This document shows, in pieces, positions 1-64,000 of a stretch of DNA of 64,000 nucleotides. The position numbers were made by a program, and so were the translations under genes. Source of the stretch: Microbacterium sp. EYE_78 (GTDB lineage: Bacteria; Actinomycetota; Actinomycetes; Actinomycetales; Microbacteriaceae); the NCBI RefSeq assembly GCF_023149035.1, contig NZ_JAHXMY010000001.1:434001-498000 (forward strand), given 5' to 3'. The notes under the pieces are model-generated. The model saw only the letters and a program-made list of their open reading frames with translations, ran no database searches and was not told where the DNA came from. Position 1 is the first letter of the stretch. Every line of letters starts with the position of its first letter.

Positions 1-52
1 CGACGCCGGGGGCGGCGCCCAGCAGCACGCGCAGCCGTCCGCGTCCCCCCAC
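1..52 (-). CDS. kdpD: KdpD sensor kinase, N-terminal fragment
   Basis: Only the first 17 codons lie in the window. Read from a GTG at 52..50 they give MGGRGRLRVLLGAAPGV, which matches the start of KdpD, where an R-G-(R/K)-L-(R/K)-V stretch precedes the Walker A segment GAAPGVGKT. The GTG follows the kdpC stop after two bases, so it is translated within the kdp operon. KdpD is the membrane histidine kinase that senses K+ limitation and activates KdpE. The body of the gene and any kdpE lie outside the window. Identity rests on this short match plus position directly after kdpC. Confidence 0.8.
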   Translation of the reverse strand, partial: MGGRGRLRVLLGAAPGV

Positions 53-54
53 TG

Positions 55-669
55 TCAGCCTCCGAGCCCGTCCAGGGCGAGATTGAGTTCCAGCACGTTC
101 ACGGTCGATTCGCCCAGGAACCCGAGGTCGGGACCCTGGGTGTGATCGGCGACGAGGCGTCGGACCTCCGACACGAGCAGGCCGCGGGCCTCGGCAACGC
201 GGTCGACCTGGATCGAAGCGTACGCGGGGCTGATGTGCGGGTCGAGTCCGGAGCCCGAGGCGGTGACGGCGTCGGCGGGGACGTCCGCGGCGGGCACGCC
301 GTCGCGCTCCGCGATGGCCGCCTTCCGCTCCCGGATCGCGGCGACGAGATCCTCGTTCTCGGGGCCGAGGTTCGAGCCCGACGAGGCGCCTCCGTCGTAC
401 CCGTCGCCGGCGGCCGAGGGACGCGGCTGGAAGTACTGCGGGAGCGCGTCGCCGTCGGCATCCGCGACGGGCTGCCCGAGGAGCGAGGAGCCGACGGCCG
501 CGCCGTCGGCGCCCCGCACGAGCGACCCGTTCGCCTGGGCCGGCAGGGCGACCTGGCCGACGAGGGTGATGACCGCGGTGTAACCGACGCCCAGGAGGAG
601 CGTGAAGACGACCATGGCGCGGACGGCGACCGCGACGGTGCGCCAGGTGGAGCGGGATGAGCTGTGCAT
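55..669 (-). CDS. kdpC: K+-transporting ATPase subunit C
   Basis: 204 aa. KdpC is the single-span accessory subunit of the KdpFABC potassium pump and is thought to help couple KdpB to KdpA. A cytoplasmic basic start (about residues 1-16) is followed by one transmembrane helix (about 17-40) and an extracytoplasmic domain with the family segments YFQPRPSA, SGSNLGPEN, ASGSGLDPHISP and the C-terminal VNVLELNLAL. Length is normal for the family. It lies 17 nt behind kdpB and 2 nt ahead of kdpD, consistent with one transcript. The protein is clearly intact. Confidence 0.97.
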   Translation of the reverse strand: MHSSSRSTWRTVAVAVRAMVVFTLLLGVGYTAVITLVGQVALPAQANGSLVRGADGAAVGSSLLGQPVADADGDALPQYFQPRPSAAGDGYDGGASSGSNLGPENEDLVAAIRERKAAIAERDGVPAADVPADAVTASGSGLDPHISPAYASIQVDRVAEARGLLVSEVRRLVADHTQGPDLGFLGESTVNVLELNLALDGLGG

Positions 670-686
670 GACGGGGTGTCCTCGAT

Positions 687-2828
687 TCAGAAGCCGGGGA
701 GGAGGCGGACGACCAGGTCGATCAGCCAGATCCCGATGAAGGGGGCGACCACACCACCGAGGCCGTAGACGGCGAGGTTGCGGCCGAGGATCGACGACGC
801 GCCGCCGGGGCGGTAGCGCACGCCGCGCAGGGCGAGCGGGATGAGCGCGATGATGACGAGCGCGTTGAAGATGATCGCCGAGAGCACCGCGGATGCCGGT
901 GAGTGCAGGCCCATGATGTTCAGCGCCCCCAGCTGCGGGAACACGCCCATGAACATCGCCGGGATGATCGCGAAGTACTTGGCGATGTCGTTCGCGATCG
1001 AGAACGTCGTCAGCGCGCCGCGCGTGATGAGGAGTTGCTTGCCGATCCGGACGATGTCGATGAGCTTCGTCGGGTCGGAGTCGAGATCGACCATGTTGCC
1101 GGCCTCCTTGGCCGCTGACGTGCCCGAGTTCATCGCGACGCCGACGTCCGCCTGCGCGAGCGCGGGCGCGTCGTTCGTGCCGTCACCGGTCATCGCGACG
1201 AGGTTGCCGCCCTCCTGCTCCCTGCGGATGTAGGCGAGCTTGTCCTCGGGCGTCGCCTCGGCGAGGACGTCGTCGACACCGGCCTCCTTCGCGATCGCGG
1301 CCGCGGTCAACGGGTTGTCGCCGGTGATCATGACGGTGCGGATGCCCATGGACCGCAGCTCGGCGAAGCGCTCGCTGAGGCCGTCCTTGACGACGTCCTT
1401 CAGGTGCACGACCCCGAGCACGCGGCCGGAGCCGGCGGCATCCTTCGTCGCGACCACCAGCGGGGTGCCGCCGGACTGCGAGATCTCCTCGGTGCGTGCG
1501 GTCAGATCCGCCCGGACGTCGGCGGGCAGCGGCGTGCCGCCCTGCTCGAGCCAGCCGACGATCGCCGAGCCGGCGCCCTTGCGGATGGCCGAGCCGCCGG
1601 GCAGGTCGAGACCGCTCATGCGCGTCTGCGCCGTGAACGGCACGACGACGCCCTGCGACTGCCGCGTCACGTCGATGCCGCGGCGGACGGCGAGGTCGAC
1701 GATCGAGCTGCCCTCGGGCGTCGGGTCGGCCAGCGACGAGAGCGCGGCCGCGCGCGTGAGCTCCTGCTGCGCCTGGCCTGCCAGCGGGACGAACTCGGAC
1801 GCCCGACGATTGCCGTACGTGATCGTGCCGGTCTTGTCGAGCAGCAGCGTCGTCACGTCGCCCGCCGCCTCGACCGCGCGGCCGGACATGGCGAGGACGT
1901 TCCGCTGCACGAGCCGGTCCATGCCGGCGATCCCGATGGCCGACAGGAGCGCGCCGATCGTCGTCGGGATGAGGCACACCAGGAGCGCGACGAGGACGGG
2001 GATGCTGACCGGTGCCGCCGCGTACGAGGCGACCGGGTTCAGGATGAGCGCCACGACCACGAAGATGATCGACAGGCTCGCCAGCAGGATGTTCAGGGCG
2101 ATCTCGTTCGGCGTCTTCTGCCGGGCCGCCCCCTCGACGAGCGCGATCATCCGGTCGACGAAGGTCTCGCCGGGCTTCGAGGTGATGCGCACGACGATGC
2201 GGTCCGAGAGCACCCGGGTGCCGCCCGTGACGGCGCTGCGGTCGCCGCCGGATTCCCGGATGACGGGGGCCGACTCCCCCGTGATGGCGGACTCGTCCAC
2301 CGAGGCGATGCCCTGCACGACGTCCCCGTCGCCGGGGATGAGGTCTCCGGCCGCGACCACGACCACGTCGCCGAGGGTGAGGTCGGCCGACGAGACGTCG
2401 TCGATCGTCACGCGCTCGGCCGCGGCATCCGTCTGCTCGTCGTAGCCGGTCACACGATGGGCGACCGTGCTCGTGCGGGTCTTGCGGAGCGTCTCGGCCT
2501 GCGCCTTGCCGCGACCCTCGGCGACGGACTCGGCGACGTTGGCGAAGAGAACCGTCAGCCACAGCCAGACGGCGATCACCACCGTGAAGGGCGCGGGCAC
2601 CGGGCTGCCGCCCGAGTCGCCGGGGCCGCCGAGAGAGGGCTCCGCGATCGCGAGGACCGTCGTCAGCACGGCTCCGACCCAGACGATGAACATCACGGGG
2701 TTGCGCCACTGGGCGCGCGGGTCGAGCTTGCGCAACGCCCCCGGGAGGGCGGCCGCGATCGCGGCGCCGTCGATGCCGCCGCGCGGAGCGGGAGCCGGGG
2801 CGACGGGTTCGAGAGTGGGGGTGGACAT
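687..2828 (-). CDS. kdpB: K+-transporting P-type ATPase subunit B
   Basis: 713 aa. The catalytic P-type ATPase subunit hydrolyses ATP to drive K+ uptake through KdpA. The phosphorylation motif DKTGT is present with the acceptor aspartate at residue 331. The actuator motif TGES (in [17 protein letters not shown]) and the hinge [16 protein letters not shown] are intact, as are the membrane segments around the ion path ([18 protein letters not shown]). About 30 residues of extra N-terminus compared with the E. coli protein precede the first helix, common in actinobacteria. The start codon lies one base after the kdpA stop, so translation is coupled. Confidence 0.98.
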
Positions 2829-2829
2829 G

Positions 2830-4503
2830 TCAGATCAGTCCTTCTGCCAGGGGACCCAGCGCGAGTACGGGGAAGTAGGTGAGGGCGGTCACGATGACGA
2901 TCACGCCGATGAGCAGGCCGACGAACAGCGGACGGTGCGTCGGGAGCGTGCCGGCCGTGGCCGGCACCGTGTCTTGCGCCGCGAACGATCCGGCGAGGGC
3001 GAGGACGAGCACGATCGGCAGGAACCGGCCGAGCAGCATCGCGACGCCGAGCGCGGTGTTCAGCCACGGGGTGTTCGCGGTGAGGCCCGCGAACGCCGAG
3101 CCGTTGTTGTTCGCGGCGGAGGTGAAGGCGTAGAGCACTTCGCTGGAGCCGTGGATGCCGGGGTTCCAGATCGAGGTCGTCGTGACGTCCTCGCGGACCG
3201 CGGGGATCGCGAAGCTCAGCGCCGTGCCGACCAGGACGAGGATGGGGGTCACGAGGATGGAGATGCTCGCGAGCGTGATCTCGCGCGGACCGATCTTCTT
3301 GCCCAGGTACTCCGGCGTGCGGCCGACGAGGAGTCCCGCGATGAAGACCGCGAGGACCGCCATCACGAGCATGCCGTACAGGCCCGATCCGACACCGCCG
3401 GGGGCGAGCTCGCCGAGCATCATGTTGAGCAACGGCATCATGCCGCCGAGCGCCGTGAAGGAGTCGTGCATCGAGTTGACGGCGCCGGTCGAGGTGAGCG
3501 TGCTCGTCGACCCGAAGAGCGTCGACCCGATGATCCCGAACCGCACCTCCTTGCCCTCGAGCGCGGCGCCGGCGAGCGCGGGCGCGGTGCCGCGGCCCGC
3601 CAGCTCGAACGCGGTGAGCGCGAGCGTCGATCCGACGAACAGGACGCCCATCGCGCCGAGGATCGCGTACCCCTGGCGCTTGTCGCCGAGCATCGTGCCG
3701 AAGGTGCGCGGCAACGAGAAGGGGATGATCAGCATCAGGATGATCTCGAAGAGGTTCGTCCAGCCCGTCGGGTTCTCGAACGGGTGCGCCGAGTTCGCGT
3801 TGAAGACGCCGCCGCCGTTGGTGCCGAGGAGCTTGATCGCCTCCTGCGAGGCGACGGGTCCGCCGGGGATGCGCTGGGCGCCACCGCTCACCGTGGTGAC
3901 GTCGGTGAAGCCGTTCAGGTTCTGGACGACGCCACCCGTGAGGAGCACGACCGCGGCGATGACCGACAGCGGCAGGAGCAGGCGGACCGTGCCGCGAGTC
4001 AGGTCGACCCAGAAGTTGCCGATCGTGCCGCTGCGACGGTATGCGAGGCCCCGCACGAGGGCGATCGCGACGGCCAGGCCGACGGCTGCCGACACGAAGT
4101 TCTGGACCGCGAGCGCCGCGAACTGCACGGTGTACCCGAGTGTCAGTTCGGGCGAGTAGGACTGCCAGTTCGTGTTCGTCACGAACGACACGGCCGTGTT
4201 GAAGGCGAGGTGCTCGCTCGGCGCGGGGAGCCCCAGGGACCACGGCAGCCATTGCTGCGCACGCTGCAGGAGGTAGACCAGGAGGACGCCGACGAGCGAG
4301 AACGCGAGCACGCTGCGCGCGTACGACTGCCACGTCTGGGCGGATGCCGGGTCGACGCCGATGAGTCGGTACAGGCCGCGTTCGGCCCGGGCATCCTTCG
4401 ACGAGGTGTACACCCAGGCCATGTAGTCGCCGAGGGGGCGGTACGCGACGGCGAGGATGAGCGCGAGCGTCGCGAGGGTGAGGACGGCGGGGAGCCACGC
4501 CAT
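2830..4503 (-). CDS. kdpA: K+-transporting ATPase subunit A
   Basis: 557 aa, the same length as E. coli KdpA. This is the K+-binding channel-like subunit, a ten-helix membrane protein distantly related to K+ channels. Recognisable pieces include the N-terminal ADYMAWVY-like segment ([11 protein letters not shown]), [14 protein letters not shown] of the first pore loop, [19 protein letters not shown] of the second, and [13 protein letters not shown] near the C-terminus. The ATG at 4503 overlaps the kdpF stop by one base (TGATG), fixing the start and implying coupled translation. No damage is seen. Confidence 0.98.
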
Positions 4504-4592
4504 CAGAACTTCTCCGGCTTCACGAGGGCGACGAAGAGGTAGACCACCGCGGCGACGCCGAGGACCGCGGCGATGATGTCGAACGCGTTCAT
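4503..4592 (-). CDS. kdpF: K+-transporting ATPase subunit F
   Basis: 29 aa: a single hydrophobic helix followed by a basic tail ending VALVKPEKF, the usual KdpF pattern (helix, then an aromatic/leucine-rich end with KPE(R/K)F). KdpF is the small lipid-like subunit that stabilises KdpABC in the membrane. Its ATG (4592..4590) overlaps the TGA of the small ORF upstream in an ATGA arrangement, and its own TGA overlaps the kdpA start. The double coupling leaves little doubt that it is translated. It is too short for routine gene calling and easily missed. Confidence 0.93.
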
Positions 4593-4672
4593 ACCCGGTC
4601 CACCGCCTTCGCGAACGATCCGATGATCACGAACAGGACGATGACGCCCAGCACGATGACGATGTCGAGCAC
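4589..4672 (-). CDS. Tiny membrane protein ahead of kdpF
   Basis: 27 aa from GTG at 4672: one predicted membrane helix ([19 protein letters not shown]) and a short charged tail AKAVDRV. A GGAG ribosome-binding site lies about 10 nt upstream, and the TGA overlaps the kdpF ATG (ATGA), so it would be the first cistron of the kdp operon. It is not KdpF, which follows it and carries the KPEKF signature. I have an unverified recollection of similar one-helix ORFs ahead of kdpF in other actinobacteria. Function unknown; an additional pump subunit or an assembly peptide is possible. Confidence 0.65.
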
Positions 4673-4775
4673 GAGAGACGCTCCGTTTCGGGATGGCCGG
4701 TCTCGCGCTGACGCGGACCGTGCGTCGGGAAGACGCATCCCCGATGGAACACCGGTGCCCGCACGTCGCCGGCGG

Positions 4776-4826
4776 TCCTCACGGAATCCATACGGGCGCG
4801 CGCGGAGTCCTGACGGGATCCTGACG
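4776..4826 (-). promoter_or_regulatory. kdp promoter region with direct repeats, possible KdpE sites
   Basis: On the + strand, TCCTGACG occurs at 4808..4815 and 4819..4826, 11 bp apart (about one helical turn). A related TCCTCACG lies at 4776..4783, about three turns further. Reading toward kdp, the tandem pair is followed after 15 bp by a -10-like TATGGAT (+ strand 4786..4792). Direct repeats at one-turn spacing just upstream of a -10 box are typical of OmpR-class activators such as KdpE. That assignment is inference; only the repeats are seen directly. Confidence 0.4.
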
Positions 4827-4835
4827 CGGCGCGGT

Positions 4836-5489
4836 TCAGCCCCTCGCGGCGGCCCACTCGGCGAGCGCGGTCACGAGCGCCGCGTGGCCCGCCGCGTCGT
4901 ACGAGCGCGCGTCGTGGCCCAGCACGTCCACCGCGATGCGGGAGCGTCCCACCGTGCGACGCCAGGCGGCCGGTTCGCGGCCGCTCCCCGCGTCGTCGCC
5001 CGCGTGCCACGCGACGACCTCCCGCGCGCCGGTCGCCTGCAGCGCGCAGTACCGCTCGTCGTCGACCTCGAACGTCTCCCCGAGACCGGCGTCGACGTCG
5101 ACGCGCATCCGGCCGAAGGGCGGGTGGAACGACGACTCCGGCACCCACACGGCGCCGATCGCGCCGGCCCACTGCGGATAGTCCCGGAGCGAGGCGGTCG
5201 CGCAGTGGTGGGCGAGCACCCCGATCCCCCGGTCGAGCGCAGCGGCGAACGAGGCGATCGACGCGGCGGGCGCGGCCCGCGGGCCCTCCCGCCACGGATC
5301 GCCCGCGTTGACGACGAGTAGGTCGACGCCCTCGAGGGCCGCCATGCCGGCATCCACATCCTCCGTCACGTCGACGTCGTGCCCGGCGGCGGCGAGGATG
5401 TCACGGATGCGGGCGGTGGTGGCGGGGAACGGATGCCACGGGTCGGCGTAGCGTCCCGAGCCCGACAGGATGAGCGCCCTGGAGGTCAT
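4836..5489 (-). CDS. ThuA-domain protein
   Basis: 217 aa from the ATG at 5489, which overlaps the upstream cupin stop (ATGA) and so decides the start. The fold is that of ThuA-like proteins (class I glutamine amidotransferase-like, trehalose-utilisation family): an N-terminal ALILSG strand, a central LLVVNAGDPW segment, GIGVLAHHCATASLRDYPQWAGAIGAVW, and a final VAWHAGD-R-AVDVLGHDARSYD part. ThuA-like proteins occur with Gfo/Idh/MocA dehydrogenases in sugar catabolic loci, as here, but their biochemical reaction is poorly defined. It is the last gene of a tightly overlapped operon running from 8255. Confidence 0.85.
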   Translation of the reverse strand: MTSRALILSGSGRYADPWHPFPATTARIRDILAAAGHDVDVTEDVDAGMAALEGVDLLVVNAGDPWREGPRAAPAASIASFAAALDRGIGVLAHHCATASLRDYPQWAGAIGAVWVPESSFHPPFGRMRVDVDAGLGETFEVDDERYCALQATGAREVVAWHAGDDAGSGREPAAWRRTVGRSRIAVDVLGHDARSYDAAGHAALVTALAEWAAARG

Positions 5490-6214
5490 CCCCCCATCCT
5501 GCCGTCGTCGCGGGGCCAGCCGGCCGGCCAGTCCCACGTCCGGAGCATGCCGCACATGCCGTGGCGGCGCCCGCCGCCCCGCGGCACCGCACGCGCGACG
5601 GCGGCGTCGCCGAGCATGCCCGGGTCACCGCCCGCGAGTGCCGACAACTGCGACGCGACCCGCGCCGTTTCGGCCGCGACGGTCGCGTCGAAGAGCTCCT
5701 GCCAGTGGGGGACGCGGTGACGGACGATCCGCACGGCGTCCTCGTGGAGCGCCCGGAAGGCCGCCGAGCCACCCGCACGCAGCTCGGCGAACCCCTCGAG
5801 CGCGAGGTCGCGCCGCGCGCGCACGGCCGCGTCCGCACCGGCGCCGTCCGGCAGGGCCGCAGCGACGGCGTACGCGTCCGGGTCGGCCCTGACCGCTGCC
5901 GGGAAGGTGAAGACCGCGTCGCCCGCTTCGGGCAGCCCCGCGTTGGACATGACGACCAGCAGCCGCAGATCACCGCCATTGACGAGACGGTGCACCGTGC
6001 CGGGGCTGAAGGACAGGACGTCCCCGACGTGCAGCGGGTGTTCCTCGAACCCGGCGGCTGAGACGGTCTGGACCGCGCCCTCCCCCCCGATGACCACATA
6101 GCCCTCGCTGGATGCGGTGTGCAGGTGGGGAGTGCCGCCGCGGCATCCGTCCGCCGCCGCCTCGTCGTACACCTCGAGGTCGGTGAGCGCGACGCCACCC
6201 GGGAAGAGGGTCAT
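5486..6214 (-). CDS. Cupin-domain protein
   Basis: 242 aa from ATG 6214; that ATG overlaps the DUF6807 stop. A single cupin barrel occupies about residues 10-115: TPHLHTASSEGYVVIGG carries His30 and His32 as metal ligands, with Glu37 close by, and GDVLSFSPGTVHRLVNGGDL carries the second-motif His. The remaining 120 residues are helical and of unknown role. Cupins beside ThuA and Gfo/Idh/MocA genes often act as sugar isomerases or sensors. Substrate cannot be read from the sequence. Confidence 0.8.
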   Translation of the reverse strand: MTLFPGGVALTDLEVYDEAAADGCRGGTPHLHTASSEGYVVIGGEGAVQTVSAAGFEEHPLHVGDVLSFSPGTVHRLVNGGDLRLLVVMSNAGLPEAGDAVFTFPAAVRADPDAYAVAAALPDGAGADAAVRARRDLALEGFAELRAGGSAAFRALHEDAVRIVRHRVPHWQELFDATVAAETARVASQLSALAGGDPGMLGDAAVARAVPRGGGRRHGMCGMLRTWDWPAGWPRDDGRMGG

Positions 6215-7134
6215 CGCAGGGGCCGCAGCGCGTCCGCAAGAGCCGCGGCGTCGCTCGCGTCGCCGTCTGCGATGCCGACGACGTAGCGGAACGTCTCGGT
6301 GCGCCCGGGGGCGATCTCGAACTCCTCGCTGAAGAAGGGCGCAGGATTCAGGCAGGCGAACTCCTCGGAGCGCGCGAACCACTGCGGGGGGTGGCAGGGG
6401 TTCTCCGCAGCGTCGAGCATCACTATCAGCGAGGTCTCGTCGACGACGTCATGGCGTCCGACGAACCCCATCCACTCGTGGCGCTGACCGCGGACGTCGT
6501 TGCCCGACCCCTCTCCGTCGACCGTCACGAGACGACCCTCCGTGAACGATCGCGGTCCCCGCCAGAACAGACCGCCGTAGCCGGCGTTCTCGCGCCCCTT
6601 GGTGGTGGGCGACCCGATCCGGATGGGATCACCGGTGACGTTCGTCAGCGAGATCGAGACGGTGAGGGCCCACGCCTGATCGGACAGGATGCGGGCCGAC
6701 AGCGAGCGCTCCTCGGCGAGGATGCGGCGGCCCGACTCGGTCGTCCAGTCGAGCGTGTGGGTGACCCGCGCCACGCCGTCCGCGACGGATGCGTCGACCA
6801 CCTCGCGGTGCGCCTGGGTGCCGTTGTTGGCGAGCTGGACGTAGCCGCGGTCACGGACGTACGTCGGTCCGCCCCAGAAGTTCTCGTCGTCGACGACGGG
6901 AAGCGACCAGGCGATCCCCTTGTGCCAGACGTGGTCCCAGGGACGGTACAGACTCACCACGCGGCCCGCACGCGTGCGGAGCGGGTCGAGGTACGGCTTG
7001 GGCGATTCGAGCTGCGGCGAGTCGGGGATGAAGACGTACCGCAGCAGTTCGACGTCGCCGTCGCGGACGCTCGCCGACTCGCCTCCCACCTCGAGCTCGA
7101 GAGCCTGCGGCGTGAGCGGGGTCGGGTGCGTCAT
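6211..7134 (-). CDS. DUF6807 (PmoA-like) protein
   Basis: 307 aa from the ATG at 7134, which overlaps the stop of the dehydrogenase upstream (ATGA). Recognisable by RYVFIPDSPQLESPKPYLDPLRT, RPWDHVWHKGI, FWGGPTYV and the closing RNA-polymerase-like beta-rich GLFWRGPRSF and FARSEEFACLNPAPFF pieces, all typical of the family once labelled methane oxygenase PmoA and now DUF6807. The family is beta-rich and sits in sugar-degradation gene clusters with Gfo/Idh/MocA and ThuA proteins. Despite the old name there is no reason to expect methane oxidation. Exact activity is unknown. Confidence 0.8.
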   Translation of the reverse strand: MTHPTPLTPQALELEVGGESASVRDGDVELLRYVFIPDSPQLESPKPYLDPLRTRAGRVVSLYRPWDHVWHKGIAWSLPVVDDENFWGGPTYVRDRGYVQLANNGTQAHREVVDASVADGVARVTHTLDWTTESGRRILAEERSLSARILSDQAWALTVSISLTNVTGDPIRIGSPTTKGRENAGYGGLFWRGPRSFTEGRLVTVDGEGSGNDVRGQRHEWMGFVGRHDVVDETSLIVMLDAAENPCHPPQWFARSEEFACLNPAPFFSEEFEIAPGRTETFRYVVGIADGDASDAAALADALRPLR

Positions 7135-8255
7135 CGCGCGGTCTCCTTCGTGTCGGCGGGCAGGTTCTTCACGCGGGGCCACGGCGCGGCACCGCCGCCC
7201 ATCGTCCTCGCGAACGGGTCGTCGGCGCCGAGTTCACCGGCCCGGACCGGCACTCCGCGGAACGCCGAGGCGTAGGTCGCGGCGGCGAGTTCGAGCGTAC
7301 GGGCGGCATCCTCGGCTGTCACTCCGGGCGTCTCGCCGCGGTCGAACGCATCGAGGATCGCCTCGATCTGGTCGCGGTGGGAGCTGGGTCGATCGGATGC
7401 CGGTGCCGGCCAGACCTCCGCGAGATGCTCGTGACCGGTGAGCGGGGTGAAGGTCCAGTCGGCGTCGGTGTAACCGTAGACGTGCTCGAGTTCGACGGTC
7501 GCGTATTCGAAGTCGAACCGCAGTCGCGAGGTCTGGGCGGGCGAGACGATCGAATTGACGACGCTCGCCAGCGCGCCGTTCTCGAACTCGACGACCGCCA
7601 TCGACACGTCCTCGGTGTCGGTGGGGAGCGCCTGACGTGCCGCGAACGCGGTCAGACGCGACCACGGCCCCAGCACGGCGAGGAGCAGATCGAACTGGTG
7701 GATGCCGTGGCCCATGGTCGGACCGCCGCCCTCCACCTCCCACGTCCCCCGCCACGGGAGGTCGAAGTACTCCGGCGGGCGGTGCCACAGCGTGTCGCAC
7801 GTCGCGACGAGCGGGCGGCCGAGGACGCCGTCGCGGGCGAGCCTGGCGAGCCGCTGCCCAGCGGGCCCGTATCGGTGCTGGAAGACCGTGAGCGCGGGGA
7901 CGCCGGTCTCGCGGGAGACGGCGACCAGGTCGGCCATCTCGGCGAGGTTCGGCGCCGTCGGCTTCTCGATGAGCGCCGGGACGCCGGCGCGGAGCGCCTG
8001 CGTCGCGAGCGCGACATGGGTCTGCGGGGGTGTGCTGATGTGCACGAGATCGAGGTCCTCGGCGGCGAGCAGCGCCGCGGCATCCGGATACACCGTCGCA
8101 CCCCCGTGCGCATCCGCGAAGGCACGCGCCCGACTCGCGTCGAGGTCGACGACGGCGACCAGCTCGATCCGCGGCGAGAGCTCGGCGATGGCGGCGGCGT
8201 GCGCGTCGGCGATCATGCCGGTGCCGACGATGGCCGACCGGACAGGACGTGTCAT
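7131..8255 (-). CDS. Gfo/Idh/MocA oxidoreductase
   Basis: 374 aa. The ATG at 8255 has an AGGGAG ribosome-binding site 7 nt upstream. The N-terminal Rossmann domain has the nucleotide-binding loop GTGMIADAH (residues 11-19) and the family EKP motif (97-99). The C-terminal domain has GGGPTMGHGIHQFDLLLAVLG with the substrate-side GxxxDxGxH-like pattern. Members oxidise or interconvert sugars and inositols with NAD(P). It is the first gene of the operon dehydrogenase - DUF6807 - cupin - ThuA, each overlapping the next by 4 nt, and it is controlled by a perfect LacI-type operator at 8269..8286. Confidence 0.93.
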   Translation of the reverse strand: MTRPVRSAIVGTGMIADAHAAAIAELSPRIELVAVVDLDASRARAFADAHGGATVYPDAAALLAAEDLDLVHISTPPQTHVALATQALRAGVPALIEKPTAPNLAEMADLVAVSRETGVPALTVFQHRYGPAGQRLARLARDGVLGRPLVATCDTLWHRPPEYFDLPWRGTWEVEGGGPTMGHGIHQFDLLLAVLGPWSRLTAFAARQALPTDTEDVSMAVVEFENGALASVVNSIVSPAQTSRLRFDFEYATVELEHVYGYTDADWTFTPLTGHEHLAEVWPAPASDRPSSHRDQIEAILDAFDRGETPGVTAEDAARTLELAAATYASAFRGVPVRAGELGADDPFARTMGGGAAPWPRVKNLPADTKETAR

Positions 8256-8268
8256 GGTGCTCCCTTGC

Positions 8269-8316
8269 AAAGTGAACGTTCACTTTCAGCGTAGCCGCGC
8301 CACCCGTCTCGAGCAA
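8269..8316 (-). promoter_or_regulatory. Promoter with perfect 18-bp LacI-type operator
   Basis: AAAGTGAACGTTCACTTT at 8269..8286 is a perfect palindrome with the central CG expected of LacI-family operators. Reading toward the dehydrogenase gene, a -35 TTGCTC (+ strand 8311..8316), a 17-bp spacer and a -10 TACGCT (+ 8288..8293) place the transcription start inside the operator, so binding would repress. The likeliest regulator is the LacI protein encoded at 9751..10755, by proximity only. Confidence 0.8.
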
Positions 8317-8325
8317 GCGGACGGG

Positions 8326-9330
8326 TCACTCCGCGACGGCGCCCTCGGGCTGCTCGCCCAAGCGAATGCCTGCCGACGCGAGGGCGGCGGTGGCCACGTC
8401 GAGCACGGCGGCGCTGTGGTCGAGCCGACGGTCGCGCTCGTCGAGGTCGAGCGCCGCCACCATCGCGACGAATGCGCGGAACTCCTCGACCATGCGGTGC
8501 GGATGCGCGTTGTCGGTGAAGCGTTCCGTCTCGCCGCGGCGGGGCCGGATCTCGACGGAGGGCACCTCGTTCGGCGTGCCGTCGATGATCATGACACCGT
8601 CGGTGCCCTGCAGCTTCGTCCGCGACGGCCCCGGTGAATCCTTCGCGCAGACGCACACCGCGGTGACATCGCCGTAGCGCAGCACCGCGACCCCCGAGGT
8701 GTCCACGCCGCGCTCGACGTGCGCGGCGTACGTGACGTCGTCCGGTGTGCCGAGCAGCCCGACGACCAGATGCAGCGCGTAGATGCCGAGGTCCATCAGC
8801 GCACCGCCGCCCATCGCGGGGTCGAACGCCGGCAGCACCGTCCCGTCGCGGAACGCGTCGTAGCGCGATGAGTACTGCGAGTACTCGCACTGCACGAGAC
8901 GCAGGTCGCCGAGCGCCGGCAGTCGTTCCCGCATCCGCACCACGTTGCCGAGGTACTGGTTGCTGATGGCTTCGACGAGGATGAGCCGACGTTCGGTCGC
9001 GATGGCCCGGAGCTCGGTGAGCTCGTCGGGCCGCAGGACGAACGGCTTCTCGCACACCACGTGCTTGTCCGCGAGGAGTGCCCGCCGCGCGGAGGCGTAG
9101 TGCAGCGCATTCGGCAGGGCGATCCAGACGGTGTCGACATCCGGGTCCGTCAGGCACGCATCGAGGTCGGTGTACACCGTCGGGATGCCCGAGGCGGACG
9201 CGATCGCCTGCAGCTTGTCACGGCTGCGCTCGGTGCCGACGATGGCAGCCAAGGTCAGCCCCTGGACGTCGGCCGCGTGGGGGAGGAAGTCCGCGACGAT
9301 CTGGCCGGAGCCGACGACGGCGAGCCGCAC
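8326..9330 (-). CDS. Gfo/Idh/MocA oxidoreductase (second)
   Basis: 334 aa from GTG at 9330. Rossmann loop VVGSGQI begins at residue 5, and CEKPF places the family EKP at residues 94-96. The C-terminal half contains GGGALMDLGIYALHLVVGLLG, as in trans-1,2-dihydrobenzenediol and glucose-fructose oxidoreductase relatives. It is not a duplicate of the 7131..8255 gene, being shorter and clearly diverged. It follows the DUF1304 gene by one base and is probably co-transcribed with the upstream LacI regulator. Its stop lies 40 nt before the operator of the next operon. Substrate unknown. Confidence 0.92.
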   Translation of the reverse strand: MRLAVVGSGQIVADFLPHAADVQGLTLAAIVGTERSRDKLQAIASASGIPTVYTDLDACLTDPDVDTVWIALPNALHYASARRALLADKHVVCEKPFVLRPDELTELRAIATERRLILVEAISNQYLGNVVRMRERLPALGDLRLVQCEYSQYSSRYDAFRDGTVLPAFDPAMGGGALMDLGIYALHLVVGLLGTPDDVTYAAHVERGVDTSGVAVLRYGDVTAVCVCAKDSPGPSRTKLQGTDGVMIIDGTPNEVPSVEIRPRRGETERFTDNAHPHRMVEEFRAFVAMVAALDLDERDRRLDHSAAVLDVATAALASAGIRLGEQPEGAVAE

Positions 9331-9331
9331 G

Positions 9332-9718
9332 TCAGATCGCGAGACCGACGGCCAGCAGGACGACGCCGAGCAGCGGCGGCGTCAGCTGGATCAGCGCGGC
9401 CCGCGCCTTCGAGCGGTCCGAGAGCAGGAGGACGAGGCCCGCGGCGACCATCGATCCGGCCCCCGTGAACACGAGCGTCGCCCCTACTGCGAGCGAGCCC
9501 GCCGCGATGAACACGATCCCGAGCACGATGGCGATCGCGAGGAAGAGGTTGTAGAAGCCCTGGTTGAAGGCGAGCGGCTTCGTGATGCGCACCGTCTGGT
9601 CGGTCTGACCGAAGGTCCGCCGGGCCGCCGCCCCCTCCCACGCGATGGACTCGAGCACGAAGATGTAGACGTGGACGGCTGCGGCGAGCGCCGCGAACAC
9701 GAGGCCGGCGATGATCAT
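9332..9718 (-). CDS. DUF1304 membrane protein
   Basis: 128 aa, with four hydrophobic helices (about 3-24, 52-74, 78-98, 108-127). The sequence VHVYIFVLESIAWEGAAARRTFG followed by AFNQGFYNLFLA is the signature of DUF1304, small integral membrane proteins of unknown role. It is positioned between a LacI regulator and a dehydrogenase in the same orientation with almost no gaps. It may simply share transcription rather than function. Confidence 0.85.
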   Translation of the reverse strand: MIIAGLVFAALAAAVHVYIFVLESIAWEGAAARRTFGQTDQTVRITKPLAFNQGFYNLFLAIAIVLGIVFIAAGSLAVGATLVFTGAGSMVAAGLVLLLSDRSKARAALIQLTPPLLGVVLLAVGLAI

Positions 9719-9750
9719 GGGGACAGTCTCCCAGAGGCCGTCGCTCCGCG

Positions 9751-10755
9751 TCAGGTGGCGGGCGCGGGCCCCGTCGACTCGCGCCAGATGACGGCGGTGG
9801 ACAGCGGCGCCGGTTCCACCTCGGCTTCCGGCCGCAGCACGGCGATGAGCCGGCGCATGGCGTTCCGGCCGAGCCCCTCACGGTCGACGCCGACCGTCGT
9901 CAGCGAGGGCACCGTGAACCGCGCCACCGCATGGTCGTCCCACCCCGTCACGCTCAGGTCGTCGGGCACGCGCCAGCCGCGCGCCCGGGCGCCGCGGATG
10001 ACACCGGCCGCGACGATGTCGTTGGCCGCGACCACCGCGGTCGGGCGGCGCCCGGCATCCCACGACATCGCGAAGTCGACACCGGACTCGCCACCCCAGT
10101 CGCCGTCGACGACGTCCGTCACCTCGACGCCGTGCAGTGCCGCAGCAGCGACGAAGCGCTCCCGTCGCGCGCGGGCGGACGCGAAGCCCGGGTCCCCGCC
10201 GACGTACGCGAACCGCCGGTGACCCAGGTCGACCAGGTGCGCGACGATCTCGTCCACCGGAGACGCATCGATCAGTCCGCCGATGCCCCGCATGTCGTCG
10301 TCGACCTCGTCGCTGGCGATGATCGGCACCGAGCCCTCGACGACGTCGGCACCGAGGGGCGCGAGCGAGAGGACGCCCTCCACCTGACCGGAGTCGGCGA
10401 TCTCCCTCGCCCGCTCGGCCCGTCGCGAGGTGCCGCCCACGCTGAGGACCTCGATCGTGAAGCCCGCAGCCTCGGCCGCCTCAGCGGCACCGGCGACCAT
10501 CCGCGCCGGATCGAACGTCAGGTGCGGCAGGAGGACGGCCAGGCGTCCCGTCCGCCGCGTGCGCATCGATCGCGCCACGAGGTTCGGACGGTAGCCCAGC
10601 TCGTCGACCGCGCGCTCGATGCGGACGACCGTCTCGGGGCGCAGACCGCCCTCGTGGCGCAGGAAACGCGAGACCGTCTGATGCGAGACGCCGGCCAGGC
10701 GCGCGACCTCGATCATCGTGGGGCGCTTGCCCGGGATCGACTGTCCCTCGGCCAT
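9751..10755 (-). CDS. LacI-family transcriptional regulator
   Basis: 334 aa; the ATG at 10755 has a GGAGGAGG ribosome-binding site. The N-terminal helix-turn-helix (about residues 13-32, MIEVARLAGVSHQTVSRFL) and hinge helix (YRPNLVARSMRTRRTG) are intact, followed by a periplasmic-binding-protein-like sugar domain with the ending VTGWDDHAVARFTVPSLTTVGVDREGLG. It heads the minus-strand string regulator - DUF1304 - dehydrogenase and lies 1.5 kb from the perfect operator at 8269..8286, its plausible target. The effector is unknown. Confidence 0.92.
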   Translation of the reverse strand: MAEGQSIPGKRPTMIEVARLAGVSHQTVSRFLRHEGGLRPETVVRIERAVDELGYRPNLVARSMRTRRTGRLAVLLPHLTFDPARMVAGAAEAAEAAGFTIEVLSVGGTSRRAERAREIADSGQVEGVLSLAPLGADVVEGSVPIIASDEVDDDMRGIGGLIDASPVDEIVAHLVDLGHRRFAYVGGDPGFASARARRERFVAAAALHGVEVTDVVDGDWGGESGVDFAMSWDAGRRPTAVVAANDIVAAGVIRGARARGWRVPDDLSVTGWDDHAVARFTVPSLTTVGVDREGLGRNAMRRLIAVLRPEAEVEPAPLSTAVIWRESTGPAPAT

Positions 10756-10817
10756 GCACCCTCCTCCGTCGAGCCGGCAGGCGTCCGGCGGCTCCCGACT
10801 CTATCGCCGACCGACGA

Positions 10818-10843
10818 GCCCCCGCCCGACACGGGGCGGGGGC
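10818..10843. terminator. GC-rich hairpin after the fasciclin gene
   Basis: GCCCCCGCCC (10818..10827) pairs with GGGCGGGGGC (10834..10843), a 10-bp perfect stem with a 6-nt loop. It sits 15 nt past the stop of the fasciclin gene at 10858. There is no U-tract, as usual in high-GC actinobacteria. Confidence 0.7.
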
Positions 10844-10857
10844 CCTGACGTCGTCGT

Positions 10858-11451
10858 TCAGGATGCCGGGACGAGCACGCGGTCGATCGTGTGGATAACG
10901 CCGTTGGACGCCTGGATGTTGATGGCGCGCAGCACCAGCTTGGGGTTCTTCAACGCGGGGGTCTCGTCACGCAGCACGATGCCGCGCGGCTCGACCGTCC
11001 CCCCGTTCGCCATCTCGAGCGACCGCGAGAGGATGACCGTGATCGGTGAGAGCTTCTTGCCCGCCACCACGTGGTACAGCAGGATGTCGCTGATCTGCTC
11101 CGTCGAGAACGTCGACGTGATCGCATCGAGCGCAGCCGCCTCGGAGGCCGGCGCGCTGCCGGTGAGGTCGGTCACCAGGCGGAGGAACGCGCGGTCGTTC
11201 GGGGCGAAGACGGTGAACGTCGACGACGGGTCGCCGAGCGTCGCGTCGAGGCCCGTCGCCAGCACGGCCTGCACCAGCAGGTCGTAGTCCGATCCGTTGC
11301 TGTCGGGCGTTCCGCCTCCGGACGCCGCGACCGCGACGTCGACGATCGTGCCCTGCGGCTTCGCCTGCTGATGGGCCGAGGCCGGCGACGCGGTGAAGGC
11401 CATCGCACCAGCGACCAGCGTAGCGACGGCCACTGCGATCTTCTTGTTCAT
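10858..11451 (-). CDS. Secreted fasciclin-domain protein
   Basis: 197 aa, ATG with AAGGAG upstream. A signal peptide with a SPASA|HQ cleavage site near residue 26 directs export. The remainder is one fasciclin (FAS1) domain: TFTVFAPNDRAFLRLVTDL is the conserved H1 block, ILLYHVVAGKKL the Y-H motif, and NGVIHTIDRVLVP the H2 block. FAS1 domains mediate adhesion in secreted proteins. It appears to be a monocistronic gene with its own hairpin terminator. Confidence 0.93.
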   Translation of the reverse strand: MNKKIAVAVATLVAGAMAFTASPASAHQQAKPQGTIVDVAVAASGGGTPDSNGSDYDLLVQAVLATGLDATLGDPSSTFTVFAPNDRAFLRLVTDLTGSAPASEAAALDAITSTFSTEQISDILLYHVVAGKKLSPITVILSRSLEMANGGTVEPRGIVLRDETPALKNPKLVLRAINIQASNGVIHTIDRVLVPAS

Positions 11452-11557
11452 GTCCAGCTCCTTCGATGGGGAGAACGGCCCGGCGCTTGTCGGGCGCTAC
11501 TGGGTATTCCGTCTCGAGGCCATCGGTGGATGCAGGGGCGCCAGGATTTCCTGCACC

Positions 11558-12229
11558 TCACTCGGCGAGCGCGGCAAGCTCTCCGATCACGCGCGGGTCC
11601 GCGAGGATGCGGAAATGACCGCCGGTGTCGAGCTGCACGTTGCGCGCGGCGCCGGCGAGCTCGCTGCCCTCCGGGATGTGCGGATCGAACCGTCCGTAGA
11701 CCGACACGATCCGCGCGTTCACCTCGACCTCCGCCGTCAGCGCACGGATGGTCGAGTTGCCCGGTGAGAATGCCCGCAGCGACGGCACGACCATCAGGCG
11801 CCCGTAGCGTGATCCCCCGAACGGCGTGGCGACCGCCAGCATCCGCTCGATCCTGCCTGCACCGGCGTCGAGCAGCATGGCTCGTTTGCCGACCAGTCCG
11901 CCCTTGCTGTGGGCGAGGATGACGCATCCGCGCAGGTCGTTGTCGTCGAGGTACCGGATAACCTCCTGCGCCGCCTCGTCCACCGGGCGGAGGTTCCGTC
12001 TCAGCACGGGGAGGACATGCACGGGGTGCCCACGGCCGTGCACCGCGGCGATGAGGGGCTGCAGGAACCTCCAGGTCTCGTAGACGCCGGGCAGCATCAC
12101 GATCGGTGTCAGGTCACCCCGCCGGAAGGAGCTCGGATCGGTGCGGTCGACCGCGGCTCGGACCTGCCACACGAGCGCGTACAGGTAGTCGCGGACCCAC
12201 CACGAGCCGATGCGGAGCAGGTCCCTCAT
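11558..12229 (-). CDS. Lipase-like alpha/beta hydrolase
   Basis: 223 aa. PIVMLPGVYETW forms the oxyanion strand, CVILAHSKGGLVGK holds the nucleophile Ser108 in an AHSKGG elbow (a lipase variant of GxSxG), and VYGRFDPHIPEGS and DTGGHFRIL carry likely Asp and His partners. There is no signal peptide, though the N-terminal IGSWWVRDYLYALVW segment is amphipathic. It starts 4 nt after the TetR stop with no clear ribosome-binding site, so it depends on coupled translation and is probably under that regulator. Substrate probably an ester or lipid. Confidence 0.82.
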   Translation of the reverse strand: MRDLLRIGSWWVRDYLYALVWQVRAAVDRTDPSSFRRGDLTPIVMLPGVYETWRFLQPLIAAVHGRGHPVHVLPVLRRNLRPVDEAAQEVIRYLDDNDLRGCVILAHSKGGLVGKRAMLLDAGAGRIERMLAVATPFGGSRYGRLMVVPSLRAFSPGNSTIRALTAEVEVNARIVSVYGRFDPHIPEGSELAGAARNVQLDTGGHFRILADPRVIGELAALAE

Positions 12230-12233
12230 GCAC

Positions 12234-12938
12234 TCACTGGGAGACGTCTCGGTCCAGGCGGTCGAGCAGGAGCTCGAGTGCGATCTCGAACTCCTCCTTG
12301 CTGTGATCCTCGCTGAGGAGGGGGCGCAGGCGCCGGACCTCGGGGGTGTCGTCGAGCGTCTCGCTGCCGTCGGTGTTGGGCACCGTGGCGTCGCCCTCGT
12401 CGATCGGCTCCTCCGCAGGGCCGAACGACGCGCCGCGGACGCTCGCCTCGAGCAGCAGTTGCCCGAGCAGGAAGCTGCTGAACGCGCGATAGGCGCGGAC
12501 GGCCTGCAGGTCGGTGAAGCCGTGCGAGATGAGCACGCGGAGGAAGATGTCGACGACCTCGATGCTCCGCAGCGGTGGACGCAGCCACGGCGCGGCGGGA
12601 TGCCGGGTGGCGACCAGCGGGAAGGCCTGGGGGTGCTCGACGGCGATGTCCCGCACGGAGTGGGCGACGTTCTGCAGGAACGTCTGCCAGTGCTCCGACG
12701 ACTCCCGTCGCATGGTCGCCGTGAGGTCGGTCATGAGCGAATCGACGACACCCTCGAGAAGATCCTCTTTGCCGTGCACGTGGCGATAGAGCGACATCGC
12801 CTCAACGCCCAGACGCTGGCCGAGCGTGCGCATCGAGAGCCCCGGCGGACCCGAACCGTCGACGAGCTGCAACGCCGCCTGGATGATCACATCTCGGCTG
12901 AGCTTCGGTGGTGACGAAAGATCGGTCTGTCTGCTCAT
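12234..12938 (-). CDS. TetR-family regulator
   Basis: 234 aa from the ATG at 12938, preceded by GGAGG. The frame stays open further upstream, but the ribosome-binding site and the normal TetR start (basic tail, then helix-turn-helix at about 35-54, MRTLGQRLGVEAMSLYRHVHGKEDLL) select this codon. The C-terminal region resembles the TetR_C_1 tetracycline-repressor type, with WLRPPLRSIEVVDIFLRVL and an acidic variable loop (DEGDATVPNTDGSETLDD). It is co-transcribed with the hydrolase that follows and divergent from the small genes starting at 13030. Confidence 0.9.
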   Translation of the reverse strand: MSRQTDLSSPPKLSRDVIIQAALQLVDGSGPPGLSMRTLGQRLGVEAMSLYRHVHGKEDLLEGVVDSLMTDLTATMRRESSEHWQTFLQNVAHSVRDIAVEHPQAFPLVATRHPAAPWLRPPLRSIEVVDIFLRVLISHGFTDLQAVRAYRAFSSFLLGQLLLEASVRGASFGPAEEPIDEGDATVPNTDGSETLDDTPEVRRLRPLLSEDHSKEEFEIALELLLDRLDRDVSQ

Positions 12939-13029
12939 GTGGAGCCTCCACGTCGATCCTCCCCCCTTTCGTACGATCCGTGGGACACCAGCGGATTTCT
13001 TGACCCTGCTTACACCGTAAGCTAGCGCC

Positions 13030-13083
13030 ATGCACTGCGCGCCGCAGCAGCGGACACGGCGACCGGGACGGTCGTCGTCATGA
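13030..13083 (+). CDS. Possible 17-codon leaderless leader peptide
   Basis: MHCAPQQRTRRPGRSSS. A -10-like TAAGCT (13018..13023) is followed by exactly 6 nt and this ATG, the arrangement seen at many leaderless genes in this window. Its TGA (13081..13083) overlaps the ATG of the 13080 gene (ATGA). The simplest reading is a short leaderless cistron feeding ribosomes into the next gene. The alternative is an untranslated spacer and chance. No peptide family is recognised. Confidence 0.4.
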   Translation: MHCAPQQRTRRPGRSSS

Positions 13084-13427
13084 TGTCGTTCCGCAGCCAT
13101 GGCACCCTCCAGGGGTGGCTCGCCGAGTTCTTCCACACGACCGGGACAGGCGACCTCATCAAGGTCGCCATCCAGGACAGTTCGCACGGGGAGGACGGCG
13201 GCCTGATCGTCGTCCCGCTCCATCACGCGACGACGACGGTGTACCTCCGGCCGCCCGAGGAGCGCGGCGGACGCTGGCGGGTGATCTTCGAACCGCAACC
13301 AGATGAGACGGCCCTGACGCCGGAACAGACCCGCGGACTCATCGCGGAGCTGGCCGTCGCCGCCGACCTCTGCGAGTTCCTCGAACGCAAAGCCGCGGCG
13401 CACTCCGAACCCCTGCCCCGCGCCTAG
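13080..13427 (+). CDS. Small protein of unknown function
   Basis: 115 aa, MMSFRSHGTLQGWLAEFF at the start and a helical end. No family is recognised. The middle, GLIVVPLHHATTTVYLRPPEE and RWRVIFEPQPDE, looks like beta strands, followed by a helix LTPEQTRGLIAELAVAADLCEFLE. No signal peptide or membrane helix. There is no good ribosome-binding site; translation probably starts through the overlapping leader ORF. The first or second methionine could be used. It is divergent from TetR and upstream of another small gene. Confidence 0.6.
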   Translation: MMSFRSHGTLQGWLAEFFHTTGTGDLIKVAIQDSSHGEDGGLIVVPLHHATTTVYLRPPEERGGRWRVIFEPQPDETALTPEQTRGLIAELAVAADLCEFLERKAAAHSEPLPRA

Positions 13428-13496
13428 GGCCGGCGGTGCTGCCGAAGCCGCGAGTCAGCACCGTCCCTCGATCGCGGCACGGAAGGACGGGACCCC

Positions 13497-13802
13497 GTGG
13501 GTCGTCTCGCATTCGGCAACGAGGTCGTCGCGCTCGACGACCGCGTCCTCGCGCACCTCGAGATCGTCATGGTCACGAAGCTGCGCCGCCACGAACCGTT
13601 CATCCTGACCTGGACCGTCGACCCCAGCCTCGGCAGCGGTCGGGTGTCGCGGTGGGTCGGCCTGTCCACCAGTTGGGACATCCGCTTCGAGTCCCGTCCG
13701 GCGGGACCCATCAACCAGGCCTGGATCGAGGACCTGATGAGCACCGCGAACTCCCCCGGCGGGCTCCGGATCGTGCCGGAGCCGTCCGCCGGCGGGGACT
13801 GA
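13497..13802 (+). CDS. Small DUF7882-like protein
   Basis: 101 aa from GTG at 13497. The pattern MGRLAFGNEVVALDDRVLAHLEIVMVTKLRRHEPFILTW recalls small Microbacteriaceae proteins that begin MG(R/K)L-YG and contain DR-LAHL and KLRRGE-F (DUF7882 as I remember it; not checked here). Function unknown; soluble, no cysteines. It has its own start 69 nt after the preceding gene and runs convergently into tRNA-Ser(GCT), with a shared hairpin between them. Confidence 0.6.
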   Translation: MGRLAFGNEVVALDDRVLAHLEIVMVTKLRRHEPFILTWTVDPSLGSGRVSRWVGLSTSWDIRFESRPAGPINQAWIEDLMSTANSPGGLRIVPEPSAGGD

Positions 13803-13812
13803 CCGGAACGTG

Positions 13813-13840
13813 AAAAGCCCCGGGAACCCAGGGCTTTTCT
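13813..13840. terminator. Bidirectional terminator beside tRNA-Ser(GCT)
   Basis: GAAAAGCCC (13813..13821) pairs with GGGCTTTTC (13832..13840), a 9-bp perfect stem with a 10-nt loop. It starts immediately beyond the CCA end of the minus-strand tRNA and 11 nt after the stop of the plus-strand gene. The A/T flank of the stem supplies U residues in both directions. Confidence 0.85.
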
Positions 13841-13931
13841 GGCGGAGACGGAGGGATTTGAACCCTCGGTCCCCGTGAGGGGACTCCACCTTAGCAGGGT
13901 GGTGCACTAGGCCTGACTATGCGACGTCTCC
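13841..13931 (-). tRNA. tRNA-Ser(GCT)
   Basis: Class II tRNA, about 91 nt with an encoded CCA (13841..13843). The acceptor stem GGAGACG/CGTCTCC spans 13931..13925 with 13851..13845. The anticodon loop CTGCTAA gives anticodon GCT, reading AGC/AGU serine codons. A long GC variable arm (GAGTCCCCTCACGGGGAC) and the T loop GTTCAAATC are present. One of two tRNA-Ser genes within 1.6 kb. Confidence 0.95.
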
Positions 13932-14005
13932 AGGCATCCGACCACAAGTGGCGCGGACGCACCGTGCAATCATAACCGCATGACGCGGGCTGTCCGAACC
14001 GCGGA

Positions 14006-15310
14006 TCACTGCTCCGCGACGGTGCAGGTGACCTGGTTCGCGGACTGCCCGGTGATCTCGGTCGGCAGGTCCACCGCCTCACCCGTCGGAGCCGGCGAAG
14101 GCTCCGCGTCGGGGGTGGCTCCGGCATCCGCGGTCGCCGTCGGCGTCGGAGTGGGCTTCTCGGCACCGTCCTCTGCCTCGCCGATGACCTCGACACCATT
14201 GCCGCCGCTGGGGTTGCCGGTGACACGGACGGGCTTGTTCTCCTGCAGCGCCGTGAACAGCACGTCGGCCGCCGAGGTGACAGGCAGCACACGCCCGCCG
14301 CCGGGGGCGTACACGGTCGGGTACTGGACGAAGACGATGTCTTCGTACGGCACGTCGGCCACGGCCATGGCGATCTGCGCCATTCGCTGCGGGCTCGTGA
14401 GGGACTCGCTCAGGACGAGCTGCTTCTCATTGACCTGTCGGATCGCGGTGTTCGCCAGGTTCAGCAGCGTCGGATAGTTCGAGAGGACCTCGCCGGACTG
14501 CAGCTTGCGCACCATCGAGCTCATGAACTGCTGCTGATTGGAGATGCGGCCGAGGTCGGACCCGTCGCCGATGCCGTGGCGGATGCGGAGGAACTGCAGC
14601 GCCTGCGCACCCACGAGGTTGTGGTTGCCCGCGGTGAGGTTGAGGCCGGTGTGGCGGTCGGAGATGTCGGAGCTGACACAGACGTCGACACCGCCGATCG
14701 CATCGGACATGTTGATCACGCCGGTCCAGCGGATCGCGGCGGCGAACTGGATGTCGATGCCGGTGAGCTCTTCGACGGTGGCGACGGAGCAGCCGAGGCC
14801 GCCGTAGCTGTACGACACGTTGATCATCTGCGCGCTCATCGCAGGGTACGAGCCGCCATCCGGGTTCTCGCACGACGGGATCGGCACGATCATGTCGCGC
14901 GGGAACGAGACGACCGTCACGCGGCGCGGTTCATCACTGATGTGCACGAGCATGGTGACGTCGTTGCGCTCGCCGCCGTCGTCGTGGGCGCAGCGCGGGA
15001 AGAGCTTGAGGTCCTGCCCCTCGCACGAGTCGGTGCCGACGACGAGCATGTTCACGCCACCCTCGATCTCACCGATGTGCGGGGGGAGCGTGCCGTCGTC
15101 GCCGATGGAGACGCCGCTCTCGTCGAGGGTGCGCGCGGCATCCCAGACGTAGAAGCCGCCGATCGCGGTGGCGCTCACGACGACGACCGCGAGCATCGCG
15201 CCGAGGATCGTCAGCACCTGACGGATCGGGCTGGGCGAGCTCAGCGCCCCGTGACGGGCGACGGGCTGACGGCGGTACTTCGTCGCCTTCGCGTCGGACC
15301 TTGCGCTCAC
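14006..15310 (-). CDS. LytR-CpsA-Psr (LCP) family ligase
   Basis: 434 aa from GTG at 15310. A short basic cytoplasmic tail, one transmembrane helix (about 33-55) and an extracellular LCP domain: NMLVVGTDSCEGQ, ERNDVTMLVHIS, VVSFPRDMIVPIP (the Arg that contacts the pyrophosphate lipid), and LQFLRIRHGIGDGSDLGRISNQQQFM. A proline/threonine-rich linker ends in QVTCTVAEQ. LCP enzymes attach wall glycopolymers to peptidoglycan. The start lies 20 nt from the 3' end of tRNA-Ser(TGA), leaving no room for a separate promoter, so it may be read from the tRNA transcript. Confidence 0.93.
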   Translation of the reverse strand: MSARSDAKATKYRRQPVARHGALSSPSPIRQVLTILGAMLAVVVVSATAIGGFYVWDAARTLDESGVSIGDDGTLPPHIGEIEGGVNMLVVGTDSCEGQDLKLFPRCAHDDGGERNDVTMLVHISDEPRRVTVVSFPRDMIVPIPSCENPDGGSYPAMSAQMINVSYSYGGLGCSVATVEELTGIDIQFAAAIRWTGVINMSDAIGGVDVCVSSDISDRHTGLNLTAGNHNLVGAQALQFLRIRHGIGDGSDLGRISNQQQFMSSMVRKLQSGEVLSNYPTLLNLANTAIRQVNEKQLVLSESLTSPQRMAQIAMAVADVPYEDIVFVQYPTVYAPGGGRVLPVTSAADVLFTALQENKPVRVTGNPSGGNGVEVIGEAEDGAEKPTPTPTATADAGATPDAEPSPAPTGEAVDLPTEITGQSANQVTCTVAEQ

Positions 15311-15330
15311 GGCTCACCTTTCGGACACTG

Positions 15331-15415
15331 CGGAGGGTGTGGGATTCGAACCCACGGGACATTGCTGCCCACCGGTTTTCAAGACCGGATCCTTCGGCCG
15401 CTCGGACAACCCTCC
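15331..15415 (-). tRNA. tRNA-Ser(TGA)
   Basis: Class II tRNA of 85 nt without an encoded CCA (the bases after the discriminator read CAG). The acceptor stem GGAGGGT/ACCCTCC uses 15415..15409 and 15338..15332. The anticodon arm CCGGTCTTGAAAACCGG gives anticodon TGA, reading UCA/UCG-type serine codons. A long variable arm (TGGGCAGCAATGTCCC) and GTTCGAATC T loop are present. It lies 20 nt upstream of the LCP gene on the same strand. Confidence 0.95.
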
Positions 15416-15513
15416 CGACCTCGCCCATCGGCGGCGGTCGAAGGCCGAGTCTAGCCGACCCCAGAACCACACCATTCTCGCGGCGACGCCTGTGGGACGC
15501 CTGAAAACCCGGG

Positions 15514-16422
15514 TCAGAGGGCCTTCAGCACCGCGGTCACGCCGCCCTCGGTGACGGATGCCGTCAGCTCCGACGCCTCGGACCTCACCTCGTCGGGGCC
15601 CTGGCCCATGGCGATCGCCCGGCCGCCGTTGGCCCGCGCCCACCGGAACATGCCGATGTCGTTGCGGCCGTCGCCGATGACGACCACCCGTGCCGCGTCG
15701 ATCCCGAGCCAGTCGCGGACCAGCTCGAGCCCGGTGGCCTTGTCGACGCCCTGCGGGGCGATGTCGAGCCACGCCGACCAGCCGACCGCGTACGACACCT
15801 CGTTGAGGCCGATCCGCGAGACCAGGTCGACGAAGTCCTCGTCGGTGTCGTCCTCCGAGACCACGACGACGCGGGAGACGGGCTGGGCGGAGAGCTGCTC
15901 GAAGGGCACCCGGTCGGCGCGCGAGACGTTCCACTCGTCCATGTGGTCGGTATACAGCCGTCGCCCGTCGGGCAGCTCGACCATGTACCGGGCCGAGGGG
16001 AGGTGGTCGCGCAGCAGCTGCAGCACCTCGGTCGCGTCGAACTGCTCGGTGTGGAAGCGCTCGTAGGACGCACCGGCGTCGGCGGCGCCGACCCGCTTGA
16101 GGATCACGGCGCCGTTGGAGCAGACGACGTACTCGGGCGTGATGGCGAGGTGCTCGAGGATGTGGCGGGTGCCCTCCCACGAGCGCCCGGTCGCGAGCAT
16201 CACCTCGTGCCCGAGTCGCTGCGCCTCGGCGACCGCGTCGACGACGCCGGGACTGTACGTTTCGTCCTCGAGGAGGATCGTGCCGTCGATGTCGAGCGCG
16301 ATGAGCAGCCGCTCACGGGGGGCGGCTGCGGCATCCTCGACGATCTCCTCGACGACGTCCGCGGCCTCATCGGCCGAGACCGCCTCGATGCTGCCGGTGG
16401 CGGGGGCGCTCTCGGGCGTCAC
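15514..16422 (-). CDS. HAD-superfamily hydrolase (Cof-like)
   Basis: 302 aa from GTG at 16422, which overlaps the serS stop (GTGA). After a 35-residue acidic, alanine-rich leader, [12 protein letters not shown] carries the HAD nucleophile Asp44 and Asp46. MLATGRS is motif II and [12 protein letters not shown] motif IV. The C2-type cap in the middle matches Cof-type sugar-phosphate phosphatases. The substrate cannot be deduced. Co-translation with serS suggests shared expression, but a functional link is uncertain; Cof-like genes next to serS are, to my recollection, frequent in actinobacteria. Confidence 0.88.
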
Positions 16423-17684
16423 GCGACGGGCTCCGCGACCTCGAGGCCGCCCAGGTACGGGCGCAGCACCTCGGGGATCACGACGGAGCCGTCCTCGCGC
16501 TGGTGGGTCTCGAGGAGTGCGACGATCCAGCGGGTCGTCGCCAGCGTGCCGTTCAGGGTGGCGACGGGGGCCGTGCGGCCGCCCTCCGGCCGGTACCGGA
16601 TGTCGAGCCGGCGGGCCTGGTACGTCGTGCAGTTCGACGTCGAGGTGAGCTCGCGGTACGCGCCCTGCGTGGGCACCCACGCCTCCACGTCGTACTTACG
16701 GGCGGCGGACGAGCCGAGGTCACCGGCCGCGACGTCGATGACGCGGTACGCGAGTCCCAGATCCTGCAGCATCCGCTCCTGCATCTCGACGAGGCGCAGG
16801 TGCTCGGCCTCGGCATCGGCCGGCGCCGTGTACACGAACATCTCGAGCTTGTTGAACTGATGCAGACGGATGATGCCGCGGGTGTCCTTGCCGTACGACC
16901 CCGCCTCGCGCCGGTAGCAGGTGGACCAGCCGGCGTAGCGCTTGGCTCCCGCCTCGAGGTCGAGGATCTCGTCCATGTGGTACCCGGCGAGTGGCACCTC
17001 GCTGGTGCCGACGAGGTACAGGTCGTCGTCGTCCAGGTGGTAGACCTCGTCGGCGTGCTGCCCGAGGAAGCCGGTGCCGCGCATGACCTCGGCCCGCACC
17101 AGGGTGGGCGGGATCATCGGGGTGAAGCCGGCGTCGAGGGCACGCGCCATGCCGAGGTTCATGAGGGCGAGCTCGAGGCGGGCGCCGATCCCGGTGAGGA
17201 AGCTGAACCGGGCACCCGAGACCTTCGCGCCGCGCTCCATGTCGATGGCGCCGAGCTTCTCGCCGAGGGCCAGGTGGTCACGGGGCTCGAAGTCGAACGT
17301 CGCAGGCTCGCCGTGCGTGCGCAGGGTGACGAAGTCGTCCTCTCCCCCGGCGGGAACGCCGTCGATGACGATGTTCTCGATGCGCGCGAGCGCGGCGGAT
17401 GCCTCTTCTTCGGCGAGCGAGACGGCTTGCTGGGCCGTCTTGACGCGCTCGCTCAGCTCCTTCGCCTCGGCGACGAGCGCGGCCTTCTCGTCCTTCGGCG
17501 CCTGAGCGACGCGCTTGCCGTGCGCGTTCTGCGCAGCGCGGAGCTCTTCGAAGGCGGTGATCGCGCTCCGTCGCTCGCGGTCGGCGGCGAGGGCCTCGTC
17601 GACGGTGTCGGGCGACTCGCCGCGGGCTTCCTGCGAGCGCTTCACGAGGGCGGGGTCGTCACGGAGGAGGGCCAGATCGATCAC
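16419..17684 (-). CDS. serS: Seryl-tRNA synthetase
   Basis: 421 aa, normal bacterial length. The enzyme charges tRNA-Ser with serine. The N-terminal tRNA-binding coiled coil spans about 25-105. The class II catalytic core has motif 2 ([18 protein letters not shown]) and motif 3 ([18 protein letters not shown]), plus the serine-pocket [13 protein letters not shown]. It begins with GTG, and a -10 box TAGACT (+ strand 17691..17696) lies exactly 6 nt upstream, so the mRNA is predicted to be leaderless. Both tRNA-Ser genes of the window lie 1-4 kb downstream on the same strand. Confidence 0.98.
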
Positions 17685-17797
17685 TCGTCGAGTCTAGTCC
17701 GGGGCCTCCCCGGTGCCGCGGGTCCGGAACAGTGACGCCGCGCGGCCGCGGGCGCAAGGGGCGCGGCGCCCGCGCGGGCGCGCAATACGCTGGACCA

Positions 17798-18955
17798 ATG
17801 GCGACCGACCCCCGCACGACGCACGACTCCGACGACGCGCAGGACCAGGCATCCGAGGATGCCATCCGCCAGCCGGAGGACGTCGCGCCCGACACGGCCG
17901 ACGCCGAGAGCGGCGAGGCCCGCCGCGTCGATGAGAGCGGCTCGACGGAGCCGATGCCGGACGTCGAGGGACGGCCGAGCCCGAAGTCCGCGCTGATCTA
18001 CAACCCGACGAAGGTCGACGGCGACGCCCTCCGCGAGCAGGTGGCGGCCGCGGCGAAGGATGCCGGCTGGTCGGAGCCCCTCTTCTACGAGACGACGGTC
18101 GACGACCTCGGCGACGACGTGACCCGTCAGGCCCTGTCGGAAGGTGTCGACGCGGTCCTGGTCGCCGGGGGCGACGGCACGGTCCGCGCCGTCAGCGAGG
18201 CGATGACGGGCAAGGACGTCCCGCTGACGATCGTGCCGAGCGGCACCGGCAACCTGCTCGCGCGCAACCTGCGCCTGCCCCTCGACGACCCGGCGGCGAT
18301 GATCGCGGCGACCTTCGACGGCGACACGGTCGCGATCGATGTCGGCCTCGCGAGCCTGCGGCGTCCGACCGGCGAGACCGACGAGCACGCCTTCGTCGTG
18401 ATGGGCGGCATGGGGCTGGATGCCGCCATGATCGCCAACACGAGCAGTGACCTGAAGAAGAAGGTCGGCTGGGTCGCCTACGTCGACGGTGCCGCGCGCA
18501 GCATCGCGCAGGCCAAGCCCTTCCCCGTCGTCTACCAGGTGCCGAAGCACCGCATGCACCGAGCCGACGTGCAGAGCGTGCTGTTCGCCAACTGCGGGTC
18601 GCTGCAGGCCGGCCTCGAACTCATCCCCGAGGCATCCATCACCGACGGAGAGCTCGACGTCGCCATCCTGCAGCCGCGCAGCGCCCTCGGCTGGCTGCTC
18701 GTCTGGCGCCGGCTGGCGTGGGACAACAGCGTGCTCCGCAAGTTCCGGGCGGGCCGCCGCATCCTGTCGCTGCGCACCGCCGACAACTCGGTGCGGTACT
18801 CGCGCGGCGCCGGCATCGACCTCGCGGCGCAGGAGGCACACCCCGTCCAGCTCGACGGCGACGAGTTCGGCGAGGCGACCCGCATCGCCGTGCGCGTGGT
18901 GGCCGGCGGGCTGACGCTCGCCATCCCCCGCGGCCACAGCATCTCGGGGGTCTGA
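17798..18955 (+). CDS. Diacylglycerol kinase-type lipid kinase
   Basis: 385 aa from the ATG at 17798; -10 TACGCT (17786..17791) plus a 6-nt gap predicts leaderless translation and excludes the earlier in-frame ATG. A 60-residue acidic, low-complexity head precedes the DAGK catalytic domain: SALIYNPTK, LVAGGDGTVRAV (ATP loop GGDGT at 124-128), IVPSGTGNLLARNL and the C-terminal beta domain ending VQLDGDEFGEAT. Such enzymes phosphorylate diacylglycerol or related lipids. Divergent from serS with about 110 nt between the two starts. Confidence 0.9.
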   Translation: MATDPRTTHDSDDAQDQASEDAIRQPEDVAPDTADAESGEARRVDESGSTEPMPDVEGRPSPKSALIYNPTKVDGDALREQVAAAAKDAGWSEPLFYETTVDDLGDDVTRQALSEGVDAVLVAGGDGTVRAVSEAMTGKDVPLTIVPSGTGNLLARNLRLPLDDPAAMIAATFDGDTVAIDVGLASLRRPTGETDEHAFVVMGGMGLDAAMIANTSSDLKKKVGWVAYVDGAARSIAQAKPFPVVYQVPKHRMHRADVQSVLFANCGSLQAGLELIPEASITDGELDVAILQPRSALGWLLVWRRLAWDNSVLRKFRAGRRILSLRTADNSVRYSRGAGIDLAAQEAHPVQLDGDEFGEATRIAVRVVAGGLTLAIPRGHSISGV

Positions 18956-19016
18956 CCCCCGAGCGCCCCGGCGTCAAGGGGCGGCGCCCCGCGGCGACCG
19001 TCGTCAGGATGTCGAC

Positions 19017-20378
19017 ATGACGTCCCCCTCGATCGTCTGGTTCCGCGACGATCTCCGCCTCGCCGACAACCCCGCGCTGCGGGCCGCCCTCGACCGCGGC
19101 GAGCCCGTCATCGGGCTGTACGTGCTCGACGAGGAGTCGCCCGGCATCCGACCCCTCGGCGGCGCGGCGAAGTGGTGGCTGCACCACTCGCTCGCCTCGC
19201 TCGCGGATCGCCTCGAGGAGCGCGGGAGCCGCCTCGTCCTGCGCCGCGGGAAGGCCGCGTCGGTCGTCCGCGAGGCGGTGACGGATGCCGGTGCCGGCGC
19301 AGTCTTCTGGAACCGCCGGTACGGCGGGCCCGAGCGCGACATCGACACCGAGCTCAAGGAGGGGCTGAGCGACGGCGGCGTCGAGGTCGCGTCGTTCGCG
19401 GCATCCCTGTTGTTCGAGCCGTGGACGGTGAAGACCGGCTCCGGATCGCACTTCTCGGTCTACAGCCCCTTCTGGCGGGCCTGCCTCGCGCTCCCCTCGC
19501 CGCGTGCTCCACTGCCGGAGCCGCGCGAGATCGCGGGTCCGGGCCGGGCCCCGGCCTCGGATCGCCTCGAGGACTGGGAGCTGCTCCCGACGGCGCCCGA
19601 CTGGGCGGGCGGCCTGCGCGAGACGTGGGAGCCCGGCGAGCCCGCCGCCAAACGCCGCCTGCGCGAGTTCCTCGACGAGGACCTCGGTCACTACGACCGG
19701 GCCCGCAACCACCCGGCTGCGGGCGCCACCTCGCAGCTGTCACCCCGTCTGCGGTGGGGGGAGCTGAGCCCGCACATCGTCTGGCACGCAGCGGTCGACA
19801 CCCCCGGCGCATCGGGCTTTCTGTCCGAGATCGGATGGCGCGAGTTCGCGTGGCACACGCTGTACCACTTCCCCGACCTCGCGACGAAGAACCTCCGTCC
19901 GGAGTTCGACGCGTTCCCCTGGCCGCGCCTGCGGCCGGCGGCGCTCGAGGCGTGGCAGCAGGGCCGGACGGGGTTCGCCATCGTCGACGCCGGGATGCGG
20001 GAGCTCTGGGAGACCGGCTACATGCACAACCGGGTGCGGATGGTCACGGCATCCTTCCTCATCAAGAACCTGCTCATCGACTGGCGGCGGGGCGAGGAGT
20101 GGTTCTGGGACTGCCTCGTCGACGCCGACGGGGCGAGCAACACGTTCAACTGGCAGTGGGTCGCCGGGTCGGGCGCCGACGCGGCGCCGTACTTCCGCGT
20201 CTTCAACCCCGAGCTGCAGGCCGACAAGTTCGACAAGGGCCGCGAGTACATCGGGCGCTGGGCGCCGGAGTACCGGGATGCCGACGGTCAGCCGCCGACG
20301 CCGATGGTCGACCTCAAGGCGACACGCCAGGACGCCCTCGCCGCGTACGAGAAGGTCAAGCAGGCCTCACGCCGCTGA
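19017..20378 (+). CDS. phr: Deoxyribodipyrimidine photolyase
   Basis: 453 aa. A light-driven flavoenzyme that splits UV-induced cyclobutane pyrimidine dimers. The antenna-domain start IVWFRDDLRLADNPAL is unmistakable. The FAD domain has SPHIVWHAAV, EIGWREFAWHTLYHFP, AWQQGRTGFAIVDAGMRELWETGYMHNRVRMVTASFLIKNLLIDWRRGEEWFWD and NTFNWQWVAGSGADAAPYFRVFNP, matching class I CPD photolyases. A -10-like CAGGAT at 19005..19010 lies 6 nt before the ATG (leaderless type). It may share transcription with the kinase 61 nt upstream. A strong hairpin follows the stop. Confidence 0.96.
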   Translation: MTSPSIVWFRDDLRLADNPALRAALDRGEPVIGLYVLDEESPGIRPLGGAAKWWLHHSLASLADRLEERGSRLVLRRGKAASVVREAVTDAGAGAVFWNRRYGGPERDIDTELKEGLSDGGVEVASFAASLLFEPWTVKTGSGSHFSVYSPFWRACLALPSPRAPLPEPREIAGPGRAPASDRLEDWELLPTAPDWAGGLRETWEPGEPAAKRRLREFLDEDLGHYDRARNHPAAGATSQLSPRLRWGELSPHIVWHAAVDTPGASGFLSEIGWREFAWHTLYHFPDLATKNLRPEFDAFPWPRLRPAALEAWQQGRTGFAIVDAGMRELWETGYMHNRVRMVTASFLIKNLLIDWRRGEEWFWDCLVDADGASNTFNWQWVAGSGADAAPYFRVFNPELQADKFDKGREYIGRWAPEYRDADGQPPTPMVDLKATRQDALAAYEKVKQASRR

Positions 20379-20390
20379 CCGCGCGAACGA

Positions 20391-20433
20391 CCGCGCCGCG
20401 GGACGGAGCCCGAGGGCCCGCCCCGCGGCGCGG
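20391..20433. terminator. Strong bidirectional hairpin
   Basis: CCGCGCCGCGGG (20391..20402) pairs with CCCGCGGCGCGG (20422..20433), a 12-bp perfect stem with a 19-nt loop. It lies between the convergent photolyase and sugar-binding-protein genes. Confidence 0.8.
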
Positions 20434-20453
20434 GTGGCGGTGTCAGCGAGTGG

Positions 20454-21794
20454 TCACTCGGCGACGGGGATCGACTGCGCCTCGAGTGCGGAGACCGTCT
20501 TGGTCTGCGCGGCCTCGAGCGCCTCGGTGAGGGTCCCCTGGCCGGTGGCGGCCTTCTGGAAGCCGTCCGAGACGTCGGCGTAGGTCTGCGTCATGGTCGG
20601 GCCCCACACGAAGTCGGGGTTGACCTGGGACGCCGCCTCGGCGAACACGTCGTAGATCTTCTGGCCGCCGTAGAACTCCACACCCTCCTGCAGCGAGGGC
20701 AGCGTCAGGCCCTCGGTGGTGGCGGGGTAGATGTTCGCCGACTCGTTCAGCGCGGTGAGCGCCTCGTCGGACGTGTTCAGCCACAGGGCGAACTTCGCCG
20801 CCTCGTACGGGTGCTCGCTGCCCTTGAAGACGGCGATCGACGATCCGCCCCAGTTGCCGGCGGCCTGCTCGCCCGCGGACCACTGCGGCGACGGCGCGAC
20901 CGACCACTTGCCGGCGGTGTCGGGAGCACCGGACGAGATGGAGTTCGCACCCCACACGGCCGAGTTCCAGGTCCAGACCTCGCCCGAGTTGTAGGCGTTG
21001 TTCCACTCCTCGGTCCAGGCCGGGTAGGTGGAGACGAGGTCCTCGTCGATGAGCTCCTGCCAGTAGTCGGCGACCGTCTTGGACTCGTCGCCGGCCAGGT
21101 TCACCGTCCAGGCCTCACCGTCGTTGGAGAACCAGTCGCCACCGGTCTGCCAGACGAACCCGGCGAACTGGTTGATGTCGGCGGTGGAGAAGTTGGTGAT
21201 GTACCCGCCGGCGTCGCGCACCTGCTGAGCGGCCTCCTTGTACTCCTCCCACGTGGTGGGGACGTCGATGCCGTTCTGCTCGAACAGGTCGGAGCGGTAG
21301 AACAGCGCCATGGGGCCCGAGTCCTGCGGGATGCCGTAGACACCCTCGGAGCCGAGCGTGACCTGCCCCCACGTCCACGGGATGAACTGGTCCTCGGCGG
21401 CGACGACCTCCTCGCACGCCGACAGGTCCTCGAGACCGTCCTGCACGCGGAAGCTCGACAGCGCGTCGTATTCGATCTGGCCGAGGTCGGGGGCGTTGCC
21501 GGCCTCGAGCTGGCTGAAGAAGCTGGAGTAGGTGCCCGAGTTGCCGTTGGGGCCGGTCTGCACCTGTACCTGGATGTCGGGGTTCTCCTCGTTCCACATC
21601 GCGACGACGTCCTCGATGCCGGGGATCCACGAGGTGAAGTCGAGCGTGACGTCGCCGTCCGAGGGCGCGCAGGCGGCCGGGTCGGCGGCGCCGCCCTCGG
21701 AGCCTCCGTTGCCGCTGCCGCCGGCGCACCCGGCGAGGGTGAACGCGGTCAGCAGAGCGACGCCGGTGACGACTGCCTTCTTGGTGTGCTGCAT
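20454..21794 (-). CDS. Sugar ABC transporter binding lipoprotein
   Basis: 446 aa. A lipoprotein signal with lipobox LAGC (Cys23) is followed by a Gly/Ser-rich linker. The body is a family 1 solute-binding protein (CUT1): VTLDFTSWIPGIEDVVAMWNEENPDIQVQV at the start, APDLGQIEYDAL, YGIPQDSGPMALFYRSDLFEQNGIDVPTTWEEY. It would deliver an oligosaccharide to the two permeases encoded upstream. It lies 100 nt behind the second permease and is the last gene of the GH42 operon, so galacto-oligosaccharides are the likely cargo (inference from context). Confidence 0.93.
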   Translation of the reverse strand: MQHTKKAVVTGVALLTAFTLAGCAGGSGNGGSEGGAADPAACAPSDGDVTLDFTSWIPGIEDVVAMWNEENPDIQVQVQTGPNGNSGTYSSFFSQLEAGNAPDLGQIEYDALSSFRVQDGLEDLSACEEVVAAEDQFIPWTWGQVTLGSEGVYGIPQDSGPMALFYRSDLFEQNGIDVPTTWEEYKEAAQQVRDAGGYITNFSTADINQFAGFVWQTGGDWFSNDGEAWTVNLAGDESKTVADYWQELIDEDLVSTYPAWTEEWNNAYNSGEVWTWNSAVWGANSISSGAPDTAGKWSVAPSPQWSAGEQAAGNWGGSSIAVFKGSEHPYEAAKFALWLNTSDEALTALNESANIYPATTEGLTLPSLQEGVEFYGGQKIYDVFAEAASQVNPDFVWGPTMTQTYADVSDGFQKAATGQGTLTEALEAAQTKTVSALEAQSIPVAE

Positions 21795-21894
21795 GGGATT
21801 TCCAATCTGATCGTTGATCGGGGTGTGACAGGTACGGGTGGTGCGGATGACGGGTGTTGCAGGGGATGCCGCGGGGTGCGCCCGCGGCGGGAAC

Positions 21895-22794
21895 TCACTT
21901 CACGGACCCGGTGCCGAGTCCGCCTCGCCAGAAGCGCTGAAGCAAGAGGAAGGCGACGATGAGCGGCACGATCGACAGGAACGCGCCGACCAGGACGTAG
22001 GTGCGCAGCTCGGGGATCTGGTTGAGCTGCGTGTTCCACGTGTAGAGGCCGTAGGTGACCGGGAACAGCTCCTGGCTGCGCAGCATGATCAGCGGCAGGA
22101 AGAAGTTGTTCCAGATGGAGACGAACTGGAAGAGGAACACCGTCACGAGCGCCGGCGCCATGAGCCGCGACGACACCGTGAAGAAGGTGCGGACCTCACC
22201 CGAACCGTCGAGTCGCGCCGCTTCGATGAGCTCGTCCGGCACCGACGACGATGCGTAGATGCGGGCGAGGTACACACCGAAGGGGCTGACGATGCTCGGG
22301 AGGAGCACCGCCCAGAAGGTGTTCGTGAGGTTCACCTGGCTGAACAGGAGGAACAGCGGCAGGGCGAGCGCGGTCGCCGGCACGAGGACGCCGCCGAGGA
22401 CGATGTTGAAGAAGGCCTCGCGACCCCGGAAGTTGTACTTGCCCAGCGCGTATCCGGCCATACCGGCGAACAGCGTGGCCAGCAGGGCGCCGAGTCCGGC
22501 GTACCCGAGGCTGTTCAGCAGCCAGCGGAAGTAGATGCCGTCGTTGTAGGAGACAAGATCGCCGATGTTGGCGAACAGGTTCCAGTCGGCGAACCACAGG
22601 GCGTTGGTGGTCAGCAGCTGGCCGCGGTCCTTCGTGGAGGCGATGAACAGCCACCAGATCGGCACGAGGAAGTAGAGCGTGAAGACGCCCATGATGAGCA
22701 GGGCCGCGGTGCGGGAGAGGATGCTCTCGCGCGGTCCCCGGGTCTTCGGCAGGTCGGTCGCCAGGGCGCCGTTCGTACGGGTGAGGAGGCTCAT
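21895..22794 (-). CDS. Sugar ABC transporter permease (MalG type)
   Basis: 299 aa from the ATG at 22794, which overlaps the preceding permease stop (ATGA). Six transmembrane helices. The EAA loop that docks the ATPase reads ELIEAARLDGSGEVRTFFTVSSRLMAPAL. It pairs with the MalF-type permease to form the membrane channel. No ATP-binding subunit is encoded in the operon; actinobacterial CUT1 importers commonly borrow a shared MsiK-type ATPase encoded elsewhere. Confidence 0.93.
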   Translation of the reverse strand: MSLLTRTNGALATDLPKTRGPRESILSRTAALLIMGVFTLYFLVPIWWLFIASTKDRGQLLTTNALWFADWNLFANIGDLVSYNDGIYFRWLLNSLGYAGLGALLATLFAGMAGYALGKYNFRGREAFFNIVLGGVLVPATALALPLFLLFSQVNLTNTFWAVLLPSIVSPFGVYLARIYASSSVPDELIEAARLDGSGEVRTFFTVSSRLMAPALVTVFLFQFVSIWNNFFLPLIMLRSQELFPVTYGLYTWNTQLNQIPELRTYVLVGAFLSIVPLIVAFLLLQRFWRGGLGTGSVK

Positions 22795-23726
22795 TGCTCG
22801 GCCTTCCGCTGGGTGAGCTTCAAGAACGCGAACGACAGGACGCAGGTGGCGAGGGCCAGCACCACCGAGAAGGCCGCAGCGAGGTACGGGTTGGGGACGG
22901 CGCTCGTCGCGTAGATCGTCATGTTCGGCGTGTAGGTCGACGAGACGGCCGAGCTGAAGGATCGGAACACCTGCGGCTCGGCGAGCAGCTGCAGCGTGCC
23001 GATGATCGAGAACACCGCGGTGAGGATGATCGCCGGGGCGACCATCGGGATCTTGATCGACCAAGCGATGCGGAACTGGCCCGCGCCGTCGAGGCGGGCG
23101 GCCTCGTAGATCTCCGAGGGGATCGCCAGCAGCGCCGAGTAGATGATCAGCATGTTGTAGCCGACGAACACCCAGGTCACGACGTTCGCGATCGACCAGA
23201 GCACCATCTCCGGCGAGAGAAAGTCGACCGCGCGGGTGACGTCGGTGAACGGCGACAGGTTCGGCGAGTAGAGGAACCCCCACATGATCGCCGCGATGAC
23301 ACCGGGGACGGCGTAGGGCGCGAAGAACGCGAGGCGGAAGAAGCGCTTGCCCTTCAGCGCCGGGGAGTCCAGCAGCAGAGCGAACAGCAGCGCGAGACCC
23401 AGCATGATCGGCACCTGCACGACGCCGAAGAGCAGCACACGGCCGACCGACTCCCAGAACGGCGCGTCCTGGAACACCTGGATGTACTGCGTCAGCCCGC
23501 CGAAGACCTGCGTCGGCTCGCCGTAGAGACCGTCGCGCTGGACGACGAGCAGCGACTGCCAGACCGCGTACCCGATGGGCAGCAGGTAGAACAGCAGGAA
23601 GAGGATGCCGAACGGTCCGGTGAAGACCGCGATCGCCCCCTTGTGCGGGGTCTTGGCCCGCGGGATCCGCTTCGCGCGCGCAGGCTTGCCCGACGAGCGC
23701 GTCACGAGCACTTCCGTGGCGGTCAT
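22791..23726 (-). CDS. Sugar ABC transporter permease (MalF type)
   Basis: 311 aa. The start overlaps the GH42 stop (ATGA) and its stop overlaps the next permease, so three genes are translationally linked. A basic N-terminal tail is followed by six helices. The EAA loop is EIYEAARLDGAGQFRIAWSIKIPMVAPAI. The segment FFRLAFFAPYAVPGVIAAIMWGFLYSPN is typical of CUT1 MalF-like subunits. It forms a heterodimer with the neighbouring MalG-type protein for oligosaccharide uptake. Confidence 0.93.
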   Translation of the reverse strand: MTATEVLVTRSSGKPARAKRIPRAKTPHKGAIAVFTGPFGILFLLFYLLPIGYAVWQSLLVVQRDGLYGEPTQVFGGLTQYIQVFQDAPFWESVGRVLLFGVVQVPIMLGLALLFALLLDSPALKGKRFFRLAFFAPYAVPGVIAAIMWGFLYSPNLSPFTDVTRAVDFLSPEMVLWSIANVVTWVFVGYNMLIIYSALLAIPSEIYEAARLDGAGQFRIAWSIKIPMVAPAIILTAVFSIIGTLQLLAEPQVFRSFSSAVSSTYTPNMTIYATSAVPNPYLAAAFSVVLALATCVLSFAFLKLTQRKAEQ

Positions 23727-25738
23727 GCGGCCGCCTCCTCTCTGATGATGCGCACCGCACCCGCGGGAACGGTGGCGCGACCGGCGACGGGCGTGCCGGT
23801 GACGAGGTCCGTGCCGCTCGCGGCGACGTGGACATCGGTCTCGCCGTGGTTGATCACGAAGAGATACGAGGCGTCGGCACCGCGGCGGCGGACGACCTCC
23901 AGGTCTCCGGCGCCTCCGTCGACCTCGGCCGCCGGCGCCACGCCCGCCTCATCGGCGAGTCGGGCGATGAGGTCACGGTAGGCCGCGCGGCTGGGAACCG
24001 TCGCAAGGTAGCGAGCCGTCCCCTCCCCCCACGCGTTGCGGGTGAGCGCCGGCATCCCCTCGGCGGGACCGTCGGTGAAGGATGCCTCGACCTCGGCCGT
24101 CGTCGCGCGGGACCGCTCGGACCACAGTGTCGCGGTCGTCCCGTCGGAGAGCGAAAGGATCGCGTCGGGCGCGACGGGGGCGAACTCCTCGATGTGCAGC
24201 CCCAGGGCCTCTCGCAGGGGGCCGGAGTATCCACCGGTGTAGACGCGGTCGTTCTCGTCGACGATCGCCGTCGAGAACGTGACGAGCGCACTGCCCCCAG
24301 CGGCGATCCAGTCCGTGAGGACGACGGCGTCGGACTCGCGCATCAGGTGCAGGCCGGGAACGACGACGAACCGGTAGCCGGAGAGGTCGGCGCCGGGCGC
24401 CACGACATCGGCCGTGAGGCCGTTCGCGTGGATGGCGCCGTATGCGGCGTGCACCTGGTCGAGGTAGCCGAAGGCCTGGCTGGGGCGGGTCTCGCTCTGC
24501 GTCGCCCACCACGATTCCCAGGAGAAGAGGAGGGCGACGTCGGTCTCGACGCGCGAGCCGGCGACCTCGCCGATACGGTCGACGATGCCGCCGAGGTCGA
24601 CGACCTCGCGCCACACCGCGGAGTCCGTGCCGGCGTGCGGGAGCATCGCCGAGTGGAACTTCTCGCTCCCCTGCACGGACGCGCGCCACTGGAAGAAACA
24701 GACGCCGTCGGCGCCGCGGGCGACGTGGGTCAGCGAGTTGCGGATCATCTCGCCGGCGGCCTTCGCCTTGTTCAAGGGCTGCCAGTTGACCGCACCGGTG
24801 GAGTGCTCCATGAGGATCCACGGCGCACCCCCGCCGAGGCCCCGGGAGAGGTCGGCTGCGAAGGCGAGCTCGGACCGCGGGTCGCCGAGTCGGTGGTCGA
24901 GGTAGTGATCGTTGGCGATGACGTCCATGTCGCCCGCCCACGACCAGTAGTCGAGGTTCTCGATGTGCGCCGTGACCATGAAGTTCGTCGTCACCGGGAT
25001 CTCGCTGTGGCGACGGATCGCCTCGGCTTCGGCGCGGTAGTGCGCCAGGAGCGCGTCGCTGCTGAAGCGGTGGAAGTCGAGGAGCTGCCCCGGATTGCGG
25101 CTCGAGAGCGTCGCGCGCGGGGTGAGGATCTCGTCCCACTCGTAGTAGGTCTGGCTCCAGAACGCCGTGCCCCACGCCCGGTTGACCTCTGCGACGCTGC
25201 CGTAGCGGGCGCGCAGCCACTCGCGGAAGGCGCCGGCGCTCTCATCGCAGTGGCACAGTGCGTTGTGGCATCCCAATTCGTTCGAGACGTGCCACAGCGC
25301 GACCGCGGGGTGCGAGCCGTAGCGCGCTGCGACGGCGTCGACGAGCCGGACGGCGGCTGCCCGGTAGCGCGGCGAGCTCGGGCACCACGCCTGCCGCCCG
25401 CCCGGGTAGCGGCGGGTGCCGTCCTCGACGACGGGCAGGATCTCGGGGTGCGCCGTGGTCAGCCAGGCCGGGGTCGACGCGGTGCCGGTGCCGAGGTTGA
25501 TCCGGATGTCGGCGGTGTGCAGCCGGCCGATGATGTCGTCGAGACGGGCGAAGTCGTACTCGCCCGCGCGCGGCTCGATGTGCGCCCATCCGAAGATGTT
25601 GATCGCGACCAGGTCGACGCCGGCCTCGCGCATGAGCGCGATGTCCTCGTCCCACACGTCAGGCGTCCACTGTTCGGGGTTGTAGTCGCAACCGAACGCG
25701 ATGCCGTCGTGCTCGAAGGGGCGGGCGGGGGCCGACAT
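23723..25738 (-). CDS. GH42 beta-galactosidase
   Basis: 671 aa from the ATG at 25738 (AGGAGAA ribosome-binding site). A glycoside hydrolase family 42 enzyme cleaving terminal beta-galactosides. The start FGCDYNPEQWTPDVWDEDIALMREAGVDLVAINIFGWA is diagnostic. The acid/base is Glu154 (HVSNELGCHN) and the nucleophile Glu311 (WILMEHSTG). Cys119, Cys157, Cys162 and Cys164 probably include the structural zinc ligands. No signal peptide, so it acts inside on imported oligosaccharides. First gene of the operon with two permeases and a binding protein, under two LacI-type operators. The end REEAAA is ordinary. Confidence 0.96.
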   Translation of the reverse strand: MSAPARPFEHDGIAFGCDYNPEQWTPDVWDEDIALMREAGVDLVAINIFGWAHIEPRAGEYDFARLDDIIGRLHTADIRINLGTGTASTPAWLTTAHPEILPVVEDGTRRYPGGRQAWCPSSPRYRAAAVRLVDAVAARYGSHPAVALWHVSNELGCHNALCHCDESAGAFREWLRARYGSVAEVNRAWGTAFWSQTYYEWDEILTPRATLSSRNPGQLLDFHRFSSDALLAHYRAEAEAIRRHSEIPVTTNFMVTAHIENLDYWSWAGDMDVIANDHYLDHRLGDPRSELAFAADLSRGLGGGAPWILMEHSTGAVNWQPLNKAKAAGEMIRNSLTHVARGADGVCFFQWRASVQGSEKFHSAMLPHAGTDSAVWREVVDLGGIVDRIGEVAGSRVETDVALLFSWESWWATQSETRPSQAFGYLDQVHAAYGAIHANGLTADVVAPGADLSGYRFVVVPGLHLMRESDAVVLTDWIAAGGSALVTFSTAIVDENDRVYTGGYSGPLREALGLHIEEFAPVAPDAILSLSDGTTATLWSERSRATTAEVEASFTDGPAEGMPALTRNAWGEGTARYLATVPSRAAYRDLIARLADEAGVAPAAEVDGGAGDLEVVRRRGADASYLFVINHGETDVHVAASGTDLVTGTPVAGRATVPAGAVRIIREEAAA

Positions 25739-25752
25739 GTTCTCCTCTGGAT

Positions 25753-25770
25753 CCTGTGAACGTGCACAGG
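25753..25770. promoter_or_regulatory. LacI-type operator O1 of the GH42 operon
   Basis: CCTGTGAACGTGCACAGG matches its own reverse complement at 16 of 18 positions, with a central CG. It lies in the leader between the promoter and the GH42 ribosome-binding site. Its core TGTGAACGTGCACA recurs upstream of the esterase gene. Confidence 0.8.
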
Positions 25771-25797
25771 TCCGAGCGGTGTTCCTCCGCGTTGAGG

Positions 25798-25843
25798 CTC
25801 TGTGAACGTGTACAGAGTAGACATGCCCTCGCACCGGTGTCAA
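25798..25843 (-). promoter_or_regulatory. GH42 operon promoter with overlapping operator O2
   Basis: Reading toward GH42: -35 TTGACA (+ strand 25838..25843), an 18-bp spacer and -10 TACTCT (+ 25814..25819). Operator O2, CTCTGTGAACGTGTACAGAG (25798..25817), overlaps the -10 box and the start site, so binding would block RNA polymerase. O1 lies 28 bp downstream, suitable for a second repressor dimer. Confidence 0.8.
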
Positions 25844-25924
25844 CACGACCCGCTTCTGCCCAGGTGAGCCGGGCGATCGCGGTCCGCCGCCACCGCAGCG
25901 CCGCGATCGGCGGTGCGACGCCGC

Positions 25925-25945
25925 ATGTGTGCGTGCACATACGAT
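25925..25945 (+). promoter_or_regulatory. Leaderless promoter of the LacI gene with operator-like O3
   Basis: -10 TACGAT (25940..25945) stands exactly 6 nt before the GTG at 25952, predicting a leaderless transcript. The imperfect palindrome ATGTGTGCGTGCACAT (25925..25940, 12 of 16 symmetric, central CG) touches the -10 box and resembles O1/O2, suggesting autoregulation. Confidence 0.6.
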
Positions 25946-25951
25946 GACTGC

Positions 25952-26987
25952 GTGAGCACTGGTCGCGTGGAGACGAACGGGCGCCGACGCCGCGCCACCG
26001 TGAAGGACGTCGCGACCGAGGCGGGGGGTGTCCCGCGGCACGGTGAGCCGGGTGCTCAACGGACAGCCCTATGTCTCCGACGACGCACGCGTGGCGATCG
26101 AAGCGGCCATCCAGAAGGTGGGGTTCGTCCCTAACCGCGCCGCGCGCAGCCTCGTGATGCAGAGCTCGCAGGCCATCGGCCTGATCGTCCACGAGCCGCA
26201 TTCCCTGTTCGTGGAGGACCCGAACATCGGCTCGATCCTGCTCGGCGCGAACGCCGCCCTCTCCGAGGCCGACTACCAGTTGTCGTTCATGATCGCCGAC
26301 ACCACCCGCGACATCGAGCGCCTCGCGCGCTACCTCAGCGGCGGGCTCATCGACGGGGTGATCATCGTCTCGGCCCGTGTCGGAGACCCGATCACGCGCG
26401 CCGTCGCCGAGCTGGGGCTGCCCGCCGCGTTCGTCGGCCACCCCCGCGACATCGGGGATGCGGCGTACGTCGCCATCGACAACCGCGGTGCGGCGCGGGA
26501 GATCACCACGCGCCTCGCGGCCACGGGCCGCCGCCGCATCGGCATGATCGCGTCCGCGCTCGACCGCGACTCCGGCTCGGACCGACTTGCGGGCTTCGTC
26601 GACGCGCTCGGCTCGCGGTTCGACCCCAGCCTGATCGAGTCCGTGCCGCTGTACTCCTATTCGGACGGACAGGCGGGGATGCGTGCCCTCCTCGAGCGCG
26701 CACCGGACATCGACGGCGTCTTCGCCTCGAGCGACGCAGTCGCCGCCGGCGCCATGGACGTGCTGCAGGCTGCGGGTCGCAGCGTCCCGGGCGATGTCGG
26801 GGTGGTGGGCTTCGACGACAGCTCATGGGCGCTTCGCTGCGATCCCCCATTGTCGACCGTCCACCAGCCCGCCGGCGAACTGGGTCGCGCCGCGGCCGAG
26901 TCGGTGCTCCGCCAGCTGCGCGGCGAGGACCCCGAGACCGGCGGGACGGTGCTCGCCTGCCCCGTGGTCTGGCGCGACTCCGCCTGA
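25952..26987 (+). pseudogene. LacI-family regulator with a frameshift in the DNA-binding domain
   Basis: From GTG 25952 the frame reads VSTGRVETNGRRRRATVKDVATEAG and then goes out of frame at a run of six G (26023..26028). The next frame continues perfectly as VSRGTVSRVLNGQPYVSDDARVAIEAA and through a whole sugar-binding domain to 26987 (GVVGFDDSSWALRCDPPLSTVHQPAGELG). With five G the two parts join as TEAGVSRGTVSRVLN, an ideal LacI helix-turn-helix, so one extra G is present. Either a genuine inactivating indel, a sequencing error, or slippage on G6. An internal start at 26028 would lack helix 1 and has no ribosome-binding site. About 344 aa if repaired. Expected to control the GH42 operon and the esterase gene through the nearby operators. 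Confidence 0.85.
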
Positions 26988-27043
26988 TCCGACGGCACGC
27001 GACGTGGCGCGCGTGCACGTTTGCGCACGACGCCGGTCGACCA

Positions 27044-27118
27044 TTGACACCCCTGACGCTCGGTGTCACCCTTGTGCACGTTCACAGCGAGCCTTGGTTC
27101 GCTCCGTGAACGTGCACA
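27044..27118 (+). promoter_or_regulatory. Esterase promoter with operators O4 and O5
   Basis: -35 TTGACA (27044..27049), 17 bp, then a weak -10 CACCCT (27067..27072). O4, TGTGCACGTTCACA (27073..27086), is the reverse complement of the O1 core and sits on the start site. O5, CGTGAACGTGCACA (27105..27118), follows 32 bp further. The same words control the GH42 operon 1.3 kb away, so both units look like one regulon. Confidence 0.7.
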
Positions 27119-27158
27119 GCGGGCATCGTCGCCCGTCTCCGACAAGGAAGTAGGAACC

Positions 27159-29357
27159 GTGACCTCCCACGTCCCAAGGCGGCGCCTCACCGCCGTCGCG
27201 ACCGCGATCGCAGTCGTCGCCGCATCCCTCGCCATCGTCCCTGCAGCGACAGCCGCACCCGCCGCGACGTCCACGGCCGCCGCGACCGCGACGTCCGTCT
27301 CCCTCGACCTCGAGGGCACCTGGAAGTTCACGACGGGCGATGACCCGTCCTACGCCTCCCCCGCGTTCGACGACTCGGCGTGGCAGGACATCGCGGTCCC
27401 CGGCGACGGCACCCCGTTCGCCGACTACGACGGGTTCGGGTGGTACCGCCTCGACTTCACCCTCCCGGCCGAAGCGGAGGGCACGAATCTCGTCGCCTCC
27501 CTCGGCTTCCTCGACGACGTCGACGAGGCGTTCCTGAACGGCACGCGCATCGGCGGATCGGGCACCATGCCGCCCGCTGCCAGCAGCCAGTGGTTCGAGC
27601 AGCGCCTGTACCCGGTCCCCGCGGACGCGCCGAACTTCGGCGGCGAGAACACCCTCGCCGTCCGGCTCTACGACATGAACGGCGGGGGCGGCTGGTACGA
27701 GGGCCCCGTCGGCATCTTCTCGAAGGACGCGGTCCGCGCGAACGTCCACGGCATCACCGGTGAGCGCGCGTCGGCGTCGCAGGCCGCGGCTGTGGCGAAG
27801 GTCCTGGACCGCCAGCGCGCCGCCCTCGCCGCCGGCGACGCCGCCGCCTACCTCGCGACGCTCGACAAGACCTACTTCCATGACGGCCGCGCGAAGGAGC
27901 GCCGTGCCCGCGAGGTGCGGGGGTGGCTCGCGGAATCGGGCACGCTGACGCTCACCGACAGTGAGGTCGAAGTGGTCCGCGGCGACGACGGCCGGCTCAT
28001 CGTCGACACGAACCGCACGATCACCGGGACCAAGGACGGCGCCCCGTTCACGTTCCAGCCCGCGGCGCAGGAGTTCCTCCGCATCGACGCGAAGACCCTT
28101 CGCGAGACGGGCAACCGCTCGCGCTTCTTCCGCGAGACCGTCGACTCCGAGCTCGAGGGCCAGCCGCGCGAGTTCGTGACCTACCTGCCGCCGTCCTACC
28201 TCGACCAGCCCGATCGCGAGTATCCCGTCGTCTACCTCCTGCACGGCATCAACGGCGGAAGCCGGGAGTGGGAGCCGCGTGACATCGACGACGTCCTCGA
28301 CGGGCTCTGGAGGAAGGGCCTCGCCGAGTCGATCGTGATCATGCCCGACGGCGAGTCGCTCTGGTACTCCGATCAGCCGAACGGCGGCACCCCGTGGCGC
28401 AGCATGTTCCTGACCGAGATGGTCCCGCTCGTCGACAAGGAGTACCGCACCCTGCCCTCTCGCGACTTCCGCGCTCTGTCGGGCGTCTCGATGGGCGGAT
28501 TCGGCGCCTGGTCGCTCGGCCTGTCGAACCCCGGCATGTTCTCCTCGATCGCGTCGCACATCGGGTCGCTCAGCTACTCCGGCTCGTCGCTGCCCACGCC
28601 GCTGAAGCAGGCGGGGGACATGACGGCCGCGCAGCTGAAGAAGTTCGACCTCTACTTCGACGCGTGCGAGTTCGACGAGTACCGCTTCGACGACGCGGCA
28701 CGGTCGATGCACACCCTGCTCGACGGCAAGGGCGTGCCGCACACCTGGGAGGTCTACCCCGAGGGACGCCACAACGACGACTGCTGGATGCCGCACCTGA
28801 AGGACTCCTTCGGCATGCACTCCGCGCACTTCCGCGAGGCCGGTCTGGTCGAGGACGTCGTCGCGCCGGTGATCACCGCACCGAAGGCGACGACCGTCCG
28901 CTTCGGCGCGACCTTCGATGCTCTCGCCGGCGTGACGGCGACCGACGCCGTCGACGGCGATCTGACCGCCGGCATCACCGTGCAGGGTGCGGTGAACACC
29001 CGGAAGCCCGGGGCGTACCGGCTCGTCTACTCGGTGACGGATGCCGCCGGCAACACCGCCACCGCGACGCGCACCGTCACGGTGGTGAAGGGCAAGCTGA
29101 GCGCCGCCACGCCGAAGGTGACCGGGGCGGCGAAGGTCGGCAAGAAGCTGTCGGCGAAGCCCGGCTCGTGGACGAAGGGCACCCGGTTCGCTTACCAGTG
29201 GCTGAACGACGGCAAGGCGATCCGGGGTGCCACCACGAGCACCTACGTCGTCTCGCGCGCGGACCGCGGCGACACGCTGTCGGTCCGGGTCACCGGCTCG
29301 CTGAGCGGGTACGAGACCGAGACCCGCACCTCGAAAGCGGTCCTCGTGAAGAAGTGA
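27159..29357 (+). CDS. Secreted multidomain esterase
   Basis: 732 aa from GTG at 27159 (AAGGAAG upstream). Signal peptide about 1-36. Domains in order: a GH2-like jelly-roll sugar-binding region (about 48-200, DLEGTWKFTTGDDPSYASPAFDDSAWQ); a SnoaL/NTF2-like region (about 205-325, RAALAAGDAAAYLATLDKTYF); an esterase-D-type alpha/beta hydrolase (about 330-565, VVYLLHGINGGSREW, Ser444 in SGVSMGGFG, His in YPEGRHNDDCW); an Ig-like DUF5011-type domain (about 567-648); and a Lys-rich C-terminal repeat domain (PKVTGAAKVGKKLSAKPGSW). No sortase motif. Probably removes acyl groups from extracellular polysaccharide; it shares operators with the GH42 operon. Confidence 0.88.
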   Translation: MTSHVPRRRLTAVATAIAVVAASLAIVPAATAAPAATSTAAATATSVSLDLEGTWKFTTGDDPSYASPAFDDSAWQDIAVPGDGTPFADYDGFGWYRLDFTLPAEAEGTNLVASLGFLDDVDEAFLNGTRIGGSGTMPPAASSQWFEQRLYPVPADAPNFGGENTLAVRLYDMNGGGGWYEGPVGIFSKDAVRANVHGITGERASASQAAAVAKVLDRQRAALAAGDAAAYLATLDKTYFHDGRAKERRAREVRGWLAESGTLTLTDSEVEVVRGDDGRLIVDTNRTITGTKDGAPFTFQPAAQEFLRIDAKTLRETGNRSRFFRETVDSELEGQPREFVTYLPPSYLDQPDREYPVVYLLHGINGGSREWEPRDIDDVLDGLWRKGLAESIVIMPDGESLWYSDQPNGGTPWRSMFLTEMVPLVDKEYRTLPSRDFRALSGVSMGGFGAWSLGLSNPGMFSSIASHIGSLSYSGSSLPTPLKQAGDMTAAQLKKFDLYFDACEFDEYRFDDAARSMHTLLDGKGVPHTWEVYPEGRHNDDCWMPHLKDSFGMHSAHFREAGLVEDVVAPVITAPKATTVRFGATFDALAGVTATDAVDGDLTAGITVQGAVNTRKPGAYRLVYSVTDAAGNTATATRTVTVVKGKLSAATPKVTGAAKVGKKLSAKPGSWTKGTRFAYQWLNDGKAIRGATTSTYVVSRADRGDTLSVRVTGSLSGYETETRTSKAVLVKK

Positions 29358-29443
29358 GCCCGTCGGAGCGGTGACTCCCCCCGCACCGCACCGACGCGCG
29401 ACGCGGAATGCGTCGCCCCCGGCCGGGGTTGCAGTGAAGCGAT

Positions 29444-30487
29444 ATGAGCACTGCGACCCCGGCCCTCTCCGTTCTCGACCTCGTCCCCGTCCGCACCGGC
29501 CAAACCAGCAGCCAGGCGATCGCCGCCTCGCTCGCGGTGGCGCAGCGCGCCGATGAGCTCGGCTACCGGCGCTACTGGTTCGCCGAGCACCACAACATGC
29601 CGGCCGTCGCGTCGACGACCCCGCCCGTGCTCATCGCGGCGACGGCGGCGCGGACCAGCCGCATCCGAGTCGGCTCCGGCGGCGTCATGCTGCCGAACCA
29701 CTCCCCGCTGGTCGTCGCCGAACAGTTCGCGGCCCTCGAGGCCCTCGCGCCGGGCCGCGTCGACCTCGGCATCGGCCGCGCGCCGGGCTCGGATCCCGTC
29801 ATCACCCAGTTGCTGCGGCAGTCCGGGACGACCAGTGACGTCGAACGGTTCCCGAACCACATCACCGACATCCGCTCGCTGGTCTCGCGCGACGGTGCCA
29901 CCGTCCGGTTCACCTCGGGCGGCACGTACGACGTGCACGCGACGCCTGCGCCGACGACCACCCCCGAGGTCTGGCTGCTCGGATCCAGCGACTATTCGGC
30001 GCAGCTGGCCGCCGGCATGGGCCTGCCGTACGTCTTCGCCAACCACTTCTCGGGCGAGGGTCTCGAGCGGGCCCTGGATCTCTACCGCGGGCAGTTCACG
30101 CCGTCCGAGACGCTCGCCGAGCCCCGCACCTTCCTCACCGCCAACGCCGTCGTCGCCGAGACCGACGAGCAGGCCCGTGCGGCGGCGCTGCCGCAGGCGC
30201 GCATGATGGCCCGGCTGCGGAGCAACCGGCCGCTCGTCGCCCTGGAGACCGTCGAGCAGGCCGCGGCCGCCGAGGCCGCCGACGGCCTGGCCGGCCCGAT
30301 CCTCGACGCGATGCTGTCGCGCTGGTTCGTCGGCACGGGCGATGAGACCCGCTCGCGCATCGCCGAGTTCGCCGCCCGTCACGGCGTCGACGAGGTCATG
30401 GTCTCGCCAGTCGCGGCCGCGAGCGACGACGAGCAGATGGATGCGGCAACCGCCCGCATCCGCACCCTCGAACTCCTGGTCGCCTGA
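29444..30487 (+). CDS. LLM-class flavin-dependent oxidoreductase
   Basis: 347 aa, bacterial-luciferase-like family (MsnO8-type subgroup). ALSVLDLVPVRTGQTSSQAI at the start, YWFAEHHNMPAVASTTPPVLIAATAART, IRVGSGGVMLPNHSPLVVAEQFAALEALAPGRVDLGIGRAPG and the end AARHGVDEVMVSP are characteristic. Such enzymes use reduced FMN to oxygenate or reduce small molecules; the substrate is unknown. It stands alone, convergent with pheA, with a hairpin between. Confidence 0.92.
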   Translation: MSTATPALSVLDLVPVRTGQTSSQAIAASLAVAQRADELGYRRYWFAEHHNMPAVASTTPPVLIAATAARTSRIRVGSGGVMLPNHSPLVVAEQFAALEALAPGRVDLGIGRAPGSDPVITQLLRQSGTTSDVERFPNHITDIRSLVSRDGATVRFTSGGTYDVHATPAPTTTPEVWLLGSSDYSAQLAAGMGLPYVFANHFSGEGLERALDLYRGQFTPSETLAEPRTFLTANAVVAETDEQARAAALPQARMMARLRSNRPLVALETVEQAAAAEAADGLAGPILDAMLSRWFVGTGDETRSRIAEFAARHGVDEVMVSPVAAASDDEQMDAATARIRTLELLVA

Positions 30488-30519
30488 CACCGAGGCGTCG
30501 CGCGCGTCGTGGCCGGTGT

Positions 30520-30546
30520 GCGGCGGTGACTCCGGAGAGCCGCCGC
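30520..30546. terminator. Hairpin between convergent LLM and pheA genes
   Basis: GCGGCGG (30520..30526) pairs with CCGCCGC (30540..30546), a 7-bp stem with a 13-nt loop, 33 nt past the oxidoreductase stop. It is the only candidate terminator in this gap. Confidence 0.5.
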
Positions 30547-30613
30547 GACGTTCGGCGCCGAGGCGCACATGGCACGGATCCGTCCGGAGAACTGGTCCGT
30601 GTGAGCGCCGGAC

Positions 30614-31576
30614 TCAGGCCTCGGGTTCGCCGGACACGAGGCCGCGCAGCCAGTCGCGCGCCTCGACGAAGATGTCGTCCGAGTACCGGTCCGGGTACCG
30701 GACGATCGCGCGGTCCGCGCGCGGGTACGAGCCCAGGTACAGCACGCGCGGTGAGAAGCGGCGCAGTCCCAGCAGGGCGTCGGCCATCCGCTCGTCCTCG
30801 ATGTGCCCGTCCGCGTCGATGACGAACCGGTACCGGCCGAGCGCGTCGCCGATCGGCCGCGAGGCCAGGAGCGACAGGTTGATCCCGCGGGTGGCGAACT
30901 GCTCGAGCAGCTCCAGCAGCGCGCCCGGGTGGTCCTCGGGCAGCTCGACGATGAGCGAGGTCTTGTCGGCACCGGTCGGCGCGGGCGGCGGGGCGGTCCG
31001 GCTCACCAGGACGAACCGGGTCACGGCGTTCGGGTTGTCGCCGATCTTCTTGGCGAGCGGTTCGAGGTCGTAGAGGCCGAGGATGCCCGGCGGGGCGATC
31101 GCGGCATCCGCGTCACTGGTCCCCTCGACGATCGAGACCGCCGCCGCGACGTTGCTCGCGGCGGGCAGGTGGGCGTGCTCGGGCAGGGTCGCCGTCAGCC
31201 AGCTGAGGCATTGCGCGTACGCCACCGGGTGCGCCGCAATGAGCGACACGTCCTCCAGTCGGATGCCGGGCTTCGCGACCAGGACGAAGTCGACCGGCAC
31301 CAGGTACTCGCCGACGATCCGCAGACCCGGCACCGTCGCCAGGGCGTCCTGGGTCGTCGACACACCGCCGTCGACGGAGTTCTCGATCGCGATCATCGCG
31401 GCATCCGATCGCCCGTCGACGACGTCGGCGAGCGCCTCGCCGACGTTGCGGACGGGTCGCCAGATCTGGTCGCGAGCCTCGGGAACCTGCGCGAGCGCGG
31501 CCTCGGTGAAGGTTCCGGCGGGTCCGAGGAAGCTGTACGTGCGACGGCTGGGGGCTGCCGTGGGCTCGAAAGTCAC
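30614..31576 (-). CDS. pheA: Prephenate dehydratase
   Basis: 320 aa. Converts prephenate to phenylpyruvate, the committed step to phenylalanine. The catalytic domain runs from SFLGPAGTFTEAAL to VTRFVLVS, with the essential T-R-F triad at 186-188. The C-terminal ACT domain (about 205-285) has the feedback-inhibition region LLELLEQFATRGINLSLLASRP (the ESRP-like motif reads ASRP) followed by RYRFVIDADGH. The GTG start overlaps the stop of the EamA transporter (GTGA), so the two are co-translated: possibly an aromatic metabolite exporter beside its pathway. Confidence 0.97.
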   Translation of the reverse strand: MTFEPTAAPSRRTYSFLGPAGTFTEAALAQVPEARDQIWRPVRNVGEALADVVDGRSDAAMIAIENSVDGGVSTTQDALATVPGLRIVGEYLVPVDFVLVAKPGIRLEDVSLIAAHPVAYAQCLSWLTATLPEHAHLPAASNVAAAVSIVEGTSDADAAIAPPGILGLYDLEPLAKKIGDNPNAVTRFVLVSRTAPPPAPTGADKTSLIVELPEDHPGALLELLEQFATRGINLSLLASRPIGDALGRYRFVIDADGHIEDERMADALLGLRRFSPRVLYLGSYPRADRAIVRYPDRYSDDIFVEARDWLRGLVSGEPEA

Positions 31577-32544
31577 CCGGTCAGCCTAGTGGCGGCCTCT
31601 CTGCGCGCCGCCGCGAGCGCCTCGCCGCGATGCGCTGCGGCGGGACGGGCGCGGGGACGGATGCCGGCGACCAGCACACCCGCCACGAGCACCGCGCCGC
31701 CGAGCACCTCGCCGAGGCTCGGGGTCTGGCCGAGCAGGAGCGCGGCCGACGCCATCGCCACGACGGGGGCGAGCAGCACCCAGGGCACGACCGCGGCGGA
31801 CGGGTTGCGGCCGAGGAGTCCGTTGAAGACGGCGTAGCCGAAAAGCGTGCAGAGCCCCGCCGTGTACAGGGTCGACAGGCCCGCCTGCCAGCTGAGGGCC
31901 GCGAGTCCCGCGGCGATCGCGTCGGGACCCTCGAACGCGGCCGACAGCGCGAGCGCCGGCACAGGGACGACGAGTGCCGACCAGACCGTCAGCGACAGGG
32001 TGCCGCCGCGGCCCCGCCCAGTCACGACACCCGCCCGCCGTGAGATGACGTTGCCGATCGCCCACGACAGCGCCGCGGCGAGCGCGAGGCACACGGCGAA
32101 GGCCGGTGCGTCGCCGCCGCGGCCGACGGCGACGACCGCGAGCCCCGCGACGCCCAGCGCGACGCCGATGGTCTGCGGCGCCGACGGTCGCTCGCGCAGC
32201 GCGGCTGCCGCCAGCACGATCGTGAAGACGGCCTGCGCCTGCAGCAGCAGCGCGGCGAGGCCCGGGCTCAGCCCGAGCGACATCGAGGTGTACAGCAGCC
32301 CGAACTGTCCGAGGCTCATGAACAGGCCGACGCCGACGACCACGCGCCAGCCCGTCTGCGGCCGGGGCACGACGACGACGGCGAGCGCGACGACGGCGAA
32401 GCGGATCGCGACGAACAGCAGGGGCGGGATACCGCGCATCCCCCAGTCGATGACGACGAAGTTGAACCCCCACAGCGAAGCGACGAGGGCGGCGAGGAGC
32501 TTGTCACGGCGAGGCACGTCTCTAGTGCACCGCGCGGCATCCAT
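31573..32544 (-). CDS. EamA/DMT-family exporter
   Basis: 323 aa from the ATG at 32544. Ten hydrophobic helices forming two EamA repeats: KLLAALVASLWGFNFVVIDWGMRGIPPLLFVAIRF at the first and LCTLFGYAVFNGLLGRNPSAAVVPWVLLAPVVAM in the second, as in YdcZ/RhtA-like metabolite exporters. A GTG at 32517 (giving VPRRDKLL, a more usual beginning) is an alternative start. A -10-like TATGAT lies 12 nt before the ATG. It is divergent from a LysR regulator with only 46 bp between, so that regulator probably controls it. Confidence 0.88.
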   Translation of the reverse strand: MDAARCTRDVPRRDKLLAALVASLWGFNFVVIDWGMRGIPPLLFVAIRFAVVALAVVVVPRPQTGWRVVVGVGLFMSLGQFGLLYTSMSLGLSPGLAALLLQAQAVFTIVLAAAALRERPSAPQTIGVALGVAGLAVVAVGRGGDAPAFAVCLALAAALSWAIGNVISRRAGVVTGRGRGGTLSLTVWSALVVPVPALALSAAFEGPDAIAAGLAALSWQAGLSTLYTAGLCTLFGYAVFNGLLGRNPSAAVVPWVLLAPVVAMASAALLLGQTPSLGEVLGGAVLVAGVLVAGIRPRARPAAAHRGEALAAARREAATRLTG

Positions 32545-32555
32545 GAAGCACAAGC

Positions 32556-32584
32556 GATCATATCTATGCGTGATTCGGTAGCAT
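32556..32584. promoter_or_regulatory. Divergent EamA/LysR control region
   Basis: An inverted repeat ATCA-N10-TGAT (32557..32560 with 32571..32574) has the shape of a LysR-type binding site. It lies on the minus-strand -10 TATGAT (+ strand 32557..32562) and just before the plus-strand -10 TAGCAT (32579..32584), so one bound regulator could govern both genes. Confidence 0.55.
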
Positions 32585-32590
32585 CGCTGC

Positions 32591-33526
32591 ATGATCGACC
32601 TCGACGCCGTCGTCTCCCTCCGCACCATCGCGACGGAGGGCAGCGTCGCGGCGGCGGCGACCGCGCTCGGCTACACGCCGTCGGCCGTGTCGCAGCAGAT
32701 CAAGCGGCTCGAGCGCGACACCGGCGTCGCGCTGCTCGAACGCGTCGGCCGCGGCGTCGTCCTCACCGACGCGGCGACGCGCCTCGTCGTCTCGTCGACG
32801 CCGATCCTCGCCGACCTCGAACGCGTCCGTGCCGATCTGCACGGCAGCGGCGAGATCGACCGCCTGTCGGGCGAAATCCGCATCGCGGCGTTCTCCACCG
32901 TCGTGCGCGGCGTCATGGTGCCCGTCGTCGCGGACCTCGGGCGACGGCATCCCGATCTCCGCCTGCCGATCCGCGAGAGCGAGCCGTGGGAGACGATCGC
33001 GCTCGTCGCGTCGGGACAGCGGGACCTCGGCCTGGTCCACCGATGGGGCAATGTGGCGCTCTCCATTCCCGACCATCTCGTCGCCACCCCGCTGTTCACC
33101 GACGTCGCGGACGTCGTTCTCCACCGCGACAACCCGCTCGCCGCCCGAACGGAACTGCGACCGGAGGACCTCGCGGGCGAGCCGTGGGTCGCGACCTTCG
33201 ACTCGACGATCTGCCGCCAGTGGCTGCGGCGCCTGTTCGATGGCGTGGGTGGTGCACCGCGGATCGTCCACGAGTCGATGGAGTTCGAGAACCACCTCGA
33301 GATCGCCCGCGCCGGCATCGCGGTGGCACTGGTGCCGCGTCTCGGGCGCCCGCCCCTCGCGCCCGAGCTGGTCGCGATCCCCACGGTGTCGCCCGAATCC
33401 ACGCGCGACGTGTCGGTCATCCACCGCCGCACCATGGCGGACTCGCCGGCGCTCCGCGCCGTGATCGACCGCCTGCAGGACCACACGGCGGGGATGGTCT
33501 CCGCGGACGGCAGACTCCCCGCCTGA
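32591..33526 (+). CDS. LysR-family transcriptional regulator
   Basis: 311 aa. The N-terminal winged helix-turn-helix (about 16-40, ATEGSVAAAATALGYTPSAVSQQIKRLERDTG) is typical. The C-terminal effector domain resembles that of regulators such as ArgP/IciA-like and other exporter controllers (IRIAAFSTVVRGVMVPVVADLGRRHPDLRL). -10 TAGCAT and a 6-nt gap predict a leaderless mRNA. Its place opposite an EamA exporter suggests control of that exporter and of the coupled pheA. Confidence 0.93.
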   Translation: MIDLDAVVSLRTIATEGSVAAAATALGYTPSAVSQQIKRLERDTGVALLERVGRGVVLTDAATRLVVSSTPILADLERVRADLHGSGEIDRLSGEIRIAAFSTVVRGVMVPVVADLGRRHPDLRLPIRESEPWETIALVASGQRDLGLVHRWGNVALSIPDHLVATPLFTDVADVVLHRDNPLAARTELRPEDLAGEPWVATFDSTICRQWLRRLFDGVGGAPRIVHESMEFENHLEIARAGIAVALVPRLGRPPLAPELVAIPTVSPESTRDVSVIHRRTMADSPALRAVIDRLQDHTAGMVSADGRLPA

Positions 33527-33589
33527 GACCCCGATGTCGATCCGCGACACGGGGGCGCCGCCGCCGCGGTTCCCTGGCAGACTGGGCGG

Positions 33590-35230
33590 ATGAGCCGCGC
33601 AGGACAGCCCGCCGAGGCATCCGACCTCATCGACATCGACGAGCTGATCGGTGCGTACTACGACCGCAGACCGGACGCCTCGGTGGCGGGTCAGCGGGTC
33701 GCCTTCGGCACGAGCGGCCATCGCGGCTCGTCGCTGACGACGAGCTTCAACGAGGACCACATCCTCGCCACGACGCAGGCGATCGTCGACTACCGCGGCG
33801 CACAGGGCATCACCGGTCCCCTCTTCCTCGGCCGCGACACGCACGGGCTGTCGTTGCCCGCCGAGCGCACCGCCATCGAGGTGCTCGTCGCCAACGGCGT
33901 GGACGTCCGGGTCGACAGCCGGGATTCGTGGGTGCCGACGCCGGCGCTCAGCCACGCGATCCTCGCGTACAACCGGGGCCGGGACGAGTCGGATGCCGGG
34001 CGTGCCGACGGCATCGTCGTCACCCCCTCGCACAACCCGCCGCGCGACGGCGGGTTCAAGTACAACCCGCCGCACGGCGGACCCGCCGACACCGATGCGA
34101 CCGGCTGGATCGCCGACCGGGCGAACGCGCTCATCGAGGCCGGCCTCGACGGGGTGCGTCGCGTTCGGCACGCCGACATCGACGCGGACGCGCTCGGTCA
34201 GTACGACTTCCGCGAGGGGTACGTCGCCGACCTGGCCTCGATCATCGACGTCGAGGCGATCGCCCGCTCGGGGGTGCGCATCGGGGCCGACCCGCTCGGC
34301 GGCGCTTCGGTGGAGTACTGGGCCCTCATCGGCGAGCGCTACGGCCTCGACCTGACCGTCGTGAACCCCGAGGTCGACCCGACCTGGAAGTTCATGACGC
34401 TCGACTGGGACGAGAAGATCCGCATGGATCCGTCGTCGCCGTCGGCCATGGCATCGCTCGTGGCACGCCGCGACGAGTTCGACATCCTGACCGGCAACGA
34501 CGCCGACGCCGACCGGCACGGCATCGTGACGCCCGACGGCGGCCTCATGAACCCGAACCACTTCCTCGCCGTCGCGATCGACTACCTGTACTCGCACCGC
34601 GAGGGGTGGCCGCAGGATGCCGCGATCGGCAAGACCCTCGTGTCGTCGATGATCATCGACCGCGTCGCCGCCTCGCTCGGCCGTGCGCTGCTCGAGGTCC
34701 CGGTGGGCTTCAAGTGGTTCGTGCCGGGCCTGCTCGACGGCACCGTGGCCTTCGGCGGCGAGGAGTCCGCCGGCGCCTCGTTCCTCCGCAAGGACGGCAC
34801 CGTCTGGACGACGGACAAGGACGGCATCCTCCTCTGCCTGCTGGCGGCCGAGATCCTCGCCGTCACGGGCAAGACCCCGTCGCAGCGCTACGCCGAGCTC
34901 GAGTCGGAGTTCGGGGCATCCGCCTATCAGCGCGTCGACGCACCCGCCTCGCCCGAGCAGAAGGCGGCCCTCTCGAAGCTCTCGGGCGACGCCGTCTCGG
35001 CGAGTGAGCTCGCGGGCGATCCGGTCACGGCGAAGCTGTCGCACGCACCCGGCAACGGCGCCGCCATCGGCGGGCTCAAGGTCCAGACCGAGTACGCCTG
35101 GTTCGCCGCGCGCCCGTCGGGCACCGAGGACGTCTACAAGCTCTACGCCGAGAGCCTCAAGGGTCCCGAGCACCTCGCTCAGGTGCAGGACGAGGCGCGG
35201 AAGGTCGTCGCCGCGGCGCTGGAGTCCTGA
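33590..35230 (+). CDS. pgm: Phosphoglucomutase
   Basis: 546 aa, the length of the alpha-D-glucose-specific bacterial enzyme. Interconverts glucose 1-phosphate and glucose 6-phosphate. FGTSGHRGSS at 39-48, the phosphoserine loop VTPSHNPPRDGG (Ser147), the metal loop GNDADADRHG, the sugar-binding GGEESAGASF and the phosphate-binding RPSGTED are all present. -10-like CAGACT with a 6-nt gap suggests a leaderless start. It begins the Leloir neighbourhood, turning the glucose 1-phosphate made by GalT into a glycolytic substrate. Confidence 0.97.
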   Translation: MSRAGQPAEASDLIDIDELIGAYYDRRPDASVAGQRVAFGTSGHRGSSLTTSFNEDHILATTQAIVDYRGAQGITGPLFLGRDTHGLSLPAERTAIEVLVANGVDVRVDSRDSWVPTPALSHAILAYNRGRDESDAGRADGIVVTPSHNPPRDGGFKYNPPHGGPADTDATGWIADRANALIEAGLDGVRRVRHADIDADALGQYDFREGYVADLASIIDVEAIARSGVRIGADPLGGASVEYWALIGERYGLDLTVVNPEVDPTWKFMTLDWDEKIRMDPSSPSAMASLVARRDEFDILTGNDADADRHGIVTPDGGLMNPNHFLAVAIDYLYSHREGWPQDAAIGKTLVSSMIIDRVAASLGRALLEVPVGFKWFVPGLLDGTVAFGGEESAGASFLRKDGTVWTTDKDGILLCLLAAEILAVTGKTPSQRYAELESEFGASAYQRVDAPASPEQKAALSKLSGDAVSASELAGDPVTAKLSHAPGNGAAIGGLKVQTEYAWFAARPSGTEDVYKLYAESLKGPEHLAQVQDEARKVVAAALES

Positions 35231-35254
35231 GGCCTGCGGCGCCGGGTTCCTGAG

Positions 35255-35286
35255 GCCGCGGGCGCCGGGGCCGCGAGGCCCGCGGC
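35255..35286 (+). terminator. Candidate terminator after pgm
   Basis: GCCGCGGGC (35255..35263) pairs with GCCCGCGGC (35278..35286), a 9-bp stem with a 14-nt loop, 24 nt past the pgm stop and 26 nt before the galE -10 box. Confidence 0.55.
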
Positions 35287-35325
35287 GGTCGGGTCACGCG
35301 TTCCCGCGCCAGTAGGCTCGGGACC

Positions 35326-36303
35326 ATGAGTTGGCTCGTCACCGGAGGCGCCGGGTACATCGGCGCGCACATCGTCCGCGCTCTCGCCGAGGCGGGTCTC
35401 GACCCCGTGGTCCTCGACGACATCTCGAGCGGCCACGAGTCGTTCGTCCCCGAGGGGGTCCCCTTCGTCCGCGGCACGATCCTCGACCAGGAGCTCGTCG
35501 CCCGCACCCTTCGCGAGCACGACGCCGAGGGCGTCATCCACGTCGCCGGCTTCAAGTACGCGGGCGTCTCGGTGCAACGACCTCTCCACACCTACGAGCA
35601 GAACGTCGAGGGCACGCGCGTCGTCCTCGCGGCGATGGCGGATGCCGGCGTCTCGAGCATCGTCTTCTCCTCGAGCGCCGCCGTCTACGGCACCCCGGAC
35701 GTGCCGCTCGTGACGGAGGACCTGCCGAAGCGCCCCGCGTCGCCGTACGGCGAGTCCAAGCTCATCGGCGAGTGGCTGATCGCCGCGCAGGGCGTCGCGA
35801 CGGCGGCATCCGACTCGCCCCTGCGCCACACGGCGCTGCGGTACTTCAACGTCGTCGGCTCGGGCGACCCGTCCGTGTACGACACGAGCCCGCACAACCT
35901 GTTCCCGATCGTGTTCGAGATGCTCATCGAGGGCAAGACCCCGCGCATCAACGGCGACGACTACGACACCCCGGACGGAACGAACGTCCGCGACTACGTG
36001 CACGTGTCGGACATCGCGGCCGCGCACGTCGTCGCCGCGCAGCGGCTGCGCGCCGGCGAGCCGGTCGAGCCCGCCTACAACCTGGGCTCGCAGAACGGCC
36101 TGTCGGTCCGCGAGATCATGGATGCCGTCGCCCGGGTCACCGGCATCGACTTCACGCCCGAGATCGCCCCCCGCCGCGCGGGCGACCCCGACCGCATCGT
36201 CGCCACCGGCGAGCTCGCCGCCCGCGACCTCGACTGGCAGATGCGGTACACCCTCGACGAGATGGTGCGCACCGGCTGGGAAGCCCGCCGCAACGCCGGC
36301 TGA
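35326..36303 (+). CDS. galE: UDP-glucose 4-epimerase
   Basis: 325 aa, extended short-chain dehydrogenase. Interconverts UDP-galactose and UDP-glucose. NAD loop GGAGYIG (7-13), VAGFKYAGVSVQRPL, SSSAAVYG with catalytic Ser, and Tyr141/Lys145 of YGESK. RYFNVVGSGDPS and NLFPIVFEMLIEG are typical GalE segments. -10 TAGGCT (35313..35318) lies 7 nt upstream of the ATG, predicting a leaderless transcript. It is separate from galTK by the divergent LacI gene. Confidence 0.96.
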   Translation: MSWLVTGGAGYIGAHIVRALAEAGLDPVVLDDISSGHESFVPEGVPFVRGTILDQELVARTLREHDAEGVIHVAGFKYAGVSVQRPLHTYEQNVEGTRVVLAAMADAGVSSIVFSSSAAVYGTPDVPLVTEDLPKRPASPYGESKLIGEWLIAAQGVATAASDSPLRHTALRYFNVVGSGDPSVYDTSPHNLFPIVFEMLIEGKTPRINGDDYDTPDGTNVRDYVHVSDIAAAHVVAAQRLRAGEPVEPAYNLGSQNGLSVREIMDAVARVTGIDFTPEIAPRRAGDPDRIVATGELAARDLDWQMRYTLDEMVRTGWEARRNAG

Positions 36304-36304
36304 C

Positions 36305-36380
36305 CCGACCCCGTCGTCCCGACCTCGCCTCCTGCGCGCCTCGCGGACAGGGTGGGGTCGGTCGTTGCGGGCAGGTCGGG
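36305..36380. terminator. Nested inverted repeats between convergent galE and LacI gene
   Basis: CCGACCCC (36305..36312) can pair with GGGGTCGG (36354..36361), and CCCGACCT (36318..36325) with AGGTCGGG (36373..36380). The pairings interleave, so only one forms at a time. Either could end transcription from one side. Arms are short (8 bp) and loops long, so confidence is limited. Confidence 0.4.
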
Positions 36381-36384
36381 CGCG

Positions 36385-37341
36385 TCAGCCGGAGGCGCGG
36401 GCGATGAGCGCGGTCGGGACGACGGTGCGGGTCGGCGCCTCGCCGTCGAGCGTCGCGGCCAACGCCGCGACGGCCGCCTCGCCGAGTGCGGCGAAATCCT
36501 GGCGGACGGTGGTGAGCGGCGGGCGGTAGTCGGCGGCATCCGCCACATCGTCGAACCCGATGACGGCGACATCGTCGCGACCGGCCTCGGCGAGTGCGCG
36601 CAGCACGCCGAGCGCCATCTGGTCGTTCGCCGCGAACACGGCGTCCACGTCGTTGTCGGCCGCGAGGGCGACGCCCGCCGCGTAGCCGGATGCCGCGCCC
36701 CAGTCCCCGCGCACGGGTTCGGGCGCGGGCGCCCCGTCGTGCGCCACCCGCCATCCGCGCTCGCGCTCGGCCGCCGCGTACGACCCGGCGGGACCGGCGA
36801 CGTGCGCGACCGCGCGGCGCCCGGCATCCCGCAATCGACGCGTGGCCGCTTCCGCACCGCCGGCGTGGTCGGACTGGACGGTCGCGAACGCGCCGCCGGG
36901 CGAGTCGACGGCCACGATCGCGAGACCGGCCGGCGGCGCGACGCCCTCGGCGATCGCGGTCGCCTCGTTGAGGACGATCGCGCCGTCGACGCCGAGGTCG
37001 TGCAGCCGGTCGAAGGCGGCGGCGACGTCTGCGCGGTCGGCGAGGGCGATGAGGGTCACGGCGAGCTCGCGCTGCGCGGCGGCGGATACCACGGCCTCGA
37101 GCATCCGCGAATTGCCGACCGTCGACAGGGTGGCGACGATCACACCGATCGTGCCGGAGCGCCCGGTCCGAAGCGCCCTGGCGGCGCGGTGCGGCCGGTA
37201 GCCGAGCTCGGCCATCGCCGTCTCGATGCGCGCCCTGGTGTCGGGGTCGACTCGCGGGCTGCCGTTGACGACGCGTGAGACGGTCTGTCCGGAGACGCCC
37301 GCGGCCGCGGCCACGTCGGCCATCGAGACGCGTCGCTGCAC
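36385..37341 (-). CDS. LacI-family regulator, probable galactose repressor
   Basis: 318 aa from GTG at 37341, chosen because GGGAGG lies 6 nt upstream and the helix-turn-helix starts within residues 6-26 (SMADVAAAAGVSGQTVSRVVNG), as usual for LacI proteins. The hinge helix is HRAARALRTGRSG; the effector domain ends VIGFDDVADAADYRPPLTTVRQDFAALG. Divergent from galTK with 85 bp between; a LacI-type operator in that gap overlaps the galT -35 box. The name galR would be reasonable, but the effector is unproven. Confidence 0.92.
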   Translation of the reverse strand: MQRRVSMADVAAAAGVSGQTVSRVVNGSPRVDPDTRARIETAMAELGYRPHRAARALRTGRSGTIGVIVATLSTVGNSRMLEAVVSAAAQRELAVTLIALADRADVAAAFDRLHDLGVDGAIVLNEATAIAEGVAPPAGLAIVAVDSPGGAFATVQSDHAGGAEAATRRLRDAGRRAVAHVAGPAGSYAAAERERGWRVAHDGAPAPEPVRGDWGAASGYAAGVALAADNDVDAVFAANDQMALGVLRALAEAGRDDVAVIGFDDVADAADYRPPLTTVRQDFAALGEAAVAALAATLDGEAPTRTVVPTALIARASG

Positions 37342-37387
37342 GGCATCCTCCCCTGCGGCGACGGATAGAACTCCGCAAGGCCGCATG

Positions 37388-37420
37388 ATGTTGACGATAA
37401 CATAGCGCGTCGGTTACCGT
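37388..37420 (+). promoter_or_regulatory. galTK promoter with LacI-type operator
   Basis: -35 TTGACG (37391..37396), an 18-bp spacer and -10 TACCGT (37415..37420), six nt before the galT GTG. ATGTTGACGATAACAT (37388..37403) is a palindrome at 12 of 16 positions with central CG and covers the -35 box. Repression by the divergent LacI protein is the natural reading. Confidence 0.75.
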
Positions 37421-37426
37421 GTTGAC

Positions 37427-38608
37427 GTGAACACGACGGAGTTCGAGCCTACCCCCGCTGAGACCGCCGCCCTCGGCGCCGGCGTCGTCAAACGCGCGAC
37501 GCGCCTGGCCGACGGCCGCGAGCTGATCTACTTCGACGACCCGGGCACGACGATCGGCGCCGACCGCGCCATAGACGCACGCGATCTCGGTGCGCGGCCC
37601 GAGACGGCCACCATGCGGCAGGACATCCTGACGGGCGACTGGGTCTCGATCGCCGCGAACCGGCAGAACCGCGCCTTCCTGCCCCCTGCCGAACTCGACC
37701 CGCTCGCTCCGCAGACGGCGACCAACCCCTCCGAGATCCCCTCGGTCTACGACGTCGCCGTCTTCGAGAACAAGTCGCCCTCGTTCGGCCCCGCCCTCGC
37801 CGCGGCCACAGACGATGTCCCCGCCGGCATCGACCCGCCGCGCGGTCTCGACGACCTCGCCCACCTCGGGCTCGGCCGCACCCGCACGAGCGTCGGCCGT
37901 ACCGAGGTCGTCTGCTTCTCGCCCGAGCGCACCGGCTCGTTCGGCACCCAGACCGTGACCCGCGCCCGCACCGTCATCGAGGCGTGGGCGGACCGCACCG
38001 CGGCCCTGTCGGCACTCCCCGGCATCGAGCAGGTGTTCCCGTTCGAGAACCGCGGCGAGGCGATCGGCGTCACGCTGCAGCATCCCCACGGCCAGATCTA
38101 CGCGTACCCGTACGTCACGCCGCGGACGACCCGTCTGCTCGACTCGATCGACCGCACGGCCCCCGATCTGTTCCAGCGCATCCTCGAGTTCGAGCAGGCC
38201 GGCCCCCGCGTCCTGCTGCGCGGCGAGCACTGGACCGCGTTCGTGCCCTTCGCCGCCCGCTGGCCGCTCGAGATCCACATGCTGCCCCACCGCCACGTCG
38301 CCGACTTCGCGGGCCTGACCGACGAGGAGAAGGACGAGCTCGCCCCGCTCTACCTTCGCCTCCTCCGCGGCGTCGACGCGCTGTACGAGTCCGAGACGCC
38401 CTACATCGCCGCCTGGCACCAGGCGCCGGTCCACGTCGGCCGCGATACGGTGCGCCTGAGCCTGCAGCTCACGAGCCCGCGCCGCGCCGCCGACAAGCTC
38501 AAGTTCCTCGCCGGATCCGAGGCCGCCATGGGCGCCTGGATCGGCGACGTCCCCCCGGAGGACGCCGCCGCGCGCCTCCGCACCGCCATCGAAGGGATCA
38601 CCCTGTGA
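37427..38608 (+). CDS. galT: Galactose-1-phosphate uridylyltransferase
   Basis: 393 aa from a leaderless GTG (TACCGT, then 6 nt). Transfers UMP between UDP-glucose and galactose 1-phosphate. The active-site HPHGQ carries the nucleophile His221 after His219. MRQDILTGDWVSIAANRQNRAF and the second-domain EIHMLPHRHVADFAGLTDEEKDELA match GalT class I. The stop overlaps the galK start (GTGA). Length is slightly above the E. coli enzyme because of a 35-residue N-terminal extension, frequent in actinobacteria. Confidence 0.97.
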   Translation: MNTTEFEPTPAETAALGAGVVKRATRLADGRELIYFDDPGTTIGADRAIDARDLGARPETATMRQDILTGDWVSIAANRQNRAFLPPAELDPLAPQTATNPSEIPSVYDVAVFENKSPSFGPALAAATDDVPAGIDPPRGLDDLAHLGLGRTRTSVGRTEVVCFSPERTGSFGTQTVTRARTVIEAWADRTAALSALPGIEQVFPFENRGEAIGVTLQHPHGQIYAYPYVTPRTTRLLDSIDRTAPDLFQRILEFEQAGPRVLLRGEHWTAFVPFAARWPLEIHMLPHRHVADFAGLTDEEKDELAPLYLRLLRGVDALYESETPYIAAWHQAPVHVGRDTVRLSLQLTSPRRAADKLKFLAGSEAAMGAWIGDVPPEDAAARLRTAIEGITL

Positions 38609-39783
38609 CCGCTGCCGGCGAGGCCCACGGCCTCTTCTCCTCCCTCACCGGATCCGAGCCGGTCGGCCTCTGGTCGGCGCCCGGCCGCGTCAACCTGATC
38701 GGCGAGCACACCGACTACAACGACGGCTTCGTCTTCCCGTTCGCGACGCCGCACCGCACGCACGTCGCGCTCGGCCGCCGGACGGACGGTCGCATCCGCG
38801 TCGTGTCGACCTTCGACACCGAGCCGGTCGAGGTCGCCCTCGCCGACCTCGACGACCTCTTCCCCGAGCGTCGCGACGAGATCGTCGAGTGGGCCCGCTA
38901 CCCGCTGGGTGTCGCCTGGGCGCTGCTGCAGGCGACGGGGACGGATGCGGCATCCGTCACCGGTGTCGACCTCGCGTTCGCCTCGGACGTCCCCGTCGGC
39001 GCAGGGCTGTCGTCGTCGGCGGCCATCGAGGGCGCGACCGGTTCGGCACTGAACGACGTGTGGGGCCTCGGCCTCGACCGCGTCGCCCTCGCGCAGGCCG
39101 GCCGCCGAGCCGAGAACGAGGCCGTCGGGGCCCCGACCGGGATCATGGACCAGATGGCGTCGATGCTCGGTGAGACGGATGCCGGGACCTTCCTCGACTG
39201 CCGGAGCCTCGACGCCCAGGTGGTCGAGCTCGGCTTCGACGCGGCGGGCCTCGAGCTCATGGTGATCGACACCCGCGTCGCCCACGCCCACTCGACCGGC
39301 GGCTACGGCGAGCGCCGTGCGGCATGTGAGCGCGGCGCCCAGGCGATGGACGTCGCCGCGCTCCGCGACGTGAGCGTGGATCAGCTCCCCCGCGTCGAGG
39401 AGCTCGTCGACGAGCAGACCTACCGCCGCGTCCGTCACGTCGTGACCGAGAACCAGCGCGTGCTCGACACCGTCCGCACGCTCCGCGAGCAGGGCCCGCG
39501 CGCCATCGGCGACCTGCTGTACGCCTCGCACGCCTCGATGCGCGACGACTTCGAGATCTCGGTCCCCGAGCTCGACCTCGCCGTCGAGACGGCCCGTGCC
39601 CAGGGCGCGATCGGCGCGCGGATGACCGGCGGCGGCTTCGGCGGGTCCGCCATCGCACTCGTCGAGCGCGCGTCGGTGCCCGCCGTCCGCGACGCCGTGC
39701 TCGCGGCCTTCGCCGCGGCGGACCATACCGAGCCGCACGTCTTCACGGTGCGACCGTCCGAGGGCGCCCGCCGCGACGGCTGA
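38605..39783 (+). CDS. galK: Galactokinase
   Basis: 392 aa from the GTG at 38605 that overlaps the galT TGA. Phosphorylates galactose at C1 with ATP. GHMP-kinase motifs: the galactokinase signature GRVNLIGEHTDYNDGFVFP (28-46), the ATP loop DVPVGAGLSSSAAIEGA and the third motif ARMTGGGFGGSAIAL. GAPTGIMDQMASMLG contains the catalytic Asp region. With GalT, GalE and Pgm it completes the Leloir pathway inside 6.2 kb. Confidence 0.97.
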   Translation: MTAAGEAHGLFSSLTGSEPVGLWSAPGRVNLIGEHTDYNDGFVFPFATPHRTHVALGRRTDGRIRVVSTFDTEPVEVALADLDDLFPERRDEIVEWARYPLGVAWALLQATGTDAASVTGVDLAFASDVPVGAGLSSSAAIEGATGSALNDVWGLGLDRVALAQAGRRAENEAVGAPTGIMDQMASMLGETDAGTFLDCRSLDAQVVELGFDAAGLELMVIDTRVAHAHSTGGYGERRAACERGAQAMDVAALRDVSVDQLPRVEELVDEQTYRRVRHVVTENQRVLDTVRTLREQGPRAIGDLLYASHASMRDDFEISVPELDLAVETARAQGAIGARMTGGGFGGSAIALVERASVPAVRDAVLAAFAAADHTEPHVFTVRPSEGARRDG

Positions 39784-39854
39784 CGTCGTTACGGCTCGGT
39801 AAAGCCGGCGATCCCCCCGTGCGTCCGCGGCGGGCGGAGGGCAGGATGGGTCTC

Positions 39855-41531
39855 ATGCCCTTCGCCTCCTCCCCCGCCGCCGGCACGCCGCTCCTGCAGG
39901 TGCGCGACCTCGCGGTCGAGTTCCAAACCATCGACGGCTCCGTGCGGGCGGTCGAGGGCGTCGACCTCGACCTCGCCGCCGGTGAGACGGTCGCGATCGT
40001 CGGTGAGTCGGGATCGGGCAAGTCGACGACCGCGATGGCGGTGATCGGCCTGCTGGCCGGCAACGGACGTGTCGCGGAGGGCAGCATCCGCCTCGACGGG
40101 CAGGAGCTCGTCGGCGCCTCCGAGTCGACGATGCGCGGCATCCGCGGCGCACAGATCGGCCTCGTCCCGCAGGACCCGATGTCGAACCTCAACCCGACGT
40201 CGAAGATCGGCACGCAGGTCGCCGAGACCCTGCTGGCCCACGGCCTGGCCACGAAGAAGGACGTCGACCGCAAGGTCGTCGAGACGCTCGCCGCCGCAGG
40301 CCTGCCGAACGCCGAGGACCGCGCGAAGCAGTACCCGCACGAGTTCTCGGGCGGCATGCGCCAGCGCGCGCTCATCGCCATCGGTCTCGCCTGCAACCCG
40401 CGCCTGCTCATCGCCGACGAGCCCACGAGCGCGCTCGACGTGACGGTGCAGAAGACGATCCTCGACCAGCTCGGCCGCATGACCACCGAGCTCGGCACCT
40501 CCGTCCTGCTGATCACCCACGACCTGGGGCTCGCCGCCGAGCGCGCCGCCCGCGTCGTCGTCATGCACCGGGGCCGCATCGTCGAGCAGGGCCCTGCCCG
40601 GCAGATCCTCGAGGACCCGCAGCATCCCTATACGCAGTCCCTCGTGCAGGCGGCACCGTCGGTCGCGGTCGCGAGACTGCGCCCCGAAGCGTTCGCGGCG
40701 CCGACGGCGAGCGACGCCCAGACGGATGCCGCGCCGAAGCCGGTCGACAACATCGTCGAGGTCGAGGGGCTCACGAAGCTGTACAAGGTCCGCGGGCAGA
40801 AGCAGGACTTCGCGGCGGTCCAGGACGTCTCGTTCGCCATCCCCCGCGGCGAGACGGTCGCGATCGTCGGCGAGTCCGGGTCGGGGAAGACGACGACCGC
40901 GCGGATGCTGCTGAAGGTCGTCGACCCGACGGAGGGCACGATCCGCTTCGACGGCACCGATGTGGCATCCCTCAAGGGACGGCAGCTGCGCGAGTTCCGT
41001 CAGAAGGTGCAGCCCATCTTCCAGGACCCGTACTCGTCGCTGAACCCGATGTTCACGATCGAGCGCATCGTGCAGGAGCCGCTCGACTTCTACAACCGCG
41101 GATCGGCGAAGGACCGCGCCGCGCGCGTGCGGAAGCTGCTCGACGATGTGGCGCTGCCGGAGTCGTCGCTGCGGCGCTACCCGTCGGAGCTGTCGGGCGG
41201 TCAGCGGCAGCGCGTCGCGATCGCCCGCGCCCTCGCGCTGTCGCCGGAGCTCATCGTCTGCGACGAGCCGGTGTCGGCGCTCGACGTGCTCGTGCAGGAC
41301 CAGATCCTGACGCTGCTGCGCGACCTGCAGACCGAGTACGGCCTCAGCTACCTCTTCATCTCGCACGACCTCGCCGTCGTGCGCCTGATCAGCGACTACG
41401 TCTGCGTCATGAAGGACGGCAAGCTCGTCGAGGCGGCCTCGAGCGAGGAGATCTTCACCAACCCGCGCGACCCGTACACGCGGAACCTCCTCGCCTCGAT
41501 CCCCGGCAACGAGCTCGACATCGCCGTCTGA
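39855..41531 (+). CDS. Oligopeptide ABC transporter, fused double ATPase
   Basis: 558 aa from the ATG at 39855 (-10-like CAGGAT 39842..39847, then 7 nt). Two complete ABC modules in one chain. Module 1 (about 13-265): GESGSGKST Walker [10 protein letters not shown] signature, [12 protein letters not shown] Walker B. Module 2 (about 295-555): [31 protein letters not shown]. Each has the oligopeptide-specific tail ([12 protein letters not shown] and [13 protein letters not shown]). A DppD-DppF/OppD-OppF fusion. It points toward the permease and binding-protein genes from the opposite strand, so it is not in their operon. Confidence 0.95.
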
Positions 41532-41599
41532 CCCTCAGCCCCTCCCTCCACCGGAACGTTCGCGGGCGCCCCTGACGGAGGCACGCCCGGGCAGCGCAA

Positions 41600-41657
41600 C
41601 GATCCCGGTGGGCCGGACAGTCGGGGAAGGGGCCTGTTGTCCGACCCGCCGGGATCG
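41600..41657. terminator. Long bidirectional hairpin between convergent transporter units
   Basis: A 20-nt arm (41600..41619, beginning CGATCCCGG) is complementary to 41638..41657 (ending CCGGGATCG) with two mismatches, one of which is a wobble pair in each RNA strand. The loop is 18 nt. It separates the ATPase gene from the dppC-like gene. Confidence 0.8.
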
Positions 41658-41694
41658 CTTGGCGGTACCCGCGCAGGGCGGATGCCGCGAGAGC

Positions 41695-42654
41695 TCAGCG
41701 TCCGCGTGTCCGCGGATCCATGGCCTCACGCAGCGCCTCGCCGAAGAGGGTGAACCCGAGCGCGGTGATGGCGATGCAGATGCCGGGGAGGAAGGCGAGC
41801 CACGGGGCGATGGCGAGTTCCGCCTGCGCGTAGGTGAGCATGCGGCCCCACTCCGCGGTCTCGGGGCGTCCGCCGCCGAGGCCGAGGAACGACAGCGCGG
41901 CGGCGTCGATGACGGCGGTCGCGAGCGACAGCGTGCCCTGCACGATGACGGGGCCAACCGCGTTCGGCAGGACGTGGGTCATGGTGATGCGGCCGCGGCC
42001 GAGGCCCAGGGTCTGCGCCGAGAGGACGTAGTCCGCCGAGCGCTGCTGCAGCATCGAGGCGCGGAGCAGGCGCGCGAAGATCGGCACCTGCGCGACACCG
42101 ATGGCGATCATGACCGAGTTCTGGTTCTGACCGAGGATCGCGGCGATCGAGACGGCGAGGAGCAGGCTCGGCACCGACAGCAGGATGTCGACGAGACGCA
42201 TGATGACGTTGTCCACCCAGCCGCCGAACGTGCCCGCGATGAGGCCCAGCAGCATCCCGCCGATGAGGCCGTACGCCGTCGAGACGACGCCGATGAGCAG
42301 CGACGACTGGGCGCCCCAGATGAGCTTGGAGAGCACGTCGCCGCCGAAGCGGTCGAGCCCCAAGGGGAACCCTGGGATCTCGCCCGGGCCGGGGATGGAC
42401 GTCGGGGTGATCTCCCGCGCGCCGGGCAGGGCGGTCTCGGCGTAGGGCGCGAGCAGCGGCGCGAGCAGCGCGACGAGCACGAACAGCAGGACGATGACCA
42501 GGCCCGCCCACGCGGTGGGGCTGCGCCGCAGGCGTCGGAACACGTCGTGCCAGAAGCCGCCGCGTGGGGCGCCACCGGTGCCGGCCTTCAGGTCGACGGC
42601 GGTGGCGTCCGCGGCGGCGCTGCCGCCGGCTGCGGGGGGAAGGACGGCGCTCAT
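41695..42654 (-). CDS. Oligopeptide ABC transporter permease (DppC type)
   Basis: 319 aa. A long N-terminal tail (about 1-45) is followed by six helices; the DppC-specific LGLDRFGGDVLSKLIWGAQSSLLIGVVSTAYG and the coupling loop QTLGLGRGRITMTHVLPNAVGPVIVQGTLSLATAVIDAAALSFLGLG are clear. Its start overlaps the DppB stop (ATGA). It completes the channel with the DppB-type subunit; the matching ATPase is probably the fused protein encoded at 39855..41531. Confidence 0.95.
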   Translation of the reverse strand: MSAVLPPAAGGSAAADATAVDLKAGTGGAPRGGFWHDVFRRLRRSPTAWAGLVIVLLFVLVALLAPLLAPYAETALPGAREITPTSIPGPGEIPGFPLGLDRFGGDVLSKLIWGAQSSLLIGVVSTAYGLIGGMLLGLIAGTFGGWVDNVIMRLVDILLSVPSLLLAVSIAAILGQNQNSVMIAIGVAQVPIFARLLRASMLQQRSADYVLSAQTLGLGRGRITMTHVLPNAVGPVIVQGTLSLATAVIDAAALSFLGLGGGRPETAEWGRMLTYAQAELAIAPWLAFLPGICIAITALGFTLFGEALREAMDPRTRGR

Positions 42655-43655
42655 GAGACCCTCACTCTCGGGTCGATCAGGCTGTACGAGACGTCGACGA
42701 GCAGGTTGATGAGCGCGTAGACGATCGCGATGAAGATGATGAAGCCCTGCAGCACCGGGAAGTCACGGTCGAAGATCGCGCCGGCGAGGAAGGATCCGAT
42801 GCCGGGGAAGGCGAAGACCGTCTCGGTGAGGATGGCCCCCGACAGGAGCAGCCCCGCCTGCAGACCGATGGTGGTGATCACCGGCAGCATCGCGTTGCGC
42901 AGTATGAAGCGGTTCCGCAGCAGCGGACCGGGCACGCCCTTGGCCTTGCCGGTGCGGACGTAGTCGGCGTTCTGCACTTCGAGGACGGATGCGCGGGTGA
43001 TGCGCACGATGATCGCGAGCGGGATCGTCCCGAGCGCCAGGGCCGGCAGGATGAGGTGCAGGAGGGCGTCCCACGCCGCGTCGAACTCGCCCGTGATGAG
43101 CCCGTCCAGGACGTAGAAGTTCGTGTAATGCGTCGCGTCGATGCGCGGGTTCTGACGCCCGTCGGAGGGCAGCCAGCCGAGCTGGACCGCGAAGACGTAC
43201 TTCAGGATGAAGGCCAGGAAGAACACCGGGATGACGATGCCCAGCAGGCTGAAGACGACCGCCGTGCTGTCGGCCGCCTTGCCGTGGCGCCGCGCTGCCC
43301 AGTAGCCGAGGGGCACACCGACGCCGACGGCGATGATGAGGGCCGCGATCGACAGCTCGATCGTCGCTGGGAAGCGGCGGAGGAATTCGTCGAGCACCGG
43401 GCGGCCGGTCTGGATGGAATTGCCGAAGTCGCCCGAGAGCAGGCGGCCGATCCAGGTGAAGTACTGCTCGATGAGGGGACGGTCGAAGCCGTAGAGCGCG
43501 TTGATGCGTTCGATCGCATCGGGCGTGGCCTTCTCGCCGAGGAGGGCGACCGCAGGGCCGCCGGGGAGGGTTCGGACCCACCAGAAGAGCAGGATGCTCA
43601 GTCCGACGAGGGTGGGGATCAGCAGCAGGAGTCTTTTGCCGATGGTTCGCAGCAC
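42651..43655 (-). CDS. Oligopeptide ABC transporter permease (DppB type)
   Basis: 334 aa from GTG at 43655 (VLRTIGKRLLLLIPTLVGLSILLFWWVRTLPGGPA), the usual DppB beginning. Six helices and the coupling loop DYVRTGKAKGVPGPLLRNRFILRNAMLPVITTIGLQAGLLLSGAILTETVFAFPGIG. The ribosome-binding site is weak (GAAAG, about 12 nt before). The gene lies 85 nt behind the binding protein and overlaps the DppC-type gene by 4 nt. Confidence 0.94.
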   Translation of the reverse strand: MLRTIGKRLLLLIPTLVGLSILLFWWVRTLPGGPAVALLGEKATPDAIERINALYGFDRPLIEQYFTWIGRLLSGDFGNSIQTGRPVLDEFLRRFPATIELSIAALIIAVGVGVPLGYWAARRHGKAADSTAVVFSLLGIVIPVFFLAFILKYVFAVQLGWLPSDGRQNPRIDATHYTNFYVLDGLITGEFDAAWDALLHLILPALALGTIPLAIIVRITRASVLEVQNADYVRTGKAKGVPGPLLRNRFILRNAMLPVITTIGLQAGLLLSGAILTETVFAFPGIGSFLAGAIFDRDFPVLQGFIIFIAIVYALINLLVDVSYSLIDPRVRVS

Positions 43656-43740
43656 GTGTGTCGCTTTCGTGGGGGTCGGTGCGGGACGGGGGGATGCCCC
43701 GCCCCGCACCGGTCAGGCGACGGATGCCGCCTCGTACGTC

Positions 43741-45414
43741 TTACTCGCTGAGGACGATCTCGCTGAACACCTCGTCGTTGACGGGGCTCGCGGGGTAGCT
43801 CTCGACACGGGGGTCGAAGGCCAGCGTCGGAGCCGGGTGGGCGAGCGGAACGCCGGGGATGAACTCCGCGACGGTCTCGTTGATGTCCTCGTAGAGGGCC
43901 GACTGCTCCTCGAGGTCGGCGACCCCGCGAGCCTCGTCGAGCGCGGCGAACAGCTCGGGGTTGTCGAAGCCCCACTCCGAGGACTTCTGACCGAAGAAGA
44001 CGCCGAGGAAGTTGTCGGTGTCGTTGTAGTCGCCGGTCCAGCCGAGGAGGTGGATGCCGTGGTCCGCCGTGGCGGTGATCTTCTCGAGGTAGTCCGGGTT
44101 CCACGCGTCGGTCTCGGGCTCGGTGACCACACCGACGTCCGAGAGCTGCGAGGAGAGGACCGTGAAGATCTGCTCGGGGTTGGGCATATACGGGCGCGAG
44201 ACGTTGACCGGGTAGTTGAAGGTCAGCTCGAGCGGGTTGGCCTCGTCGTAACCGGCCTCGGCCAGCAGCGCCTTGGCCTTCTCGGGGTCGTAGTCGTACG
44301 TCGTGACGTCCGGGTTCCAGCCGTTCACGCTGTCGGGCATGAACTGGGTGGCCTTCTCGGTGCCCTCGGGGAGGACCTGCGAGATGAGCGCATCCTTGTC
44401 GATCGCGTACGAGAGCGCCTCGCGGACCTTCGGGTCCTGGAGCTCGGGGATCGCCTGGTTGAAGGCGAGGTACAGGATCGTGAAGGGCGGACGCGACACC
44501 ATGGTGTAGCCGTCCTCCTCAAGCGCGGTGGTGTCGGCGGGGCCCACGAGGTCGTACCCGTCGATCGAGCCGGACTCCAGCGCCTGACGGCGCGCGGTCT
44601 CGTCATCGATCGTGCGGAAGATGATCTCGTCGATCTGGCCCGCGTCGCCCCAGTAGTCCTCGTAGGAGCTCAGGGTGACCTGCTCGCCCGGCGACCACTC
44701 GTCGAACTTGTAGGGGCCGGTGCCGGTGGGGTGGGCGGTGGCGTACTCGCTCAGCGTGGGGGCCTCGGCGGTGCCGCCGACCTCGTCTGCGCCGTACTCC
44801 TCCATCGCCGTCGGCGACTGCATGCCGAACGCGGGCAGCGAGAGCGCCGCGACGAAGCCGGCGAACGGCTTCTTGAGGGCGATCGTCACCGACGCGTCGC
44901 CGTCCGGCGTGCAGGAGTCGTAGACCGCGGCATCCGGGCTCGACGCGTAGCCGCGGAAGAGCTTGTTGTAGTAGTAGCCGAGCGCCTCGCTGGCGGCCAG
45001 GCCCTCCCAGTTGTACCAGCGCTCGAAGTTGGCGCAGACGGCCTCGGCGTTGAACGGGGTGCCGTCGTGGAAGGTGACGCCCTCCTTCAGCGCGAACGTG
45101 TAGCTGAGGGAGTCGTCCGAGACCTCCCAGGACTCGGCGAGCAGCGGCGCCGGGTCAGGGGTGCCGGGCTCGGTGCCGACGAGCCCCTCGAAGATCTGCC
45201 GCGAGACGCGGAAGGTCTCGCCGTCCTGCGCGAAGGCGGGATCGAGGCTGGCCGGGTCGGACGACGCCGCGAAGACGAACGTGCCGTCGACGTCGCCGCC
45301 GCCCTCGGCTTCGCCGTCGCCGCCGCGCTGGCTGCCGCACGCGCTGAGCGCGAGGGCACCGATCACGAGGGCCGCGGCACTCGCGACCACCCGCTTCCTG
45401 TGTGTGGAGAGCAT
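43741..45414 (-). CDS. Oligopeptide-binding lipoprotein (family 5)
   Basis: 557 aa from the ATG at 45414 (GGAAGG ribosome-binding site). Lipoprotein signal with LSAC, Cys26, then a Gly/Glu/Asp-rich linker. Family 5 solute-binding protein: FAASSDPASLDPAFAQDGETFRVSRQIFEGLVG, ALKEGVTFHDGTPFNAEAVCANFERW, and LREALSYAIDKDAL-like VREALSYAIDKDALISQVLPEG. Peptide or nickel-peptide uptake is the family role; cargo here unknown. It ends with TAA, unusual in this TGA-rich region. Confidence 0.95.
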   Translation of the reverse strand: MLSTHRKRVVASAAALVIGALALSACGSQRGGDGEAEGGGDVDGTFVFAASSDPASLDPAFAQDGETFRVSRQIFEGLVGTEPGTPDPAPLLAESWEVSDDSLSYTFALKEGVTFHDGTPFNAEAVCANFERWYNWEGLAASEALGYYYNKLFRGYASSPDAAVYDSCTPDGDASVTIALKKPFAGFVAALSLPAFGMQSPTAMEEYGADEVGGTAEAPTLSEYATAHPTGTGPYKFDEWSPGEQVTLSSYEDYWGDAGQIDEIIFRTIDDETARRQALESGSIDGYDLVGPADTTALEEDGYTMVSRPPFTILYLAFNQAIPELQDPKVREALSYAIDKDALISQVLPEGTEKATQFMPDSVNGWNPDVTTYDYDPEKAKALLAEAGYDEANPLELTFNYPVNVSRPYMPNPEQIFTVLSSQLSDVGVVTEPETDAWNPDYLEKITATADHGIHLLGWTGDYNDTDNFLGVFFGQKSSEWGFDNPELFAALDEARGVADLEEQSALYEDINETVAEFIPGVPLAHPAPTLAFDPRVESYPASPVNDEVFSEIVLSE

Positions 45415-45563
45415 TGCTGTGCACCTTCCGATGAGGCTCGTCGGCGGCGCGCCGGGTGGGCGGCACTGCCGAGGGGATGCGGCTGACGCTACCGGCCGCA
45501 CTGCCGGCAAGCGGTTACATCTGCATCTCGATCGTGTTTCTTCCTGCGGGCTACCGTAGACGA

Positions 45564-46427
45564 ATGGCCCGCTCCCGCGACCCGATCGACCCGCCTGTCG
45601 CGAGACTGTCCGACGGCCGGCAGGCCCGCATCATCCCGAGCCGCTTCGCCGGCGGCTGGGAGCTCGTCGTCGAGACGACGCCGCAATCGCACGTCGACCT
45701 CGACGACCCGTCGCACCTGCACTTCGAGTACGTCGCCCGGATGGGGGCGGTGATCGACCAGATCGGGATGCCGGGTGAACCCCTCACCGCGGTCCATCTG
45801 GGCGCGGGCGCCATGACGCTCCCGCGCTACGTCGAGCACACCCGGCCGGGGTCGCGGCAGCAGGTGGTCGAGCTCGAGCAGCCGCTCGTCGACCTGGTCC
45901 GCGAGCACCTGCCGCTCCCCCGGGGCGGACAGCTGCGCGTGCGGATCGGCGACGCCCGCGACGTCGCCTCACGGCTGCCGCCGGGGCTCGTCGGCAGCGT
46001 CGACCTCGTGGTCTCGGACGTCTTCGCGGGGGCGCAGACCCCTGCGCACATCACGAGCGTCGAGTACTACCGCGTCCTCGCGGGCCTGCTGGCACCCACC
46101 GGCATCCTGCTCGTGAACATCGCCGACGGCAGCGGACTCGCCTTCGCCCGCAGGCAGGTCGCGACCGTGCGGTCGGTCCTCGAGCACGTCGTGATCCTCG
46201 CCGAGGTCGGCACCCTCAAGAGCGGCCGCTTCGGCAACATCGTCATCGCCGCGTCGCCGTCGCCGCTGCCGATGGAGTGGCTGCCGCGGCTCATGGCGGC
46301 GGGACCGCACCCGGCGAAGGTGGCGCACGGCGACGAACTCGACCGCTTCGCACGCGACGCGAAGATCGTGACGGATGCCGACGCGACCCCGTCGCCGAAG
46401 CCCGCCGCATCCGTCTTCGACCGCTGA
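45564..46427 (+). CDS. Spermidine-synthase-like methyltransferase-fold protein
   Basis: 287 aa from the ATG at 45564; -10 TACCGT (45552..45557) and a 6-nt gap predict leaderless translation, so the longer upstream frame is not used. The Rossmann core has AVHLGAGAMTLPRYVEHTRPGSRQQVVELEQPLVDL, GDARDVASRL and DLVVSDVFAGAQTPAHITSVEYYRVLAGLLAPTGILLVNIADG, as in the spermidine-synthase-like actinobacterial group. The polyamine-binding residues are not obviously conserved, so true spermidine synthase activity is doubtful. Confidence 0.82.
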   Translation: MARSRDPIDPPVARLSDGRQARIIPSRFAGGWELVVETTPQSHVDLDDPSHLHFEYVARMGAVIDQIGMPGEPLTAVHLGAGAMTLPRYVEHTRPGSRQQVVELEQPLVDLVREHLPLPRGGQLRVRIGDARDVASRLPPGLVGSVDLVVSDVFAGAQTPAHITSVEYYRVLAGLLAPTGILLVNIADGSGLAFARRQVATVRSVLEHVVILAEVGTLKSGRFGNIVIAASPSPLPMEWLPRLMAAGPHPAKVAHGDELDRFARDAKIVTDADATPSPKPAASVFDR

Positions 46428-46537
46428 GACCCCGCCCGCCGGTCGCGACCTCCGCGACACCCGGCGCGCCCTCAGCCCGATCACGGCGGCCCCCGGTGAC
46501 ACTGGAGGGACACGTCGCTGGTTCGGAAGGAGTCGCC

Positions 46538-47065
46538 GTGAGCTTCATCAAGGGATACGACCTGGAGACCCTCCGGGAGATCGTCGACCTCGATGAGTGC
46601 GGCGACCGACTCGCCGAACTCGGCGAGCAGCGCAGCCTCGCGGCGATGCTCGAGAAGGTCTGGCTGCTGAAGGTGCTCGGCCGTCTCGATGACGCACTGG
46701 TGGTCTCGGAGCAGTCCGTGCGACTGGCTCGCATGGCGGGGACGCGCAAGGACCTGCTGCGGGCACGCGTGCTGCACGCCACGGTGCAGCAGTTCCGCGG
46801 CGCCTACGCGGCCGCGATCCACGAGCTGAACATGTGCGTGGAGGAGGCCGAGGGGCAGGGCTGGGCGGCGCTCGCCGCCTTCGGCTACCAGCACCGCGGC
46901 AAGGTGAACTTCGACGCCGGCAACGACGGCGCCGCCCGGGCGGACTTCAAGAAGGCCCTCTTCCTGCGCCAGGAGGCCGGCGCCCCGGAGGATCAGCTCG
47001 AGTCGACGCTGCTCGCGATCGACGCCGTTGATCGGCGTCGCAACGGGGCATTCGTCGCGAGCTGA
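46538..47065 (+). CDS. Tetratricopeptide-repeat-like protein
   Basis: 175 aa from GTG at 46538, chosen for the GAAGGAG ribosome-binding site just upstream. All-helical; blocks such as AAMLEKVWLLKVLGRLDDALVVSEQSVRLAR, HATVQQFRGAYAAAIHELNMCVEEAEGQG and YQHRGKVNFDAGNDGAARADFKKALFLRQEAGA have the TPR spacing, three to four repeats. No catalytic domain or membrane segment. Likely a protein-protein scaffold; partner unknown. Monocistronic between leaderless genes. Confidence 0.75.
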   Translation: MSFIKGYDLETLREIVDLDECGDRLAELGEQRSLAAMLEKVWLLKVLGRLDDALVVSEQSVRLARMAGTRKDLLRARVLHATVQQFRGAYAAAIHELNMCVEEAEGQGWAALAAFGYQHRGKVNFDAGNDGAARADFKKALFLRQEAGAPEDQLESTLLAIDAVDRRRNGAFVAS

Positions 47066-47121
47066 CCCGTCACCGAGTCCGAACCCCATCCCGTGTCGTA
47101 CCCCCGTCCTACGGTGTCCGC

Positions 47122-47610
47122 ATGAGTGACCTCATCGATGTGCGCCGCGAGGCCGACGCGCTCCTGGGCGTCCACCTCGACGCCTCGTGGAGCTTCGCGT
47201 TCGACAACGCCAAGCGCCGCGCGGGCGCGTGCGACTACCTCCGCAAGCGCATCACCCTCTCGCGGTACCTGTCGGCCCGGTACGACGACGAGACCAATCG
47301 GCAGACCATCCTCCACGAGATCGCCCATGCGCTCGCAGGCGCCGCGGCCGGTCACGGGATCGAGTGGAAGCGGGTCGCGCGCTCGCTCGGGTACACCGGC
47401 GGTGTGACGCACCGGGGCGAGACGGCCACCGAGCTCGCGCCGTGGGTCGGGGTGTGCCCCGCCGGTCACGTCGCCTTCCGGCACCGCAAGGCCACCCGCG
47501 CGACGTCGTGCGCGCGCTGCGCGCCGACGTTCGACGAGCGCCACCTCATCACCTGGCGGCGGCGCGAGATCACCGCCGAGACGCGGCGGGCGGCGCTCAC
47601 TCCGCGCTGA
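47122..47610 (+). CDS. SprT-like zinc metallopeptidase domain protein
   Basis: 162 aa from the ATG at 47122 (TACGGT, then 6 nt; leaderless type). The SprT-like domain has the gluzincin-type HEIAHA motif (His65, Glu66, His69) after ITLSRYLSARYDDE, and a C-terminal zinc ribbon with VCPAGH and SCARC cysteines. SprT/Spartan-like proteins cleave DNA-bound proteins in eukaryotes; bacterial roles are unclear. The end overlaps the convergent ComB-like gene by 14 nt. Confidence 0.88.
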   Translation: MSDLIDVRREADALLGVHLDASWSFAFDNAKRRAGACDYLRKRITLSRYLSARYDDETNRQTILHEIAHALAGAAAGHGIEWKRVARSLGYTGGVTHRGETATELAPWVGVCPAGHVAFRHRKATRATSCARCAPTFDERHLITWRRREITAETRRAALTPR

Positions 47611-48271
47611 TCGCCTCGGCCGACTCGAACGGATAGGCGCGCCACACGTCGCCGCGCAGGACCGGGACCGCGTCGTCGGCATCGTGCGCCGCCGCGGCCT
47701 GCACCTCGGCGCGGTTGCCGGCCTCGAGCAGCTCCTGACCGGATCCGCTCGCCGTCAGCAGGTGACGGACGGCCGAACGCAGCCCGCGGAACGCTTCGGA
47801 TGCGGCGGCGGCCTCCGGCGACGAGTGGTCGAGGCCGAGCGACTCGAGGGCCGCGAAGACGGCGCCCGCGCCGAGCTGGTCCTCGACGGAGAACCGCAGG
47901 ACCGCGGTGTCCCCGTGCCCCGCCAGTTCGCCGGCGGCGATGACGTTGACGCTCGTTCGCGCCGCTCGACGGTTCTGCTCGGCGAGGACTGCGCGCGCGA
48001 CCGCCGTCGCGTTGCGCAGACACCCCGCGAAGACCACGGCACCGGCGTCCGCCGCGGCGGACGCGACGGCGGCCCCGTTCCGCGAGATCTCGTGCGCCGC
48101 CTCGCCGTGCGGCACGGCCTCGCCCCCGGCGACCTGCGCCGACACCGTGGACGAGAAGCGCAGCACGTCCACGACCACGACCACGTCGGCCGGGGCGAGT
48201 CGTCGAAGCCCGGCCACGCCCCAGTCGAAGCGCAGCTGGTAGCGGGACTGATCGAAGGCGCTCGCGGTCAT
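47597..48271 (-). CDS. ComB-like 2-phosphosulfolactate phosphatase family protein
   Basis: 224 aa. The ComB family signatures are VVVVVDVLRFSSTVSAQVAGG near residue 32 and VVFAGCLRNATAVARAV around residue 80. In methanogens ComB makes sulfolactate for coenzyme M; actinobacteria usually keep the gene as an orphan, with unknown substrate. The ATG overlaps the GH3 stop (ATGA), so it is co-translated with a beta-glucosidase, a pairing I cannot explain biochemically. Confidence 0.82.
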   Translation of the reverse strand: MTASAFDQSRYQLRFDWGVAGLRRLAPADVVVVVDVLRFSSTVSAQVAGGEAVPHGEAAHEISRNGAAVASAAADAGAVVFAGCLRNATAVARAVLAEQNRRAARTSVNVIAAGELAGHGDTAVLRFSVEDQLGAGAVFAALESLGLDHSSPEAAAASEAFRGLRSAVRHLLTASGSGQELLEAGNRAEVQAAAAHDADDAVPVLRGDVWRAYPFESAEAISAE

Positions 48272-50730
48272 TCCTCCAGCGTACGAGCGTCGACGACCGG
48301 CTTCAGCGCGAGCGCGAGGCGGAGGACGTTCCGCGCCGTGCGCTGCAGCTCTCCCCGAGTCAGGCCGCCGTCACGGGCGAGCGACTCGAGGATCGTGTCG
48401 TCGGCGTAGGCCTGGGGCCCGGCATCCGTCTTCACCCCTCCCGGCATGAGCACGTCGACCTGGGCGCGGACCCGATAGGCGTTGTCGGCGAGGGCCGGGA
48501 AGTCGGGGTCGACGGCATCCTCCATCCACCAGTCGGTGACGACGACGCCCTCGTACCCCCACTCCTCGCGGAGCACGACGGTCACGAGGTCGTGGTGATA
48601 GTGCGCCCAGACGCCGTTGATCTGGTTGTACGACGTCATGATCGTCCGGGGCGCGGCCTCGCGTACGCAGATCTCGAACCCGCGCAGGTAGATCTCGCGG
48701 AGCGCGCGCTCCGAGACGCGGGAGTCGTTGCGGGTGCGGTTGGTCTCCTGGTTGTTGGCGGCGAAGTGCTTCGGACACGCCGAGACCCCCGCGCTCTGCA
48801 CGCCGCGGACGACGGCGGCGGCCATGCGGCCGGTGAGCACCGGGTCCTCGCTGAAGTACTCGAAATTGCGCCCGCACAGCGGGTCGCGGTGGATATTCAT
48901 CCCCGGGCTCAGCAGGACGTCCGAGCCCTTCCGGAGCATCTCCTGCCCGTGCAGGGCGGCGACCTCCTCCACGAGCGGCGCGTTCCAGGTCGATGCGAGC
49001 GCGGTGCCCGACGGCAGCAGCGATGCGTAGGCCGACAGCCGCAGCCCGCTCGGGCCGTCGGTCGTCGTGATCGGCGGCACGCCCTTCGCCCGGAGCGACG
49101 CCGAGACGCCGCCGAGGACCCCCGCATTGCCCGGGGCACCGAGCGGGCTGTGCATCGTGACGTCGCCGCGGGCGAGGAGCGAGAGTTCCTCGTCGGTCAG
49201 CTGCGCGACGAACCCGTCGAGGGATGCGGTACCGGCCGCCACGTCCGCGAGTCCGATCCCCCGGTCACCGGTCGGCGCGACCTCGGGCGGCAGCATCGCT
49301 CGCACCCGGTCGGCGCGCGAGACGGTCGAGGTGGGGACGGGCTCGCGCGCGATGACCGCCGATCCATCGGCCCTGCGGGCGAGCGTGATCCGTTCGAAGG
49401 GCACGACGGGCGCGGCGACCTCGGCGAGCGCGCGGACGACCCGGAGCTCCGCGATGTCGAACGCGGCGACCTGCGCCGCCGACCGCACGTCGGTGCCGAC
49501 GAACACGGGGTACGCGCCCGCCTCGAGCACCCAGCTGCTGCGGTGGCCCGTGGCGCCGCCGTCGTCGTACGAGGCGAGGTCGTCGAGGTGCACCTCGAGG
49601 TGCAGCGTCTCGGACGCGCCGGGAGACAGCTCCCCCGTCTTGGCGAAGGCCGCGAGGTGACGCGCAGGCTTTCCGAGCGCCCCGTCCGGCGCCCCGGTGT
49701 ACACCTGCACGACCTCTCGGCCGGCGGTGGCGCCCGTGTTGGTCACCGTGACCTCGAGGCCGAGACGGCCGGCATCCCGCATCGTCGCATCGGTGCGGAC
49801 CCCGAAGGTCGTGTACGACAGACCGAACCCGAACGGGAAGAGCACGCGCTCGGGCGCGAAGGTCTCGAAGTAGCGGTAGCCGACGAAGACGTCCTCGGCG
49901 TACTCATTGGCATCGGGATGCCCGAAGTTCGGGGCGCTCGGATAGTCCGCGTACGAGCGGGCGATGGTGTCGGTGAGCTTTCCGCTCGGCGACGACTCGC
50001 CGGCCAGGACACCGGCGATCGCGCGGGCGCCCTCCATGCCGCCCTGCCAGGCGTACAGCACCGCACCGATGCGGTCGCCGTATTCGGCGAGCCACGCCAG
50101 GTCCATGACGTTGCCGGCGTCGAGGACGACGACGGTGCGGTCGAAGTGCGCGGTGACGGCGTCGAGCAGCGTCCGCTCGTCCTCCGTCAGGTAGTAGCTG
50201 CCGGGCTCCAAGACGCTCTCACGGGCCTCGCCGGCGGCGCGGCCGAGAGCGACGACGGCCGTGTCGGCACGGGATGCCGCCGCCTCGACGTCGGCGACGT
50301 CGATCGGCATCTCGGGGAAGTGGTGCGGCCACTGACCCCACGTCGCGGTGAACACCGGCCGGTTCGCCGCGGACCACGTCGCATAGCGCGAGGCCAGCTG
50401 CTCGTCGACCCGCACGCCGGCGTCGCGGAGGCCCGCGAGGAGGTTCCAGATGTACGGCACCTTGACGTCGCCGCCCGACCCGTACCCGACGGCGAACCAG
50501 TCGATCTGCACGCGGCCGAAGACGGCGACGGAGCGGCTGCCGAGCGGGAGGGTGCCGTCGTTGGTCAGCAGCACGGCGCCCTCGCCCGCGGCCGTCCTGG
50601 CTGCCGCGGCAAGCGCCGGGTCGAGCGTGGGGTCGGTGTCGAGCAGCAGCGTCGAGATCTGGGCGACGGACTCGACGGGTGCGAGGGTGTGCGAGCGGTC
50701 GCCCGACTCGATGGCGGGATCCAGGGGCAT
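48268..50730 (-). CDS. GH3 beta-glucosidase with permuted domain order
   Basis: 820 aa from the ATG at 50730. Glycoside hydrolase family 3, but with the alpha/beta sandwich first (about 30-290, AAGEGAVLLTNDGTLPLGSRSVAVFG), then a fibronectin-III-like module (about 305-390), and the TIM-barrel domain last (about 450-800). The nucleophile is Asp733 (VVVTDWWME), and SACPKHFAANNQETNR is the conserved substrate block. This order is known from some rumen and plant-associated beta-glucosidases. No signal peptide: an intracellular enzyme. A CebR-type operator upstream points to cello-oligosaccharides as inducers. Confidence 0.95.
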   Translation of the reverse strand: MPLDPAIESGDRSHTLAPVESVAQISTLLLDTDPTLDPALAAAARTAAGEGAVLLTNDGTLPLGSRSVAVFGRVQIDWFAVGYGSGGDVKVPYIWNLLAGLRDAGVRVDEQLASRYATWSAANRPVFTATWGQWPHHFPEMPIDVADVEAAASRADTAVVALGRAAGEARESVLEPGSYYLTEDERTLLDAVTAHFDRTVVVLDAGNVMDLAWLAEYGDRIGAVLYAWQGGMEGARAIAGVLAGESSPSGKLTDTIARSYADYPSAPNFGHPDANEYAEDVFVGYRYFETFAPERVLFPFGFGLSYTTFGVRTDATMRDAGRLGLEVTVTNTGATAGREVVQVYTGAPDGALGKPARHLAAFAKTGELSPGASETLHLEVHLDDLASYDDGGATGHRSSWVLEAGAYPVFVGTDVRSAAQVAAFDIAELRVVRALAEVAAPVVPFERITLARRADGSAVIAREPVPTSTVSRADRVRAMLPPEVAPTGDRGIGLADVAAGTASLDGFVAQLTDEELSLLARGDVTMHSPLGAPGNAGVLGGVSASLRAKGVPPITTTDGPSGLRLSAYASLLPSGTALASTWNAPLVEEVAALHGQEMLRKGSDVLLSPGMNIHRDPLCGRNFEYFSEDPVLTGRMAAAVVRGVQSAGVSACPKHFAANNQETNRTRNDSRVSERALREIYLRGFEICVREAAPRTIMTSYNQINGVWAHYHHDLVTVVLREEWGYEGVVVTDWWMEDAVDPDFPALADNAYRVRAQVDVLMPGGVKTDAGPQAYADDTILESLARDGGLTRGELQRTARNVLRLALALKPVVDARTLEE

Positions 50731-50767
50731 GGGGTTCTCTCGGGACGACGGATGCGGCCGGAGCCGC

Positions 50768-50787
50768 GTGGGAGCGCTCCCACCATA
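50768..50787 (-). promoter_or_regulatory. CebR-type operator and -10 box of the GH3 gene
   Basis: GTGGGAGCGCTCCCAC (50768..50783) is a perfect palindrome containing TGGGAGCGCTCCCA, the exact 14-bp CebR box described in Streptomyces cellulose utilisation. The minus-strand -10 TATGGT (+ strand 50782..50787) touches it, so binding would repress. No cebR gene lies in the window. Confidence 0.88.
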
Positions 50788-50820
50788 CCGGCGCCGCGGC
50801 GGGGATGCGAGACTCGGGGG

Positions 50821-51336
50821 ATGCGGATCCTCCTGAAGCTCGAGCTCGACTGCACCGCCGACGCCGCATGGCGGGCGCTCCACTCCCCGCGCGCCATCGC
50901 CGAGCTCTACGGGCCGCTGCTCGAAATGGGCCCGATGGCGGCCGAGCTGCCGACCTCGCTCGAGAACGGCGCAGACGTGCCGGTCGAGATCCGGGCGCTG
51001 GGGCTGTTCCCCGCCGGACAGCAGCTCATCCACGTGAGCGATCGATTCACCGAGGACTCGAACGGCGCCGTCCGCATCCTCCGCGACAGTGGCATCCCCC
51101 TCACCGGCCCGCTCGCGACCCTCGACGTGTGGGACCACCAGATGGCGGTCAGCCCCCTGCCGGGCGACCCGACGAAGACGCTGTGGCGCGATCGGCTGAC
51201 GATCGGCGGTGCGACCGCCCTGCCGCTGTGGCCGGTCCTGTGGGCGACGTGGCAGTACCGCGGCCTGCGCCTGCGGGCGCTGGCACCCACCTGGTCGTAC
51301 GAGCCCCCGGCGCCCGAGGCGGATGGACCGGCCTGA
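50821..51336 (+). CDS. SRPBCC-like protein of unknown function
   Basis: 171 aa from the ATG at 50821 (GAGACT 50809..50814 then 6 nt; leaderless type). The start LLKLELDCTADAAWRALHSPRAIAELYGPLLEM resembles the first strand and helices of START/SRPBCC ligand-binding folds, and the remainder alternates strands (VWDHQMAVSPLPGD-TLWRDRLTIGG). A helical end (LWPVLWATWQYRGLRLRAL) fits the long C-terminal helix. No specific family assigned. Divergent from the GH3 gene with 90 bp between. Confidence 0.7.
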   Translation: MRILLKLELDCTADAAWRALHSPRAIAELYGPLLEMGPMAAELPTSLENGADVPVEIRALGLFPAGQQLIHVSDRFTEDSNGAVRILRDSGIPLTGPLATLDVWDHQMAVSPLPGDPTKTLWRDRLTIGGATALPLWPVLWATWQYRGLRLRALAPTWSYEPPAPEADGPA

Positions 51337-51352
51337 GGCGTCCCGCGCCGAC

Positions 51353-51382
51353 GCCCCGCGCGACCGGACGGTCGCACGGGGC
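51353..51382. terminator. Hairpin between convergent genes
   Basis: GCCCCGCGCGACC (51353..51365) pairs with GGTCGCACGGGGC (51370..51382) with one mismatch and a 4-nt loop. It lies 17 nt past the SRPBCC-like gene and 9 nt past the permease stop. Confidence 0.8.
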
Positions 51383-51390
51383 GGGCCTGA

Positions 51391-52860
51391 TCACTCGGCG
51401 AGCGCTTCGACGGGCGCCGTCCGCGTCGCGATGCGCGTCGGTGCGACAGCCGCGGCCAGCGTGAGCGCGGCGGTCGCGAGCACGACGACGACCACGGGCA
51501 GCCACGGCACGGCGGGTGCGACGAAGGTCGGCGCCGTCCACGACGGGGGCATGGCGACCGAGCCGAGGAGCGACTGGGCCGCGACCCATCCGTAGAGGAC
51601 GCCGAGCGTCAATCCGAAGAGCAGCGCGGTGATCGTGACGTGCGCCGCCTCGATGAGCACCATGCGCCGGATCTGTGCCGACGTGAGGCCGAGCGCGCGC
51701 AGCAGGCCGAGTTCGCGACGGCGCTGCACGACGCCGATCGTGAGGAGGTTCACGAGTCCCACCGCCGCGATGACGGCGCTGACCGCGACGAGGCTCATCA
51801 TGACCGTCGAGAACGTGTCGATCATCTGGTCGAACGCGGGATCGGGAACCCCGCCACCCGACGCTGAGACGAGGGCCTTCACCGACTCCGCGGCGACGGC
51901 GAACATCACCACGAGCGCGACGCCCATCACCACGCCGATGGCCATGCGGCTCGAGCGCTCCGGGTACCGGACGGCGTTCTCAGCGGCCAGGCGCGCCGTG
52001 ACCGAACGGCCGAAGAGGCGACCGGTCGCCTTCAGGAGCGGCGGCATGATCGACACGGCGCTGAGCGAGACCGCGGTGAAGGAGCAGAGACCGCCGAAGA
52101 ACGCGACCACGACGCCGATCGGGCTGAGCGCGCCCAGGAGCAGCCCGCCCCCGAGGAGCATCACGCCGATCACGCCGAGCACGATCGCGACGACGCGCCG
52201 ACCGCGACGCTCGGCGATCTCGTCGCGCGAGCGCTCGACCGACCCCCCGAGCGCTTCGAGCGGCGTCACCGTCAGCACGCGCCGCGACCCCGCCCACGCG
52301 GCGAGCCACGTCGTGAGGACGACGGCGATCGCGGGGACGACGAGGACGGGCTGCACGGCGGCGTAGCCCGAGGCGACGCCGAGGACCCGGTCGAGGAGGG
52401 GGATCGCCAGCACGACCGCGAGCACCGTGAGCACGAGCCCCGCGACCGCGCCGACGGCGCCCACGACGAACCCCTGTCCGGCGACCTCGCTGCGCTGGGA
52501 ACGCGCCGTCGCGCCGATCAGACGCAGCAGCGCGATGCGCCGGGTGCGGCCCGCGATGATCGTCGAGAACGTGTTGGCCGTGACGATGGCGGCGACGTAG
52601 ACGGCGACCGACAGCAGGACCCCGCTCAGGATGCCGAGGATCAATGTGAGCGTGTCGGAGGACCCGTAGAGCGGGTTGGCGGCGAACACCGCCGCGATGT
52701 AGCCGGTCGCTGAGAGGAGCACGACGCCGAACGCCGTCGAGATCGCCGAGACGAGGATCGTCGCCCCCATGCCGCGTTCGCGGAGCCACGCGAGGCGCGA
52801 CAGCCGCGCGGGTTCGACAGCGACGGCGGGCGCGTCGACGTGGGATACGAGGGCGGTCAT
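51391..52860 (-). CDS. FtsX-type ABC transporter permease
   Basis: 489 aa with about eight membrane helices in two FtsX units: TRRIALLRLIGATARSQRSEVAGQGFVVGAVGAVAGLVLT and RRRELGLLRALGLTSAQIRRMVLIEAAHVTITALLFG are the two conserved RxxExxxLRxxG cores. Unlike MacB it lacks the large periplasmic domain. Its start overlaps the ATPase stop (ATGA). Such pairs act in lipoprotein, peptide or antibiotic handling and often sit beside two-component systems, as here. Substrate unknown. Confidence 0.9.
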   Translation of the reverse strand: MTALVSHVDAPAVAVEPARLSRLAWLRERGMGATILVSAISTAFGVVLLSATGYIAAVFAANPLYGSSDTLTLILGILSGVLLSVAVYVAAIVTANTFSTIIAGRTRRIALLRLIGATARSQRSEVAGQGFVVGAVGAVAGLVLTVLAVVLAIPLLDRVLGVASGYAAVQPVLVVPAIAVVLTTWLAAWAGSRRVLTVTPLEALGGSVERSRDEIAERRGRRVVAIVLGVIGVMLLGGGLLLGALSPIGVVVAFFGGLCSFTAVSLSAVSIMPPLLKATGRLFGRSVTARLAAENAVRYPERSSRMAIGVVMGVALVVMFAVAAESVKALVSASGGGVPDPAFDQMIDTFSTVMMSLVAVSAVIAAVGLVNLLTIGVVQRRRELGLLRALGLTSAQIRRMVLIEAAHVTITALLFGLTLGVLYGWVAAQSLLGSVAMPPSWTAPTFVAPAVPWLPVVVVVLATAALTLAAAVAPTRIATRTAPVEALAE

Positions 52861-53618
52861 GCCGCCACCTCCGTCTGCAGCATGTGCGTCGAGATCTGCT
52901 CGGCGGTCTGGCGGGGCTTGTCGGCCACGATGCGCCCGTCGCCGAGGAACAGGACGCGGTCGGCGTACGAGGCGGCGACGGGGTCGTGCGTCACCATCGC
53001 GATCGACTGCCCGTGGTCCCGGCTGGCTGCCGCGAGCAGCGACAGCACCTCGCGACCGCTGCGGGAGTCGAGGTTGCCGGTCGGCTCGTCCGCGAAGACG
53101 AGGTCGGGCGCCGTCGCCAACGCGCGGGCGATGGCGACGCGCTGCTGCTGTCCGCCCGAGAGCTGGTGCGGACGGTGGCGCAGGCGCGGGCCCAGCCCCA
53201 GGCTGGCGACGAGCCCGTCGATGCGGGTGTGCTCCTGCGACGTGGGGCGGCGGCCGTCGAGGTCGAACGGCAGCAGGATGTTGCCGATCGCGTCGAGCGT
53301 CGGCACGAGGTTGAACGACTGGAACACGAACCCGACGCGGCGGCGGCGCAGGATCGTGAGCTCCACGTCCGACAGCCCGGTGATCTCGGTGTCGCCGATC
53401 CAGACGGCACCGGATGCCGGTGCGTCGAGCCCCGCCATGATGTGCATGAGCGTCGACTTGCCCGAGCCCGACGGGCCCATGATCGCGGTGAACTCGCCGC
53501 GTCGGATGCCGACGGTGACGTCGTCGAGCGCTCGGACGGCGGACTCGCCCCCGCCATAGGTCTTCGTGAGGTTCTGGACGCGGGCGGCGAGGCCCATCTC
53601 GGTGGTCGTGATCTGCAT
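52857..53618 (-). CDS. ABC transporter ATP-binding protein (LolD/MacB type)
   Basis: 253 aa from the ATG at 53618; -10 TAGCGT (+ strand 53626..53631) lies 7 nt upstream. Walker A GPSGSGKST, Q-loop VFQSFNLVPTL, signature [15 protein letters not shown], Walker B LVFADEPTGNLD and the H-loop THDP are intact; the ETIGLSD- and RRVGFVFQ-like region marks the LolD/MacB/SalX class. It energises the FtsX-type permease encoded next. The response regulator gene lies 98 nt upstream on the same strand. Confidence 0.95.
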   Translation of the reverse strand: MQITTTEMGLAARVQNLTKTYGGGESAVRALDDVTVGIRRGEFTAIMGPSGSGKSTLMHIMAGLDAPASGAVWIGDTEITGLSDVELTILRRRRVGFVFQSFNLVPTLDAIGNILLPFDLDGRRPTSQEHTRIDGLVASLGLGPRLRHRPHQLSGGQQQRVAIARALATAPDLVFADEPTGNLDSRSGREVLSLLAAASRDHGQSIAMVTHDPVAASYADRVLFLGDGRIVADKPRQTAEQISTHMLQTEVAA

Positions 53619-53716
53619 GTCTCCGACGCTACGGACGGCCCCCGGCCCGCCGCATCGGCCCATCGTCGCGGCGGCGTACATCCCGAGGATGATCCCGGGG
53701 AGGCCGTGCGGCGGGG

Positions 53717-54358
53717 TCAGGCCAGACCGTGCTCGAAGGCGAAGACGACGAGCTGCACGCGGTCTCGCAGCGACAGCTTCGACAGGATGCGGCTGACGTG
53801 GGTCTTCACGGTGGCTTCGGAGAGGAACTCCCGCGCTGCGATCTCGGCGTTGGAGAGTCCTCGTGCGGCGAGCGCGAAGATCTCGCGCTCGCGCTCGGTG
53901 AGCTCCTGGAAGGACGGCGGCACCGCCCGCACCGGTTCGTGCAGCTGCGCGAACAGCTCCCGTGTCGCCGCGGCGGCGATCACCGAGGAGCCGGCGTGCA
54001 CCGTGCGGATGGCCGCCAGCAGGAACTCCGGGTCGGCGTCCTTCAGCAGGAACCCGCTGGCGCCGCGTTGGATGGCGCGGGCCGCCGCCTCGTCGAGGTC
54101 GAATGTCGTCAGCATGACCACCTTGGGCGGGTCGGCGTCGGCGAGCAGGGCCTCGGTCGCGGCGAGCCCGTCCATCACCGGCATCCGGATGTCCATGAGG
54201 ACGACGTCGGGTCGGGTCTGTCGGACGACCTCGATCGCCTGCGCGCCGTCGGACGCCTCGCCGACGACCTCGAGGTCGGGCTGCGAGGCGACGACCATGC
54301 GGATGCCGGCGCGGAAGAGGGCCTGGTCGTCGACGAGGACGACGCGGATGACGCTCAT
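53717..54358 (-). CDS. NarL/LuxR-type response regulator
   Basis: 213 aa. Receiver domain with phospho-acceptor Asp56 (VVLMDIRMPVMDG), acidic pair Asp10-Asp11, Thr and Lys switch residues (MLTTFD, FLLKDAD). C-terminal LuxR helix-turn-helix: LTEREREIFALAARGLSNAEIAAREFLSEATVKTHVSRILSKL. Its ATG overlaps the histidine-kinase stop (ATGA). Likely controls the ABC transporter genes downstream and perhaps its own operon. Confidence 0.96.
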   Translation of the reverse strand: MSVIRVVLVDDQALFRAGIRMVVASQPDLEVVGEASDGAQAIEVVRQTRPDVVLMDIRMPVMDGLAATEALLADADPPKVVMLTTFDLDEAAARAIQRGASGFLLKDADPEFLLAAIRTVHAGSSVIAAAATRELFAQLHEPVRAVPPSFQELTEREREIFALAARGLSNAEIAAREFLSEATVKTHVSRILSKLSLRDRVQLVVFAFEHGLA

Positions 54359-55575
54359 CGGGTGTGCTCCTCGTTCCGGGCGGCGGGGGCGCCGGTGGGC
54401 AGGTTCGCGCGGACCACGAAAGCCCCGTCGATCGGCACCGCCTCGAGGGTGCCGCCGATGAGCTGCGCGCGCTCCCGCATGCCGATCAGCCCGTGGCCGC
54501 CGGCAGGCCGATCCGCGGCATCCGACCCGTCCGAGACCGCGTTGCGCACCGTCAGCTCGACCCGGTCGTCGTGCCACGCGAGGTTGACGTCGACCCCTCC
54601 GTCGCCGCCGTGGCGGAGCGCGTTCGTGAGCGCCTCCTGCAGGATCCGGTACACCGCGAGCTGGACGGATGCCGCCACGTCGCCGCGCGGCGCCGGATCG
54701 ACGTCGACGCGCAGCTGGACACCGGCCGCCCGCACCTGCGCGTAGAGCTGCTCGAGGTCGGCGAGCGTCGGCTGCGGCCCGTCGGACTGCGAGTGCCGCA
54801 GCTGCGTGAGGAGCAGCCTGACGTCCGAGAGCGCCGCCCGCGCCGTGGTCGCGATGGTGCCGAGGGCCTCGGTCTGGGCGGCCGGATCGGATGCGGCGGC
54901 GTACCGTGCGCCGTCGGACTGCGCGATGATCACCGCGAGCGAGTGGGCGACGATGTCGTGCATGTCGCGGGCGATCTGCGTCCGCTCCTGCTCGGCGGCG
55001 GTCTCGGCCTCGGCTCGCGATTGCGCCGCGCGGTTGGCCCGGGCGCGGAGCGCGGTGCGGACCAGCGCACCGGCCGTCCACGAGAGGCCGAGCGCGAACA
55101 GCGCCGCCAGCAGGACGAAGATGAGCGTCGGGATGTCGGACAGGCTGCCGCTGCCGACGAACGCCCAGCGGAAGAGGTACGCCGTGATCGTGCCGGCGCC
55201 GACGATGACCGACGAGAACCCGAGCCAGAAGACGAGCCGGCTGCCGTAGGCGGCCGAGGTGTAGAGCACGGCGAAGACCACGATGTCCGCGAAGCCGGGC
55301 CCGCGTCCGAGTCCCATCTGCACGATCGCTGCGAGCCATGCGACGCCGAGCGCGAGGCCTGGCGAGAATCGCCGGAGGCCGAGGGCAGCCGCCATCAGCC
55401 CGACGACGGGCAGCGCCGAGATGTCGCTCACCGGCTGGAAGGAGCTCGTCCCGAGCTCATACGGCAGGGCGATGAGGGCGAACAGCACCGCCAGGGCCGC
55501 GTCGACGGCGACCTGGTACGGGCGGAGCGAGCGGAACACCCTCCGACGGTACGCGCTCGGGGCGAGCGGCCGCAT
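54355..55575 (-). CDS. NarL-family sensor histidine kinase
   Basis: 406 aa from the ATG at 55575. Four to five N-terminal helices (about 22-172) without a large extracellular loop, then a coiled linker and a HisKA_3 dimerisation domain with His206 (ERTQIARDMHDIVAHSLAVI), and a HATPase domain (YRILQEALTNALRHGGDGG, GHGLIGMRERAQLIGGTLE). This is the DesK-like class that often senses membrane or envelope stress. The exact start is uncertain by a few codons. Coupled to the response regulator. Confidence 0.92.
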   Translation of the reverse strand: MRPLAPSAYRRRVFRSLRPYQVAVDAALAVLFALIALPYELGTSSFQPVSDISALPVVGLMAAALGLRRFSPGLALGVAWLAAIVQMGLGRGPGFADIVVFAVLYTSAAYGSRLVFWLGFSSVIVGAGTITAYLFRWAFVGSGSLSDIPTLIFVLLAALFALGLSWTAGALVRTALRARANRAAQSRAEAETAAEQERTQIARDMHDIVAHSLAVIIAQSDGARYAAASDPAAQTEALGTIATTARAALSDVRLLLTQLRHSQSDGPQPTLADLEQLYAQVRAAGVQLRVDVDPAPRGDVAASVQLAVYRILQEALTNALRHGGDGGVDVNLAWHDDRVELTVRNAVSDGSDAADRPAGGHGLIGMRERAQLIGGTLEAVPIDGAFVVRANLPTGAPAARNEEHTR

Positions 55576-55595
55576 CCGCCTGGAGATGTATGCGA

Positions 55596-56555
55596 TCAGA
55601 CGCCGCGCTGAGGCAGGTAGACCCGCAGCCCCTGCGCGACGGCGCGCACCCGCATCCGGAAGCCGTCGGCACCGACCTTCTCGAGCTCGCCGTCGTGCAC
55701 CCAGATGTCGGGCGCGCTGCCCGGCTGCACGACGATGTCGAAGTCCTCGTCGATGATGCGCTCGATGTCGGATGCCGGGGGCATCACCCGTAGCGCACGG
55801 AGCACCCGGACGGTGTTCTTGCCGAATGCGAGCGAGGCCATCGCCCTCGCCCGCGAGCCGCGCGCATGGTGCACGCGCACGTCGACGACCGGGTCGTCGA
55901 GCGTCGCGCGCTGCATGGTCGCGATGTGGTCGGGATCGTTGCGGCCGACCCCGGCGAAGACCGACCAGACCGACGCCCGCTTGCCGCCCCGGACGATGTC
56001 GACGGCGTGCGCACCGTGCATCTCGCGCCACGCGGCGACCGCCCCGCCCCACCACTTGCCGAGACTCGTGCGACGCTCGCGCTCGGCGAGGAATTCGGGG
56101 TATGCCCCGAGCGACACGGCGTTGAGCACGGTGATGGGGTCGCCGTCGTCGACCGACACCTCGGCCACCGCGACGGCGCGGACCTCCCCCGTCGTGTAGG
56201 CGTCGAGGCCCGCGTCGACGTCCTCGATGCCCGCCGACCGGGCGAAGTGGTTGAACGTGCCGTTCGGGAGGACCAGAAGCGTCAGGTCGTGCGCGCGGGC
56301 GAGGTGTGCGGCCCGGGAGACGGAACCGTCGCCGCCGAGGATGCCGAGGACCTGGGGCGGCTGGTCGCCCGCGACGGCTGCTGCGACGACGTCGTCGAGC
56401 GTCTCGTTCTCGCCCAGCTCGCGGACGGTGGCGCCCGGCATCCGTCGACGGACGTCGGGGACGCGGTCCGGCCGCCCCAGTGAGGCGCCCGAGCGGCTGT
56501 TCGCGATGACGAGGACGCCGCTGCCGGTGGACGTGTCGCTCGGGCTGCCGCTCAT
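55596..56555 (-). CDS. Diacylglycerol kinase-family protein (second)
   Basis: 319 aa; -10 TACCGT (+ strand 56562..56567), 6-nt gap, ATG: leaderless type. The catalytic domain has VIANSRSGAS, LGILGGDGSVSRAAHLA with the GGDGS loop, VLPNGTFNHFARSAGI and AVSLGAYPEFLAERE. The C-terminal half ends in DIWVHDGELEK, where the usual VDGE reads VHDGE. It belongs to the YegS/DAGK group of lipid kinases, distinct from the 17798..18955 protein. Ends 20 nt before the histidine-kinase start, so it may be co-transcribed. Confidence 0.88.
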   Translation of the reverse strand: MSGSPSDTSTGSGVLVIANSRSGASLGRPDRVPDVRRRMPGATVRELGENETLDDVVAAAVAGDQPPQVLGILGGDGSVSRAAHLARAHDLTLLVLPNGTFNHFARSAGIEDVDAGLDAYTTGEVRAVAVAEVSVDDGDPITVLNAVSLGAYPEFLAERERRTSLGKWWGGAVAAWREMHGAHAVDIVRGGKRASVWSVFAGVGRNDPDHIATMQRATLDDPVVDVRVHHARGSRARAMASLAFGKNTVRVLRALRVMPPASDIERIIDEDFDIVVQPGSAPDIWVHDGELEKVGADGFRMRVRAVAQGLRVYLPQRGV

Positions 56556-56618
56556 CCCTTCACGGTAGGCGCGGGCCCGCGCCGCCGTCGCCCTCTTGAC
56601 ACCCGATCGGTGGCCGCG

Positions 56619-57077
56619 TCACGCCGGCGAGATCGGGCGGTGCTCGAAGAAGGTCTGCAGCACGACGGTGGTCCGGGTGTTGACCGACGCCGCCGACCGG
56701 ATGTCGCGGATGAGCCGCTCGAGATCCCGCGGCGTCGCGACGCGGACGAAGAGCATGTACGCCGCCTCGCCCGCGATCGAGTGGCACGCCTCGATCTCGT
56801 CGAGGTGCGCGATCAGCTCGGGCGCGTTGTCGGGCTGTGCCGGGTCGAGCGGGGTGATCTCGACGAACGCCGCGAGCGGCTTGCCGGCGATCTCCGGGTC
56901 GATGACGGCGCGGTACCCCGAGATCAGGCCGCGGGCCTCGAGGCGACGGACGCGAGCCTGCGTCGCCGAGACCGAGAGCCCCGCGACGGCGGAGAGCTCG
57001 GCGAGCGTCGCGCGCGCGTTGCCCGAGAGGGCGGCGATGATCGCGGCGTCGGCGGAGTCGGTCTCGTCTGCGGGCAC
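56619..57077 (-). CDS. Lrp/AsnC-family regulator
   Basis: 152 aa from GTG at 57077; -10 TAGCGT (+ strand 57084..57089) lies 6 nt upstream, predicting a leaderless mRNA. Helix-turn-helix about 14-52 (IIAALSGNARATLAELSAVAGLSVSATQARVRRLEARGLI), then the AsnC ligand-binding (RAM) domain with AFVEITPLD and AYMLFVRVATPRDLERLIRDI. Divergent from the DUF6421 gene, a probable target. Confidence 0.94.
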   Translation of the reverse strand: MPADETDSADAAIIAALSGNARATLAELSAVAGLSVSATQARVRRLEARGLISGYRAVIDPEIAGKPLAAFVEITPLDPAQPDNAPELIAHLDEIEACHSIAGEAAYMLFVRVATPRDLERLIRDIRSAASVNTRTTVVLQTFFEHRPISPA

Positions 57078-57083
57078 GACCCG

Positions 57084-57130
57084 ACGCTACCGCAGGCGTG
57101 TTGCACACGCGATCCTTACGGCCGTACGCT
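57084..57130. promoter_or_regulatory. Divergent Lrp/DUF6421 promoters
   Basis: Plus strand: -35 TTGCAC (57101..57106), an 18-bp spacer, -10 TACGCT (57125..57130). Minus strand: -10 TAGCGT (+ 57084..57089). The two promoters are interleaved in under 50 bp, so one bound Lrp protein could affect both. An unusually strong AGGAGGT ribosome-binding site (57184..57190) precedes the DUF6421 gene. Confidence 0.7.
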
Positions 57131-57195
57131 GGAAACACCGGAAATCTTCTCGTCACATCGCGAGCAGACCGTGAGGAACCGATAGGAGGTCCACC

Positions 57196-58605
57196 ATGAG
57201 CACCGTCACCACATCGACGATCATCGGAATGCCCGAGGTCGTCGAAGACGCCCGCGAGGCCGAGACCTCCGCCGCCTGGGCGATGCTGCGGGATGCCGCG
57301 ACCGCCCTGCAGGACCTGCAGACCACCGACGGCTCGGTGCCCGAACCCGCCGACCACGACGCGGCCCGCGCGCACGTCGAGGCGATCACGGCCGGCATCC
57401 GCGCGCTCTCGCCCGCCTTCCCGCACGACGCCGCCTACCTCGACGCGAGCATGGCGGACTTCGACCGCTGGGCGTCGGACGGCTTCGGCGTGCCCGACTT
57501 CCTCGACTCCCTCGTCGCATTCCAGCCGCAGCAGCACCGCGTCGACGGGCTGCGGCACCTGGTCGTCTTCCCGATGTACACGCAGAACGGCACCCGCGAC
57601 CGCAAGGTCGAGGCGGTGCTCGTCGAGACGATCTGGCCGGAGTTCATCGGCGAGCTCGAGCAGACCTACACGAACCGCCTGTTCGTCTCGTTCCGCCTGC
57701 TCGACTTCACCCCGGGCTACGACACGAACTCGGCCGTCCTCTTCCCCGAGACCGTCGCGATGCGCGAGATCCCCACCTTCACGTGGGGCGCGATCTTCCA
57801 GGATCGCGAGGCGGCGCGCTACCGCCGCGTCGTGCGGGCGGCATCCGAGATCACCCGCCTCGAGCTCCCCGAGGCCGCCGCCCGCCTGCTCGACGACCAG
57901 CGTCTCGCCGAGAAGACGTTCGTCATGTGGGACCTCATCCACGACCGGACGCACATGCGGGGCGACCTGCCGTTCGACCCGTTCATGATCAAGCAGCGGA
58001 TGCCGTTCTTCCTGTACTCGCTCGAAGAGCTCCGGTGCGACCTCACCGCGTTCCGCGAGTGCGTCTCGATCGAGCGCGACCTGTCGGCGAAGGCGTCGCT
58101 GACGGATGCCGAAGGCGAGATGCTCGAGCACGCCGGCCTCGTGCAGTACGCGGTGATCTTCGACCGGATCTTCCGCTTCGCGATCACGGGCACCCGCGTC
58201 CGCAACTACGACGGGCTCGGCGGCCAGCTGCTGTTCGCCTGGCTGCACCAGCGCGGCGTCCTGCACTGGACCGACACCTCGCTCGCGTTCGAGTGGGACC
58301 GCGTCGCCGACGCCGTCATCGCGCTGAGCGACGCGATCGACCGGCTCTACTGGGAGTCGATCGACCGGCCCAAGGTCGCACACTGGCTCGCCGCGTACGA
58401 CCTCGTGCGCACGACCGTCACCCCGCACCCCGCGTCGCAGTGGGCCCGCGGGCTGTCCGACGAGATCCTCGCCGGCCCGCCGAAGGGGTACACCGACGCG
58501 GTCCTCGACGACGAGTTCCCGCTGTCGATGTTCTTCGAGGCCCTCGAGAAGAAGATGCGGCCGGTCATCGCCGGCGTCGCCGGCATCCGCGCCACCGACG
58601 CCTGA
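57196..58605 (+). CDS. DUF6421-family protein
   Basis: 469 aa, soluble. It matches the actinobacterial DUF6421 family by PQQHRVDGLRHLVVFPMYTQNGTRDRKVEAVLVETIWPEF, FHVSFRLLDFTPGYDTNSAVLFPE-like LFVSFRLLDFTPGYDTNSAVLFPETVAMRE, and WDLIHDRTHMRGDLPFDPFMIKQRMPFFLYSLEELRCDL. The HDRTHMRGDLP block holds several candidate metal ligands, so an enzyme is likely, but the activity is unknown. A strong promoter and an ideal ribosome-binding site suggest high expression. Divergent Lrp regulator; a strong terminator follows. Confidence 0.8.
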   Translation: MSTVTTSTIIGMPEVVEDAREAETSAAWAMLRDAATALQDLQTTDGSVPEPADHDAARAHVEAITAGIRALSPAFPHDAAYLDASMADFDRWASDGFGVPDFLDSLVAFQPQQHRVDGLRHLVVFPMYTQNGTRDRKVEAVLVETIWPEFIGELEQTYTNRLFVSFRLLDFTPGYDTNSAVLFPETVAMREIPTFTWGAIFQDREAARYRRVVRAASEITRLELPEAAARLLDDQRLAEKTFVMWDLIHDRTHMRGDLPFDPFMIKQRMPFFLYSLEELRCDLTAFRECVSIERDLSAKASLTDAEGEMLEHAGLVQYAVIFDRIFRFAITGTRVRNYDGLGGQLLFAWLHQRGVLHWTDTSLAFEWDRVADAVIALSDAIDRLYWESIDRPKVAHWLAAYDLVRTTVTPHPASQWARGLSDEILAGPPKGYTDAVLDDEFPLSMFFEALEKKMRPVIAGVAGIRATDA

Positions 58606-58620
58606 GCGACGCGCAGAGAC

Positions 58621-58657
58621 CTTCGGCGCCCGGGATCGGGGGATCCGGGCGCCGAAG
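58621..58657. terminator. Strong hairpin after DUF6421
   Basis: CTTCGGCGCCCGG (58621..58633) pairs with CCGGGCGCCGAAG (58645..58657): a 13-bp perfect stem with an 11-nt loop, 15 nt past the stop. It also faces the end of the convergent MFS gene. Confidence 0.85.
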
Positions 58658-58674
58658 CCGGCGCCTGCGTCGTC

Positions 58675-58709
58675 CGGCTCAGTCTCCGCCGGCGGCTCAG
58701 TCTCCGCCG
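58675..58709. repeat. Tandem duplication around the MFS stop codon
   Basis: The 17-bp unit CGGCTCAGTCTCCGCCG occurs at 58675..58691 and 58693..58709 (period 18). The copy nearer the gene holds the natural end of the MFS gene (...GGD, stop); the other repeats the same end beyond it. A recent replication-slippage duplication is the simple reading. Confidence 0.85.
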
Positions 58710-60130
58710 ACGCCGCCCGCTGCCTCGCGGGAGCTCGTCGGGATGCCCGGGGCCGGGTCACCGGCATCCGCTGCAGCCGACTCGGGGGCGTCGCGGTACT
58801 CGGCCGACAGCGTCCGGTACGACCGGGAGAGGAACGCGGCCAGGGCGGCGGCGACCATGATGAGACCGCCGATCAGGAAGATCAGCGCGATGCCGCGCAT
58901 CTCGCCCTCGCCGAGCAGCCACGACCAGGTGCGCTCGCCCTCGTCGGTGCGCAGGTACGGGATGACCCAGAACTCCGCGATCGGCGCGATCGCGAACGAC
59001 GTGATCGGACCGGTCGAGACCTCGAGCGCGGTCGCCGCCCCGAAGACGCGACCCTGCCGCTCGAACGGCACGACCTTCTGGATGACGGTCTGCTCAGCCG
59101 CCTCGATGACGGGGACCAGCGTCATGTACGCCCAGATGCCGAGGGCGTAGAGCCACCACCACTCCCGCAGCGTGAAGACCGCACCCAGCAGTCCCATCGC
59201 CGCGACCGCGAGCAGCAGCGTTCGGATCGGATTCCTGCCGAGCCCCTTGGCCGCGATGATGCCGCCGCCGATGAGGAAGCCGGTGGCGGTCACGGCGAGC
59301 ACGACGCCCCAGATCCTGACATCGAAGAGCTCGAGTCCGTACGGATCCATGAGCGCCATGTAGAGGCCGCCGATGAGGTTGTTGAACGTCGAGAAGAGGA
59401 TGAGGGCGAACAGTCCCGGCACGGCGCGGATCGCCGCAGCCGCGCCACGGATGTCGAGGATCTTCGATCCCGGGTCGGGTGTCGGCGCCTGTTCGGGGAT
59501 GCGCACGAAGAGCAGATGGACGAGCGGCACCGCGGTGAAGGCGATCGCCACGGCGAGCGTCCACCCCATGCCGACGAAGCCGATCGCGAGACCCGAGAGC
59601 GCACTCGTCACGATGAACGCGATGCCCTGGACCGTGCCGACGAGGCCGTTCGCGTTCGCGTGCCGGGCGGTGGGGACGAGGAGGGTCACGGTGGTGGAGA
59701 GTGCGATGTTGCGGAGGTTCTCGACGACGGCGCCGGTGAGGATGATGCCCGAGAAGAGCCAGAACCACGGGCCGCCGAGGTCGAGGATCGCCGACTCCGG
59801 CTGGGCGAGGTAGATCGCCCCGGCGGCGAGGAACGCCGCCAGGGTGAACACACCCGAGAAGACCATGACGGCGTGCTTGCGGAAGCGATCGACGAGCGTG
59901 CCGAACACCATCCCGAACACCGCCAGGAGCAGCATGTAGGCGCCGCCGATGATGCCGGTCGCGAGGACCGACTCGGTCTCGAGGTACACCCAGAAGGTCA
60001 GCGCGAACCAGAGGAAGCTCGTCGTCACGTTCGCGACCGCGGTGTTGACGAGGACGTGCAGGAACGTCCGCATGCCCCCGGGAGGGACGGTGCGTTCGGG
60101 CATGGCTGCCTGCGGCGTCGCGTCGCTCAT
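58697..60130 (-). CDS. MFS transporter
   Basis: 477 aa with twelve helices. -10 TAGCCT (+ strand 60137..60142), then 6 nt, then ATG: leaderless type. The loop between helices 2 and 3 reads GMVFGTLVDRFRKHAVMVFSG, the MFS GxxxDRxxR motif, and helix pairs such as FLWFALTFWVYLETESVLATG resemble the macrolide-efflux MefA-like group (MFS_3). An export function is more likely than uptake, but the substrate is open. The end carries an 18-bp tandem duplication. Confidence 0.88.
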   Translation of the reverse strand: MSDATPQAAMPERTVPPGGMRTFLHVLVNTAVANVTTSFLWFALTFWVYLETESVLATGIIGGAYMLLLAVFGMVFGTLVDRFRKHAVMVFSGVFTLAAFLAAGAIYLAQPESAILDLGGPWFWLFSGIILTGAVVENLRNIALSTTVTLLVPTARHANANGLVGTVQGIAFIVTSALSGLAIGFVGMGWTLAVAIAFTAVPLVHLLFVRIPEQAPTPDPGSKILDIRGAAAAIRAVPGLFALILFSTFNNLIGGLYMALMDPYGLELFDVRIWGVVLAVTATGFLIGGGIIAAKGLGRNPIRTLLLAVAAMGLLGAVFTLREWWWLYALGIWAYMTLVPVIEAAEQTVIQKVVPFERQGRVFGAATALEVSTGPITSFAIAPIAEFWVIPYLRTDEGERTWSWLLGEGEMRGIALIFLIGGLIMVAAALAAFLSRSYRTLSAEYRDAPESAAADAGDPAPGIPTSSREAAGGVGGD

Positions 60131-60196
60131 GCGGCGAGGCTACTGCGGGCCTCGGACACGGGGAAGGGAGAGGCGGGATCGACCTAGGCTGGAGGG

Positions 60197-61264
60197 GTGA
60201 CGACGCTCCACGACCCGACGATCCGCTCCTTCGCCAGCGACAACTACTCGGGCGTGCACCCCGAGGTCCTCGCCGCCCTCACCGCGGCGAACGAGGGGCA
60301 TCAGATCGCCTACGGCGAGGACGTCTACACCGAGCGACTGCAGCAGGTGTTCGCGCGGCACTTCGGCGACGACGCACAGGCCTTCCCCGTCTTCAACGGC
60401 ACCGGTGCGAACGTGACCGGCCTGCAGTCGATGCTCCCCCGCTGGGGCGCCGTGGTCGCGGCATCCACCGCCCACATCAACGTCGACGAGGGCGGCGCTC
60501 CCGAGAAGGTCGCGGGCATCAAGATCCTGAACGTCCCCACCGACGACGGCAAGCTCACCCCCGAGCTCGTCGACCGCGAGGCGTGGGGCTGGGGCGACGA
60601 GCACCGCGCGCAGCCGCTCGTCGTCTCGATCACGCAGTCCACCGAGCTCGGCACGCTGTACACGCCCGACGAGATCCGCGCCATCGCCGACCACGCGCAC
60701 GCCCGCGGCATGCGCCTGCACCTCGACGGCGCGCGCCTGTCCAACGCCGCCGCGGCACTCGACCTGCCGATCCGCGCCTTCACCCTCGATGCGGGCGTCG
60801 ACGTCGTCAGCGCCGGCGGCACGAAGAACGGGGCGCTCGCGGCCGAGGCGATCGTGGTGCTCGACCCCGCGGCATCCCAGGGCCTGCCGTATCTCCGCAA
60901 GCTCAACATGCAGCTCTCGTCGAAGATGCGCTTCGTCTCGGCGCAGCTGATCGCGCTCTACGAGGACGACCTCTTCCTGCGCAACGCGCGGCACGCCAAC
61001 GCCATGGCGGCGCGGCTGCGCTCGGCCGTCGAGGCGGGCATCGCCGACGGATCCATCTCGGGCGTGCGCTTCAGCCAGCCGACGCAGGCGAACGGCGTCT
61101 TCGCGATCCTGCCCGACGGCGTCGCGGACGCGCTGCGCGAGTCGTTCCGGTTCTACGACTGGGATGCCTCGAAGAACGAGGTCCGCTGGATGTGCTCGTT
61201 CGACACGGCGGAGTCCGACGTCGACGCGTTCGTCGCCGAGCTGTCGCGCCTGACGACTACCTGA
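60197..61264 (+). CDS. ltaE: Low-specificity L-threonine aldolase
   Basis: 355 aa from GTG at 60197; -10 TAGGCT (60185..60190), a 6-nt gap: leaderless type. A PLP enzyme (fold type I) splitting threonine/allo-threonine to glycine and acetaldehyde. SFASDNYSGVHPEVLAAL at the start, FNGTGANVTGLQSML, HINVDEGGAPE, LDGARLSNAAAAL with Asp177, and the PLP-binding Lys210 in SAGGTKNGAL. The aldolase and beta-eliminating lyase families are related; allo-specificity cannot be told. Its 3' end overlaps the convergent NUDIX gene by 8 nt. Confidence 0.92.
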   Translation: MTTLHDPTIRSFASDNYSGVHPEVLAALTAANEGHQIAYGEDVYTERLQQVFARHFGDDAQAFPVFNGTGANVTGLQSMLPRWGAVVAASTAHINVDEGGAPEKVAGIKILNVPTDDGKLTPELVDREAWGWGDEHRAQPLVVSITQSTELGTLYTPDEIRAIADHAHARGMRLHLDGARLSNAAAALDLPIRAFTLDAGVDVVSAGGTKNGALAAEAIVVLDPAASQGLPYLRKLNMQLSSKMRFVSAQLIALYEDDLFLRNARHANAMAARLRSAVEAGIADGSISGVRFSQPTQANGVFAILPDGVADALRESFRFYDWDASKNEVRWMCSFDTAESDVDAFVAELSRLTTT

Positions 61265-61883
61265 GCGCCCCGACCGACGCGAGCGCGAGACGGACGAGCG
61301 TCGAGCGCCCGCCCTCCATCTCGGCCGCGAGGCTCTCCGAGCACGCCTCCTCCGGCGACATCCAGGTGACCTCGAGCGCGTCCTGCCGCGGCTCGCACGT
61401 CCCCGTCACGGGCACCACGAACGCGAGCGACACGGCATGCTGCCGGTCGTCGTGGAACGCGCTCACGCCCGGGATCGGGAAGTACTCCGCGACGGTGAAC
61501 GGCGCGGGCTGCGGCGGCAGCAGGGGGAAGGCCATCGGCCCGAGGTCGTTCTCGAGGTGGCGGAACAGCGCGTCGCGCACGGTCTCGCCGTAGCGGACGC
61601 GCCCCGACACGATCGTCCGGGTGATCTCGCCGACGGGCGTCGCCCGCAGCAGGATGCCCACATCGATGACGGCGCCCATGCCGTCGAGGCGCACCGGGAC
61701 GGCCTCGACATAGAGCATCGGCAGTCGGCGGCGCGCCTCGGTCAGCTCGACGTCGCTCAGCCACGCGGGGTTGCCCGCCGCGCCGGACCGTCCGAGCGAC
61801 GACCCGAGCCCGCGCAGCGGATCCTGCGAGCCTCCGTCGTCGTCGCGCTCGTTGGGATCGGGGTCAGGGGTGCGGACGGCCAT
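61257..61883 (-). CDS. NUDIX-like DUF4916 protein
   Basis: 208 aa. A disordered acidic first 35 residues, then the actinobacterial DUF4916/NUDIX pattern: PAWLSDVELTEARRRLPMLYVEAVPVR, GILLRATPVGEITRTIVSGRVRYGETVRDALFRHLENDLGPMAFP and EYFPIPGVSAFHDDRQHAVSLAFVVPVTG. The canonical NUDIX box GX5EX7REUXEEXGU is degenerate (GETVRDALFRHLENDLG), so hydrolase activity is uncertain. A -10-like TATACA lies 6 nt before the ATG. Confidence 0.8.
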   Translation of the reverse strand: MAVRTPDPDPNERDDDGGSQDPLRGLGSSLGRSGAAGNPAWLSDVELTEARRRLPMLYVEAVPVRLDGMGAVIDVGILLRATPVGEITRTIVSGRVRYGETVRDALFRHLENDLGPMAFPLLPPQPAPFTVAEYFPIPGVSAFHDDRQHAVSLAFVVPVTGTCEPRQDALEVTWMSPEEACSESLAAEMEGGRSTLVRLALASVGALR

Positions 61884-61954
61884 GCCTCATGTATACCCGA
61901 GCGCATGGCCGCACCCGAGCCCGGTGCGCGTCACCCCTGCGGCAGGATGGACGC

Positions 61955-62614
61955 ATGGCCGACGCCTTCACGATCGATCCCGACGCCGTCCTCTGGTCGG
62001 CGCCCGCCGACGAGCGCGCGGGACGCCCGCTGCTGGTGCTCCTCCACGGCTACGGCTCGAACGAGCAGGATCTGTTCGGTCTCTCCCCCTCTCTGCCGGA
62101 CGCCTTCGTCGTCGCCTCGCTCCGCGCGCCGCTCGCGCCGCCGTTCCCGACGCCCGGGCACTCGTGGTTCGCGCTCGAGGGGCCCGGCCGCCGCGACCCC
62201 GACGAGGTCGCCGCATCGGTCGACGCGGTGCTCGCCTGGCTCGACGGCGCGCGGGGGGATGCCGCATCCGTCGGTCTCCTGGGGTTCTCACAGGGCGGCG
62301 CGATGGCGCTGCAGATCCTCCGGACGCGTCCCCGAGCCGCCGACTTCGCGGTCGTGCTCGCCGGCTTCGCCCTGCCCGGCGCTCTTCCGGGCGACGCCGA
62401 GCTGGCCGAGGCCACACCATCCGTCTTCTGGGGGCGCGGCGCGCGCGACGAGGTCATCTCCCCTGCAATGGTCGAGCACACCGCGCAGTGGCTGCCCGAC
62501 CACGTCGACCTCAGCGGACGGGTCTACCCCGGTCTCACGCACAGCGTCTCGGAGGAGGAGCTCGCCGACGTGCGGACCTTCCTCGAGAAGCAGCTGGCGG
62601 CGACGCAGGACTGA
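61955..62614 (+). CDS. Carboxylesterase/phospholipase-type hydrolase
   Basis: 219 aa from the ATG at 61955; CAGGAT (61943..61948), then 6 nt: leaderless type. PLLVLLHGYGSNEQDLFGLSPSLP carries the oxyanion HGYGSN motif; the nucleophile Ser112 is in LGFSQGGAM; Asp near 163 (GARDEVI) and His near 193 (PGLTHSVSEEEL) complete the triad. This is the YpfH/EstB-type family of small carboxylesterases. Cytoplasmic; substrate not deducible. Confidence 0.93.
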   Translation: MADAFTIDPDAVLWSAPADERAGRPLLVLLHGYGSNEQDLFGLSPSLPDAFVVASLRAPLAPPFPTPGHSWFALEGPGRRDPDEVAASVDAVLAWLDGARGDAASVGLLGFSQGGAMALQILRTRPRAADFAVVLAGFALPGALPGDAELAEATPSVFWGRGARDEVISPAMVEHTAQWLPDHVDLSGRVYPGLTHSVSEEELADVRTFLEKQLAATQD

Positions 62615-62644
62615 CTGGCCCTGGCATCCGTGCCGCATCGGGGC

Positions 62645-62650
62645 TAGCAT
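62645..62650 (+). promoter_or_regulatory. -10 box of the ABC-F leader transcript
   Basis: TAGCAT. A start about 7 nt downstream would give a leader of about 245 nt before the ABC-F ATG at 62902, unusually long in a region where most mRNAs look leaderless. The -35 region is weak (TGGCAT at 62622..62627). Confidence 0.5.
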
Positions 62651-62685
62651 GGCCCGGTCCCTGTCCCGAGTGTGAGGATGAGCCG

Positions 62686-62715
62686 TTGAAGGCACTCGAC
62701 GCGATCGCGCTGTGA
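62686..62715 (+). CDS. Nine-residue leader peptide of the ABC-F gene
   Basis: TTG start at 62686 with GAGGA 7 nt upstream, encoding MKALDAIAL and ending TGA at 62713. It sits 39 nt before the first attenuator hairpin. Tiny upstream ORFs whose translation stalls on ribosome-targeting drugs are a known control of ABC-F resistance genes (for example msr and vmlR types). That it is translated is inference from the ribosome-binding site and context. Confidence 0.5.
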   Translation: MKALDAIAL

Positions 62716-62753
62716 TCCCGCGCTGACCCGTCGACCCTCCTCGAGGACGATGC

Positions 62754-62853
62754 CGACGGTCCGCCCGGTGATCGATTCACCGACCAGCGCGGACCGTCGA
62801 CCTTCGACCGCAGCACCATCGTGCTGCCCGGCCGCACCGAGCGCTGCGGACCG
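62754..62853 (+). promoter_or_regulatory. Attenuator: mutually exclusive hairpins in the ABC-F leader
   Basis: CGACGGTCCGC (62754..62764) pairs perfectly with GCGGACCGTCG (62789..62799), enclosing a second stem CGGTGA/TCACCG (62766..62771 with 62777..62782). The core GCGGACCG recurs at 62846..62853 and could pair with the same CGGTCCGC (62757..62764). A separate hairpin GCAGCAC/GTGCTGC (62810..62816 with 62821..62827) competes with CCGCAGC/GCTGCGG (62808..62814 with 62843..62849). Alternative pairing of shared arms is the hallmark of transcription attenuation. Confidence 0.6.
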
Positions 62854-62901
62854 GATCGTCGGCACACGCGTCCGCGCACCCCTCACCACAGGGAGGCGCA
62901 C

Positions 62902-64000
62902 ATGCCCACCACCCTCACCTCCGCGGTCACCCTCGACCGCCTCACCTTCGCCTGGCCTGACGGCACCGCCGCGCTGAGCGAGGTCTCGGGAGCGTTCGGC
63001 GGCGGCCGCACCGGACTCGTCGGACGGAACGGCTCCGGCAAGTCCACGCTGCTGAAGCTCATCGCCGGCGCGCTCGAGCCGACATCCGGATCGATCTCGA
63101 CCGCCGGACGCGTCGATCTGCTGCCCCAGCAGCTGACGCTCGACACGTCGCGCGGGGTCGCCGACCTGCTCGGCATCGGCGCGGTGCTCGACGCCGTCCG
63201 GGCGATCGAGCAGGGCGACGTCGACGAGCGCCACTTCGACACTGTCGGCGACGACTGGGACGTCGAGGCACGGGCCACGGCGGCCCTCGCCGAGGTCGGC
63301 CTGCCGGACGGCGCCCTGGACCGGCGCGTCGGCGAGCTGTCGGGCGGCGAAGCCGTGCTGGCGGCCCTGGTCGGCGTGCAGCTGCGCGGGGCCGAGATCG
63401 CACTGCTGGACGAGCCGACGAACAACCTCGACCGCGATGCACGTTCGCGCGTGCACGAGCTGGTCCGCACCTGGCGCGGCACGCTCATCGTCGTCAGTCA
63501 CGACGTGACGCTGCTCGACGAGCTCGACGACACCGCCGAGCTGCACGAGAACGAACTGTCGGTGTTCGGCGGCCCGTACTCCGAATGGAAGACGTGGCTC
63601 GACACCGAGCAGGCCGCGGCGGCGCAGGCCGAGACCGCGGCACGGCAGCTGCTGCGGCGCGAGAAGCGCGACCGCCAGCAGGTGGAGTCCGCCATCGCCA
63701 CCCGTACCGCCCAGGGCAAGCGCGCCGCTGCGGAGCGTCGCGCGCCGCGCATCGTGCTCGGCGCGAAGAAGCGGGCGGCGCAGGTCACGGCAGGCCGGCT
63801 GCGCGTGGAGGCGAACGAGAAGGTGGATGCCGCCCGCGCCGCCGTCGACACCGCCGGACGGCGCGTGCGCGACGACGACTCGGTGCGCATCGACCTGCCG
63901 GATCCGGGTGTCGGCACCGGCCGCCGCATCGCGACGATCGGCGACGGGGAGCACTCCTGGGTGATCCAGGGCCCCGAGCGCGTGGCGCTCATCGGACCGA
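62902..64000 (+). CDS. ABC-F family ATPase, 3' end outside the window
   Basis: 366 codons visible from the ATG at 62902 (GGGAGG at 62891..62896). First ABC module: LVGRNGSGKSTLLKLIAG Walker A, LSGGEAVLAALVGVQ signature, IALLDEPTNNLD Walker B, VVSHDVTLLDEL. A long charged linker follows (RREKRDRQQVESAIATRTAQGKRAAAERRAPRIV), the ABC-F interdomain arm that contacts the ribosome, and the second module begins at the window edge. No membrane domain. ABC-F proteins are translation factors or antibiotic-resistance proteins; the attenuator-like leader favours resistance to a ribosome-targeting drug (inference). Confidence 0.9.
   Translation, partial: MPTTLTSAVTLDRLTFAWPDGTAALSEVSGAFGGGRTGLVGRNGSGKSTLLKLIAGALEPTSGSISTAGRVDLLPQQLTLDTSRGVADLLGIGAVLDAVRAIEQGDVDERHFDTVGDDWDVEARATAALAEVGLPDGALDRRVGELSGGEAVLAALVGVQLRGAEIALLDEPTNNLDRDARSRVHELVRTWRGTLIVVSHDVTLLDELDDTAELHENELSVFGGPYSEWKTWLDTEQAAAAQAETAARQLLRREKRDRQQVESAIATRTAQGKRAAAERRAPRIVLGAKKRAAQVTAGRLRVEANEKVDAARAAVDTAGRRVRDDDSVRIDLPDPGVGTGRRIATIGDGEHSWVIQGPERVALIGP

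Follow-up and report, generated by a model that had tools for sequence, protein, structure and literature searches.

The 64,000-nucleotide stretch of Microbacterium sp. EYE_78 DNA analysed here (the window) carries a very short open reading frame immediately in front of kdpF, which raises the question of whether the Kdp pump is made with a second tiny membrane protein and what such a protein would do. The initial annotation described this frame (the mini-ORF) as a 27-codon GTG ORF with a ribosome-binding site and an ATGA overlap with kdpF, and reading the coordinates, the GGAG motif and the overlap bore out each of these features. The strand, which was missing from the annotation, is minus, and the overlap joins the TGA of the mini-ORF to the ATG of kdpF (4592-4590). 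An alternative in-frame ATG at 4738 gives a 49-residue product, which was rejected because the lengths of the relatives cluster at 27 codons; the DNA just 5' of the mini-ORF is rarely alignable among these relatives.

The mini-ORF at the head of the kdp operon

The genes around the mini-ORF were identified by family matches (Table 1). The kdpD ORF encodes 828 residues and is followed by a 234-residue ORF with a response-regulator-like start, which is probably kdpE, identified by eye only. The operon order is mini-ORF, kdpF, kdpA, kdpB, kdpC, kdpD and probably kdpE, with the mini-ORF probably the first gene. The claim of a second one-helix mini-protein at the head of the operon was upheld, with kdpF, kdpA, kdpB and kdpC identified and the frame conserved as described below. 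The nearest named relative of the window kdpA was that of M. oleivorans, at 93% identity.

Table 1. Features of the kdp region, in window coordinates.
Feature	Position	Strand	Evidence or remark
kdpD 5' end	1..52	minus	runs past window edge; PF02702 315 bits at G000:C1:433417-434043
kdpC	55..669	minus	PRK00315 202 bits, TIGR00681 202 bits
kdpB	687..2828	minus	TIGR01497 996 bits
kdpA	2830..4503	minus	PF03814 771 bits, TIGR00680 697 bits
kdpF	4503..4592	minus	PF09604 35.3 bits (cut-off 21.2), TIGR02115 30.8 bits
mini-ORF (27 codons)	4589..4672	minus	GTG start 4672-4670, TGA stop 4591-4589
Shine-Dalgarno GGAG	4681..4684	minus	8-nt spacer to mini-ORF GTG
candidate KdpE operator box CGTATGGATTCCGTGAGGAC	4775..4794	minus	direct repeat, ~100 bp before mini-ORF
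second candidate KdpE operator box CGTCAGGATCCCGTCAGGAC	4807..4826	minus	~135 bp before mini-ORF start
ThuA-type gene	4836-5555	minus	PF06283; next gene upstream, ends ~164 bp before mini-ORF

The leader contains two candidate KdpE operator boxes. The direct-repeat pattern CGTNNGGNNNCCGTNAGGAC matched only twice in the 64 kb with at most one mismatch, compared to 0.11 matches expected, and similar boxes scoring at least 11 of 13 fixed bases were found upstream of the mini-ORF in 90 of 172 regions, compared to 0 of 172 when simply shuffled; as the pattern was drawn from the window and its relatives, neither the comparison with 0.11 nor its presence in relatives provides an independent test. The window leader gave no Rfam match and nothing unusual in RNA folding (z -1.04), and a riboswitch or other known leader RNA was rejected on these grounds. 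A sigma-70 promoter scan found nothing.

The box layout resembles the KdpE site of M. smegmatis, which was determined there as a 22-bp element (PMC5401905). In the same paper the kdpF GTG is preceded by a leader of 120 nt, mapped by 5'-RACE and named a 5'-UTR, so that a region occupying the same place as the mini-ORF is there described as untranslated (PMC5401905). The mini-ORF of seven named mycobacterial loci begins 74–80 nt before kdpF, and because of this spacing the M. smegmatis leader, by extrapolation from these seven other loci, probably contains the mini-ORF and would carry it into the transcript made at low K+.

Conservation of the mini-ORF in actinobacteria

Further kdp loci were collected via KdpA from 398 genomes of the family, of which 214 have kdpA, and 296 genomes of the class, of which 150 do, together with named contigs and plasmids. 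The sample is not random, as it was made up of the best-scoring loci per search, genus-spread regions, the best 80 named contigs (whose titles are all actinobacterial) and selected plasmid matches. It gave 225 upstream regions, consisting of a first group of 40 (L003-L042), 159 other actinobacterial regions and 26 from outside the phylum; three of the first group (L033, L040, L042) belong to other families, and some of the 159 to the family of the window.

A clean split was made by dividing the distinct actinobacterial loci, plus four extra, according to kdpA identity to the window into 57 near (at least 68%) and 142 distant loci. With 48 near peptides as its source, the profile found the mini-ORF at the expected place in 100 of the 142 distant loci, and one made from 89 distant peptides found it in 56 of the 57 near loci (E <= 0.01 in both cases). 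Neither cross-validated profile matched the minus strand of these regions at E <= 0.01, and the sole plus-strand match elsewhere was in L117, an operon without KdpF. With the profile built from all peptides, which had already seen most of the peptides it counts, the distinct counts over the three sample groups were 37/37, 129/158 and 5/26. By profile (mini-ORF E <= 1, KdpF E <= 0.01), the 195 distinct actinobacterial regions comprised 172 with both mini-ORF and KdpF, 15 with KdpF only and 8 with neither. The frame, whose loss in relatives had been named by the initial annotation as the result that would speak against the mini-protein, is kept in the family and in most of the other actinobacterial loci sampled.

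When 58 related genomes were searched as a whole, 30 profile matches were obtained at E <= 0.011 and all 30 were located at kdp genes, 29 of them 42–220 bp upstream of a kdpA match on the same strand. The 30th (L259, G721:C139) is a frameshifted mini-ORF followed by kdpF and then by non-kdpA sequence near a contig end, which is a broken or misassembled kdp locus. Matches at E 0.025 and up were located elsewhere in the genomes, mostly within long ORFs, and were taken as noise. An adjacent mini-ORF match was present in 28 of the 30 kdpA-bearing genomes; in G720 the mini-ORF was recognised by reading and scored weakly (E 3.7), and in G439, which has kdpA, there was no mini-ORF. The conserved co-occurrence across these 58 genomes is with kdp genes only. 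In the window's own assembly the profile matched the mini-ORF at E 7.3e-6, with no other match below 0.225. Of 13 annotated plasmid records containing the mini-ORF, 11 list no gene for it, the gene table being incomplete, an Arthrobacter plasmid record places it inside a longer 'hypothetical protein', and the Mycetohabitans record enters it as the 34-residue product described below.

The signals expected of a translated gene were scored in the 175 loci that have the mini-ORF by the all-in profile, duplicates kept. An in-register ATG, GTG or TTG start codon was found in 168 loci, a Shine-Dalgarno-like tetramer before the start in 144 (compared to 19% of control positions), a length of exactly 27 codons in 149, and a stop/start overlap in 171 (GTGA in 151, ATGA in 20). 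The in-frame pN/pS, calculated pairwise from pairs at least 70% identical, came to 0.62 for the first 40 loci and to 0.56 for the remaining actinobacterial ones, compared to 0.81–1.42 in the other two frames and 0.42 and 0.49 for kdpF. The upstream-DNA control was unusable, as 10 pairs in the first group and 5–6 in the second exceeded 70% identity and the ratios ranged from 0.56 to 2.24. Purifying selection on the mini-ORF is moderate, and weaker than on kdpF.

The sequence and alignment columns were read as one hydrophobic helix of approximately 18–20 residues with charged flanks. Among 168 peptides the most conserved positions were Asp3 (93%), Phe14 (95%) and Leu27 (90%), together with Lys/Arg22 (86%), Lys/Arg26 (94%) and Glu/Asp25 (77%); the C-terminal end is VDRV in the window and VE[RK]L in the family consensus. 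Small residues occur at positions 12, 15, 18, 21 and 23 with helical periodicity (P = 0.006), whereas the helical periodicity of overall conservation was not significant (P = 0.13). Thirteen loci (L015, L036-L039, L088, L113, L116, L138, L143, L146, L149, L161) have a C-terminal tail of 15–32 residues; these tails are polar, the core is kept, and the stop is still part of GTGA or ATGA.

Short ORFs are numerous in this GC-rich stretch, and the mini-ORF could be a chance ORF in leader DNA. The conserved length, frame, start signals and residues refute this explanation, leaving it a negligible probability. Judged on these comparisons, the mini-ORF is a genuine gene, and its 27-residue product would be a single-pass membrane protein. 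The mini-ORF gave no match to Pfam or NCBIfam at E up to 10, and its profile gave none to PDB sequences at the same limit. Scattered weak matches were obtained with 62 aligned relatives, the best at 0.0069 (Pfam) and 0.0083 (NCBIfam) with one member each; these single-member matches, including PGF-CTERM, Psb35 and AcrZ (one of the 62 members, E 0.045), were taken as chance. The mini-protein is apparently an uncharacterised family tied to one operon.

Distribution outside the class and relation to KdpF

The actinobacterial profile was iterated over the 26 loci outside the phylum and 16 loci elsewhere in the phylum, taking the best match per locus. Two loci without a kdpA start (L255, L258) and the extra same-class loci were left out. 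Inclusion in the profile was allowed only for plus-strand matches upstream of kdpA, and L250 was consequently never included, because its mini-ORF relative ends on kdpA. Elsewhere in the phylum 7 of the 16 loci matched in the first round (E <= 0.006). Outside it, 11 of the 26 matched at E <= 0.0081 in the round before their inclusion, 7 of them at E <= 0.003 in the first round; these were from Methylocystis, Shinella, Rhizobium, Paracoccus, Azospirillum, Acidiphilium, Acetobacter, Roseomonas, Caballeronia, Mycetohabitans and D. radiodurans. In no locus of the iterated search was the best match, at E <= 0.05, a minus-strand one or one within a segment of KdpF or KdpA.

The remaining 15 of the 26 loci sampled outside the phylum were profile-negative, including all four Bacillota and the one archaeon, which indicates that the mini-protein is not needed for pumping everywhere. 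These loci were from E. coli (one strain), Providencia, a Raoultella plasmid, S. epidermidis, Enterococcus, Listeria, Lactiplantibacillus, Halobacterium, Synechocystis, Acinetobacter, Deinococcus QL22, Ideonella, Variovorax, Sphingobium and Novosphingobium. Variovorax, Sphingobium and Novosphingobium each have, on visual inspection, a right-looking ORF in the expected position, which the profile rejected and which was not counted; in Listeria there is a candidate by eye only.

Gene order and spacing vary among the positive loci. In Rhizobium, Azospirillum and Paracoccus the mini-ORF stops 9–12 nt before kdpF, without an overlap. On the D. radiodurans plasmid pMP1 (L128, 834-1441) the order is kdpB, mini-ORF, kdpF, kdpA, kdpC; the gene table of this plasmid has neither the kdpF-like ORF nor the mini-ORF entered. 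The 34-residue protein WP_191287747.1 from Mycetohabitans rhizoxinica occupies the place of the mini-ORF directly before kdpF, and the iterated profile matched it at 3.3e-4 one round ahead of its inclusion (E 0.43 with the Actinobacteria-only profile in round one, which does not reach it). Its NCBI product name, 'potassium ABC transporter ATPase', is unsuited to a 34-residue one-helix peptide.

The equal size, the single helix in both products and the neighbouring genes could suggest that the mini-ORF is a diverged duplicate of KdpF. The KdpF family (PF09604, TIGR02115) shares with the mini-protein a length of approximately 29 residues, one hydrophobic helix, charges near the C-terminus and a usually adjacent place in the same operon. 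However, profile-profile comparison (hhalign) gave a probability of 6%, indicating no homology, and neither PF09604 nor TIGR02115 matched the mini-ORF at E <= 10, while kdpF itself matched both. The signatures also differ, with MxD...F14...[KR]xVE[KR]L in the mini-protein, including D3, F14 and VE[RK]L, and PE[RK]F in KdpF; the window mini-ORF has neither the end nor the place of a KdpF, as its last residues are VDRV and it is separated from kdpA by kdpF. At E <= 0.01 the cross-validated profiles never fell on the kdpF place in KdpF-bearing loci. The duplication was rejected on the lack of a family match and the 6% profile probability, and we consider it very improbable.

Relatives of the mini-ORF were also found in three operons without recognisable KdpF in any of three frames, each overlapping kdpA by GTGA. 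These were L117 (E 0.001, 16.6 bits), L119, with a weak relative (E 0.08, 10.5 bits), and L250, which belongs to another part of the phylum and matched at 9.1e-6 in the first round. L117 and L119 had been counted among the 8 regions with neither gene because the position filter missed them; the other six were L103 and L105-L109. L105-L109 are diverged second kdpA copies, 53–56% identical to that of the window, and have neither KdpF nor mini-ORF upstream.

Proposed role of the mini-protein

The mini-protein is probably a one-helix accessory of the Kdp pump, either as a subunit or as a modulator. We infer its transcription and translation in the window's organism, its topology, its contact with the pump and its effect on pumping from the comparisons above. 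As the first gene of the operon, downstream of the likely KdpE operators, the mini-ORF would be expressed with the pump at low K+; it would be translated from its own ribosome-binding site and coupled to kdpF by the four-base stop/start overlap present in nearly all loci that have the mini-ORF. The peptide is likely to insert N-out/C-in, because Asp3 precedes the helix and Lys/Arg22 and Lys/Arg26 follow it, as predicted by the positive-inside rule. The stripe of small residues at 12, 15, 18, 21 and 23 could then pack on the pump as a second accessory helix beside KdpF, and this helix may stabilise or tune the complex. Contact on the KdpA side is suggested because D. radiodurans keeps the mini-ORF and kdpF before kdpA with kdpB first, and because a relative takes the place before kdpA in operons without KdpF.

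Much of this evidence would also fit a role in regulation or coupling, and the main rival is that the mini-ORF serves translational coupling, so that its translation itself matters for coupling or attenuation of kdpF translation and the peptide is a by-product. The overlap in 171 of 175 loci, the position between operator-like boxes and kdpF, and the similar overlap with kdpA in relatives without KdpF would all be expected of such a leader ORF. The sequence of a leader peptide would be expected to drift freely outside its stall or regulatory codons, but here particular positions are kept at both termini and within the helix, and related peptides occur outside the phylum; the peptide also persists without the overlap in Rhizobium, Azospirillum and Paracoccus, and the window leader has no Rfam match and a folding z of -1.0. 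We regard this reading as unlikely. The peptide could also belong to the kdp regulon as a membrane peptide that acts on another membrane protein and is not a pump subunit, for example in feedback on the sensor KdpD. In the window's genome kdpD follows kdpC, and small membrane peptides that act on sensor kinases are known (PMC3618439). However, in D. radiodurans the mini-ORF remains grouped with kdpF and kdpA, with kdpB before them, and its relatives overlap kdpA where kdpF is missing. Because of this gene order and these overlaps the mini-ORF appears tied to the genes of the pump and not to kdpD, and a target of this type is considered rather improbable.

We propose tentatively, as a scenario somewhat short of probable, that the ancestral pump had five parts, two of them one-helix micro-subunits. 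The second of these would have been lost in enterobacteria, Bacillota and others, so that the KdpFABC of E. coli, on which structural work is based, would be a reduced form; in some lineages KdpF would have been lost and the mini-helix alone left. KdpFABC is a model P-type ATPase with structures from E. coli, and in the E. coli strain examined here KdpF was present and the mini-ORF was not found. If true, a further micro-subunit conserved in groups such as actinobacteria and alphaproteobacteria would change what has to be purified and modelled as a complete KdpFABC, and the annotation of leaders, among them the 5'-UTR of M. smegmatis, would need correcting. The overlapping pair of mini-genes would also provide a test case for why one pump keeps two tiny helices.

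The name KdpG is already used for an Anabaena gene and was not adopted for the mini-protein. No report of a second small ORF before kdpF was found in the literature searched, which consisted mainly of titles and abstract openings; in the accessible parts of two papers (PMC11364881, PMC5741613) kdpF is named only in the references. Like the mini-protein, the bacterial micro-subunits CydX (named in PMC4325964 and PMC6005532) and AcrZ (PF10766) are very short and consist of one helix; proteins of this kind are encoded with a large membrane complex or act on one, here complexes other than the Kdp pump. Phospholamban, sarcolipin and the FXYD proteins are animal proteins, and their likeness to the mini-protein, whose pump binding is putative, is one of kind; they are named in PMC10654040 and are tiny one-helix accessory subunits located beside P-type ATPases, as proposed here for the mini-protein. 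The mini-protein appears to belong among these one-helix accessory proteins of membrane complexes, and its putative role as a subunit of the Kdp pump is plausible.
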